This document shows positions 1 through 64,000 of a stretch of 64,000 bases of DNA, in pieces. The notes beneath the pieces are model-generated. The model made no database searches. It saw only the letters and a program-made list of their open reading frames with translations, and had not been told where the DNA came from. The translations under genes and the position numbers were made by a program. Position 1 is the stretch's first letter. Each line of letters opens with the position of its first letter. The stretch covers positions 7,148,501 to 7,212,500 of the forward strand of contig JAZARR010000197.1 of NCBI GenBank assembly GCA_037389465.1. Direction: 5' to 3'. Source of the stretch: Baylisascaris procyonis (lineage: Eukaryota > Nematoda > Chromadorea > Rhabditida > Ascarididae).

Positions 1-1932
1 TACCAGAGTTGAGATCTAAATTTGCAAATTTAAATGTAATTCAACCAGTCGCTCGCTTATTTGTTTGGTCTATCAAGCAAAGACATTATAATTGACTGCG
101 TTGTAGCGCTATTTGAGTCTACATCCTATATTACGCTTCCATATATTAGCCGTAATAAAAAAGGAGAAAAAAATAATAAGCAATGAAGAAAAGCGAAATG
201 TTTTGCCGCATATGGCAGCTGTTTTCAAATACACGGTTAAATCTCATCGTACGGCCGAGATCTCTTAGTCTAGCTGATAATCAGATGATAACCATCGCTT
301 TTATATCATATTGTCCATTTCAGCTTGATCGGAAGTTAGAGCTGTTGGAAGATGAGATCGCAAGCATTTTATGGTGGAATTCATAACGGATTCAGAAAGA
401 AAGAGCTGATCAATAACCAAAGTTTTGACCGGAGCGTAGCCGTTTAAAAGCGTCGGAACATTGCGCAATCCTGTCAACTCACCATCAAATAAAAGTCAAA
501 ATATGGGACAATTCGAATTCCCATAGAAGTTCAAAAATCTTTCATTCGCTTATTTTTGCATACTTCGTTGTAATAAATTGAATTACCTGTTTCAGGTAGG
601 ATAATTAGTTTGAAAGCATGGCGCTTAGCAATCCTGAAATTCAACAACCACTTTAAGAGTATGAACTCGACGATCATTTTTTTTTTTTTTCAAATTGCGA
701 ATTACAAAATCTATAGACGTATCAATAGACATTGATTTTTACGCTTCTTTAAATTTGCATATGCAAATCTGCTCGCATATATTTCCGCATATTCTTCATC
801 TAATCCAATTTAATCAACATAAAATTTCTCAATAAGCAAGAGATATTTAAATTTTTCTAAAATATTCATATATATATTTTTTTGTTAGTCATATTCTACA
901 CCTGAAAGTTTCAATCTTAGAAGTGTAATAAAGTAGGAAATTAATCGTTTAAAAAAAAAAAAAAAACAGAAGAAAAGTTCTATTTGCTCTGATCACTAAC
1001 AAAACGCGCATTATTCAGTAAGTTGTATTATTTCATAGCAATATTTTCTCATTACAATATTTTCGCGTATATTTGCATATGTAAATTTATAGAAGCATAG
1101 ATAATAGCGCCTAGCTATTGATACGTCGGTATTTTACTTCTAATTCATTGTTTTGAGTACGGCTGCGAAAGCGTATTTCATATCAATTTCATTGAGATAT
1201 TTTCCACTTGTCTATAGAAGTGCGAATATGTTATATTATCCCCCCTCCCCTAAGGCATCTCGTATGTAATTTTATCGATCATCCCAATTTTAGGGTACTC
1301 CCATTATTACTTATGGGATGACAAATGAGTGGAAAGTCTAAGCAATGAAACTAGTTAATTGTATATTTTAAATTTCAAAATTTCAGGCCAACTGGTTGAC
1401 GAAGCATTTAAATATAATGCCAAGACATCTTATTATGTAATTTTCTGTGCATATGACCTGATAGATAGCTCAAAAAAGTTCTTATATGGAGTGAACCTGA
1501 TAAATAAGAGAAAAAAATTGTAGTGTAGACATCATAATGCCTTTAACTGTTAAAAACTTCTAAACGATAGAGACAAGCGCAACAAAATGAAATAGTAGAT
1601 GATTTAAATTATGTAAATTGTACTTATGAAGTTTTATCGTAGTCGTATTATAATTTCAGGTTGAAGTTAATATGCAAAATAACCATATAGGTACACATAA
1701 ATATTGATGTCCAAGTATAACATCTCCTCAAAACACTTTCGAAAGATTTAAGAAATTCAAGCAGAATCGTTGAAAAAACTTTTCAAATGGTGAGAAAGAG
1801 AGTTGTTTCTGTTTGAAAAAAAAAAAATTCAGGAACGTGTACTACGTGGGTGTTGTTGCCGTTTTGTTGCTGATGGCATACTGTGAAAGACGATTTGTGA
1901 TGTCGAATAGCTCGTTTATTTCTACTAAAGTT

Positions 1933-1971
1933 CACGTGCAAATGACGTCATGCCGCGTAATATGTCACGTG
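1933..1971. promoter_or_regulatory. Cluster of two E-boxes and a CRE-like palindrome
   Basis: CACGTG at 1933-1938, TGACGTCA at 1943-1950 and a second CACGTG at 1966-1971 lie within 39 bases. These are the palindromic binding sites known for bHLH-type and CREB/ATF-type factors. No gene start is recognisable nearby, so a regulatory role is only an inference. Confidence 0.3.
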
Positions 1972-4914
1972 CCTCCTGAAAAAAAAAATAACGTCTAAAA
2001 AAAGCAGTTTTGAAGTTATTTCGTCTTATCTAAGAGAGAGGTATTTTTCGACGTGCTACGCACAAATGGAAAAAAATATTTCACAGCAGCATTAAATAGT
2101 ACGTGTTAAACATTATTTCCTTGCCACTTTCTCTCGCCACGCCATAATTTTGCATATGCATGTGTCCGCATTTGTCCGTCTGTTTGTCTGTATGTATGTC
2201 TGTCTGTCTGCCTACCTGTCTGTCCATACATCCGATTGCCTCAACTCTTAATCATTAAAATTACGACCGCATAACCCTCTAGTTGATAGTCTATATTACT
2301 TCTTATCCCGAATTCGCTTATTATTCATGATCTTCGAATAATTTATTGCAGCCTAAAAATGGTATAAGATTCAATTTCTATTCCATAGCCAGTTAGTTGT
2401 GTGTGCTATATAAAACAGAAGCTCTTTTGAATGAATATTTATTCAGCCGATTGCTTTCATTGAGAAATAAATTATTAGGGTGTGTTCTCTTTCGTCGCGA
2501 ATATAGAAGAGCAATGATCTCTAAAGAGAGAGAGAAAAAACAGATCAAAAGTGATAGTATGGTTTCCATTCATAGTTTTAATTTTAAGTTTAATTTACAC
2601 CTATATTTAGACGCTTTCATTTTCCTCCATTCCCCATATGAACGATACAAATGACTTCTTAATTGTTGGCGTAATTCACGTTAGAAAACTCGGCTTTACC
2701 TCAAAGCAATACTCTCACAGTTTATTTATGATTATTTCAACTACACTTTTCATACCCATTCGGAATTTAAGTCTGTTTGAATAGTATATGAAAACGCTTA
2801 TTTACTACCCGAAAAAGAAGAATTTCAATATTGGAGAAGAAGTGAAAGTTTGAAACAACCGTATGCCGAAAATATAGCCCCATAAAAACTAGGTGTTCCA
2901 TTTTCTGCCTCTCAAACACAATTTTGAATGGATTATTTAACGTGAGGAATTAAAAAATTTTAGAGAAGACCTTTAATGAGCGGATAGCCAAACGAATTAC
3001 TGTGTTTCACGCATTGCTTCAAAAAAAAAGATAGATTCACAACCTCTCTTCTTCCCTTACTTTAGATAGCACTGCTATTATTTCTATTACATTGCTCTTT
3101 TTATGAAATGTTTACGAATAAAATTGAAATACTGAAATAGGCAAGTGGATTCAACTACAATGTCTAAGAAATATTTACAAAAATATCCGTGAGAGTCAAA
3201 ACTTTATAGGGATTCAAAATGGCCATCACTAACGTTAAGATTGCCCCTATAGCTATGAATATGCATATTTATTAAAGAGCTTAAACCAAACCGGTGAAAG
3301 GTATTCCATAAACGGTGTGACCTGAACATATTTTTGTTTTTTTTGGCTGAATAAGTTTGTTATTGAATTGTTTTGAGTTGACTGAAGCATAAGCGGAGTT
3401 GCAAACGTCTTTAATGTATTCAGTAATCAACTCCGGAAATTACAACTTATGCTTGAATTATATCAAAAAAATTGATGGATATGCTTGAAATGAAGCATCA
3501 CCTCACAATATAAGGTTGATGATGCTGGATGTGGTTGCCACAGCGAGAGAGAGAGAGAGAGAGAGCAACGCACAATACGAAGCAGCTGTAAAGAGTCTAT
3601 CCACTTCATCTCTCGAAACATCACACAACTTGAGCATAGAATGTCGACTCCGAACAGGCACGCATACACACATACACACAAATAGTGTGGAACAGCCGCC
3701 CACCCATTCGGCTCATCTATGCAGCTTGGTCTTCGTGCATCGTAGACCGTTTCACATTATCTTCAACGTTTATTCTATTATTTACTTCTATATATTTGTT
3801 AATTTTACTTTAATTTGATTTAAATTCATATATTTATATCCGACAGATTGCTAGTGTTTTAGAATATAAAGTAATGAGGCAATTTATATTTGATATTTTT
3901 CAGGCATTTTATAATGAATATTCATAAAATGTTATTCAAAACTATTTTCGAAGCAACTGGAAAATTATAAGTTTGAGTGCAGTCAAAGTACCGGATCACC
4001 ATCACGGATTTCTAACTTAAAATTCCCTTTGTGAAGGGTACTCCTTCAATATTGAATAGGAAAATGGTAGATTGACTACAATGGCTTTTCAAAATTAAAG
4101 GTGAGAGCCGATTGAGGAATGGGAGGGGAGAAGAGTGATTGCGATAAGAAGCAAACTCTCTCGCATAAAGTTCATTGTGTTGCTGTTACTAATGCACTAA
4201 AATTGCCAAACTTTTCAATGCCTCAAGTTGTTTATGGACATTAATAAACTTGTGGATAATAAACGATAAAAGTTTATGCAAATGTTTACTTGAAAATACG
4301 AACACAAATTCAATGAAAAAGAGAAAAAAAAATACAAAAATGAGAAAAAATAAAAGTAAAAAGAAATATTTCTATAAAGTCAATTCGATAGGAGATGAAA
4401 ATTAAAGAAAATATTTCAAGTGAAAATAATAAAATCTAAGAAAAAAACTAAAGAAATTCCATTCAAATGTCAAACGCAGTGAAAAGAAAGCTGCAAGTCA
4501 TGTAAGAGTAATTCCATGTAGACGTTTGACAAGAATAATAAGGGCGCTTACCTATATATGACCATAACATAACATTTACCTGCACCGTGAGGAAATACCC
4601 TTAACATTATTAATTAGACATACCTATACATTTAATAGATTTTATAGCGCATATGCTATAATTAACTATGCCGATAATCATTTATTTAAATTATACATCT
4701 AAGGGGATTTTGCAAAAAAGGATGAGCCGAATAGAACGATCGTATTAGCCAAGAATTGAAATATGCCTTTTGATGAAATTTCGATGCCTCTAGCGAAGAG
4801 CATTTCTTAGAATTCATTATCAATGAGGAATTAATTTATCGAACTTGATAGCGAACTTAATAATGAGCGCTTTATTCAACAATTTTTATCCAACACATTT
4901 GATGGAATCGTAAT

Positions 4915-5400
4915 TCGATTATAACCGAAAATGTTAACCGATCAATATTTTTCGTCGGTAAAAATCGATCGAAATTTCGACTTCCCGTTCGAGTCATGTT
5001 AAAATTCGTTTTTCATAACGATAGCATCGGACTTTATTTAACCATACGGCTATATATATTTCAACAAAAGCAGCAAATTTACAAGTAATTAAGAAGCAAA
5101 ATGGTCGATTGCAACCTAAATGAAGCACACAAAAATGTCATCGCTACAGCCGCAAGCGATGCATTGGCGGACTTGCGCCCGAATAAGAAATAATGAAATG
5201 CAGACTAAAAGTGATCGAACGAAAGGAAACGATGCTAACCGTGCCGGAAGCCTTGGTTTGTAGCCGAATTTCAGTTGAAACCAAATGTGTTTAAAAATAC
5301 CGATCGATTATCGGCCGAAATCGGTTTGGTAAAACTCCGTTATCACCGGAAAAAAAAAACGAAAAAAACCCGAAACCGAATTTCTTCGGTTTCCGAGTGG
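4915..5400. mobile_element. Possible MITE or hAT-like remnant
   Basis: Both edges carry related motifs in opposite orientation: AACCGA-type words and GATCGAAATTTCG near 4920-4980, and CCGATCGATTATCGGCC, CCGAAACCGAATTTC and CGGTTT near 5300-5400. The middle has a short frame with no family I recognise. Base content differs from the flanks. This looks like a decayed non-autonomous DNA transposon, but I could not define exact termini or a target duplication. Confidence 0.3.
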
Positions 5401-7088
5401 TTACTATCATTAGTATCAAAAATTGAAACATAGCTATTAATAATTTTTCTATATTCTTTGATATTTCGATTATTCCATTAAATATATGTTTGTCTGTATG
5501 GTAATTTCGGTCAATAATATGAAATCGCCATCGTGATGCACTAAAGATGAGAAAAGACTAGAATTATTTTTCCCGGATCGAAGTTCCCAGATTCCCATAA
5601 GATATTCTCTTCTTTGTTCTAAATGCGCCAATTATCGATTGTTTTGATGATTGTTTCTTTCTTTTAATTTATAAAGTGATAGGTTATAATTGTGCATAAG
5701 ATGATCCAATATTAGTGTCTATGAAAACTATCTATCGTCTTTTGATGTTCAATTTCTCCCTATATTGATGCAAAATTTTCATTGAGGGGTTTGTCGAGTG
5801 GAAGGGGGGGGGGGGGGAGGGGGATAGTGGGAGGAGGAAGAGGAGGGAAAGGAAGAAAGAGTTAAGTGGCGAAGTCAAAAAACTATTAATTCCTACCATT
5901 GCAATAAATTTTTGATAAGCTTTCTGCATAAGAGTCATTACGGAGTCATTGATAACATTTGTCAAGCATACATTTTATACAAATGTCTCATTTTACCGTA
6001 AGAAATGAATATCGATAAAAGCTATCTTTAGCAGTATTTTCCTTTTTTTTTTCACTTTCGAGTAGTTCTTATTTTAGTTGGACAGCTTTCTATTAACGTG
6101 ATAGATTTATTGGGAAGCATTATTAAAGAAAACGATAATTATTATGAAGTAGAAGTTTGAAAAAAAAAAAATTTAAATAACCAATATCGGGGTGACTATG
6201 TTCGAAAACAAAACCTCATTTGAATATTTCACAACATTTTCAACTAGAGTTACTTATTCTTCTTCAGAAATTGATGAAATTTCTATGATCGGTCAGTCGT
6301 TGACGTTTTTTTTTCGCATTACACCAAACAAAAATCTCCTTAGGTAATTTTTGTTTCAAAATACACGCCGCATAAAGTGACCAATAAATGACCATATCAA
6401 GGATATCACGATCATTTGAATCTGTTCTATGTAAACTATCTTGGATTGAGTTCAAAAATATTTTTCTTTATTGTCTTCGTTATGACTCATCGTTAAGGTG
6501 TGTGGTCATTAAAAAAGACATTTGCTCTATGCCAGTGCTTAGTTCAGTGTTATACCTAAAGACCAATCAATAATCTTTGATCGGCATTTTGATCAACGAA
6601 ATGTTGGAATGATCCGTAAAGGACATATATGCTTATCAATTTGTTTCTTCGAATATTTCTCTAATAAATAATTGGCTATGCAATCAATACGATTTCAATA
6701 CGGCTATTTTTCTGATTTAATTTCGCTCCAATCATTTTCATAAGACAGTTTTAAAGCATTTTGTTGTCTATTGCGATTATATTTAGTCGATAATAATTCA
6801 TTTTTATATTTATTTATTTTTTCGATATTTGTTGAAAATTTGTTTTCTTTTTTTTTTTTGAAAAATTTTATACTTTTAATAATATATTAAATGTTATTTG
6901 ATATTATTATTTAATATTTATTCATTAATCGATGCTTTCATGTTTCATAGTTGTTTTTTTTTTTAAGAAGAAGCAGAAGAAAAATAACGTTTGATGGCTT
7001 CAAATTGCCTGAATTTCCTATTTAGCGCATCGTTTCTGTGCGCATTAGAGATCCACTGCAATAGGATAATTTCTAAAAGGATTGCTGT

Positions 7089-7206
7089 GAGGGCACATAT
7101 GACCATCCAGTCTTATTTTGGGGGCGCATATTACCGTTCACTCCTTTTTTTTTGGGGGGGGGGGCGCATATGACCGTCCAGTCTTATTTCGAAGGCGCAT
7201 ATGATC
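7089..7206. repeat. Minisatellite, about 35-base unit, 3-4 copies
   Basis: The motif GGCGCATATGACCGTCCAGTC followed by a T-rich and then a G-rich run recurs near 7090, 7124, 7159 and 7193 with substitutions. The G and T runs vary in length between copies, as expected of replication slippage. Confidence 0.7.
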
Positions 7207-7932
7207 ATTCTATCTATCATGAAGTAAAGATGCGGTTTCTTCACTGCAACAGAAAATCTTTTTAAAAACTACCCCCTTAAATTGCAATTTATCGCTAGTG
7301 AGTAATGTGAATAAACATTTGAAAAAAAAATTTGAGAAAAATAAGCATATTTCATTAAAATATGAAATCTATAGGGTTATTCATGGTATCGCTCCTTCGA
7401 TATTCCTATATCGATGAAACAAATTGACGGCATTCAGCATTAATGAATCGTTCATAAAATTAACACCGTTATTAAATATTTCTGTCCATTGTATCGTACT
7501 AACGAATTTCTTAATAGAGAATAAACACAACATAAAGATTATTTCATTCATGACATTTGTAATGTTTTCAATATGCAAAATAAATCTTTCAGCTTTCGAA
7601 GAAAACACTGACAGAGAAACTGAATCTTTTCTAAAACGTTGGATGATTATTGCGAAGGAGAATGCAAAGGGGAGGAGCGGAGGACATGTAAGAGGGGAGC
7701 CGACGGATAGGAGGGGAGATGTAAGAGCAAAATGTAAATTAATATATGAGCAGAACGTGGTGCCAACATTTGATATCGTCTGCTGTCGTATCTTTGAAGA
7801 ATTGAGCACTTGATCCCCGCACAGTAACACTTAATACCTTCTACCACCTCCAAATCCCTTCCCCATCCCCCGCATATCTATCATTCATGCATATTTTATA
7901 TCATAATATTAGCCGTCAAAAGAATATATACA

Positions 7933-7975
7933 TATCACCTAGAGCACTGATAACGTATCACCTAGGGCACTGATA
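7933..7975. repeat. Tandem duplication of 23 bases
   Basis: TATCACCTAGAGCACTGATA at 7933 is repeated at 7956 with one A-to-G change. Confidence 0.75.
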
Positions 7976-10159
7976 CGTTCCTTATGGCATCCTCTTCTTA
8001 TATGAGTGGACACAATCGACTTATTATAGCTGCAAAACTCTTCATTCTTCAGAATCTCATGTTTCATCTTCTAATGTCTAATATTCTAGAATTTCAACCT
8101 AAAATTAGAGGTTTCTGATTCTGCTTTTTTTTTTTTGCATTCGAATGTACTACACAAAATCAAATGCAAATTCTAATGGGAAATATTTCTGAAGTTCTCC
8201 GCTTCTATTCGAAAGTGTCAATCCCATAGACATTAATCCTCTTGTGCAACGATATGCATTCTAATCTGCTTCATGAGCACTTTTCGATTTCTTTTTCTTC
8301 GAATCGATAAATGGCCTATACTTGATGAATAACAAATGGTCACATTAGTTTTCAAATAAAGCGTTTTCCACTTTTAAAAAAAAAGTGAGAGGAAGATAAA
8401 GACTATCGATGGCTCTAGAGGGGTATGTAAATTACGTAAATTTCTAGTAGGGATATGCAAATTTCTAGGGGGGGGGATATGCAAATTAACATCCTTGTAC
8501 GCATCTTGCAATTGAGTTTGAAATCTTATAGAAATGCATCCATATCTATGTTAAGTATAAATCTTGTCGGTTTAGATTGATATACCGGAATCATACTAGT
8601 AGGAATCTTCGAGATCCCTAGAGTACAATTTTTCCGGGATAAGTATTTGCAATATATATATAATGTATATAATTTTCGCAGACCGATGGACAATTTTCTT
8701 TTGAAATATAACATCATATTACATATATCCACCCGTCTGCCACAATAACTCCCTGGGTGGCATATTGAGGTCGGAAATTCAATGATAGCTACATTAAATT
8801 ATTCGAAGTGGAATTCTCGCAAATAAATTCGGAACGAACCTCGATAAAAATATCGGAAAAGTAATTAATGCGTTGAAAACTGCTATTATACGTGCTTTAT
8901 GCTTGTGTTTTTATGACCAGTGCAATCGAAAATTTGCCTTTATAATTTCAAATAAAATCTCGATAGTTATAGGTGGATTTATTAAGTCCGGGAAATGATG
9001 TTGAAGGTTTGAGTGGAGATGGAATAGCATATTTCGAGTGTTCGGTCAAAATATCAGAAAAAATTTTACTGAGAAAATGACCACCATTAAAGATGGGTGA
9101 TTTCTTCTTCCATTCAAGGTCATTCGACAATTGCGGGTTATGAACCTATAGTAGTAGTTCGCGAGTCACCACAAATAAGCATTCACTTTTATACGATCTA
9201 CATCACAAAAATAGGGAAAATTAGGACCTCATAAGTTATAAAATAATAAAAAAGTTGAATATTTCATTCGCAAAGAGTATCGAAATGTTGCATTTTTTTT
9301 TTTTAAATCATTCGGAATAAGGCAAAATTAAATCGTTGATTAACAACAAAAAAAAATAAAATTTCTGATCGAATCGATGCTAATTGCAAGAAAATTATTC
9401 AGCGATAAGGAAAATTGCACTTTTCATTTCTCGTTGAATTGAACATAGTTAACCTCTTCATTCAAATTTATAATGCTAAAAGCTTTAAATTTTTTAACTT
9501 TTCCACTTCCGGCTATCATACTTAGTGGTTTATCATCGATTCGCTGTTTAGAAAATTGGAATAAACTTTTGAAAAGTTTTGTTAAACAGCAAATTTAGAA
9601 CTTGTGACAATATTCGATCGGTCGGATAATAACTGTAGAATGTTGGCAGCATACAAGCTATCGATGTCGAATGGATTTTGAATTTCGAAATTTGGAACAT
9701 TGCCAAAAATTTTTCGAAAAAGTTCTAAGAGAAATGGTTGAAGCAATGTATGCGTTGGCTCCTTTCGTAAGTACGAAATCTGCTTGTAGAAGGTGGCAAT
9801 AATTTGCTTACAGATGTTAGAAGTCAACATCTGTTCTATTTGCCTAGACTAGCTTCCAGCAATACATTCCTGAGGTCGTTCAAGGTACATTTTTAAGGTG
9901 TAGATTTTTCGCGACGCATCCTTGTCTTTTTCATTTTCATTATTTCCTTACTGTAAGATATAGAGGACAACTCCAGCACTGTGGGTAATGTTTACTACAA
10001 GCTAGAAATGAAAATTCCAACCCCGTGGGTACTTTTAATGGTGAAGGTTTTTCCCGGCGCTCCTGCTTTTTTCATTTTCTTACTTGCTTATATTTAGGGA
10101 TTTTTTATATGGTATACGCATGAAGCGAGTGGTAAACTAGTGATTTCTTTGGCGAAAAT

Positions 10160-10492
10160 GGGTGAGTTTTTTCGCTTCGACGAAAATTCTTTTCAGTAAT
10201 GAGCTCCCTGGTGGGAGATCGTAAAAAAAGATGCCTCCTTTCCATCCGCCACTCGTCCACTTTGAAATGTAATCTCCTCGAATAGAAGCTCTCAGTTTCG
10301 AAGGAACATCGGAATTTGCATAAAATAGTGACTATGGTGCATAGCGATTGTTTGTTGTGAAAAGTTGCTTGATTTTAAAATATAAGAAATGTTTTAACTA
10401 TTAAAGTTTATAGTGCCCGTGGGCGACGAGCGAGGCAGAGCGAGTGCGACGGTCTTTTCTGCATAACCATAATAATTGAAATCTGAATAATT
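10160..10492 (+). promoter_or_regulatory. Probable promoter and 5' leader of gene 1
   Basis: A locally GC-rich block at about 10414-10455 stands out from AT-rich surroundings directly before the start codon. A TTTCAG at 10191-10196 could be a cis or trans (spliced-leader) acceptor. No TATA box is assigned. Confidence 0.3.
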
Positions 10493-10632
10493 ATGGGTGA
10501 GACAGCCGATGTGGATGAGGAGGAACATCACCAATCGGCAATCGATTGGTCTTCTCTACTCAGTGCAGCAGATGATCCCGAAATGGAAGAATTACTAAGA
10601 TCACCACTTGATACAGCTATACATGTGCTTAA
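10493..10632 (+). CDS. ppfr-4: Gene 1 exon 1 (start)
   Basis: ATG at 10493 opens an acidic N-terminus ([14 protein letters not shown]), with [10 protein letters not shown] before the donor GTAAGG. It ends in phase 2. An in-frame upstream start was not found. Confidence 0.8.
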
Positions 10633-10691
10633 GTAAGGAGATAAACATCAGCCATTTCGTCGATATATCATATTTGCATATTTTATTGACC

Positions 10692-10760
<69 letters not shown>

Positions 10761-13051
10761 TGATATCTGCTGTGCACAACTCTTTTCGTTTCCTTTCATG
10801 TGGATTAATCCACATTTGCTTATAGACATCAATCCTATATCGTTCTTTGAGTTAACGAAATAATAAGGGAAAGAACAAATATGCTACCTTATTTTTAATA
10901 TATCATTACATTTTATAAATGTACCGCTTGGATGCGATAAAATCCCTCAAAATTGTTATTCCCTATTTATTTAAACAAGTATTTATTTGCAAATCTCGTT
11001 TCCCCATTCATTTTTCTCTGAAAGCATTTTAATCGCATATGTAAAATAGTTTCAATACACTCAAATTATGTATGCAAAATATGGAAGAATTCCCCAAAGA
11101 ATTGTCTCGTTGAATATTTTTATTTCATAGTGAATTGATGAAACGATGCTTTTTGTATGTTTCAATGATGTCGACACTTGCTACTAAGTGCTTTACATCA
11201 CATCTGCTTCTCATTCAACAAAAGTGCATCTTCTTTCTTTTGGCATCCAAATTTCTTTCATCATAACGATTTCATTCTTTTTTTTTTTCACATTCCAAAA
11301 AACTTCCAATAAGCAAGAAATATTATATCGAAAAGGGAGGAGGGAGGGATTCTTAGTGGGGAATATTGAAATGCTGACCACTTAATCTAGCCGCTGAAAT
11401 ATAACCTAGTTTCTTATCTTCTATTCTACCATGGAAAAAAATTTTAAAAAAATCAACTTGAAAAAAAATTTGGAAAATTAAGCTGTGTTAAATGAGTTCA
11501 TAGGATTTGTATCACTGTCTTTTCTTGGATTTTCCTCCAAGTAATAGCCCTATATTTACAGTGTTATGACTAATCATAAGGTAGCCTTAAATTGAGATTG
11601 CTGGGTCTGTTTCTACCGGCATGTCTTATTTCCACTTATGTAGTCTACGCCAAACGATGTGAACTCACCGAGAATGTGCCCAGAAGTGTTAGAGCCACAA
11701 TTTTAGCGACGAATGATCTATCGAACCAAGACAGAGAAGGAAATGATTCAAGTTTTGGATGGGGAAGGAAGGGAAAGTCGCCAAAGAGCAAAGTTGACTT
11801 GACTTCATCTCCACTAAATCCCATTAGTGACCATCATTGAGGAGGTGTATTGGGCAACACCTTTCAACATGCTAACAGATGAATCCCTATCCACCTTTGG
11901 GTTCAGTATGCAAAAATATGTTATATACCTTATTCTCTGCAGCATTTCGACAACGCTTTCTGAGAATTTATTGCCATTTAGCATTTATTTCGTGATGTTT
12001 ATATCTCTTCAATATTTTTCATCATTTCAGAGAAGGACGTGAAATTCAAAAACTCTCTGCAATTAGAACGTTTGCCGATCTGCTAGACACTGAAGGTGAA
12101 AAAGCAATTGAACTTGTTCTTCCTCTTATACAGGTATATATTTTTGGTGAGTATATATATTTCTATGTGTAGTTTTATTGAAATTAGATGATTGAAGTGA
12201 TGATATTGTGAAATATTTCCTACTCGGCTATTTTCCATTACCCCTTATTCAAAAGGAGATTCGTGAAGCAGTATGTGAACAGTCGATTTGACTATTTTAG
12301 TAAATGATAGCTAAGAATTTAAATTTAATTAAATGATAAATTTAATAAACTTACTTTCTCGATTTCACTTTGATTGAGACCTGTTTCAGTGCCTTCAGCT
12401 TATACGTGCTTAAAAAAATTACACGTTTTTAAAGATCAAGCTTCGATTTCGGTTAGTCGAGAGTTTTTAAAATATACAGTCTTTTACCTGTATGATGTAT
12501 ATTCTCAAAATTTGCATTTGAACGGATTCACAGTACATCTCGAGAGAGAACGAAAAAAAATAAAGTTAGAATTTCAGACTCATTATTGCTATTAGGCTAT
12601 TAATTGAATTACCACATTTAAGCGATATTGATAGAGATACTAATAAACAACTAATAAACACAAATTAAATTTTAAATGCGAAATTTAAAAATGTTTTATT
12701 CCCTTTTCTGCATTTTAACTCTTTAATTTGTGATCGAAATCAATCATAGAGTAGTTTGCGTCATTTTATTTTCTCCTATCTGATGATATGAGCAGTAACA
12801 CTGTTGTTTCGCAGACGCATGATCGATAGATATATTGGTACAATAGTTTTTGGATATGACCATGTAATGCGTCGAGTACAGATGGAATAATCATTTATGC
12901 TGACGTTTCGGCTCTTTGAGCCATATTCATAGCAACCAAGCTGAAAATTCATCACATAAAATACACTTTGTACGTTTCATAGACTTGGAGGGGTTTCAAA
13001 CAGGTGTGATATGAACGGTAGTGAGAAGGAGGGTTTAATTTTATATATGTA

Positions 13052-13119
<68 letters not shown>

Positions 13120-13931
13120 CCGGCGGAAAGGAAATAAGAAAAAACGAAAAGGAAGACAAAAAAAAGAAAAAAAAAGAAAAGTAAAGGATTTAGAGTTCCC
13201 GAGAGAGAAGATTAGTGAGGTTGGATAATTCGACACAGCCGTTAATCTGTGGTTTTAGAGAGTTTATGAGGTGGGCTTCCCTTATCTTGCGGATTAGCGT
13301 GCCTTTGCCACGAGCAAGTATTTCGACCACAATGTTAGTTGCCTCAAGGTTGTGGACCTCGGCAACATGCTTGGCCATTGGGCATGCAGCATATGATCGA
13401 GATAGTGGTGATGACATGCTTAACACGTGCTCTCTAATGCGCTCATGCAGGAAGCGGCCCGTTTCACCAATATACAAAGAATCGCATGCGCAACAACGAA
13501 TAGAGTAGACAACATCTTTCATGCAACAGTCCCCTAGATTATTAGTGGGACAAATAACACATTTAGATGGGTTGTAGCATAGGCGATCATATAGTCGGTT
13601 GCGGACTAGAATTTGTCGGAGTGTGGGAGGGGGTGACATTTAGTTTAAGAAGGAGTTGGTGCTTACTGAGAAGGAGGGAAAATTCGTCAGTAAAACTGTC
13701 GCATACGTAGGGAATGGAAAGGGAAACTTGGGCATTACGTTCATGTTCACTACGACGTCTACGATGTCGAAGAGAGGGGTTGTCGAGATGTTGTTGTGTG
13801 TAGTTGGATGAGAAGTTAAGATGGTAACCGTTAGTGGCAAGAATGGATTGGGCGCGGTGAAGAGAAGTTTCCATGCTGTCGTGGTCGGTATTGAGGCTGG
13901 CAGCATGGACCGTTTTTATGAGATGGGAGAC

Positions 13932-14014
<83 letters not shown>

Positions 14015-15399
14015 ACCCTCCTTCTGACTACCGTTCATATCACACCTGTTTGAAACCCCTCCGAGTCTATGAAACGTACAAAGTGTACTTTATGTGATGA
14101 ATTTTCAGCTTGGTTGCTATGAATATGGCTCAAAGAGCCGAAACGTCAGCATAAATGATTATTCCATCTGTACTCGACGCATTACATGGTCATATCCAAA
14201 AACTATTGTACCAATATATCTGATGATATCTCTAATATCCTCGAAAGTACTCTTCTTGTAGTACAGATTGGCTTCGCATATGGCCTCTTCCTTTTATCTC
14301 CAATAAAACTGCACTCATTCGTTTTGATAAGGATACTTTCAAATTACATATTCATACTGGATCTCTCCCCATTCATGCTATTTTCGTTTGTGATCTGGCT
14401 GTAATAATGGCAATAAAATTCACTTTCAAGTTGTCAAGTTGGATGGTGTTAAGCCAATTTATCCCTCAAAGCATATCCTCGAAAAATGCCCATTTGTTGT
14501 CATCCATTTTTACGGCGTTCGTAAGAATTTTATTTTGAATACTCTCTAAAGACTTACAAAAAAAAAAAAACTTTTCCACAGAGTTGTATTTATTGCAACT
14601 ACTATGAAAAATTTCATACTTTGTATTCGACAATAGCAGACCGATAGTTTTATTAACAACTTACTGTTTCATATGAAATTGTTAATTTCTTTGTAGAGAT
14701 TGAATTTTGCAAATAAAATCATCAGAGATAAGTGAGTTTCGATACACCGCTTGAATCGAGTACTAGAGCTGTACAATGGAAGAGATAATTAAAATCACAA
14801 AGCAATTATGCAAATTCGGGTGAATAAAGGTGAATTAGAAAATGTTGATGAAAAGTAGAACTAAATTAGATGCATGCGGCCCCGAATGTTTAGGTTTTGG
14901 CTGAAAGAAATGTAGAAGCAGAGGGGATTTGACTGCATCCTGCGATCTTTTGTCATCCAAACGAGAGTATTAATTGAAAAAAACCAAGTTCGATTTGAAT
15001 AAATCCTTGATTACCTACATTTTTTGAAATATTAGGATTCATCGGCGTTCAATCGCTCCTGTTATGAAACAATTTGAAGAAGAGTTTGGGTGCATGGGGC
15101 GATTTCCTGATAAACTGATGTAATCACCGAGATGGCGAAAGATCGCCATTTAAATCCTCTCTAAGCTATTCAATTTTCTTTCCAACTATCTTCATCAAAA
15201 CGGATCCTTTAACACTGATTTAATACATACATTTAAAAGATGCATATAAATCAGAGGCATTATACTAAAGCATTATACTATGTTCGATTACATTGCAATA
15301 AATAAAATAAACTGTACTCTTAGAAGATTTTGATAGATAATTGGGACGATTGGTACAAGAAATCATTTCTGTAATCTTTGCTTCTTTTTATTTGTGTAT

Positions 15400-15450
<51 letters not shown>

Positions 15451-16627
15451 TGTATTTATTTATGTATTTATTTGCTTATCCATTTATTCACTTGTTTATT
15501 TGCAGAAGGTGCTCGAAGAAGAGACTGCCAACTTGGACATCCATTGTGAGGCAGCGGTCACTTACAAAAATATCTTCCGCAACACTAAATTGACCAGTCG
15601 CTTTAAGTTAGTTGTTAAAACCTTTTTATGAACTTATTTTCAATTTCTTTTTTTTGCTATCAATCATTTGATAAAAAATACTTTCCAACAGAAAAGTTTT
15701 CGACTATCATTTATGATATCCTTACTTTAACGGCTTAACTTAGCACGTTTCAATAGACATTCTTGATCAGGTTATTGCACTTTCTTGGTCTAATTTCAAT
15801 TAAGTATATATATAAATTCTTTGCATTCTTCCTCGAACTCTTTTTTTTTCCGTTTCATTCGGTGTTTTTCCCATATACGAAAATTTTCACCATTTTTTTT
15901 CGAACTATCAGAATGATTCAATTAATTAGCATCATTCAAGTTGTTTGTTTTGGTAAAAATTCGCCAAAAATCGATAGATCCATTCACGAAAGTCAACGGA
16001 ATTTTATCAATTGACACCATTTTTTAAAGGGAAAGAGCCAAAAAAATCCGACATTATTTTTGGAAAAGTTTGATTTGATATTGATAGTATATGCAAATAA
16101 AATCTTTGAAAAAATTTTTAGGAGACATTTTTTAATACTCGTGAAGTGAAACGATTAAGAAATTTCTTTTTGAATCGTTTTCATATCTTATTGGGAAACA
16201 ATTAATTGAAAAAAATTGTTTAAAAAAGTTGTTGAAATTTTTCGAAATTTTTTCTAAACGATTCGCAGTTTTTGGAACGAAATTTATCATTTAAACTTTT
16301 AGTCAAGATATTGCCAACGCATCATCATCGATTATTCTACATCTTAATATTCACCGACATTAATACGAATAATTCTTTTTTCTTTATTTATTCATAAGCA
16401 TACAGGTTAATTAATTTATCGCAATGGTCGCAAAAATACAGCAATCGTGCACATACCTCGAATTCTTAGATCTTCGCCAAATGGTTATTTGCGTCGTCGA
16501 CATGATCGATCATATATTGCCGACGACCATTTGTTATACAAAATTGGCTATCATTTAGCTTATGATACGTGATCATTGGCCTAGTGTGACAATATATGAT
16601 CAATAATTTAACGTATCCTACATAATG

Positions 16628-16692
<65 letters not shown>

Positions 16693-19600
16693 TCCGTAGA
16701 ATAATTGACGAAATTTATTTTCAGTGGTTTAACCGATATTATTCTCAGCGGAATTTTGCAGAATGTCGCACGACAAAAAGACAATTGTAAGTATTATCTA
16801 TGACAATAATTCATCTCGTACAAATGAACACCTTTACTCTTATTTATACCCTATAAAAACAATACTGAAATCCTGAAAATTTTTTTTGTTTAAATTTTTC
16901 GAGAAAATTTCTCTTTCTTTTTGCAATTCGAAAGTGCGAAAGAAAAGACTGTGTGGCAATGTGCAATATTTATGTTCGTCACATCTCCAGTGGACAACTT
17001 TTCGTCCGCTGTATTTTACCTGTATCACTTGTCCACCAATTTGATTCCACATAGACTGTTTAACGTACTTTTTACATTGATTCTTCCTACTTTAAAAGAT
17101 AGAATGAGCATGCTGTTTGCTTAACATCGAAGAAGAAAATATGGTACTTTCTGGCAAATCCTAAAAAGCGCATTTCGAAGGGAGTGCAATTAAGGCTTTC
17201 CAATGAGAAATATGCGAAAATTTAAACCTGAAAGGTAAAAAGCTTAAATCTGAAAGTTAACTATACTTCACTATATCAAGATGTTGCATTCTTCTCAATA
17301 AATGAATCCTAGTATGAGCGTGGTAATAATGAAAAATTACTTGAAATAAACATCTATTTCATATGGAACTATTTTATTTCAATCAATATTTGCAAAAAAA
17401 AAAAAAATAGATACAAGATTGGTTTTATCGCCATTTATGAAAGTTAATGTTTCATATCCGCTCATCGGAAGTAGTCCATCAATATGTTATCAACTCTATT
17501 TACTCCAATCACTATAAATATTACAAAAAACTTCGTGTGTGCCTATAAAATAAAAAGAAACGTGTTTCAGTGTCTGCGGCAGCGTGGCTTGAGACGTTAG
17601 TCGAAGTACTTGATAACGTACCACTTTCAGCTGTTAAACATTCGGTGGGTTGTTAGCTTCTAATTTTGTATTTTAAATATTTTTTATATTCCTATTATTT
17701 CGCATAAGCAATATACTGCATTATTTTATGAATGCTTGCAGATTTTAATAAAAAAAAGATTTGTACGTTCATTGATTTATATGTTATTAATCAGTAAATG
17801 TATCTTTTCATTGCTACTTTATTGAGTAAACAATAAGAAAGTTACTCAGAATTCAAATATTTCTCGCTACTTACGTACTAGGATCAGTACTTGCAGGTTC
17901 CTTTTCCCTTCATTTTGCATCACCTTCGCTTTCCTCCTCCCCTTTCATCTTCGATTGTTTGAAAATCCTTTGCATACATAGGGATGACGTTCGTATTTCC
18001 ACATCTACATGGCGATGTATAGACAACACCATGCCGCTAATAAAGCATCTTGTCGAAATTCGACAAAGCCTGCCAATGATAGTATCTCGGCGACTTAAAG
18101 ACCGATCCTTTGAGTCCTACATTGTTGTTGAATGCATTTCTTTAAATCTGTAGATAACTTCCAGATAACATAGTTCTAAAGCTATTATTTAGGTAACCAA
18201 ACCGGCATGATGAGTAAAAGCAGAAAATCTAATCAATGTTTTTTTGTGTAACGCAGCGTAATACTTGTTTTAATTATTGTACTTGTTTTTGGACCGGTTC
18301 TATAGAAGCTTTCGCATTAAATCATGGGCATACGTTATATGACAACATCATTCACAAATAGCCGAAGAAAATTGCTGTCATAAAATTCGTTTCAAGTTCA
18401 TTTCTAAGCAATTACATGCTTGAAGTGAAATTAGATAAATTCATCTAGGATATAGATGAAATTCATCGATGAGATGATATTGAACTAAAAATTAAACGCA
18501 ATAAATATTATTTCATTGTTTTATCCATAAAATTAAAAAAAAAAAATCAATTCTTATCAAAGTATTCTACTTGATTTAAACATTCCAATGAAAATTGCTT
18601 TTCTTAGAAATAAATACTTTTAAAAGATTTTTTGCATGAGGCTATCGTTTTTTTTTTTCATTAGATATGATTCTTGAACTTAAAGTTTTAGTATTTCTTT
18701 CATCTTCTTGCACGTACCGATATAAAGGAATACAATTTTTTCCCATCAATGCTGTTTTTGAATGCAAATTTGCACCTATATAATTTTTTTTACCCTCTTT
18801 ATATGTTTATAAATGTTGTCCATGCTCAGATGTGCTTCACTGATACCTTATTTGCCATTGAGAGGTGCCATCTTTTAAAGCTTGAATATATTGACCTCTA
18901 TGTTCCGGTCCGTCATGAAACGTTGAGGATATGATCTAAAATTTCCACCTTAATTTGATTTCCTAAGGCAGCCTTCTTCCACTCGATCGTCTTCTTTATG
19001 AGTGTATAATTGCTTACTTGCAACCAGAAAGTTTTGTTACAAATCATAATCTCGTTTGAGCCGGTTCTATCTGTTCGCAAATTCTCCACATAGTATGATG
19101 TGAAAACCATATAGTAAGATGTTTCAATCACCTTTGCATCATATATTTTCGTTGCTGCCCTTTTCAGTTTTTGTATCCATTGAACCCAACAAATCTTCCG
19201 TCAGTGTCAAGGGTCATAGTGATACATGAGAGAATGGGAAAAATCCTCAGATGTCAAAAAATTTCAACGGTTCATTTCGTTATTGAAGATAAAAAAAACG
19301 AATTTTTTTTTCGTATTTTATTGTTCGCGGGAAACGAAAATTTCTATAAATACTAGTTGTTTTCGTCAGTGATTATTATTACATACATGAACATATTGGA
19401 ACCAAAAAAATATTCACGGGTAACTTCAAAACAATGTTTTCAATGAAAGCTTCCGAGCCTCCACCCTTCTTCAGTATGTTATGGTTATGTCCATTCCCTC
19501 GTCACCTACGTTCCCTTCTTCTCTCCTTTTTCCCCCACCTTTCTATCTTCGATATACATTACAAGTGGCATTCGATGTACCAAAGGCCACATTGCATCTT

Positions 19601-22600
19601 TTCTCTGTTTTGCTAGAGACAGCTCCCATTCAGCATCATAGTGAGTCTATAGGAAGCCGAAACCACTTCCAGCGTACCGTAATAACTGAGCCACTGAATG
19701 AAAGAATCATTGAAAGCGTTAAAAGCCTTAACGATTTGGCATTTATTAGACATACCTTTGAGACTGTAGATCCTGGCAAAGCCGGAAGTTTATTGAAGGA
19801 AAAATCTGGTATTCCAAAAATTCTCGAATTCATTCTGTTGTTGCCTTCAGAAATTTAGTGTTTTACGCAGCTACCTCCCGAATTCAGCTTCATCTTTCCG
19901 AATTTAGTACCCTCTGCGCATCTTTAATTTCATGAATATGAAAGTTCTAGAACAGGTACTACGAGGATGGAAGGCTTAGAAGGTGTTTATGCTCTTAGCA
20001 GCATGAAGCATAGTTAATAACCTGTCTCATCAGTCAATCATTCAGCCTTTCAGGTTAATTGAAACGTTACGATTTGGAATTTTTTTTCAATTTTCAGTAC
20101 TTGTTATTTTTTTCCAAGTTAGCCTCTAATATATTTTCGTCACTTTGCAGTTACTTCAATCTCTCAACTTATTTCAACCTTTTAATCCCACAATAATATA
20201 CCGGTTTATGATTTATGCGCGATTGAAGTTTATATTTTCTCTACAAAAAGGATGTTTTCATTTGACATTTGGACAACATAATCAGTCGTTTTACTTTACT
20301 TACTTAATATTTATGGGCAGCTGATCAAATGGTTGCATCAAAAAAAGTTGTGCCCATAATATCATTTATTGCAGTCACTTCTTTCGTTCTGTTGCATCAA
20401 AAAAAGTTGTGCCCATAATATCATTTATTGCAGTCACTTCTTTCGTTCTATCTATGGGATAAAAATAATTTGAGGGTTTCAAAACTTTTATATAATTCGA
20501 TAAATTAAATTCGCAAGAGTACAATATAGTAAAATTTAATAGTAAAGGAATTTTAACGTATAAAAACGAGAATCTTCTTGCATTATTCAATTTTCAATGA
20601 GTGTTTATGTATCCATTTTGAGTCTATAATCTTATCTATTACATTACTTTTAGTTGCTCATCATCATAAATGAAGGAGGTTTTGAATATGTTTTTCGTTA
20701 GTGAGTTACTTTCTTATAGGTGAATTTCTTGTGCATCAGCCTAGAAACGTTTTGTTGGGGAAAAATGGCTTAGAATATGAATCATTGCTGCAATTTTCTT
20801 TATGGATCCGATGGCAAAAGAATAGGTTAATGAAACAATTATAGCACGCCTCTTTCCCCCTCCCCTCCCAATCGCCTCCCCATCTCCACCTCCACCTCCT
20901 CCAATGACAAGAAACTCATGAAATATGACAATGAAACGGTAGTGAGTACATAGTGCGTTCTAGCAATTGTATTTGTTGAGCATTGCTTAGCGTATACAAA
21001 ATACATATTGAGTTTATTGTAGGCTAAGTTTATGAATGGATGAATGAGAAAGGGAAACTATGTAAAAAAAAGTTTGTAAAAGAAATGCACAACTTTTTAT
21101 TTATTTTACTTGAAAGCCTTCTTTATTCGTGAAAAAAAAAACATGTGTCGCTGCAATCATTCCATCCATCTTTCAATCTTTGTTGCAACATGACAGAGAG
21201 GAAGAGAGAGGAGAAAGGGAAGAAAAGAGAGATGGAGAGAGAGGGAGATGGAGGAGAACAAAAAGGAGGGAGAGGAGGACAAAGAAGTGATGAAAAGAGA
21301 AGAGAAATTATTGGAAAGTCAAATTTAAGCTATGATACAGTCAAAGAACATTTGAGGAGTGAAGCGTGTAGAATAGATTTTCGGTGACATGTTAACTGTT
21401 CCTAGTTTATTTTTAGCTTTCTTTACTTGTATTTCTCAATGAAAGAAGTTTGATTGGTTTTATATAAGAAATGCTAAGTGTTCTTTGAGTAAAAAAATGA
21501 GATCGTTTACATTCCAAAAATCAGCTGTATATTTTGAGCCTCGGGTTTAAGATTATAGCGTTATTTAAATAACTAATGATTATTTATTTCATTATCACTA
21601 TTAATAGTGAAGCGACTAGTTACTTTATCAGTTAATTTATCACTATTATTAATGATAAAACAGTTGTTTACTTACTAATTACTCTAAGGAGTTGCCACAA
21701 CAAGTTACAATGCTATAAAAATTCAGGTTCATGGTTTACCTACATTTTTTTTTACCACTTAGCGGTCCAGCTGATAACCAATTGAGCGACCACTTAAATT
21801 AATTGCAATTAAATATACGATTGAATTTGCAGGAACGTTTGATCTTCAAAAATAAATGCACAACGCCGTTACTGTGTTTGACTGGTCAAGAACTTATGTA
21901 AACAACTTTCTTATTAAATGAATGCTAAATAAGTTTTGTGTGGTTGTTCCTATTACTGTATTTGAGTGGTCAAGAACTTATGTAAACAACTTTCTTATTA
22001 AATGAATGCTAAATAAGTTTTGTGTGGTTGTTCCTATTACTGTATTTGAGTGGTCAAGAACTTATGTAAACAACTTTCTTATTAAATGAATGCTAAATAA
22101 GTTTTGTGTGGTTATTCCTATGCGCAGACATTGATGTATACAACAACATCCTACCACATATTTGTTGCTTCGTATCTTGTATCTATCTTTCTATCTGTCT
22201 GTCTGTCTGTTTGTGTCTGTTGGCCAGTTATTTAAATACTCAACTAGCAATGAATCATTCAAATTGTTTTCATTTAAGTTGCCAACCTGTTGTGCATAGG
22301 TGGCAAAGCTTCAGCAAACGATCGTTCATCTAATCATTGGGCCAAAAAACATATTTCTTTTATATTTGCTAAGGTGAGAATCGAGCTTCGCTTTATTCAG
22401 TTGTATATCATTTTTGATGAATGCCCATCGGGCAATAATTGTTTTTTTGTTTGTCGATATGTTTGTGTTTTCATTAGCAAATCATTTGCACATAATTTTC
22501 CATTGAAACGATTTGGGTTTTTCACGTTGTTACCATGACAACCAAATTTGCATATTTGAATATTTTAACCAACCATTTTAACTAACACATTACAGCAGGA

Positions 22601-25600
22601 TCGAATCTCTGCATATGCAAATATATATGTCCATCTGTTCAGCGCTTCCAACTCAAAAACCAATCAGCCTAGAGCCGCGAAATTTAGCCATCACACCTAT
22701 GCCAAGTCAATCCATTAGCTTCTAAAAGAATGTAATCACTTATTAGTGACTGAAAGTATGCACGCACTTTGCGATCGATCGGACTTTCATCTTGTACCGC
22801 TAGTCACAAAAGATGAGTCCTTTGTACGAAGTTTATGCAAGCGATTAGTTTATAGGCGAAATGAAAAAGCGCATATTGCGCCAACTTCACTTATAGAAAT
22901 ATCTAACTTTTCAACCATATAATAAAAGATGCACCTAGTTCATACTATTATTCCATTAAAGGAATAACTTTACAAATATAAATCTAGTTGTAAGTTAGCA
23001 TTGATAAATTTTTTCGATAAATAAAAGTATTATATAGTTGCTATTTGCTTCGTTTTCTCTATAAGATCACTGAGAAGAATTGACTCAATCGTGATTCATA
23101 TAGTATATGACGATGGATATATAGAATGGATTCTAGTGATGACTCATTCTTGATACAATTATCTCTTCCCGTAGCACATCTTGGCGCAATTCTTTTATCC
23201 CGATATCAAGGTGGATTTTGAAGAAATGTGATGCTTTCATAAGCTTATGGTGATCTTTCGTTGCAAATCTCTATCACTGAGTGCTTCTATACCATTCACT
23301 ATTAGCAGCTATTGTTTTCCGGTTAGGCTGTCCTCATAATATGAAAAGTCTGCGATGCTCTTACTGATGTGCTTTGAAAAGAAAAGGAAAAGATGGGGAA
23401 TAAGACCGGACCTTGATTCTTGCAAATATAAGTGAGCTGCGTATAGTTTTGATTAATAACCGGATATATCAGTATTTTATTTAAATGATGGATATTAATG
23501 CTGAAATTTTGCAGATTTTACCAGTGGCTCTTTCACAAGCTGAACCAACACAACGTGTACAGAGGCGTGTAATTGCGACAAAACTAATCGAAAAATTGTG
23601 CGCTGTTTTACCTGCATTGGAGTAAGTTCATTCATTTTTCTTTTCCTTTCGCTAATTTATTTCACTTAAATACATGTTATCTCCAGCAAGATGATTGCGT
23701 ATTTCATATATGATTTGCCCATTGGTAATTTTTTTGTTCATAATTTTCAATCATTCTTCAATGCAATCGCACATTTATCTGATTTTTAGTTTTTGGTTAT
23801 TTCTTTGAATGAACTCGAAAAGCTTGATAGCTTTACAAAAAGTTTGAAACTCATTGATGAGCTTTAAAATCTAGCGTATTTTGATAAGCTTTATTAATAT
23901 TAATAATAAATAAGAAAAATACTCTCAAAAACGTCTCGTATACGTTCATGTAAATTCTATGCAGTGCACAAATTAAATAAACAATGTGTATTAGAAACAC
24001 AAAACAATAAAAAAAGCAATTTGAAAGCGTTAAGAGTCATTCATTACCTTTTTTTCAACTCCAGTTGATAGTATTTGAAATTTACTCATAAAAGATTTGT
24101 TGTAATAAAATCATAATAGTTGAGTTAAGCTCAAAATTTCAAGGATTTCTTATTGAATTCATGAATTAAATCGCATTCGCGAGAATTCTAGCAGTCGATG
24201 TTTGGTTGGCTCAAAAGTGAATAATATAGTTGATGATCGTAGGCAGCTCATTATAAAGTATTCATTCAGTATTTACTTAGGCAAGCAAATATCACTTATT
24301 TCCGGATGCAATCCGGTTTTTTTGGCACCACTTGCTCCGCTTTTCTTTTTGGTCACATTTTGCCTTTCATGAATTTTCCTGCCGATGTTTGCGTGTTTTT
24401 GTTATTTTTCGGTAGCACTTTTGGATACACATTGATTTCCTCTTTTCTTATTGATATTCGAACTCACAACGTTCATATTATCGCCTTCAGTAGTCGATTT
24501 ATTCATCGATGCTATCCTTTATTTTACTTATCAACAATGCATTCATTGCGAATAAATGTCTCTTCATATCACCTTCACTTCTGCCTAAATAAAAAAAAAT
24601 TGTAAGGTCGCGTGAAAGTTAAGACTTAGACTCGTCTTGTGCTCGTCGAATGGTGACGAGTCAATTCACCGATGTTCCAGTTTGGAGGAAAGTCAGGAGT
24701 TATTTCATCTCTCTCGTTCTGACGAGAGTGCTGGGTGGGATGACTCAGTAAGGTGGAATCAAGAAGTATCGGAGCCCCTATTCACAATCGAGTGCGCAAA
24801 AATCACAATGAAACGGTGAATGAGATCAGCTGATGCGTGGGTGGGTGCATCGAGAAACAACAAAAAAAGAGCAGATTTTTAAGCGATGAATAGCATCGAA
24901 TTGAATAATTTCGTTTCGATATTATTCATTGAATTAAAATTTACTCTTTTTATTGTTTCTTAATTACAACTAATGTGGTTTATTACACTTACGCTATCCT
25001 TATTTAAAGGCGGAGCTGGATTGGAGCTGTTCTTGTCAAGATCCGCTTCGTAAACAATTCTGATCAAAAATTTCAATTTAATGAATCGATTTCTGAAGGG
25101 ATTTCAAACATATGTTGTGATAAGCAAAAGCTTCATCCGCATGCAGGATTTAAACCTTTGACTTTATGTTTTACTGATAGGTGCTGCAACGATTGAGCTA
25201 TTAGAAGCGGATTCCCTCAGCTTTTTCTTGATATGCTTGGGAAAAAATTTTTTACAAGTATTGTTGCTATTGAAGTTTGCACAAGACTAGAGCAGGATGT
25301 ATGGTACACTCACATGTATGTAGGCTATAGACAGTTCCGAAAATCTAATCGTTTCTTAAATTTCCAATGCATTTTGCATAGATCAAATCGTATTTTACTA
25401 TTGCTTGAGGTGGGAAAAGCGATTGTTATATAAAGAATTTAACTGAATGAGTGATTTTTAATACTTGCTCGGAAACCATAGAAATGCTAGGTCGGATATG
25501 CGCAATTGTAAAGGCGCACATCTGTGAATTGCTGTGGCGCGCTTTCCCACTTTTTGCTTCAGACGGCTAAACAACAAAATTATCTTTTAGGTAATTTTAC

Positions 25601-27374
25601 TTGCGTTACTCTTCCAACATGTTCGCCATGACTGTGATCGGTTTTTTAAGCCATTAAACAGAACGAAACTCGAGTCAAGAAGAGTACATGAGACAATTGG
25701 GGTAATGCTGACGCTTAGGTGAGCAACTTCCAGTAATGAGAAACAATAATATAATGTTTTTATATAGGCCGAAGTGAGTTCAAAAATGAAAGCTGATATA
25801 TGGGGATTCGATTTAAAAAAACAAAAAACAAAAAACAATCGCTGCTGCTTGGCATAGTACCAACAAGCGATTCTCAGCGGATCGCCATTATTCAATCCAG
25901 AATTCCCATCCTCCTCCCCTTCTTCCCTTTTTTTCATAATTTTCACTCTCAATGTACTTCTTTGAATTTCAATTCCATCGCAATTCTCACTTCTTGCAAG
26001 TTCTTACAAATTGCCAAATATGTCACTAACAAAAGGAATAATAAGCGTTTCTGATTCATTCCTATAAAATCCGGCTAAAATATTGAAATAGTGATTCAAA
26101 GCTTTATTTCCCATTTTCATGAGCGGTCTAATTTGGCGAACCCATAGTATCCGTTATGCGCTCCTATCTAAGTGTTTGACTCGTTTTGGCAGATCTCATT
26201 CGATAAAGCACATTACGTCTGATAAACAACGGACGAGCCAACGGGAAGCTTATGCTGGTAGTTTTGCAACTTAGCTTCCGGTACCACTTCCTCTTATAGC
26301 AAGTGTCCTTAAAGGTAGCCATCTCTTTTTGAGGAGTTGGGCAGTGAAATGGGTACTATTGGTAACAGTATTCAAGTGGCTGAAGTAATTTATGTTACCT
26401 GCAGCACAACTAGCTGTAGTAGATGCGTCGGCTTAACCGGTGGTATAGTCATGGTTGATTATGAAGCGCTGTGCCTTCCGTTGTATCCACGCGCGCCATT
26501 GCCAAAATCAGGCCCCACACTGGTTGATGTAATATTATGGTACAAGTTGTCACTTTTCGTATGATCTTCGACTAAATCCATTGTACGTGCATTGCACCTT
26601 CTTTATCAAGACTGCACTAACTCAAACTTTTCGTCGTTTTAACTGAGGAAGCAAGTTGACGGTTGGGCAGTTACATCATACGGGAAACCAAAAATATTCT
26701 TTAAAGGAGTACGGTGAGAACTATTTGCTCATTCTGTTTGAAAGAAAAGAAATAAAAACTATTTTCCCTTTTACAAAACAGTATCATTCGTGTAGATATT
26801 GAAAATGAAGAGGAAATAAATTAACATAAATTCTTGAGTAAATATAATCCCTTCCGTAATATCGCTTCATCTTACATTTTCAGTTAATTCTCCGAATTTT
26901 GGGAGGTCTTCCAAAGGATTTAAGATTCACACGCAATTTTTCTTTTCGAATACCTATACCTCTGGCAAGAAGAAGGGGCGCGTGGAGGAGGGCATGAATG
27001 ATACGAAGAGTTGTAGAATTTGAAAGAGAAACTTTTCTAGGCCTAAATATGCCTTTGGCTAGAGTTGCCATTTGTAGCAGTGGGCAATTAATGCAGAAAA
27101 GGGAGGGGGCTTAGCTGCAAAAAAAAAAATGCTCGCATTCGAGATAATTGCACTCGACTGAGCGGCAATTGAAGCGCTATGCTTAAGCATTGCGCGTACG
27201 AGTTTCGCGGCGTAGCCATTGCCTTCCGCTCATCTCTCTGTTTGTTGCTTTGACGCTTTGCCTTTATTTATGCACTTCGTTTGGTGGGTATGTTTTTAGG
27301 CTATTCCTATATATGACATTTATTTATTAATTTTATACCAAATTTCTTTGAACCTGACAGGTTTATATATATTG

Positions 27375-27442
<68 letters not shown>

Positions 27443-30400
27443 AAAATATAATATAATGAAAATTTGACGTGATGCACTAAAGTAATTTTTCATAGACATA
27501 GGACTACTGCGAAGACGGGACACAAAACGTGAGAGAAGTAGGTTTTGTAGTTATTTTTTTCCCATCAATTACCTATTATTAGCGTTGTGTCGAAGTGAAG
27601 AGCGAGTCTATTTTGCAGCGTGCGCAAGGAGTTGGCTCCATGTGCACAAATGCTTGCCCAAGATCCGAATGCTAATGTTCGAGGCTCTATAGCACAACGA
27701 CTCGGTTTTATCGCTCAATCACTTCAGTATGTTCAAGTTATTTATTTCATATTTTATTATTGTTATCCTTTGCGGTTTTTGATAAACTTTATTCTCTATT
27801 CAGAAACTTTTTTTTAGGTTTCAAAAATTATTTTTTAGGGGTTTATTTGTTGGCATTCTAAGGTTTAATTTCCTAAAATTTCAAAATGCAGCAGCATTTT
27901 TTCTACTTATTTTGTTATTCTGAAATATCGATGGCGAAGACTAGAAAGCTATCAACTGAATTTACGATATTGCGTGATATAATGCATAGAGGCATCGCTT
28001 GTTCTCATCACAATGCATCATTCCGCACATCAATGCTCCATGACTGCATTAGTTCCCTGCTTCGTGAGAAGACAGATAATAGCTGGTCGCATGGCCAGGT
28101 GATGCGGGCTGCTTCTGTCCTAGGTGAAAGGCCCACTTGTTTCATGAGTTCGGAACTCGGAATTTATTGAATTTTTAAGTATCGCTGGAGCTGTCAGCTA
28201 GCAAAAATATTAAATCCAGCTCCCCGAGCACTTCACTCCTAGGGCCAACAATGCTATTGTCTGTCGGTCACTTCCTCGAGAAGCGGTTAGGACCAAGAAT
28301 GAACGGCCTAAGGGTTGAAGGAAAGGACATGTAAACTGAACGAGGTCCTGAACAAAGTCCTCTAACTCAGTTTAAGGTGAATTTACCTGGTTGCTCACAA
28401 AGCAGCAAACAAAACAACTAAACGCGATTCTGTATTCGGCATTTTCGAACCCTTTTAATGTGCATTTAGCCTTTTTCTCATGTCCTAAATCATGAGAACG
28501 TTATATCTCTATATGTACTTGTGTAAATCTCTCTATCTCTCTGGTAGTTTAATATCTAACTATTCAAGTTAGGTCCCTCCACTAGTACCAGATAGAATCC
28601 TCCTTCTCCCTCTCCTTCGCTAGCATCTCTTCACCCCTTATCAATCTTTTACTGTTCAGTTCGTCCATTTCCAGAAAAGATATGGTCAAGTACCAGAAAT
28701 ATATAGGTAAATTTTTGTTATATGAGGCAGCACGGTCGATAGAGGCCCCAGTCCGCAGAACCGCAAAAAGTGCATATCGTATTTTCCACAAGTCTTGCCA
28801 AGTATTTGAGAGTGGACATAGTGATTGTGAAAATGCAAAAAGCTGCCAATTGGGAAGAGTGAGAGGAATTGACCGTAAAATACTTTTAAAAAATGTCACC
28901 TATTTTAGGAGTGATTACTATGGTACTATCTTACGAGTAGCAATAATTTAATCATACGTTAGCTCACAAATAGATCTGATGCAATCAATTACTTTGTGTG
29001 CTCAGGTCTCATCATTCAATTCAATATCGGCTGTCAATTATCTTACCTAATGAATTTCTAGTGAAGCTATATATCACCATTAATTTTTTTTTTTTTAAGT
29101 ATAAAATTTTAGCAATGCAAGCGATTGTGGAACGTTGCTTCTACCGTGTCTCATCGAACTCTGTAAGGACGATGATGTTGGTGTACGTGAAGCAATACTT
29201 AATACGGTCGCTATTTGTTTACCACATTTCAGTAAAGGTGAGTAGTCGACGTTTTGTGAATATTCATGGAATTTATATAGTTTGAAACTTGAATTTCAAG
29301 TTTTATATTCTTGATTGTTCTTGATGCTCTTATTTCCCATTGATTTGGGAAGTGGGGATTCTAATTTGTTGAAGCAACCATAAAGATGTGTTTGAATAGT
29401 CTTTGTGCATAGATTGCGCAAATTTAGCCCAGTGAAATGAATTGGCAGCAATTTTCCTGAGAATAGTGATTATTGATTGTTGCATTGTCTCTGCTATTAT
29501 TTTTTATGCCATTGAATTTGAATATATTTGAAAGAAAGATTGATGAACTTAAAGAATTTCCTCGATGGAAATCTATTTATAAAATTATTAATTAAAATAA
29601 TTTCGATGGGTTAATTTACTTCAAATATTTATTGATTTACTCAATTATGACGCTTCTACGGTTGTCTAAGTTGAATATTCTTTTATTAGTAGAAATTGTA
29701 ACCGTTTCCTTGTGTCTTCTATATGTTGATTTTTACGATTTAAATTCTAAGATTCTTTCATCTGAAGTTCTTTGTGGAGTTTCGCATTCGATTTGAGTGT
29801 AAGTCTTTCAATTTACATCGCGCTGTCTCAACATTCATCTGAATTCCTCCACAGTTTTAACTATTAGTGATTATTTTCATCAATTTAATCCTTGTTAATT
29901 CCTATTAATTATTATTATTAGTTATTTTAAAGCTTTCGATTAGTATCTGACTTCCGAGGTATTATTGCGTCTATGAAAATATATTGCCAGTAAAGTGGTT
30001 TCATTTTTCAAAGCGAATTATTCCTGAATAATTTTCCATCCAATGTTGCATTCGTTGTTTGCGATTTTTTTTCTACTTCAAAGCACTAAGGCAAAGATTG
30101 CTGCTCATTCAGGTTCATTATTGGCTATAATTGTATTCCTTTTTTTCTCATTTATTCAGAAAAAAAAACCCTTTCGGCGAATAAAATTTTACTGAAATTA
30201 AATAATTTTTCAAAGTATTTTAATCGATTGTCCAAAAAAAAGTTTGAATTTATTATTGCCAATTCCAATTTCATCATCAAATTTTCTAACCGAAAATTTC
30301 TAAAAGATATTTTATTATAAAATTCGATCTCATTCATTAAATAGGTATTATCATTATTTGATGTTTAAGAAGGCGGCGACGAATAGTTAAGAATTACTAA

Positions 30401-33400
30401 TGTGTAAAAAATATATAAATTTAAATATTAATAATCAACAATATTTAATAAAATATTAAATAAAACCACATTATGATTGTCAAGATTTGGTGGATTAGCA
30501 AATATCAGAACGTTTATTCGCCGACTTTAAAATAAGCTATTCTGCAATCGAAAAAAAAAATACACAATCAGAAAGTCCTTTTGATCATATTTCATCGTAA
30601 TGTGAAATAAAGTGGAATTGGCCGGAAATAAATATAGTGTAACATTTGTGACAAAATGAAATTTATACGGATATATGTTCTATTCATCGTTTTTTTCGCT
30701 CATTTTGAAAAAAAAAAAGATCCATTGGAATCAATAACGAAAAAACGTTTAAATTCTACTCATAAATCATCTTATTGATTTTCTATAAGGTTATTTAAAT
30801 AAAAAAGCGTTTGTGGTTCTTACAGGTTTCAACACTTCAAATCTCTAAATCTGCTAACGCAAACTTGGAGGTATAGAAAAAACTAAAAATAAATTCGGCC
30901 GTCATATACAAATTCTCTTCATATATATTAGATATATAAAGTTTGTCTTTACCCAAATTTCTTCGAGTTGTTTTTTTTTTAATATAATAATAATAGATTT
31001 ATGCAGTGGTTACATCCATAAATGAGCTCAACAATTCCCAGTAGCCATCCTAACTGACTACTGGTAAAAGGGTGGGGGGGGGGGGGGAAGCGCGGCAGGT
31101 ATACAGAAAAAAATTTTTTCAGTTGTTCTATCCTTCCTCTTCTCTTGACTATTTTTCTTGAATGAATGCAAACTTAGGCTGAAATCTGTTTGAAAAATGT
31201 GATCCACAGTTCTAATTGATGAATGTCGCGAAGGGAAAAATTCATCGATGCTTGTATCAGTAGAAAGTACCAATGTTTGTAATGGTGATGTGCTTTATGC
31301 CAATCTAAAGTACTAGCGAGTATCGGTTAGGTATGTTGTATATATTCGATCATGGTAATATATTGCTTAAAATATGCAAAAAATAGAAGAAATACTAACT
31401 ATTCCTTCGGCCATTAATTTCTTTCACTATTTTCATGCTTCAAAAATTCAATTTTTAGCATCTTGTTGATTTTATATAAAAAAATTATACAATATTGTCA
31501 GTCGACGTTGAAATCTATTCCTCTGCAACTTTACTACCGTTGTTTTGTGCCTCAAGGCTTTTCCTTATCAGAAATCAGCATTCAAACTATGCCGTAAACG
31601 AGTAGATCAATACATAAATATAATGCATTAAGTTAACTTAAATATTTTTGAAGCAATGATTCATACGCATTCTTATTTCAATTTGAGGCGTAATATTGGC
31701 AAAGAAAATATCCTTAGCCTGCTTCTTTTTCCTAACATCAGCAGACAGAATCATAGCGCATCTAACATCGGAGACCCAAAATCAGGCCACTATTGGCTTC
31801 TTTTTTTTCAAGAAAAAAAAATTTTTTTTGAATGTTATTGTGTATTATCAGCAAAATTATCCAAATATATGACAGATTTTTCTTCTGTTTTTTTTTCTGT
31901 TTTCTTTCCACCTCGTTTAATGTCATTTTTCTTCAAATTGACATCTGTTTTTTTCTTCTCTTTCACTCTCTTAAAGCAATTTTCGAGTGGTTGACGCATA
32001 TTTGCCTTTTTTATGCTTCATTTAGACGATCGTACAATTGGTCATAAAAACAAGAATACATACAATAAATGGAAAAATGTACTAGAGGAGATGGCGCGAT
32101 TGGAGGTTTTATATTCCGTTCGACGAGCCGAATATTTTTATGAACTGCAAGCAAATAAGAAAAAATATGTAAAAAATATGTAATATTTAAATAACGCAGT
32201 TGTTGGTATAAATTTTATATAAAATATGTTTTTTTTTCTTTGCCCCGTCTTGGATAGAAATCAGACCGATTGAAAAACGCTCGGATAACTTCTGCTGACT
32301 ATAACTGTTTTCAGAGAATATAGGCCAATATAAATGTGGCTATGAGAGGTTAACATATATTGATGAGAGGTGTAAGAGATTGCAATATTCAACAAATTTC
32401 CTTAGCCTTACATTCGATACGTTGATAACTGAATTGCAGAACAAGTGGACTCATGCGCAAATGCAAATTGCAATGTTTTCACAAATGCAAACCGCAATAT
32501 TTTCGTAAATACAATTTTGCAAATGTATAGAAGTATTCATTGCATAAGTTTTCATAGAACGAATGAAGAATACTCGAAATCGAGATCTCTTTGCGAATTT
32601 TGAAGTCGGAGATGTAACTTTGGGATGTAGTAATATAATTAGAGGTGCTGTTTATTCCGTACCTTTTGCATGGATTATTGAAACCAAACAAAGTAAAGTA
32701 TATACATCTTTGACTGGCTAACAACCTGCCGCTGCAATTTGGCAGTCTTTGAGACGCTCCGTAATACTTGTCTATTAGGGGTTAGCAGTTTTTAGCAGTT
32801 TACCTATGTTTTAATATGAGTATAAGTAATTAACATTTAATGTATTATAACATGGTAATCAACCTGCCGAAATAGATAATATTTGTGAATTACAAAAATT
32901 GATGTCTATAATTTTTTAGAAAGTAGCAAAAGTGCAATCATTCCACTATTGAAAAAATCAACAGAACAAGCAATCTTTCTACAAGATGAAACTTTGAGCG
33001 TTGTCGCTAAAAATCTCGGGCAATGGATCCACAATCTTAAGGTGAGCGTTAAATTGTTACTATTTTTGTTGAAATATCTAAAAGTTACTTAATTATTGAC
33101 TATTTTAGCGATAGATTAATTACTGCTACGTGAGCGATAGAATGAGGTAAATGCGTGCAATAAGAATCGTTCCTAGAGTCTAATTTGCATAAAGACTTTC
33201 ACTGCTGAAAAAGTAGAGCGAAATTATGGACGAAAAATATTTTTTTAAAGTGGAAAGGTCAAAAATTGTGTCTTGTCAACTTCCTTATCATCAATTATTC
33301 GTATTCATATAAGGTGAATGTGGAAATAAATCAGGAAAGAGCTGTAAATGAAAGCGAAAATTTTTGTAAATGAAAGTAAAAATTTTTTCATTTGGGTAAG

Positions 33401-36400
33401 AAAATGTTCTTTGTAATAATTCTGAAAAGAAGCGTCATAGTGAAACACTACATGATGAATGAAGCTAATTTTCTTACGAGTCACATGAAATTTCAAAATG
33501 AAGTATGTGACATTTTGCCAATGATGTATAGCCACCTCTATGCAGTCAGCCTGTTTGATACTCTTTTATCTTCTCATTTCTATCAATGAGAAAATAGGAA
33601 GACTGCAATTTGCAATGGGAAATGGATATAGCTAGTTTCGACTTCTCATCGTCTATTCCTTCCCTCTTCTTTTCATCCCTACCGTACAGTTTTTTTTTCT
33701 ACAATATATCTAACAATTAAACTAATAAAATATAATGCATTAGTATAATTGTCTATCAAACCTAACGATTCCCTTAAATTCTCTCAGAAAGTGTAAATAT
33801 TTCATTCCAATTTTTTCACTCTTGTTTTTATGAATCAAGAATTGTTCATTAAATAAACTATTCTATTTGAGGATACTATGAGTGTAAGCGATCGTAAATG
33901 GTTTCTCGATATGTTCGTTCGGATAACAAATCTCGCACAGAATTCCTCTACAACGAGCAACAATGACAACTCGAATTCGATAAACACTTTAGCACGGAGA
34001 ATGTGCGCTTACAATTTTCCGGTGAGTTTTTGAAGCTTTTTTTTAATAATTTTATAATATTTAAAATACCATCCTAATATTAATATCAACCTTTTTTGAA
34101 ATTCTTAGAGGGTCTTCCTTCAGTCTTACTAGAATTAGAGAAAGGGAAAGGAGGGACAAACTTTACAAATTTTTAAAAAATTTTAATGAAAGAAAGCGTA
34201 CCTCTCTCTTTGGATGGTGGTAGTTTTTAATAGATCCAGTTTCCTTTTATTAGAATATTTTTGGCCTTGTTGAACGGGTTATTTTCACTTGAAAATTTCG
34301 TTCTCCTTGCTAAATGAAACTGCTCCGTGATAGCCTGAAAGTAGCTATAAAAAATTAGGCTTGGCTGCAAATTCTTACCATTTTTAAACCATTTTTCCTC
34401 TCCAGCAGTTTTTATAATAATATTGTCTTTTCATAAAAACTCAACAACATAATAAGTAGTAATGTTTTGGTTAATAGTTGCACTTCAGTATGTCTTAGAT
34501 TCACGCATGACTCACAATTAAGATTTATATACATTCTCGATTGCAGTCTTCAAGAACCTATGATTCAACCCAATAGATTTCAATCGATCTGGATGTTGTC
34601 CGATGATGAAAACTCACGTCCGGCGACATTGAGTTTCCTATTGCTTTTAAACAATTTCGCAATTCTTTCTGTAATATTCTGACGAAGTTATATGTGAATT
34701 TTTTGAATATACAAAGGTAGAAAAGATAAAAAATGTACTGCATTCTAAATGAAGCTAGCTTATTGTTGCCCAAGCTGGTGGGTAATTGCCGCAAATGAAA
34801 CGTAAACATCTATGTGGGTTTACTCGTTGATTGGCTAAACAGTCTTCGTCTTTCAGTGCATTGTATTGGTTTACGGCGAAGAGTGCTTCATTGATCGATT
34901 ATTGCCCATATTTGAGGGATTCTGCTCGGATCCGGATGAAGAAATACGCTGTGCAACCGCTGCCGGCTTTCATGAGGTTTGCAAAATATTTGAGGCTACA
35001 GAGAAAATCCTTCAAAAAAATTTTTCTACAAATCCGCATTATTTTCATACATTTTTGCATAAATATTTGTTCGGCGTAAATTTGCATATGATGGTGCTAT
35101 GCATTTATGCATTTGGTTATATGGTCTGCATGTTTGATAGTTTTATCGTGGCCATTGCTGAATTTATACCAAAAAAAGGTGATGGATATGATATATAGCA
35201 CGGAATGACCCTTCTTCATATCATATATCAAACTGTGAAAGAAGTTGTAGATATTTGAAAGGATCAAAAAAGTTTTCCTGTTACTTACATATTATGGAGA
35301 TGCAAATTCATTCAGTTTATTAAATTGTAGATATCATTATTGAACACTGAAATAATAGCTTTATTTCGTTATACTACTAACGTATATAGTTTAACGTTTA
35401 TTAAGGGAAACGGGAAGTTAAAAATTAGAAGATGAGAGGTTGAAGCGAAGATTAAACGTAAAAATGAGGTAACGGTAATATAAAAATGTTTTGAGTGTTA
35501 GCATTTGAATAGAAATCCCTATGAGCGTTTGAAAGTGAGAGAAGAGATAAGCAAATTTGATTTTTACTTGTAAATTAAAACATCTGCAGTTAAATTTGAA
35601 ACAATTTCTATCGTAATTTATCTGAATTCGTTTCGGAGCCCATTGCTTTCATTTTCTTTAGAGTCATACCTTCAGGTAAGTACCGCTTTACTTTACGGAG
35701 GGTTTGGGGGAGGGAGGGGGTGCCGACTCCCACATATAGCGTTTTGTGAATTGATGGTTACCGTCAAGTTACACTTTCATTTAGTGCGGAGCGCTCAACT
35801 TTATTACGGAGTAGGATGCGGCTAATTAACTCACCCATTAAACAGGTGTATTTTTACTGAATGCTTCAATCTTATCTTGTGTAAAATTCATATCTTCAAG
35901 TAATCGCTTTGTTGGAAAATGTTGTTGCGGTTTATAAATAATCGTTTCCTAAATGTGGTCGAGTTTTTTGATGATAGTTTTACATCTTCAATAATCGAAT
36001 CTATAGATAAACAATTTCGGAATCTTTGAACTGCGTTAATTTGCCTCAATTTGCAATAGATTTTTTTAAAAAGAGCTCCTGAGGTGTTCAATTATTTTAA
36101 AAAAATATTCTTGTCCTCGCTCTCGAGATTGGCCTGTTTAAATGAAATAAAATTTGTGATTGCAAAGAATTGGATTAATGAAGTAATTGGGATGGGTACG
36201 ACTATCGTTGTGCAAGAAAATTGCTTGCATAAAATGGAGAACGAATAGTAGCAAATTGATAGGCTTGGTAGAGGCGATAAGAAATTCTCTATGATGAAGA
36301 ATGTCAGCAATTAGTCGATGCAAACCGGAATGCGTAAAATTTACCATTAATGGAAAATTTGTTGGGATGGGTGCGGCCATGCTGGGATCTTTCAATGCAT

Positions 36401-36423
36401 ATCTAGCGAATTCGTTTGATGAA

Positions 36424-36513
<90 letters not shown>

Positions 36514-36521
36514 TCACAACA

Positions 36522-36574
<53 letters not shown>

Positions 36575-36597
36575 TATGTATATATACAGTGTTGTGA

Positions 36598-36642
<45 letters not shown>

Positions 36643-39600
36643 AATGTGTATTCACTGCCTCCTTCAATTGCAACTGCTGATACCGTATCTACAGGTGGTG
36701 AATCTAGTGCCGAATGAGCCTGCATTAATTCCTCCATTCATCGAGTTAATCCGTGGCGGTGCAGCCGAAGTTGTGGCGCATTTGACCGGCAATCTTGATC
36801 GCATATTGCCACCTCTTTATAAGTGTGCAAGCGATCCATCCGTAGGTCCTGTAAGTTTTCATTTAATATCTCCAATGCTGCTCAAACCTACGTTCTAAAT
36901 ATGATTGATTCGATTTATGCGATATTCATGTAAATCTTTTATTGTTTAATCTATTTTATTTGAATTTCTTTTAGTTCTCCTCTAGTTCTATTTTCTTCTA
37001 CTATCCTTTCGCTTTCTATTTCATGATGTATATTTATGTTCATGGCTCATCTTCACAAGCACTCTACCTTAGTTACCTTTATTTTCCATTTTTTGAGGAA
37101 GAAATTCTCTCTGCACAATTAGTATATTCCAAAATGGAAATATTTAGTCATTACTAGGTAAATGGTTTTAGAGGCATTTAAGGAGCACTTTGATCGACTA
37201 TGGTCAATTTGTGTAATGGAGCACATCTCAGGATGAGCAAAAAACAAATTGAATCCTGAAACAAATATGCGGTGCATTTCATTTAAAAGCACCACTACAG
37301 TGGAACTATGATTTGTTCTGGGTAAATTTCTAGGATAAGAATGCTATTAAGGCATATTTCTGGTATTTTCAGCGGTAATAAGGCATATTTCTGGTATTTT
37401 CAGCGGTAATAAGATAAATTCTAGGTCTTTCCAGTGGTCTTAAAATAAATTTTTTGCATTGGTATTAAGGTAAATTTCTAGCATTTTCAGCGAATCAGTC
37501 GAGTGCAATTGGATCGTATTCTAATCGGCTGTAATCGTTTAATTAGAGGAACAGGTTCATGGCGTGCTCATCATTCATATTTAACGAATATTGCTGTTAT
37601 TCGTAAATTAATCCCAATAAAGGATCTTTTTATTAGTTTTGTTCCAATGCTCAAACAAGAAGTGCTCACTGCTGTAAGTTGAATTTTTTTGAAATCCATT
37701 TTTATTTTTTCTATTTTTTTTCAAATTTGCAAAAACGGTAAAATATATGTTCGCTATTCAATAATTCGAACCTGCAAACCTTACAAATTTTGATATTGGC
37801 TTACTTATAAAATGTTGCAGTTTCCAGCCCTACATATTACGCAGTCTATTTCGGGACTTAATTTTAGTAAGTATAAAAACTTTATGAATTCATTTGCTAT
37901 TCTATTTAAACAATAAGTTTTATCAATAATAATGATTTTTACAATTCTTCGAGTTTACAAAGTTAAGGCAATCGAAAATCTAACATATCTAATAGAGGAT
38001 GACATCAGAAATGGTTTTCTTCCAAATGAATTTTTATTAAGTCTTCAATATGCCAAAAAATATATCAATCCGATGTAATCCATTTGCATTGTTCGATGAA
38101 TCGAATTATAAAAAGAATATTCAGTAATACTCATCAATTAAAACATTTTCACATATTTATTATTTCTCATCGCTATTGACGTTTCTATTGTTTTGATTAT
38201 AGATTTAATTGCAATTGGTCATTGTATTTATTTATTTTTAATATAAATCAAAACTTATACAAATTCTTCAACATATTTCAATTGAAGATTTTCGATCAAT
38301 GGTTCACCTAGCTATTCACTTTATTAAAAAAATACATTAGTATATCAGATGAGTTGGCACAATATGCGCTTTTACATTCCGCTCATCTGTTCATTCATCT
38401 TTGTTACTTTACTAGGAATTAATGGAATGTGTGAAGTAATTGGTTCACATTTTAAATAATCCGATCATCTATATAAATCCTCCATATAAGAAAACCTTTT
38501 GAAAACTATAATTCATTAAGTCAATTTGAAAGATTATATAGAAATTTTGTAAGATGTACTGTACGCATTAAGGTGCATAACCGTGGCTTCAGTGGCTCGC
38601 GAGTTCACTCCCGAGTTCAAACTATTAGACAGACACATATAACGCATAGATACGGCTCCGTTATTATATGCTGTGCAAATTCAAATCTATGAAAGTAGAC
38701 GAGAGCGTATTCGAACATCGAATTTGAGCTTCTGCTATTAACTGTCGTTTTTACCCACTGCTCAATTGTCTCATATGCAAATATGAGGGGAATAAAATTT
38801 TGATAGAGAAAAGGACAAGGGGGCAGATTTTGCTAGTTTTGCTGGTTTAATATGTGATCTAATCATTTTCTTTTAATATTATATAATAAAAATGTGGTCT
38901 ATTTTTCGCAACAATTTTTGAATAATATTTGATGTTTTCTTCCAAAAGGGGATAATTTCGAACACATGACGGTTGAATTTCACCTCTTTCAAACAAATAA
39001 TCTGAAAAATTACAAGGAATTCAAATATTTGATGAAATATTCGCTTCGAAAATTCACTTACTTCCTATTTAATTAGCTGATCTGTTTTTTTTTGTGTTAT
39101 ATTTCATCTCACCTATAACTTATAAATGAGATATAAAAATTCTGTCTCTATATTAATCAAATGATTTCCCAGAGGGCTATCCCATGTCGAGTGGCTGCCT
39201 CGTTGACTTTACTTTTATTTATGCGCGAAAATGGTGACAAATCGGAACGCCAAGTTATCATCGACTTTTTTGTCCATTGTAAGTTTCCTTAAAAAACATT
39301 TCCGTCTGTCGAAATTATTTTTTTGCGTCGTAAAACTGATAAAATTTCCTCCGTTCAATTATAAAAAGTCTGAAATTTTTATTGTACTCTCCGATATTTC
39401 CTATTGAAATTACATAGGTTCTAATTCATCTGATTTGGATGCCAGTTCGAGTATTTCACCATCATGAACGAAATATTAAGAATAGAGATAGTTTCTTTCT
39501 TTTGTGCATTCGAAACTCATTTAAGAATAAAATCGAAAAATGAAGTATAATAGTTTATTCAACTGTTTCTTCTACATATTGGTCAATTGGGATTACGTTC

Positions 39601-42600
39601 ATAGTTTTTCATGCCATTCACAAATAGAGTCAATTTGCATGCATATATGTATCTATATTTTTTTCAGCGAAAAGAAGCATCTCAAATTTGTCTTCGAATA
39701 CTCCACTCGTGAAAGTTCTTGACCACTGAAGTTCAAGACATTTTTGGAGATATAAGCCCAGTTGAGAGCTGCTACGCTTTCTAGCATTTATAGAAATTTG
39801 CATAATTTGGATTTGCATAATTTGGGAAAAGATTTAAAACGAATGAAAATACGAAATTCGCCAAGCCATCTAATCGTATAAATTGATGAATTTTTTTTTC
39901 TTTGCAGCAGTGGCAAAACATCGAAGTTGCCATCGACGACGATTATATCTCGACATAATTCCCTTAATAATGGCTAATTTTAGTCGTTCATTCTTTCATT
40001 CGAATTTCCTCGAAACTGCTCTCAAAATGGCAAGTGATGGTGTATCGAATATTCGGTTAGTTTTACACTCAACCATATTTTCTTCGAAAAAAAAGCTTTC
40101 AATTCTTATAGTAAGAGAAAACTGAAAGATTCTCATTTGTAACTTCCGAAAATTCCGAAAATTTTTATAGATGGATTGAAATGAATTCGTTCTGAAAATG
40201 AAGCCAGAGATGATAAAATCTTTCAAGAAATTCAATTTTTTTCCGAATATAACGAAATGAAAACCCAATAAAGAAATGAAGCGAATTTATTTCTTTCGTA
40301 AAAATGCTAATATTTTCTGGCAACTGTTCGAAGTTACACCACCTTAATTGAGATTTAATTATAAGAAGAAGTTTTAAAAACTAATTGAAATAACTGTAGT
40401 CAAACGATAACATCAATGTCTTATGACTGCCTTGATTTGGGAGTTCTGATCTCTCGTAGATTAGTTTTGCACAGAGATAATCGTTGTACACACGAGGTAT
40501 AAGCCACTTCATTACTTCAATTGGTAAACAGTATAGATGCGAGCTCATTAGTAGTAATAATGATTATTGTTTTAGGTTACAATTATGTCATCTTCTACCA
40601 AAAATAAAAGGGAATTTAATATTGCCTGACGATGAAGCTATCCTGCAGCAATTGGAGAGAATCGTTCGAGAGATGCTTACTAAAGAGCAGAATTCCTTCT
40701 CAAGGCAACTCATTCAAACGGTTTCTTCATTTAAAATTCCTCTTCACTATTTCAACAGATTAACGTTTAACCCTAATAAATTCTCCATTCATTTACCAGT
40801 CCACTATATTCCTCCTCAATCCTCCACTCATTGAGGGGAAGGATGTTGAAGCCTCCTTAGCAAAAAAAAAAGCTGAAATTAGAGGGAAGAAATGTAAACC
40901 CAATTTTATGCATGATTTCCTATTTCTGACCTCTTTGTCACGTTGAAGTGTATAGCGCATGCTTTCACTGTGTAGACCTCCTCTCTATGTAGTCATAATC
41001 TACGCTATATATACCTACAGTTAGTGCAACATTTATAAAGCATAGACTGTTGCCTTCTCCAACATTTATTTTTCTGCATAAATAGAAATTTAGTCTCTGA
41101 CGCACTGACCGGATAGAGGAGGGACGGGTCGAGGCATTGGAATTATCTTTTTGGTTCCTGGCTAGGAAGCGAACTTCCAAGGTTTCAGCAGCATTTTTTC
41201 CAGGAATTCATGCTTTTTAACCGGAAATTGCGAAGAACTAACATTTGCCGGTGATGTTTTTTTCGATTTTTTCCAGGGTTTTTCGAGTTTCCGTTCACCC
41301 TCCTTCCGTTCGCATCTATCGAATCTGAGAACTACAACTCTCATTTCACCATACCAAAATCTAGAATACGCAGATGTTTGTGTCTGATAAGTAAAAGCAC
41401 TACTGCGTACCATTTTTAATGTTATAAATTGGTATTTATTCGCCGGGTTCTTTGAGAAATATTTAATCCATTTGGGTTCGACATTACAAGCGATTTGAAA
41501 AGGTAGGAGATGAGGTGTAAGCACATCCACAAGGGTTTATGCTGTATGATTTTCAACCAATATTCCTATTGATAAAGACTACTGGTGCAAGTTTAGTTTT
41601 TTGAATGAATGATGCCTTTGCAGTATGCATGTGAGTTATCAAGGGCGGAAACAAAGGTAAAAGCCGATAAGATGGATGAGGCAAAATTGAAGGAAGAGAA
41701 GGAATTATGGGAACGAACATCCGACGAGGAAAATAATAACGAACAGAAGGCAAAAGAGGATGTAAAAGAAGAGCGCACAAGGCCTTTGAAAGAGAACACT
41801 TCAAAGAAACCACCTGTGGGGTATGTTAATGAACTCACATTCCTTAATAGAGAGAAGTGAGATTTTTTCTTCAGATTTTCATCAAATATTCCCATCATGA
41901 AGTATGCTGATTATTTATAATAATTCTCAAACTAACAAAATTGTATTATAAATTAAACTCATGAAAGAAGGCATTGAAACATCAAATATGGTTTCTCGAT
42001 CTAACACAATATCAATCTGTTCGGTGAATGGTGAAATTAATTTAGGAAAGCAAGGCTTCTGAGTTGTTTCTAATACAAAATTCGGAAAGAGAAGATGGCC
42101 GGGAATTCAACATCTGTAGGTGACCATATGGAAATTGCTTTCGAAAAATACAAGTGTTATTTAATTGATAGGTATAATAGGTGAATTGAGAAATTTAATT
42201 CAACACAAATAATTGTAATTTTAAGTTAAAAAGAGCCTTAGCATGCCAATATGAAAAATATAGATGTAAAAGATTTTATGTGGGTTTTATGTGGATTTTA
42301 TATGGACAGCAAACTCTATTAGTAAGAAAACAATGCTTTTGATGTTGGTTTAAATCAGTTTTGATACTTATTGGAGCACAGAAAATTGGCTAAAATATCC
42401 TGATTATATAGAATATCGAAGCATCCTGATTGCAGCGTCAGCAACAAAGCGGAAACCAGTCCATGGCGAATGAGAACACCTCAACAGAAAACTGCGATCG
42501 TACGTCCACAACCACATGTGGTGGTACGTAGCCCTAGCCCAATGCCACGACCGCTCGCTGATGATCGCAAATCAAAATTACCCCTTGTGAATGGTTCACA

Positions 42601-44433
42601 AACACCTAGTAAGTTTTATTAGATCACAACTCAGGTGTAGAACTATCAGCAATAGGTTAATGTGGTAGAAAAATAAACAGGCGTTTTTCTTTTCGACATA
42701 TGGTTTAATTCCTTTTTCCATTAGAATGATTTTATTAACGAACTGAATGTGAGTAGACTCATTGCAAACTTTTGACTTCAAGCAATTTTGCTCTTGGATT
42801 TGAATGACTTACCTGCAGTTGCCTGCAGAAATTTCAAGAACGATTCCTTTAACTCTTCGGTATTATTAGACCTTGAAAAACATGAATACAAGTGAAGTGA
42901 AACCTCAGTTTGGCCTCAGTATGATCTCAGTTAAAACCACGAGTATTTATAGATTTCGCAAAAAGTTTCAATAATTTCGTAGAAATGGTAGTAGTCGAGA
43001 ATCGAGATCCATTTTCATGCCTTCTCTATAGTAACCACTTATGATGTATTGGCTGAAAATCTCTTTCAGCATTCATCTTACTTCACTAATCAACAACCTT
43101 GTTTATTTATTCTTTATTTAGCATCAGGTAAACACATTTCACGCGCAGCAGCAGCACTCGCTAATCGTGCCACAGCAACACCTGAGAAGAGCAGATCTAC
43201 CGAGAAGAGTAAGTTACGTCCTCCATCTGCTCAAAATAACGCACTGACGGGACAAATTAATGCCAAGCCACCACCACCCTCTCATGCACGCCTTCCTACA
43301 AATCGACCAACTCGTTAGTTTTTTGATTGTTTAGTGCTTATTTGATTACTTTGCTGCTTTACTACTTTTTAGAAAGTTTCTAGGTCTAAAAATTCGATTC
43401 TTTTCCCTTTCTTTATTAATATTTAGTATCGAAGAAAAGCTCACGGGGATGCTCTTCCCCGATGTTTTTACGTTTTTTGGAGAAAGCGGAAGTTCGACAA
43501 AAAATATACGTATGCGAAGTGCCACCAAGAAGTTCCCTAAAACTAAAAATCACTTTCAGTGCGCCACTATACATCGCTTTCAGCACCTTTAAGGAGTCAG
43601 TATGGCGCTCGTCGTTGTTCTGGGAGTACGTCTGCATCTACAGTGTATGTTACTGTGAGATTAAGTCTATGAGGTTTCACGATCGCTGGAATGATGACTA
43701 ACTTGAAGAAACGAAAAGTCTCTATGAGATTTTGTTTCAAACTTTATAAGACGGCCGCTGAAATGTGCACAAAACGCACGAGTGTTTGAAGGGTTTTAAA
43801 AATAGCAGAACATCTATTCGAGATGACGAGAGTTCTGGGCGTCCTTCAGTTGGCATCAACAACGAAAATGTTGCTATCGTTTGTGAACGAACTCATGAAA
43901 ACCGTCCTCCAACAATCCACATACCTGTGAAACTGCAACGGTATCGCATGGGATTTATTATGAGGCTTTATCAAAAAGACATAGAATGCGCAACATTGCA
44001 GCGAAAGTTGTGTCTCATGTGTAGACGAATGATCAGAAGCAACATTGTGATCAGATCTATTGAATGCTCAAAAAACACTCAGAAAATGCCTCAGACTTTA
44101 TCTTGTGCATCATTATTGGTGATGGAAAAAAGTGGGTTGTCGGGCACGACCTACAAACTCAACAACCATTACTGTAGAAAAAATCAAGGGGACCAAAGAA
44201 AGTGCACTAAGTTCGAAGCAGATGATTTGCTTTTCTCGATATCGAAGGCATAATTCCTAAAGAAAGGAATTTTTTACGCCCGGCCAGATAGTAAATGGAG
44301 AATTCTATAGTAATGTCTTGAGGCGACTTCCGGAAAGAGTTCGTCAAAAACGTCCAGTTAAGCGTATTTCATTGCAATAATGCCCCGGGAAAAACGCATT
44401 CAATGTGCTTCAATTTTTGGCCTTTAAGAAAGG

Positions 44434-44483
<50 letters not shown>

Positions 44484-44916
44484 TACGAATTACACCATTT
44501 TGGGAAAGTAAGGCTAAACAAATCACCTTAGCATACTTTTGCGCATTTTGCCGACTGAATTAAGTTCCTGAAGTCGTCCTATTTGACCAGCTGAAACCGT
44601 CCTTTTTGCCTATAATTTTTATTGAAAATTCTAGTCATTCTTGCTCAACAACAATAATAATTTGCTCTTAAAGTTTCTTTCGGTTGAAGAGAGTCCACTT
44701 TCAGCGGTGCCTAATACGGGTTTACGACGTTCTTCAACTGCAACAACCGATCTTAAAACTATGAGTGTAACACCTGGTCGATCGTCAAATTTGTCGACAA
44801 CACGATCTTCTAGTTCCGTTCGACGTCCCCTTCCTGGCCTTATTAAAGTCAGAAGTTTCTCAAGTATCGAGAAGATGCCTGCACACATGAATATGAAAAT
44901 TCATACAATTGAATAA
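10493..44916 (+). CDS. ppfr-4: PP4 regulatory subunit 4 homologue, 20 coding exons
   Basis: Exons: 10493-10632, 12031-12133, 15506-15606, 16725-16786, 17571-17644, 23515-23621, 27619-27726, 29113-29237, 32920-33041, 33872-34021, 34857-34976, 36695-36850, 37491-37673, 39173-39278, 39908-40055, 40576-40720, 41624-41820, 42436-42608, 43122-43313, 44705-44916. They sum to 2724 bases, 908 codons including TAA, with every phase matching. Vertebrate PPP4R4 is roughly 870 residues. Residues about 40-650 read as HEAT repeats, about 652-700 as a charged coiled coil, and 716-907 as a Ser/Thr/Pro/Arg-rich tail. Family-like stretches, compared from memory, include CAYNFP (359-364), [12 protein letters not shown] (602-613) and [17 protein letters not shown]4R4 binds the PP4 catalytic subunit in the cytosol; that role is inferred from similarity. 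The symbol follows C. elegans usage for this family. Least certain are the exon 11 and exon 19 donors. Confidence 0.88.
10633..12030 (+). other. Gene 1 intron 1
   Basis: Contains a (TA)n array at 10694-10758. A frame at 11592-11840 resembles a signal peptide but has no ATG. Nothing else is recognised. Confidence 0.7.
10694..10758. repeat. (TA)n microsatellite
   Basis: About 32 uninterrupted TA dinucleotides in intron 1, about 60 bases after the exon 1 donor. Confidence 0.97.
12031..12133 (+). CDS. ppfr-4: Gene 1 exon 2
   Basis: Acceptor TCATTTCAG, donor GTATAT. It encodes [15 protein letters not shown] and [12 protein letters not shown], matching the first HEAT helix pair of PPP4R4 in pattern. 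It ends in phase 0. Confidence 0.85.
12829..13045. repeat. Left inverted terminal copy of the Penelope-like element
   Basis: Reverse complement of 14005-14221 with about two visible mismatches. It contains the hairpin GGCTC-AAA-GAGCC followed by GAAACGTC when read on the - strand. Confidence 0.9.
13042..13119. repeat. (TA)n microsatellite inside the element
   Basis: TA array with a few G interruptions between the left inverted repeat and the ORF end. Confidence 0.95.
13190..13906 (-). pseudogene. Penelope-like ORF remnant with GIY-YIG endonuclease
   Basis: Read from 13639 to 13190, a 149-codon frame ends in a stop. It shows [15 protein letters not shown], cysteine pairs CVIC and CCAC of a zinc-binding element, then the GIY-YIG core as VVYSI and LYIGETGR, with RIREH and EAHLIN following. 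This is the endonuclease normally fused behind the reverse transcriptase in Penelope-like elements, where it nicks the target DNA. Upstream, 13874-13650 in another frame carries the usual linker ([19 protein letters not shown]), so there is a frameshift near 13640. The reverse transcriptase itself is missing, so this copy cannot move by itself. Confidence 0.85.
13935..14007. repeat. (TA)n microsatellite inside the element
   Basis: Uninterrupted TA array between the truncated ORF and the right inverted repeat. It replaces the missing 5' part of the element. Confidence 0.97.
14005..14221. repeat. Right inverted terminal copy of the Penelope-like element
   Basis: Partner of 12829-13045. On the + strand it reads GGCTCAAAGAGCC then GAAACGTC, a hairpin and tail like those in hammerhead ribozymes of this element class. 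Confidence 0.9.
15396..15480. repeat. (TTTA)n microsatellite before exon 3
   Basis: A TTTA tetranucleotide array with rare G changes ends about 25 bases before the exon 3 acceptor. It may supply pyrimidine-rich context for splicing. Confidence 0.95.
15506..15606 (+). CDS. ppfr-4: Gene 1 exon 3
   Basis: Acceptor TATTTGCAG, donor GTTAGT. It encodes [15 protein letters not shown] and ends in phase 2. Confidence 0.85.
16631..16689. repeat. (TA)n microsatellite
   Basis: Ends 35 bases before the exon 4 acceptor. Confidence 0.97.
16725..16786 (+). CDS. ppfr-4: Gene 1 exon 4
   Basis: Acceptor ATTTTCAG, donor GTAAGT. It encodes [20 protein letters not shown] and ends in phase 1. Confidence 0.85.
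17571..17644 (+). CDS. ppfr-4: Gene 1 exon 5
   Basis: Acceptor GTTTCAG, donor GTGGGT. It encodes [20 protein letters not shown], a strong match in pattern to the AWLETL helix of PPP4R4. It ends in phase 0. Confidence 0.9.
20333..20450. repeat. Tandem duplication, 2 x 59 bases
   Basis: A unit starting TTGCATCAAAAAAAGTTGTG is repeated exactly at 20392. Each copy includes TTTATTGCAG, which resembles a splice acceptor. Confidence 0.95.
21869..22121. repeat. Tandem triplicate, 3 x 84 bases
   Basis: The word TGGTCAAGAACTTATG starts at 21883, 21967 and 22051, exactly 84 bases apart. Copies 2 and 3 are almost identical; copy 1 differs at a few bases at its start. Confidence 0.95.
23515..23621 (+). 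CDS. ppfr-4: Gene 1 exon 6
   Basis: Acceptor ATTTTGCAG, donor GTAAGT. It encodes [20 protein letters not shown] and [14 protein letters not shown], and ends in phase 2. Confidence 0.88.
25131..25208 (-). other. tRNA-like sequence, possible tRNA-derived SINE or pseudogene
   Basis: On the - strand TAGCTCAATCGTTGCAGCA resembles a tRNA box A and D arm. About 30 bases later GGTTTAAATCC resembles box B. GCTTC at the 5' side and GAAGC after box B are complementary. The anticodon arm does not pair, so I do not call a functional tRNA. Confidence 0.35.
27376..27438. repeat. (TA)n microsatellite
   Basis: TA array in intron 6, about 180 bases before exon 7. Confidence 0.97.
27619..27726 (+). CDS. ppfr-4: Gene 1 exon 7
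   Basis: Acceptor TTTTGCAG, donor GTATGT. It encodes [20 protein letters not shown] and [13 protein letters not shown], a typical HEAT helix pair. It ends in phase 2. Confidence 0.9.
27727..29112 (+). other. Gene 1 intron 7 (1.4 kb)
   Basis: No exon recognised. Overlapping open frames on both strands (27886-28170 and 28682-28951 on +, 28582-28899 on -) have no family similarity I can name. The 28240-28380 segment is less AT-rich and may be an old repeat. Confidence 0.5.
29113..29237 (+). CDS. ppfr-4: Gene 1 exon 8
   Basis: Acceptor AATTTTAG, donor GTGAGT. It encodes [20 protein letters not shown], matching the LPELIEL HEAT segment of PPP4R4. It ends in phase 1. Confidence 0.9.
29238..32919 (+). 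other. Gene 1 intron 8 (3.7 kb)
   Basis: Very AT-rich, with no exon recognised. It has a poly-G run near 31074-31088. An open stretch after a TTTAG near 32027 is in a compatible frame but does not end in a clear donor, and skipping it gives the better alignment to PPP4R4. Confidence 0.6.
32920..33041 (+). CDS. ppfr-4: Gene 1 exon 9
   Basis: Acceptor TTTTTTAG, donor GTGAGC. It encodes [20 protein letters not shown] and [12 protein letters not shown], in line with the TILPLVK segment of PPP4R4. It ends in phase 0. Confidence 0.9.
33872..34021 (+). CDS. ppfr-4: Gene 1 exon 10
   Basis: Acceptor TATTTGAG (weak), donor GTGAGT. It encodes a Ser/Asn-rich loop followed by RRMCAYNFP, where CAYNFP is a PPP4R4 signature. 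It ends in phase 0. Confidence 0.85.
34857..34976 (+). CDS. ppfr-4: Gene 1 exon 11
   Basis: Acceptor CTTTCAG. It encodes [20 protein letters not shown] and [17 protein letters not shown]. The donor chosen is GTTTGC, which is weak. The frame stays open to 35198 and the next residues still look like a HEAT helix, so a longer form is possible. Confidence 0.8.
34977..36694 (+). other. Gene 1 intron 11 (1.7 kb)
   Basis: Begins with an open frame to 35198 that continues exon 11, and ends with a 209-base palindromic TA array (36432-36640). No other exon recognised. Confidence 0.6.
36432..36640. repeat. Compound palindromic (TA)n array
   Basis: Three TA blocks are separated by ATCATCACAACACTGTATA (36510-36528) and its reverse complement (about 36583-36601). 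The centre is near TGCATATGTA, so the whole 209 bases can fold back on itself. It ends about 54 bases before exon 12. Confidence 0.95.
36695..36850 (+). CDS. ppfr-4: Gene 1 exon 12
   Basis: Acceptor ATCTACAG, donor GTAAGT. It encodes [20 protein letters not shown] and [16 protein letters not shown], and ends in phase 0. Confidence 0.88.
36851..37490 (+). other. Gene 1 intron 12 (0.64 kb)
   Basis: Its last 165 bases are a degenerate 31-base repeat carrying acceptor-like TTTTCAG words. The rest shows nothing. Confidence 0.8.
37325..37490 (+). repeat. 31-base repeat bearing splice-acceptor motifs
   Basis: Units resembling AAGGCATATTTCTGGTATTT-TCAGCGGTAAT end in TTTTCAG at 37372 and 37403 and in TTTCCAG at 37434. 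The true acceptor GCATTTTCAG at 37490 is the last and most diverged unit. The spacings are 31, 31 and 56 bases. Confidence 0.85.
37491..37673 (+). CDS. ppfr-4: Gene 1 exon 13
   Basis: Acceptor GCATTTTCAG, donor GTAAGT. It encodes [20 protein letters not shown] and [16 protein letters not shown]; the SWRxH stretch matches the KWRTH segment of PPP4R4. It ends in phase 0. Confidence 0.9.
37674..39172 (+). other. Gene 1 intron 13 (1.5 kb)
   Basis: AT-rich, with no exon recognised. The stretch 38571-38640 (TGGCTTCAGTGG, then GAGTTCAAACT) is weakly tRNA-like and may be a SINE head. Confidence 0.55.
39173..39278 (+). CDS. ppfr-4: Gene 1 exon 14
   Basis: Acceptor TTTCCCAG, donor GTAAGT. It encodes [20 protein letters not shown] and QVIIDFFVH, matching the AASRTLCIFLR segment of PPP4R4 in pattern. 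It ends in phase 1. Confidence 0.9.
39908..40055 (+). CDS. ppfr-4: Gene 1 exon 15
   Basis: Acceptor CTTTGCAG, donor GTTAGT. It encodes [20 protein letters not shown] and [13 protein letters not shown]. It ends in phase 2. A second AG three bases on could also be used. Confidence 0.88.
40576..40720 (+). CDS. ppfr-4: Gene 1 exon 16
   Basis: Acceptor TGTTTTAG, donor GTTTCT (weak). It encodes [20 protein letters not shown] and [18 protein letters not shown], the clearest PPP4R4 match in the gene. It ends in phase 0. Confidence 0.92.
40721..41623 (+). other. Gene 1 intron 16 (0.9 kb)
   Basis: The frame continues past the donor to a stop at 40834. A 122-codon frame on the - strand (41162-41530) has no recognisable family. 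Nothing else seen. Confidence 0.55.
41624..41820 (+). CDS. ppfr-4: Gene 1 exon 17
   Basis: Acceptor CCTTTGCAG, donor GTATGT. It encodes a highly charged helix ([20 protein letters not shown]), likely coiled coil, as in the Glu/Lys-rich segment of PPP4R4. It ends in phase 2. Confidence 0.88.
42436..42608 (+). CDS. ppfr-4: Gene 1 exon 18
   Basis: Acceptor TGATTGCAG, donor GTAAGT. It encodes a Pro/Arg/Ser-rich disordered tail ([20 protein letters not shown]). It ends in phase 1. Confidence 0.82.
43122..43313 (+). CDS. ppfr-4: Gene 1 exon 19, alternative 3' ends
   Basis: Acceptor TTTATTTAG. It encodes [20 protein letters not shown], then a Pro-rich segment. Donors GTAAGT (after 43208) and GTTAGT (after 43313) are both phase 1 and both fit the last exon. 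Reading through would end at TAG 43316-43318. Confidence 0.72.
43640..44435 (+). mobile_element. Decayed mariner transposon
   Basis: Transposase fragments in several frames follow the mariner order. A helix-turn-helix part contains [19 protein letters not shown] and [15 protein letters not shown] near 44123 stands for the catalytic GDEKWV motif, FLDIEGI near 44238 for the FFDIKGI motif, and NNAPGK near 44380 for the HHDNAP motif. Frameshifts and stops separate them, so it is inactive. The 3' end runs into a (TA)n array and I could not place terminal inverted repeats. Confidence 0.85.
43765..44253 (+). pseudogene. Mariner transposase fragment
   Basis: A 162-codon open frame covers the DNA-binding half. 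In the second half the recognisable motifs move to other frames, so the tail of this frame is not authentic protein. The catalytic aspartate region has lost its usual residues. Confidence 0.75.
44436..44481. repeat. (TA)n microsatellite
   Basis: TA array directly at the 3' edge of the mariner fossil. Mariner inserts at TA, so the array may have grown from the target site. Confidence 0.97.
44705..44916 (+). CDS. ppfr-4: Gene 1 exon 20 (stop)
   Basis: Acceptor CACTTTCAG at 44704, phase 1, TAA at 44914-44916. It encodes a Ser/Thr/Arg-rich tail ([20 protein letters not shown]) ending MNMKIHTIE. Both exon 19 donors splice in frame to it. The composition matches the tail of PPP4R4, but alignment there is weak. 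Confidence 0.75.
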
Positions 44917-47900
44917 TTTCTATCACACAGATGATTTTCTTGCAAAAAGTTTAATGGGGTAAATTATGTGATAGAAATTTCTGCAGATGGTTAGCAAATT
45001 GAAGGAAAGTTTCAGAGAGGTTTTGTAAAAAAATTTCTTTTCAAATAAAAATATCAACCAGATAAAGAAATATTTGAAGCTAATTTTAAAAAAATTTAAC
45101 GATAACTATAAGGATTATTTTTGAGCCGGAATAAGTCAAAAATTGCAATCGACATGTCCATCGTATTTGATCAATGTTGAAAAATAAAGAATATGCTATG
45201 CGTGAATTAGCTACGTCATAATTTGTTACTAAAATCGAACCAAAAAAAAAAAATTCTTTGAAAAATTTTACAAATTCATTTATTTTTCGGCGCTAATTTC
45301 TAATTGAAAATGTAAATTTAATTGCTTCAATTAGCTTCTACTCCGTTTCTATATATCAGTTCCCTTATCGCAAATTGCAGACATACAATTTTATTGGAAA
45401 TTAGAAGAAAACTTATAAATAATCTTATATATACGGCATGACATCTTAGACTTATGACGTAGAAATTTATGCTCCACATATATGTGGTCATCTAGTATCA
45501 TCTTCACGCATCGTTTATTTTGTATTTCTTGCTTCACATTATGTACGCTTGACAATACGATACGTGCGTTACATTTATAACTTGGCTAGGGCCGCTGATA
45601 TGTCTACGATTTTTACGACCTGAATTGATATTGTTATCTGACCTGAAAAATGATGTCATCCTGAAAAAAATCCTGTGGAAGAAATTAGGCGATCCTTATT
45701 TCTACATAATCATCACCGCGAAATGAAATGCGTCAATGGTGATTTTTTAAAATAACACATTTATTCAAATGTGTTTTTGCGAGTTTTTAGTTGTACTCAT
45801 TGCTCAAGTCCGATAGACAAAAATTGCACTACAACTATCACAAAAAATTGCATTGCACGTTTTTTTCTTCCGGAATCCATTCTGCTCGAGTTTTTCTCTC
45901 GAAGTCTTCTAAATCATCAAATAGTGCCTTTAAATGTTTTTGCGGATTCTGAATCCCATTTACGTTCTTCCTATACCTAATGTTCTCACTTCATTGTTGT
46001 GCTCGCTAGCGAAATTCAGTGTGCATATCTATGCATCCTTGTTCACTCTGCTTGCTTTTTGCTTATACGTTTCTTTGCGCTCATAATGGGCTGTGGAGTA
46101 TGCTGTGACATTAACCTATGAAGCTACAAATGTGTGTTTTGAGTTAATCGAGATGGGTGGTCGATTTTGTTCCAAAAAATTGAAATCAGAAGTCCTTTTT
46201 TTTTTCAAAACTCATTTGGCACACTTTGGCGAACGATTTACCCACTCTCCTCCCCCTTCCCACCCACCCCCACTCCGAGAAAAAGCGGATTATTTGTTGG
46301 GATGCCGTTTTTCTGTCAAAGGCTTATTTCTTATTCTCTCTCTTAAATTCAGGTTTTAATTGTTGAAGAATAATTGAAATTTGCAAAATAGACAACAATG
46401 TCCCATGTATCAATGGCAAAATTAATTGTTGCATAAATAGAAAAGAAATTGAACAAAGAAGTCTCTTTTATTTATGAAATCATTCTCTGAAAGATATCGG
46501 TCGGAAGTATTCACTTACTGTGATGATGGATGTGGGAAAATAATTTTGATGAAGTGCAAAGCGCTCCAAACGTTGAAATTCTTTGACATTCAGTTTGAAG
46601 ACGAAAATAAAGTTGCCATTTCAACCAATTTGGAGTCAAATTCTCTCTATAGTTCATCGAAAACTCCGGCAAACTCCAGAACCGCCTTTCTTACTTCGGT
46701 GTCCGTCATTGCTTCAAAGCAAAAAGGTCTCTTATTTAAGGTCCAGGATTTAAAGTCCTTTCCCTTTCTCTTCCGTTCATATGAGATATGCCGTGCGTTT
46801 ATGTAAATATAGACTTCAAGTGGTTTTGATTCGGATATCAACATAAAATGTTGAAGAGGTCTTACGGTTGACCGAGAAAGAACGAATCCTGTGGAATCCG
46901 AAAAATCCGCGGCAATTATTTCTGAGTTTCACTTTTTGAGAATTTGAGGAACGGCAGCGTGAAACGATCCTTATTTTTAGCCTAAGCATCGAAACGAATT
47001 TGAGTTAATATATAAGTGCTAATTGCTTTTTATACTTTGCTAAGCACGAAAATACTCATTTCTACATAGATTTCTTTTGCTTTATGAATGCCACTGACTG
47101 ATCGTTGATTTGTATGTTGAAGTGTGTGTTGGATGTATCTGTGTGTCTGTGTGTCTGTGCGCCTGTGTGTTGGTGTAATCTATATAAGCATCTCGCTTTG
47201 CCAAAGATTTTTTCTTTGACGTTCAAAGAATCTTGTTTTTGAGAATTTAACTGTCTATCTCTTCCATTATATCAGGTTTTATTGATTTGTCTGGCGCCTG
47301 TTGAAATATTGCTGTGCCTGAAGAAAATTAGAAAAAACGTGCATATACAATTTATAAACACATCGATGAGATCGAAGAATCATGACCGTTAGTCGTTGCA
47401 GTCACTTTCCCCCCGGATTTACTTCCATCCAGATTTTTATATCATTAATTGATTTTGGATAAATTCGATAAGATCACCTTTTGCCCTCAGCAGCACCGCC
47501 GATCCGTCAAAGGTTTCCGGAAAAGTTGATTATGCTGCTCCTTTTGACCGACACAGTTCGAGAGTATGACCATGCCCCATGTGTGAGAGATAGCGGATGG
47601 ATATGCGTAATTGGTTCAACGACAGATATGTGCACAATCCTTAGTTTCTTACTGAGCACAGTGACTCGACAAACCTTCAGGCGCGAGACTGAGAATCATT
47701 AGGAACCTCAAGTGGGACAAAGAAGTACAAGGAGGAAGATGACGAGATAAGGACGCCAAAAAATTGCATTTGAAAAAGTAGCTTCATCTTTTGCTTGATG
47801 CTTTCCTTAGCAGGAAGTGTCAAGAATAAAATCAATGGTTTAACATATAGCCTTTGAAACAACGAAAGTGGGGTGATATGGGACTTTCGACTTTAATCGG

Positions 47901-48283
47901 GTAATCATTCCCATTTTAAGACACTTTCAAGAACGAATTTATGTTTATATCGTTGAAGAATCCATTAAACATTTGGAGACGATTCTATTCATTCAACAAA
48001 TCAATCAATTCGATATCTGAAATCGCTAAACAATGCTTAAAATCAATCATATCGTTTCTTTACGCATATATTATATATTAGAAAATTTCAATCAATATTT
48101 ATAACAATAACCATTCGCATATTACACATAATTTCTTCTTCTTCTTCTTCTTCTTCAAAAAAAAAAAAATAAATAAATCAAAATTCGCCGGAAATTACAA
48201 CACATCTATACAAATAATATTTTCATAATCATGTGCGAACGATTTGTTTTTCATTGAATGAGTTGTTTAACGATGAGTTGCAA
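44917..48283. other. Convergent intergenic region
   Basis: Lies between the 3' ends of genes 1 and 2. Candidate AATAAA signals for gene 1 are at 45044-45049 and 45183-45188. For gene 2 only a TATAAA variant on the - strand (48098-48103) is seen. It also holds a (TG)-rich tract near 47120-47175 and a (CTT)n tract near 48133-48157. Frames at 46093-46359 and 46474-46806 have no recognisable family. Confidence 0.6.
45044..45049 (+). terminator. Candidate polyadenylation signal of gene 1
   Basis: First AATAAA after the stop codon, 128 bases downstream. A second one follows at 45183. Confidence 0.45.
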
Positions 48284-48361
48284 TTAGGATTTCTTTGAAT
48301 CGGGTGGAAACGAATGCCGAATAATTGTATTCTCAACACCATTACTCGGTAATATTGTCAT
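48284..48361 (-). CDS. Gene 2 exon 18 (stop)
   Basis: Acceptor TTTGCAG, phase 0. It encodes the last 25 residues, including ENTIIRHSFPPDSKKS, then TAA at 48286-48284. Confidence 0.7.
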   Translation of the reverse strand: MTILPSNGVENTIIRHSFPPDSKKS

Positions 48362-51300
48362 CTGCAAATGTGAAAATGAGAGAGAAAATTTTTATCGATT
48401 TATTCATTCAAAAAGTTTTCATGAAATAAGTTTAATATTTTGATATATTATAGGTTGTGAGTGAAATATTTTGATAATTTAATGATCTAATAGAAATAAG
48501 ATGAGCAATCAACATTTTATTTCAATGGATAGACATTTGCAATCGGTACGCTTTATTCTCGATTAACAAATTCTTCATAGGCAACAGGATTTTCACTTAT
48601 TATGGCCATTGATCAAATACAAAACATTCTTAGATAAATTTCTGATGGAATTAAAATTCATTCAAAAATGAATGCAATAAGCTGCATTGAGCATATTGGT
48701 AAATATCGTGGAGTTTAAAGAGATATAACGTGATATCTCTGAGTTTGCAAAGAAACGTTTGTGATGGATGAAACTTTTTGAGATAGAATAAGAGGGGAAA
48801 ACTTTCCTATCTATTTCCTCGCTGAGGAAATTTTTTGAAAATTTTGAGAACTTCAAAAAGATTTCCGCAAATTTATGGCACGAATAAGCGAAAAACCATC
48901 ATGGAACGAATGAAACTTGCGCATTTTAGAGAAGATTTAGGAATAATTAACTATTTAACGAGAATTTCTCGTACCTCTAGTGACTATCTCTTGAAAATAC
49001 TAATTGAAATCGACTCCCACAAAAATTGTTGAAATTTGGCGATGCGCCAAATGTGATATTGTTCAACATGTAAACGTAGTTGTTGCAACGCAGCAATCAA
49101 AAATCAAGTGAGTTGAAGAGCCACACAATCGCCTGCTTTAGAAGAAGCGCATAAGATAATTGAGTGCTATTATGAAGAACTAAATAAGTCATCATCTTAT
49201 TTCACTTTGATTTCAATCTTTCAATTTTGCCGCAATCTTTCTCCGTTTATTTAAATCGAGATTGAATAGTGGAGTTGTAGCCAAAAAAATACTTAAATAC
49301 CAATAACTCGTTCTTTTCTTTTTTTTTGGATTCGCCTCATTTTTTTTTTGTACTATTCTAGCAACTCATTAACACACTAGTATAACAATCACTCTATACC
49401 TTTTTTGTTGGATGAATTAAATGTAGAATCGGCTGATTGATAAAATTGTCCAATATTTGATTACTCGTAGTTGTTCCAAAATTATTAAGAAGACGTGATC
49501 GTTGAAGACAACGATGATTATTGATGGAAAGTTGTGATGTTAGAGTTAATATTTCACTCTCATTTTCGGCATCTGAAGTCTGCTCACGACATCTGAAAAT
49601 TTATAATTAATAATCATATTCTCATCAATTACTATTTACAAATTTGAAATTAAGACTCGATGTTTGATCACAGAAAAGATCTCTTCATCATCTCTCTATT
49701 CGAGAAATAAAAATAGAATAGTATTTCTAATTTTTGAAACATAACAGAAAATTAGAGGTGAAAACATTATAACTAAGGTAGAGCTATTGCAGGTAACATA
49801 AAATTACTCAAAATAAACCTAAAGAAATATGGGCAACATGGACGTAATTGTGCACATGCGAATTGTAATAAATTGACATCCGAATAACACTCTCGAGGAT
49901 CTGTATAGTTGCCCGATGAGAGTCTTTCAACGTATTGCCGATCATCATTGTTCAATTTTTGTGAGCATTTATCATCCTGCAATGATGAAAATTTTTGGTT
50001 TTTTTCTTCCTTTTCTAATGAAACTTTTTTCATTTTCGTAAAAAATTTTTCAGATGACCTTTTTCCGAGATGCTAACATGAAAATAGCTAATAATCACAA
50101 TATATGAATCACTGAGATAAAACGCATATATATTTTAAAGGAAAAAACGGAAAAGAATTGTTTTTTTATCTCTCTTCCATTTGAAGATTTCCCGATTCTT
50201 TAAAAAAAACAAATCCTCGTTTATTCATATTCCTACAAGGTGATGGGTGGCATTCGAAACAATGTCACTCTTGAAATAATACGCTTCAATTCGTGCATTT
50301 AGAAATTGTTAACTTTTAAGAAAAAAAAATGGCAGCGATAAAAGAAATATATTCGTCTCAAATTCCCCTTAAGATACGTTTTAAAAAATTTCTCTCGTTT
50401 CATAAAATATCTTTTAACAATTCATAATGAACCGAAGGAGAAATTAAAAATAACATGGGATGCAGGCTATGACTGTCAAATTTCATCACTCTTCCTTCAG
50501 TGGTCTGAGAGATAGACAAACAGATATTTATAAGTTTTACTCATTTAGAAAGTATTGCAAAACGCATTCAGTATTCACTATTGCGTATAATTATGTATTC
50601 GAATTATTAGAAGAAAAGCTTTTCACTTTGTAATTTTTAAAACATCAATAATAAAAAAAGAGATATTTCGTGCAAAATTTCTGAATAAAAGGGAAATTTG
50701 AGAACAATTGAATAAATTTAAGGAAAATTTTGAGAAAAAAAATTTAACGGAAAATTCAAGGAAAATCACTAAATAGAGGAGAAAATCGATATATTTGCAT
50801 CAACGTGACGAGGAGTAACATGAATTTTTAGAAGACAAATTATGTCTTCGACTCATTTTTCGATTTATCTAATTTTGTTCATTTGTTCAGTTTAGAAAAA
50901 AGTAATTTTTCGACTCAATAATGAGAAATTCCGATGTCTATCAAATGAATTGGATAACTGCATTCAAATATTATAATTTTTAAGCTCTTATTACTCATGC
51001 ACCCTCGACATATATAAAATGTGCATTTTTTGCTTCAAAAATGCTCACCAATCATCTAGAGAGTTCAATATGATTGGCACAAAAAGGACAATGATATTTT
51101 CTTATATCACTTGACATATACTTATATTTATTTATATTTTTACTTATTTTTTACTTGTATATTACTTAAAACACATTGCAATTATTCTATAAAAGTGATC
51201 AAAAGTATTTCTTAGGAAAAATCGATATGCAAATAAAAATTTTCAAAAAAGAGAAACTAACATGAATAAGATCCGATTCGTTGAGACATTTTCGAAGTCG

Positions 51301-54300
51301 TTTATTACGAAGAATTACCAATTCATAGAGTCTATTAAATGCATCATAACCTTCACCATTGCAATGATCACCAATTTCGAGTAACGATTCAGTTGATAGT
51401 GCAAATGGTGATTGTTGCTCATAACGTCCCGATACAACAATACATGTATCCAATGCACGTACCACCTAAATCCATACATATATATTAACATCTATAGTTG
51501 GAAGTACGAAACTAATATCTAAGATAGAAAGTAAAACAAGTAGAGAATTGATAATTCACTGATTCTGCAACAATTTGCAAATTATTGTCATTATTATTCA
51601 CTTAAATTTGAAATGCATATATAAATTTTAGAGAAAAGAGACCAAAATTCAATAAAAAGAAGACCACATCTAGTTATGATGATTATTTATTTCAGAGAAA
51701 CGGGACTTGAATTCAGGTGAAAAATAAAGGGAAGATTTAGCCCGAAATAATGATTTTCATAAGTATAAATCCTTAGCGTCAAACAAAACACTTCACTCAG
51801 TACTATCAACAATGAAAAGATTTGAAAAAAAAAACACCACTAACTTTACGGTGTAGATTCAATTAAAACCTCTTTAGAATTTAAACTTGTGCCTTCAAGG
51901 GGTTTCTATTACGGTTAAATGATTTGGCCGATATTCATTAACACCTAAATTAATCGGATATATTTTTTACAATGTTGCCAATAACGTCCTCACTATTTCT
52001 CACCTGTGAGATGCGTCTATATATGGGCAATCCTCATTGAACTATCATCCCCTGATTAGCTCAAATTCGTGGAACAACTCATAAACTGTGGTAGATAAAG
52101 GAAGTAAATGCAATGAGAGCAACTGTTTTTTGCAAGTTCATCATATTATAGAAGCTCTTCAAGTGATAAGTTTGTGATATCCAGCAGTGAGAGAAGGAGG
52201 AACAGGCCGTTCCTGACAACCGTATAAAATGATGAAGCTTGAATGAACATAGATATGAACTTGAATGAATATAGGATATCAAGGCGTTTTTAATTTTCAT
52301 TCGCTATGCAGTTTTCTTCACTAACTCAACCGAAATAACGTACACCTCAAAAATCCGGAATCTCCCCCACATACTTCTAATTATTTATCTACTCATCAAT
52401 AAAAATTTAAAGATCACGATAAAAAATGAGGAATAATGTTACCTGATGACGACAACGAAGATATAAATCGCATGGCGTTAAATTCCTTTCCTCCTAAATT
52501 GAAAGATTTTTAAGAAACTAATTACTCTTATAAAACCATTTTCACTTAAGCAATTTTTGTGTAGATAAATATTGGCAATGATATCATTTCTAATTCATTA
52601 TAAAAGAACTGGCTCCCTATGATGGTCAAGCAGCTCAAAAAGCGAACACTACAGTTTCGTAGTTTCTGGATTTGGTCATGCCTTTTACTGGAAAAAGGAA
52701 ATAAACATCCAATCGATAGCAAGCATTAGTAGAATGTGAAATTTTCGTACCATTGTTGCAAAAAGATGATTTCGATTTTTACGTTGTCGATAAAGTTCGA
52801 TTTGCTTTCTATATTCGTCGTTCTCCCATTTCATCTCTATATTCTCTTTCGAGTTACGTTCACCCACTTTCATTAGCATATTTCCTCCATCGGAATCTTT
52901 CCAAATTTCAATCACAGGTACCGCTGAAAAAAAAAATGCAAATAAATAAAATTTATTCGTTGGTAAAATATCAAAAAAAATATAAATAAAATTCCAAAAA
53001 AAAATGTGAAATTTTTCTTTCTAATAGCAATGTGATATCTGTATCGACAGTAATATGATGGAATAAATTTTCCTTAGAAATTTTTCTAAATGTGCTGATC
53101 AGTAAGAAATGAAAAAAGACTCGAAATGAACTAAGTGTTGAATTTTTTTTTTTCAAGAATACTAGCTAAATTAATTATAAATAAGCGCATAAATTAACTT
53201 AACACGAATCAAGTATCATTTTTTGTTCAATAAGATTGGCTTACATTAATTCTTAGCAGCTATTCGCTCCTTAATGTACCGTATCGAACTTAAATACAAC
53301 CTTTAATAAGATCGCAGAAAATTCTTTCATATATTGAGTCGTCAAGAAATTATTAGTTGTGAGATATTTTAAAATACGTAAAATACCCTTGAATTAAAAT
53401 GGATATATTCCGTAAAAAGTAATGTGGTTTGTGGATACTAGACAATTTATTTGCTACTTCCGGTCGAGATCATAAACAAATGATTTCCTGAAACATCATC
53501 TTCGATTTAAATTATATTCGGTCTAAAGGTTTGAATCTAAATTCTTTTTTTCATCCTATGAATATTTTATACTCTAAATGCTCATAATTTGAAAAATAAA
53601 ATTTTTAAGAATACAATTTTCTTCGAATGAATCCTCGAGATGAGCACTCGTTTTAGATGATGATTCCAATGGATCGGCTATTGTATTCGCTATTTTTGCA
53701 TCATCTTCTGGATAGTCACCTTCATCAAATGCTGAAATATTTGAAAGCAAGTGAAAATATGGTTATAAATGCCATAAATATAAAAAAATATTTAATCAAG
53801 AATGTTTAATTGATAGCTAAGAAAACATTATAAAAAATAAAATCGAACATTACAATTATTCTTTCAAAACTCCTATGAAAATGAGCGACACTTTATTTGC
53901 CTCAATCATACGACTAGAAAATATGTAAGCGGCAGAAGATTATTGACCATCAATTCATTTTACAGTGCTCATATTAGAAGATATGGGCGTGTTTATATAC
54001 AAAACCTGTTCTAAGAAATATTGTGCGAATGAGAGTTTAGAGAATGAGGGAATCAACAAAAATCTCGAGATTTATATACCTTTCATCCTATCAAACACGA
54101 TTGCTAATTAAAGTATCATTTTTCGTAGCTATTTCAAATGAACAATGGAGTCTTTCGAAAACGCAAAAGAAAACATGTGGGAAAGCACGCCAAAATATTC
54201 GGCACGACATGTGCTTTTGCAATTTATTAATCAGTTTTTTAGAACTCCGATGAAATGATGAAGAAATGCGCAATGCAGAACGAATTGCTTTCCAATCTAA

Positions 54301-57300
54301 GTGATCATTAAATGTGACTCTAATGGTGTGTGCAAACTATGCGACACCTCTGAATGCGTTAAACTCATTTGAGGATTTGCATTAATTTGAATAGTGGGTA
54401 GGCAATCCCTTTAAATGGACATTCTACCCACCAAATTTTGTAGTTCTAATTTCGGTGGTTGTCTGTTAAACATTAAAAGACATACAGGCAAGCAAACATA
54501 CATATACATGCACACAGACATGATGCCGCTATAGTTCATTTTTTGAAAATTAGCAGCATTGTGGGAAGCGAAAAATTTTAAAAAGAGAGATGGGAGAATA
54601 TGCGATTATACAAATATGTGAGAAAAACAATGAAAAAAATTATGGATAAAAGCGGAGGTCGATAGAATCATTCCGATTCGTAACTCAATCTGTAAACCTT
54701 TAGAATCGACCATGCTCAGAAAAAGTTGTAAAAATTTCAAAACATTAAAAAGAGAACTAAGCGCTTAATCGAAAAACAAACAGAATGGACTAAGAATTAT
54801 TTTTTGAAATGAACTCACATGTTGAGTTGAGAATAAATAAGGGATTATTCTTTGGATCGAATTGTTCGAGAATACCGGTGATATTAACATGCACTGGAAC
54901 GGTCGCTTTTTTGAATTCTTCACGCAATTCAGCAATCATTTTGTTGTACCTATAAAACATATGACCATTGCACAAACACAATCTTCTTTACTGAATTTTT
55001 TGCAATATTGTACAACATATCGGAAACATTAGTCCAGTGGTTATGAACTATAGAGATAAATGTTAAGCGGACATGCAAACGCAAATAATAAAAGACTTCA
55101 AATGCTCACATACGCTCTATCTGGATACCTTTGGATACGTATTTTAACAGGAAAAATTTATATCGATGAAAGAAATTCAGGTGTTCGAAAAGCTGAAATG
55201 CCAGCTCGAGTTGGCAGCGTAAACAGGAATACAATTTTTTAGCAATGGAAGGTGTCATAAAAGGAGACGGTCTTCACAGAAGGAAGCGATAGGTTTCTGA
55301 GGATTTTAATATAAGAGTTTTAAGTTTCTTACGTTGAGTTGAAACGAGCACTTTGGAAGATGTCAAGCAATTTTCGTCTAAATTAAGAAGGAGAGAGGAA
55401 GCGGATGGAGGAACAAACGGCGGGAATGAGAAGGAGGGGAGAAGGAATGGCATTTATTTGAGTAGTACACTCAAATGCTTGAACAAATAAAAATGCAAAC
55501 CATTTAGCAAGCACTTTCTTTACTAGCTCCATATCGACACATCCGCCACCAAGTTCATTACCGGAAAGCTGCGATTGTCGAGTCGTATTTCGCCATCGAC
55601 CTCCATCAGATCCATCTTCGACGTGGTCTTTTTTGTTCTAAAAAACTTTCAACTCAAAATTTCTACTCTTTTCATCATTCATCAAGAAGAATTCGAATAA
55701 ATTTTCTTTTCTGCTCATAATTCATAGTTCCATTACTCTGAAACTGCCGGTAGGCAAAGATATGTGCATTGAACATCAAACATCACATATTATCCATCCT
55801 CACTCTCTATTGAATGTAAGACAAATCGCTATCAACCACTTTTAAAGTCGATAGGGGCGCCTTCCTATCTTCAAAGTGAATTGGAAGAATTGGAAGTGAA
55901 AGAATTAATGATTAATAGAATGAAAATATCAGTGCCATCAATTTAATATATTCTTACATTCTCCATAACTCAGCGCATAAGCTTACGAGCCTTTCCAACT
56001 ATTCCGGAAGACCTTCACATTAGTTATTCACAAAAAAAAACCAACATTTGGCAACGTGGAAAATGAGCTAAATTTGACAAGGAAGAAGTAAAGAGCAAAT
56101 ACTCGACGACAGAAAAATTCGATGATATATCCCAAATAAACAATGGCAATGGCATTTCTCATTCTCTTATTTAGTGGGTAAAAAGAGAGAGAAAAGTAGA
56201 TGATAATGGCCATAATCGATAGTGAACAAGTAGTGGAAAAGATGAAAAGTTTCAGAAATCAGAAAGGAAAATCCCCCAATATTGCAAAAATTTTCGATGT
56301 TTTTTCCGATTTGAAATAAAAGCATCGCTATGGCCTATCACATATGAGTCTCTAAAATAAGATCATCTCAGCAATGAAATAAAGCCGCACTTCTAGATTC
56401 AATCACGCGATATAGGAATTAATCCATGATATCTTGCCAAATAATGCGTCGCATGATTTTCCGGAAATTTTTGGCGAAAGAAGTATATATCAAGGCAATA
56501 TGAATCCTTAAAGAATTCCGCATCTTTTACTAATATAATGGCACTTATCAATGAATTTCTTCTTTTCCTGCGTTCTTTGAGCTTCCCATGAAGGACTACA
56601 CTCATGCCTCCGCTTCCCCTTTCTCATCCATACAACAATGATTTGAACTAACCGTTGTTTCAGAGGAATGTTCATCGGCTTCGTCTGATCCAGGGGAATT
56701 GATCCCATTAACTTTTGATGATGCCTGAAATGAAAGGATTTTTTAGAAGGTTCGATGCCGAAATCGACCTCTGCAAATTCCCTCTCTCCTATATAACAAA
56801 GTTCAGGGGAAGGAGATCATATACAGTGGTATCTTAAATGATAATCTGCCTCAATGGCCCATTCATCACCGAGTAACTCGAAAAATAATGGATCGAAAAA
56901 AAAATGAATCGAAAAAAAAAACTTACCAAAGAAGCGGCGACAAGTGAAAGGATCGCCTTATCCACATCAGAATCATTTACTGCACTTTTGCCGGCATTAC
57001 CGTTAAAATGAATGCTTAATCCGAGTTCTGGTCCTCCTTTTCCTGAAAAAAAAAAATCTCCCTAAATTTAAAATAAGTGCATCCAGAAGAAGAAACTTAT
57101 AATAGAAGAACAAATATCAAAGTTTCGAAGCTGCTATAGAAGAAGCAATGATACTATCGTTGAGAAATTCTGCAGAAAAAAAAAAAAAAAAATCGCATAT
57201 GGAAGGATAGAAATTAGAACGGTTCCAAATGTGTTCAATAATGGGATCGGTAAGCTTCCAAACGCTGTAAGCATTGAGATTTCCACAGAGACAATTTAAG

Positions 57301-60300
57301 CAATTTCAAACGAAATTATATAATCGCTGCTACAAACAGATTTTTCAACCGCAATAATGAAATTGAGAAATTCATAATGTAATTTCTCGACGATTTTAAA
57401 GTGAAATTGGTTTTATATGCGATAGACTCGAGTGGAATAAAATTGGGATTGAAGAATAAAATAAATTCAATGAGAAAAAAATTGAGTGTAATAAAATTCA
57501 TTCTATGAAATAAGTGGAATAAACGAAGAAAAGCAGAATAGACGGATGAAACTAATTTTAAGTGGAATTTTTTTCACTTGAATTCCCACTGAAAATTCCA
57601 ATTTGCAAAATTTCTCATATGAAAATATTGAATTGATATGCACTTATACGAACGAATATCATTTTGGCATAACGTGTTATGCATGTGTAAATTTGTAAAA
57701 TATACGAAAAGAGGAAATCAAGTTTTTTTTTATCTTTTGAAATAAATCAATAAATTTAATTACCTGATTCGAATGTGTCTGTCTCAATGAGTGCATCGCT
57801 CTTCTCAATTGCGGATGTACTTTTTGCCGATTCGTTTCCCTTCAAAATGCAGCAATTAAATAAAGTTGCCTTTCATGAATTTTTTTCGATGGAATAAATC
57901 GTCGTCAGTGAACTTTTTATGAACTCTTTGACCTCAGGTTTAACTCGGGCTATCGGTGGCCTCAGGTTCACGTTATCGGTGAGTGCAACTCAACTTTAAT
58001 GCATTCATCTCAAGTTTTTTTATGTGGTATACACAACACCGATGATGAACTTTCCGATCCATAAATATCAGAGCTTTCTAAATAGCACAAGAACGGTTAT
58101 CAACGATAGCAGGTGCGTTTTATGCTCCTTGATACCAATTTAGTGAAAATATTTTGTTATTATTTAAAGTGAATTCTTCTGGCCTTATCATCCTCGTTTA
58201 ATGTATCGCCGATTTGAATAGCGCCGTATCGTAGCAAAAAAAAAAACCGAAATTCAAAATTTTCTTTAAAAATGCGTTAAGGAGACGGCACGCCTTTGCG
58301 TATGTAAATATTCACATATTTTTCTGCCCAATTATCCGACGATTCCAACTGAGCAATCGCAAAAGCTACGGCAGTGACATTTGATGAGAGTACTCAATAC
58401 CCGAGAAAGGTGCTCACCTACCTCTAGCTTCGTGCCGACTGATCATATTCTAAAAAATTATTGATAACTAAACATCGAATAAACGTCGCATATCAGTGTT
58501 GTTATATAGATGGTTGTGTGAAGAAAAGTCAGTTATGGTTGAGAATTTTTGTGATCAAAGTGTTTTGGCGGAGAACGAAATATTAGACGCCCACTACTGA
58601 TTATAAATATTTTGCAGTCAACTGGCATGACGAGTTGAAATACAAAACACGCATATTGCACTACTTGATGCGCTTTTTCCTCGTATTCTTCATCCCCAAA
58701 TAATTCAATAGTAAAACTTCAATAGGTTAATAGCGCAATATCTCTAAGTGTGTCCTTCAAGACAAGCAATTGTCATGAAATTATCTGTAATGAATTGTAC
58801 TTCTCGAATTTCATCGTTTTGCATTCCTGCTGCGATCAATGAACTGCCAGGCAGAGAAAAGAAACATACATGCAACAGCTCATACGTATGCAGAGATAAG
58901 ATGCTTTCGTAAGCTGCTTTTTTGCATAAATTTGCTGACAATACATGGAACGATAGCTTGGGAATTATTCTGATTTCGAGTTTATTCGTAGAGACTGCCA
59001 AACGCTATGTGTCGCAGGGCAAAATTTGCATCGTTATGTTCAACTGTAAATTCTAGAAACAAAGAGAAACATATTCCCGCTTAGACTAACCGGATTGCCC
59101 TTATTCAGGGAATTTTTCTTTAGGTCAATCCGCTCTGATTTTTGTTTATTGGCGTTAGCCGAACTGCCCCGTGCATTCGCTCGTCGCGCATTAGCAAGCT
59201 CATCCGCTAGCACAAGCTGTTCCACAGGTAATCCCATCTATAAATTTGAATAATGAATAAACGAGAAACCAAATGAAAAACCGTTTCATTTATGCTTAAT
59301 AGTGGTATAGTAAGTGCACATATAAGAGCGCAAGCAATGGAAGAGAAAAAAGGAAGTAGGAAAAACGATCAATGAGACAGCAATAGTAACATTGAGAGAG
59401 TGTTGTTTTATTCAGCATAAGTTAATGAAATTAGCATCGCAATAACTAAATACTAAAAAACATTAAAAATAAAATAGAGAAAAGAATAACCTCGCAATCC
59501 TTCGCTTTTTTCCAGATCGCTTGTAATCGTTTCATTTTTTCGTCATTTAGAAATGACTGCCGCATAATATCAGAACACCTGAAATTGAAGTACTTACATG
59601 AAAAGCTGGGAAATAATTGAGGTAAGAAGGTAAAACGTTGGATGCTTCTCGGATTTTTTCGGACAGTAGCAGAGAGGTGAAAAAGATAAAAAGGAGAAGA
59701 AGAAGTGAAAATGCAGAACGTTAGGGGCGTACAAAAATACCTAAAGCGTATGGACGAGCCACTCAGAAAACTTGTGCACATATGTCCTGACAGGATTCGA
59801 TCTCATAATTACATAACGATCCATAAGGAATATCACGATAGTCTCACTCAACTACAGTTTTCGTGCAAATATATTCCTTTTGATACTGTACCTTTATGTT
59901 TTTTTAAAACTAATTCCGACAAAATGAAAATAATTCTGGGTAAAAGTATCGTACGTCTTATGCGCAGTACAACAACGACGAAGACCGCCACATTGGCGTT
60001 CGATACGTGCCGCCGTTCCTTGGAAGCAGTTATCCACTATGAGTTCGCCACTTGCATTACGCAGCTCACTTACAGCTGTCAATAGTGACGAATCGCATTT
60101 GGTTCTCTGCAATCATTTCAGTACTACTGTAGATCACCTGACCAATATGTACCGTATCGCTACAAGATGTGTCGGGAGAAGATTAAAGAGTCCTCATTCT
60201 AAAAAAAAATGTTACGATATCTGAAAAACGAGATGGGGAGAGGGGAGGGAGAGGGGTTGCGGTCCAACCCAGAATCTGCTTTGATGATGGTGTATTCTAT

Positions 60301-63068
60301 TCTTAGAAATTTTCTCAAATCCAAAAACCCTAAATCATCAGTATAAAATAAAAGAGGAGAATATTTATATCGATGTCTCTAAAATTTATTCGAGATATGC
60401 TGTCAAATTGCTCCTTAATATCTCTTACAACTATTTAGTAGACTATTTGTTCAGTGCATTTGTAACACAAGTAAACATGAAAACATATGTGAAGCGCATA
60501 AAGAGAAGGACATGTCAGAAAAATAAAGACGTATTCGTTATCTAACATTATCCTATGCTTGTTAATTTATTTCTTTTCCGAAATAGATGGATTAGAGATA
60601 AAAGCACATAGTAAACATTCCATACAAAAGTATTCATTTGCCAATATCCTGTTTTCGATAATCTACGCGAAGAAATTCAAAAAATTTCCCTCTAATTAAT
60701 ATCTTTCTTCAATTAGCTCATTAATATTAAAAATTCAACGTTCACTTCAATATGAGACGATCAACACAAAAGGACGATATATTCAATCTACATAACGAAT
60801 GAGAACAGCCCTTGTGGCGTTGATCTTTCAAGTAGTATAGAAACGATGAGGGAAACTCGACCACGATTGGAATGATGCAATGTTTTTCGTTGAAATATAT
60901 GAGCATTCATTATTCAATTTATGAAAGTTTCATAAAGAAAATATAATCCGTCTATGATCAATGACCCGTATTAGCAAATATGATCGATATTCGTCTCTTT
61001 AGACTTTCCTTTACATTCCGATTTCAGGTACAATCTGTAAATTTTCCCTATTCCTGCCCTTCTTCCCTTTTTCTTTATATCGTTTATATCGCATTAGATC
61101 GTCTCATATTAAAAAAAAAAAATCAAGTTCCTCTATTTCCAGGAAAAACCCTACATAGTCGTTACAATGAACACTGAAATTGTACCCTCATGAAATTTTA
61201 GTCGCACTTTTATTCGACAAATGGTCGCAGTAAAATATATTCCATAACAAGAGAAGCATGATCACTACTTCATAATTTGCTGTACTTCCATTAAGTGTTT
61301 ATTTGCCCATATTACCTATAAGTAATAGTCCGATATTAGCTCCAGATACTTTCCTATTTTTGAAATTTTTACTCTCTAATTCTTACCCAAATGGGTACAT
61401 GCAATATTGTGACATGAACGTACTTTTTTCAAAGAGTAGAAAAAAAAATTGATTCATAGGAATTAAGTGATAATCGTATCAAAGAAAAAACCTGTTCTTC
61501 TCCAAGTGGTAGTGTTTGCTCAATATAACAAGATAACATTTGACTTTCTAATTGTCTTTCGATTCGTTCCAACTGCAAAAAAAAAAAATCCACTGATTAA
61601 TTATTGATTGATTTTGGAATAAGAATTTTAGAATGCTGCCCATTTTTATTAATATCTATTTTTTCCTTTCATCTTTTTTATTGGCTGTAAAGGTGAGAAA
61701 TGAGAAATTCAAAGTGAGAAAACTTTCAACGTTTTTACTATTTCATTCACAGAATACTAAAATGTTGTAGTAGTCTCATAAATATGTTGAAATGAAATCA
61801 CATTTTCATTAAAAAAATAAATGAAAAAATTCACACAGCAATAATACGTCAGAAAATTTTCAAATTCCATTTTTATTCTATTTTCCAGTTGAAAATATTC
61901 GTAAATTTTACGAAAGAAAATTTTTAAATAGAGATTGTTTCATGTAAATTAGAGATGACAACGTAAGCAATGAATGAGGTTTTTTTTTTTTTTCATATAA
62001 CGCTGATGTTGAACATTATGAAAGTGTATTTAATAATTTCCTTTCCTCTTTGCAATGTTAGATGGATTGAATAACCCTTGGGCATCAACTTTTCCCTCTC
62101 ATTTCCCGGCTCCCTCTAGTCGCTTCCTCTTCGCATATTCGAATCCATCGAGAAAAAAACTTCCACTACTATATTTTAACCGGAAAAATAAATGCATACA
62201 AAGAATTGATATCAAAGAATAGCTTAAAAATAAAAAATTTAAAATAATAAACCATAATATAGTCATTTCGTAAAAGGTGATAACACTTTTGTTTTTGTTG
62301 ATTCGATGATGGCAACCAATATGGCATCAAGATCGTATTTCCAGTGCAGATTCGTTCTTGCATACGTGATGAGCTCTCACATTCGACCAGATGCTCGCAA
62401 TACGACACCGATTCTTCCTAAATTTTTGTGATATCAATATAAATTCGCTAATCATTTATCGCTATTCTAGGCTATTTCTTAGGTACTGTAGACGTTACGT
62501 GGAGTACTGTAAGCAGTACCGTATCAGTGTTGAAGTAAAATATCAAAAATTATATGTGATCAAATAAAATTGAAATTATATGTGATAGTCGGAAGAGAAC
62601 TGCTAATTCGATTGCTACATTCGTCATGCATCAATGTCAGGTCAGCTGTTTTTTTTTACACCTGAATCGCAAACACCTACTGATTAAGAACTGTCACTGT
62701 GTGTATGTGAAGTACTTATGTGTGTCTGCGGCCTAACCATTTGCACACTGAATTAGTATTTATCCCCTTAGATTGCTAATGCACTTACAACCTTAACCAA
62801 ATTTGCATTTATAATATTTCTAAACGACTACCACGCCAAGTCTAGAGGTTTGACGTTGTGCATGTTTGCGTATACCAGCCAGTGAACGTTTAATTATTGT
62901 GCTGCTCATTTAAACTGCAATCACACTATTAGCATTTCATATTGTTACCGGTTAAATCAGTGTATATAAAAAATTTTTTAAAATTTATTTCGAATATTTG
63001 TTATCAACAATTGTTTCAAATGAATCTAAGCAAGTAAAGGAAATTTTCACAGAATCTAAACAAACAAA

Positions 63069-63113
<45 letters not shown>

Positions 63114-63244
63114 AATTTTTAAAAAGTAAATAAAGTATTAAAAGGTTATTTTCAACTAACCAGCAACGATGACGATGAAGGCACAGGAAAGTGATACAAT
63201 AAAAGTACGGCCAATAAGCACCATAAAGGATTATTCAAAGCCAT
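48284..63244 (-). CDS. Secreted protein with two 12-cysteine domains, 18 exons
   Basis: Exons in reading order: 63161-63244, 62253-62417, 61492-61572, 59955-60106, 59491-59578, 59091-59237, 57764-57839, 56927-57042, 56653-56724, 55501-55637, 54819-54949, 53615-53731, 52751-52923, 52443-52493, 51262-51465, 49819-49976, 49400-49592, 48284-48361. They sum to 2223 bases, 741 codons with TAA, all phases matching. Residues 1-28 are a signal peptide. A first 12-cysteine domain spans 35-189 and a second 521-679, with near-identical spacing (C-x5-C-x10-C, C-x24-C, C-x5-CC-x5-C-x26-C). The linker is acidic and Ser/Asn-rich with a helical part at about 360-390. At least ten N-x-S/T sequons suggest glycosylation. 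I do not recognise the family. The nematode DUF19-type cysteine domain is one candidate to test. It probably acts outside the cell. Confidence 0.8.
49400..49592 (-). CDS. Gene 2 exon 17
   Basis: Acceptor ATTTTCAG, donor GTATAG. It carries cysteines 11 and 12 of the second domain (CREQ and HRCLQ). The reading enters in phase 2 and ends in phase 0. Confidence 0.8.
49819..49976 (-). CDS. Gene 2 exon 16
   Basis: Acceptor ATTGCAG, donor GTTTAT. It encodes DDKCSQKLNNDDRQY and CYSDVNLLQFACAQLRPCC with sequon NYT. It ends in phase 2. Confidence 0.85.
49977..51261 (-). other. Gene 2 intron 15 (1.3 kb)
   Basis: AT-rich with poly-A and poly-T runs. No other feature recognised. Confidence 0.6.
51262..51465 (-). 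CDS. Gene 2 exon 15
   Basis: Acceptor GATTTAG, donor GTTAGT. It encodes VVRALDTCIVVSGRY and YDAFNRLYELVILRNKRLRK with cysteines 3-5 of the second domain and sequon NES. It ends in phase 0. Confidence 0.88.
51466..52442 (-). other. Gene 2 intron 14 (1.0 kb)
   Basis: AT-rich, with no feature recognised. Small open frames such as 52079-52300 are not supported. Confidence 0.6.
52443..52493 (-). CDS. Gene 2 exon 14 (51 bases)
   Basis: Acceptor AATTTAG, donor GTAACA. It encodes EERNLTPCDLYLRCRHQ, cysteines 1 and 2 of the second domain with sequon NLT. Phase 0 at both ends. Confidence 0.82.
52751..52923 (-). CDS. Gene 2 exon 13
   Basis: Acceptor TTTTTTTTCAG, donor GTACGA. It encodes VPVIEIWKDSDGGNMLMK and a charged helix (EYRKQIELYRQRKNRN). 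It enters in phase 1 and ends in phase 0. Confidence 0.85.
53615..53731 (-). CDS. Gene 2 exon 12, donor uncertain
   Basis: Acceptor TATTTCAG. It encodes FDEGDYPEDDAKIANTIADP and a Ser-rich end. Two phase-1 donors fit exon 13: GTATTC (exon end 53615) or GTGCTC (exon end 53648). The protein is 740 or 729 residues accordingly. Confidence 0.7.
53732..54818 (-). other. Gene 2 intron 11 (1.1 kb)
   Basis: AT-rich, with no exon or repeat of note. Frames at 54044-54273 on both strands are unsupported. Confidence 0.6.
54819..54949 (-). CDS. Gene 2 exon 11
   Basis: Acceptor TTTTATAG, donor GTGAGT. It encodes YNKMIAELREEFKKATVPVH with sequons NIT and NST. It is readable only in this frame. It enters in phase 2 and ends in phase 1. 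Confidence 0.87.
55501..55637 (-). CDS. Gene 2 exon 10
   Basis: Acceptor TTTTTTAG, donor GTTTGC (weak). It encodes DHVEDGSDGGRWRNTTRQSQ and CVDMELVKKVLAKW. The helix continues smoothly into exon 11, which supports the donor. It ends in phase 2. Confidence 0.8.
55638..56652 (-). other. Gene 2 intron 9 (1.0 kb)
   Basis: No feature recognised beyond short unsupported open frames. Confidence 0.6.
56653..56724 (-). CDS. Gene 2 exon 9
   Basis: Acceptor CATTTCAG, donor GTTAGT. It encodes ASSKVNGINSPGSDEADEHS, part of the acidic Ser-rich linker. Phase 0 at both ends. Confidence 0.82.
56927..57042 (-). CDS. Gene 2 exon 8
   Basis: Acceptor TTTTTCAG, donor GTAAGT. It encodes GGPELGLSIHFNGNAGKSAV and DKAILSLVAASL with sequon NDS. 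It enters in phase 1 and ends in phase 0. Confidence 0.85.
57764..57839 (-). CDS. Gene 2 exon 7
   Basis: Acceptor CATTTTGAAG (weak), donor GTAATT. It encodes GNESAKSTSAIEKSDALIET. It ends in phase 1. Confidence 0.72.
57840..59090 (-). other. Gene 2 intron 6 (1.25 kb)
   Basis: No exon recognised. A frame at 58744-59001 on the - strand has no acceptor in a fitting phase. Confidence 0.55.
59091..59237 (-). CDS. Gene 2 exon 6
   Basis: Acceptor ATTTATAG, donor GTTAGT. It encodes LPVEQLVLADELANARRANA, an Ala/Arg-rich helix, then a Lys/Asn-rich end. Phase 0 at both ends. Confidence 0.85.
59491..59578 (-). CDS. Gene 2 exon 5
   Basis: Acceptor AATTTCAG, donor GTTATT. It encodes CSDIMRQSFLNDEKMKRLQA ending KDCE, cysteines 11 and 12 of the first domain. 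It is open only when entered in phase 2. Confidence 0.87.
59955..60106 (-). CDS. Gene 2 exon 4
   Basis: Acceptor GATTGCAG, donor GTACGA. It encodes SELRNASGELIVDNCFQGTA and CGGLRRCC with sequon NAS. It alone restores the phase between exons 3 and 5. It ends in phase 2. Confidence 0.85.
60107..61491 (-). other. Gene 2 intron 3 (1.4 kb)
   Basis: No exon or repeat of note. Confidence 0.6.
61492..61572 (-). CDS. Gene 2 exon 3
   Basis: Acceptor TTTTTTGCAG, donor GTTTTT. It encodes LERIERQLESQMLSCYIEQT then LPLGEEQ. The other two frames contain stops. Phase 0 at both ends. Confidence 0.87.
62253..62417 (-). CDS. Gene 2 exon 2
   Basis: Acceptor AAATTTAG, donor GTTTAT (weak). It encodes SYCEHLVECESSSRMQERIC, an insert of 20 residues, then CYHLLRNDYIM. 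Phase 0 at both ends. Confidence 0.8.
62418..63160 (-). other. Gene 2 intron 1 (0.74 kb)
   Basis: Contains the (TA)n array at 63079-63110. Nothing else recognised. Confidence 0.7.
63079..63110. repeat. (TA)n microsatellite
   Basis: Short TA array about 50 bases after the exon 1 donor of gene 2. Confidence 0.95.
63161..63244 (-). CDS. Gene 2 exon 1, signal peptide
   Basis: ATG at 63244-63242. It encodes MALNNPLWCLLAVLLLYHFP then VPSSSSLL: a short polar start, a hydrophobic core and a small-residue end, as in a secretory signal peptide. Donor GTTAGT, phase 0. Confidence 0.85.
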
Positions 63245-64000
63245 ATGGAATTGTTAGCACCGAACACAGCGAGAAAAATTCCCAATTTTGTCAGTTGCAA
63301 ATAAGAGCAATGAAATGCAGTTTGTTGGCGATGACAATGACCTAAATTTCACAGGTGTACGACAACCTTAAAAATGCGGAGGTCGAACAAGGGCACACAT
63401 AGTGAGACGTTGATGCGATAACTGCTGCTGATTCATTAATGGCCATTTCCGAAATGAAAGCCAACCGACATTCCCCTTTCAACTAACCTCCGACGACCTT
63501 GCTACCAGTCGTTGATCATCGAATCGTTTTTCGATTTTAATCCATAGTTAAGTGGGTATATTCTCTGATCGGCGATGGTGGTTACGCAAACTCTACGGGT
63601 GGCAAAGTGTTGGCACCATTTCCATGGTCGACGCAAAATGCTGAGAAGCTGTTTTTCGATGGAATGACAGATAGTATTATCTAAATTCTTTAAAAACAAA
63701 ATAAAATAATGAAATGCTTGCATGATTTTGTTAGAGACCTTTGATTTAAAAAAAAAAAAAAAAAATTATCTTCCTTGCTAAAGAATGGTCTAAGACTAAC
63801 TGCTATATAATACTTAATAAGATGGATGCATCTCATTTAGAGTTTAATGCACTAAACAGCAGTTTAGGATGATTGATGAAGCAATAATTGAATGCAATAC
63901 TGCAAAAGTTGTAATGGAGGTCATTCTTCTCACCGGAAGTAATAAACAGGTAGAATACCTGATGCAATACGACATTAGTAGCGACATAGTTTACTTTAAT
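63245..64000. other. Upstream flank of gene 2
   Basis: Probably promoter and 5' leader of gene 2. No TATA box or clear trans-splice acceptor is assigned, although a TTTAG near 63345 on the - strand could serve. Poly-A run near 63750. No other exon recognised. Confidence 0.45.

What the first reader, a model, noticed from the sequence alone, without database searches (positions are those of the whole stretch)
48284..63244. Secreted protein built from two copies of a 12-cysteine domain, duplicated with its introns
Residues 35-189 and 521-679 each hold 12 cysteines in the same order. Spacings are 5/5, 10/10, 20/26, 24/24, 15/11, 22/25, 11/10, 5/5, CC, 5/5 and 26/26. Two introns sit at the same place and phase in both copies: phase 0 three residues before cysteine 6 (RTK-C and DDK-C), and phase 2 in the residue just before cysteine 11. 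Little else is conserved, so the duplication is old and the disulphide frame is kept. I do not recognise the family.
Basis: partly seen in the sequence, partly recalled or inferred. Interest (0 to 1): 0.8.

Follow-up and report, generated by a model that had tools for sequence, protein, structure and literature searches.

The report
Duplicated 12-cysteine nematode secreted domain
A roundworm gene makes a secreted protein with two ancient copies of the same twelve-cysteine module joined by a long flexible linker; the module matches no named family here, and its job is unknown but probably in the worm's own extracellular matrix or body fluid.

Summary
A Parascaris protein (81% identical) supports exons 1-17; exon 18 is unsupported. 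Three Steinernema proteins share the two-copy layout (44% and 42% identical in copy 2 for the two), and a Panagrolaimus protein has copy 1 alone. All 12 cysteines are kept in 10 of 11 domain copies; one Steinernema model lacks a stretch.

The copies are homologous. In the window itself pairwise similarity equals shuffles, but profile comparison gives E 1.9e-5, the copies fall on two sides of one branch (100/100), and two of three in-domain introns coincide to the base (chance about 7e-5). A third intron sits 18 and 21 bases before cysteine 1. The duplication predates the ascarid-Steinernema split.

No Pfam family fits, although UniProt labels one homologue 'CPG4 domain'. Models are all-helical with no significant PDB match. 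Best reading: a soluble, two-headed extracellular protein of general nematode biology, not a parasitism factor. Function is inferred, not shown.

The parts
63161..63244 (-). exon 1: start codon and signal-peptide-like N-terminus (residues 1-28)
   Evidence: 20 of 28 residues identical in P0001; hydrophobic peak at residue 10
62253..62417 (-). exon 2: copy 1, C1-C4 (residues 29-83); phase-0 intron 18 nt before C1
   Evidence: 53 of 55 identical in P0001
61492..61572 (-). exon 3: copy 1, C5 (residues 84-110)
   Evidence: 27 of 27 identical in P0001
59955..60106 (-). exon 4: copy 1, C6-C10; phase-0 intron 9 nt before C6 shared with copy 2
   Evidence: 49 of 51 identical in P0001
59491..59578 (-). 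exon 5: copy 1, C11-C12; phase-2 intron before C11 shared with copy 2
   Evidence: 26 of 29 identical in P0001
53615..59237 (-). exons 6-12: Ser/Glu/Asn/Lys-rich linker with low predicted confidence. It holds a better conserved stretch, window residues 358-440 (exons 10-12), with the motif TSF-x4-YPEDDA-x-I
   Evidence: residues 190-357 24% identical to P0002 but the YPEDDA block 67%; 10-residue pLDDT blocks of 20-51 in P0001
52751..52923 (-). exon 13: end of linker with conserved KWENDEY block
   Evidence: alignment of the window protein with P0001-P0003; 44 of 57 identical in P0001
52443..52493 (-). exon 14: copy 2, C1-C2; phase-0 intron 21 nt before C1
   Evidence: 15 of 17 identical in P0001
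51262..51465 (-). exon 15: copy 2, C3-C5
   Evidence: 65 of 68 identical in P0001
49819..49976 (-). exon 16: copy 2, C6-C10; shared phase-0 intron 9 nt before C6
   Evidence: 47 of 53 identical in P0001
49400..49592 (-). exon 17: copy 2, C11-C12 and C-terminal tail; shared phase-2 intron before C11. If not spliced onward the frame stops after one more codon
   Evidence: 42 of 64 identical in P0001
48284..48361 (-). exon 18: proposed last exon (25 residues), unsupported by any homologue
   Evidence: splice sites only; 0 of 25 residues aligned to P0001

Best explanation
A soluble secreted nematode protein built as a two-headed tether. Two all-helical modules, each presumably locked by six disulphides, are joined by a long flexible linker that carries N-glycosylation sites and one short conserved motif. 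SHOWN: the gene structure up to exon 17; two homologous 12-cysteine domains; duplication with introns before the ascarid-Steinernema split; strong conservation of the domains and of a linker motif; no match to a named family in the Pfam scans. INFERRED: disulphide pairing; extracellular location; that each head binds a partner and the pair bridges two sites in an extracellular matrix or body fluid; that the role is general nematode biology (development, matrix, eggs or cuticle) and not an attack on a host, because Steinernema and Panagrolaimus have relatives too.
For: Gene and cysteine frame. Parascaris, three Steinernema and a Panagrolaimus homologue; 12 cysteines in 10 of 11 domain copies, the exception a gene model with a missing stretch. 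Copies on two sides of one branch at 100/100. Profile match of copy 1 to copy 2 over 155 columns, E 1.9e-5, probability 78%. Domains 92-95% identical to Parascaris against 62-69% in two linker stretches. P0001 model all-helical, helix order broadly alike in both halves. Ten N-x-S/T sites, six of them in residues 191-520. No hydrophobic segment after the signal. With P0002 as query, 7 of 7 matches in the window's own genome lie in this gene.
Against: No functional, expression or localisation evidence was found; a paper search for the five homologues' accessions held none. Copy-against-copy similarity within the window protein is no better than shuffles (34 against a mean of 34.5; 158 of 300 shuffles as high), and cross-profile scores are only 6.0-10.5 bits in the two ascarids. 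Copy 2 is modelled poorly (10-residue pLDDT blocks of 40-66), so superposition was not shown. The tree joins long branches (program warning). The Panagrolaimus protein has copy 1 alone, so the two-headed form may not be general. The tether role rests on architecture alone, and linker cleavage into two separate modules is not excluded.
Confidence: 0.45

Rival explanations
1. It is a chondroitin proteoglycan core, related to C. elegans CPG-4, whose globular heads hold chondroitin chains carried on the linker in egg or matrix.
For: UniProt names the S. glaseri homologue 'CPG4 domain-containing protein'. Long linker rich in Ser, Gly and acidic residues. The SG pair at window residue 264, preceded by acidic residues, is also in Parascaris.
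Against: Pfam CPG4 (PF15481) is in the library and picks up another open stretch of the same genome (31.9 bits, cut-off 32.7), yet is not listed for the window protein, P0001-P0005, separate domains or consensus domains (HMMER's filters drop most matches above E of about 0.1). The same model over the own genome matched two other places, both under the cut-off, not this gene (9 candidates scored). Neither of the two linker SG sites of the window protein (264, 352) is kept in P0002 or P0003, which have others. A review table lists CPG-4 only with a 'C-terminal low-complexity domain' (PMC11632948, passages seen).
Confidence: 0.15
2. The module is a ligand-binding or co-receptor-like signalling domain (as in GFR-alpha or DUF19-type proteins), and the protein is a soluble binding protein for a peptide or lipid.
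For: All-helical, cysteine-rich, secreted, duplicated; such domains often bind ligands (recalled).
Against: No such family listed in the Pfam scans. No membrane anchor seen. No significant PDB fold (inconclusive).
Confidence: 0.25
3. It is a secreted product that acts on the host during parasitism.
For: The window's nearest homologue is in a parasitic ascarid and others are in insect-parasitic Steinernema (life styles recalled).
Against: A Panagrolaimus homologue keeps copy 1 (free-living habit recalled). The domains change slowly and one locus matched in the genome with P0002, unlike expanded host-facing families (recalled).
Confidence: 0.06
4. The two cysteine-rich stretches are unrelated and the pattern is coincidence or a gene-model error.
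For: Within the window protein pairwise similarity equals shuffles.
Against: Spacing, introns, profile match and independent proteins of other species.
Confidence: 0.02

Closest known systems
Uncharacterized homologues: Parascaris univalens A0A914ZPW6, Steinernema carpocapsae L596_001902, S. hermaphroditum QR680_000998, S. glaseri A0A1I8AD03, Panagrolaimus davidi A0A914QIH6
   Same: same 12-cysteine frame; two copies plus YPEDDA motif in the first four
   Different: none came with a stated function; Panagrolaimus model is 303 aa with copy 1 only; S. hermaphroditum model lacks one cysteine of copy 2
CPG4 domain (PF15481, chondroitin proteoglycan 4)
   Same: nematode, secreted (recalled), cysteine-bearing; UniProt gives this name to one homologue
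   Different: 94-position model, not listed for any member or domain scanned
DUF19 / T20D4.11-like (PF01579)
   Same: nematode cysteine-rich secreted domain (recalled)
   Different: not listed in the Pfam scans

Membership tests
CPG4 (PF15481) | score above Pfam's curated cut-off (32.7 bits) | tested here: not met
   not listed at E up to 10 for the window protein, P0001-P0005, single domains or consensus domains; the model is in the library and scores another open stretch of the genome 31.9 bits
CPG4 (PF15481) | chondroitin chain on the core protein | not testable with these tools
   needs glycopeptide mass spectrometry; SG sites listed
DUF19 (PF01579) | match to the Pfam model | tested here: not met
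   absent from the Pfam scans; own-genome search with this model did not complete
GDNF receptor domain (PF02351, accession recalled) | match to the Pfam model | tested here: not met
   absent from the Pfam scans; that the model is in the library was not checked
Any solved fold | significant structural match | tested here: inconclusive
Homologue group of A0A914ZPW6 (unnamed) | two 12-cysteine domains with YPEDDA linker motif | tested here: met

The most novel reading that the evidence does not exclude
The module is an undescribed nematode disulphide-rich helical domain with its own fold. Its ancestor was duplicated inside one gene together with its introns before ascarids and Steinernema split, and the pair has since been held as a single-locus, two-headed extracellular protein by a constraint on a function nobody has described.
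Probability: 0.35. Interest if true: 0.55.

Novelty: new variant of a known kind. Interest (0 to 1): 0.38.

Why it matters
Cysteine-rich secreted domains make up much of the unannotated part of nematode proteomes (recalled). This one is conserved between an ascarid and Steinernema, was matched at one locus in its genome, was not caught by any curated model scanned here, and carries an internal duplication marked by shared introns. That makes it a clean target for a new Pfam entry, for structure determination, and for a knockout in a laboratory nematode. It would not overturn anything.

Full report
GENE. Splicing the minus strand of 63244..48284 gives 18 exons with GT and AG borders at the 17 introns, 2223 nt and 740 residues. 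I chose the borders by reading the sequence, with the finding in hand. The cysteine positions equal those of the finding. The protein starts with a signal-like stretch (hydropathy peak at residue 10) and has no hydrophobic segment after it (highest 19-residue mean 1.13). The nearest homologue, Parascaris univalens A0A914ZPW6 (P0001), is 81% identical over 96% and aligns to each exon from 1 to 17; exon 18 has 0 of 25 residues aligned. Without that last splice the frame stops after one more codon. The window lies in a 272.8 Mb genome of 293 contigs at C195:7148501-7212500; an ascarid-like nematode is inferred from P0001, the species is not known.

RELATIVES. A search with copy 2 found P0001 and two Steinernema proteins, S. 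carpocapsae (P0002, E 6.3e-32, 44%) and S. hermaphroditum (P0003, E 1.5e-26, 42%), 3 of 383 candidates at E up to 10. A profile search with four linker-cut sequences found P0003, S. glaseri (P0004) and Panagrolaimus davidi (P0005, 303 aa, copy 1 only), 3 of 6424 candidates at E up to 10. That search did not list P0001, so it cannot speak to absence elsewhere. Of 11 domain copies (6 of copy 1, 5 of copy 2) 10 have 12 cysteines; P0003 copy 2 has 11 because a stretch around C3 is missing from its model. Identity of the window protein to P0001 and P0002 is 95% and 45% in copy 1, 92% and 48% in copy 2, 69% and 24% in residues 190-357, 62% and 10% in residues 441-479, and 83% and 67% in the YPEDDA block.

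ARE THE COPIES HOMOLOGOUS? Pairwise, the window copies score 34 against a shuffle mean of 34.5 (158 of 300 shuffles as high), and P0001 34 (136 of 300). P0002 scores 68 (0 of 300; 3 of 300 with cysteines fixed) and P0003 100 (0 of 300; 1 of 300 with cysteines fixed). Profile against profile: 155 columns, 15% identity, probability 77.6%, E 1.9e-5. Cross searches of each copy's profile against the other give 19.1-24.7 bits in the non-ascarid rows but 6.0-10.5 bits in the two ascarids. Seven of 11 spacings are identical (order-shuffle p 6e-5; 0 of 300,000 random placements). Two of three in-domain introns coincide to the base (7.25e-5), and a third lies 18 nt and 21 nt before C1. In an unrooted tree of the 11 copies, copy 1 and copy 2 are the two sides of one branch at 100/100; the branch is very long and the program warns that long branches meet within copy 1. 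With between-species identity of 45-48% per copy against 15% between copies, the duplication precedes the ascarid-Steinernema split. The common core is C8-x2-L-R-x-C9-C10-x5-C11.

FAMILY. Pfam scans of the window protein and both halves, the five homologues, four separate domains and two consensus domains gave only weak hits below cut-off, none CPG4, DUF19 or GDNF receptor. NCBIfam gave none. UniProt's label 'CPG4 domain-containing protein' on P0004 is not upheld: the same library scores another open stretch of this genome 31.9 bits for CPG4 (just under the cut-off of 32.7), and the CPG4 model run over the whole genome matched at C291 and C292, both under the cut-off, but not here.

FUNCTION. 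No paper in the library holds the five accessions. The best reading is a soluble two-headed extracellular protein: rigid heads, a long flexible linker with six of the ten N-glycosylation sites, and a conserved short motif between. Relatives in Steinernema and Panagrolaimus, slow change of the heads and a single matched locus (7 of 7 matches with P0002) argue for general nematode biology. A proteoglycan role is possible, but its best-placed SG site (264) is shared only with Parascaris among P0001-P0003.

VERDICT. Real, correctly described, old, and without a match to a named family in the libraries scanned here. A sound case for a new domain entry; mechanism unproven.

Noticed in passing
window 13190-13639, minus strand: ORF with a weak GIY-YIG match (E 7.2e-4, just under cut-off); looks like a Penelope-type retroelement remnant (type recalled).
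   Followed up: partly
window 34839-35198, plus strand: ORF with a HEAT-repeat match (E 9.7e-5, just under cut-off), probably an exon of a HEAT-repeat gene.
   Followed up: partly
window 43762-44253, plus strand: ORF that reads like a mariner-type transposase remnant (recalled resemblance; no Pfam match at E up to 0.1).
   Followed up: partly
window 21869-22121: Tandem array of three 84-bp units, 98% matching.
   Followed up: no
L008 1501-1653 (G000:C291:792396-792548) and L009 1501-1644, minus strand (G000:C292:477092-477235): Two open, cysteine-bearing stretches matching CPG4 below cut-off (30.6 and 27.4 bits; L008 31.9), other genes of the same genome; their other exons were not traced.
   Followed up: partly
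P0004 (A0A1I8AD03): UniProt name 'CPG4 domain-containing protein' is not supported by the CPG4 model of the Pfam copy used here.
   Followed up: yes
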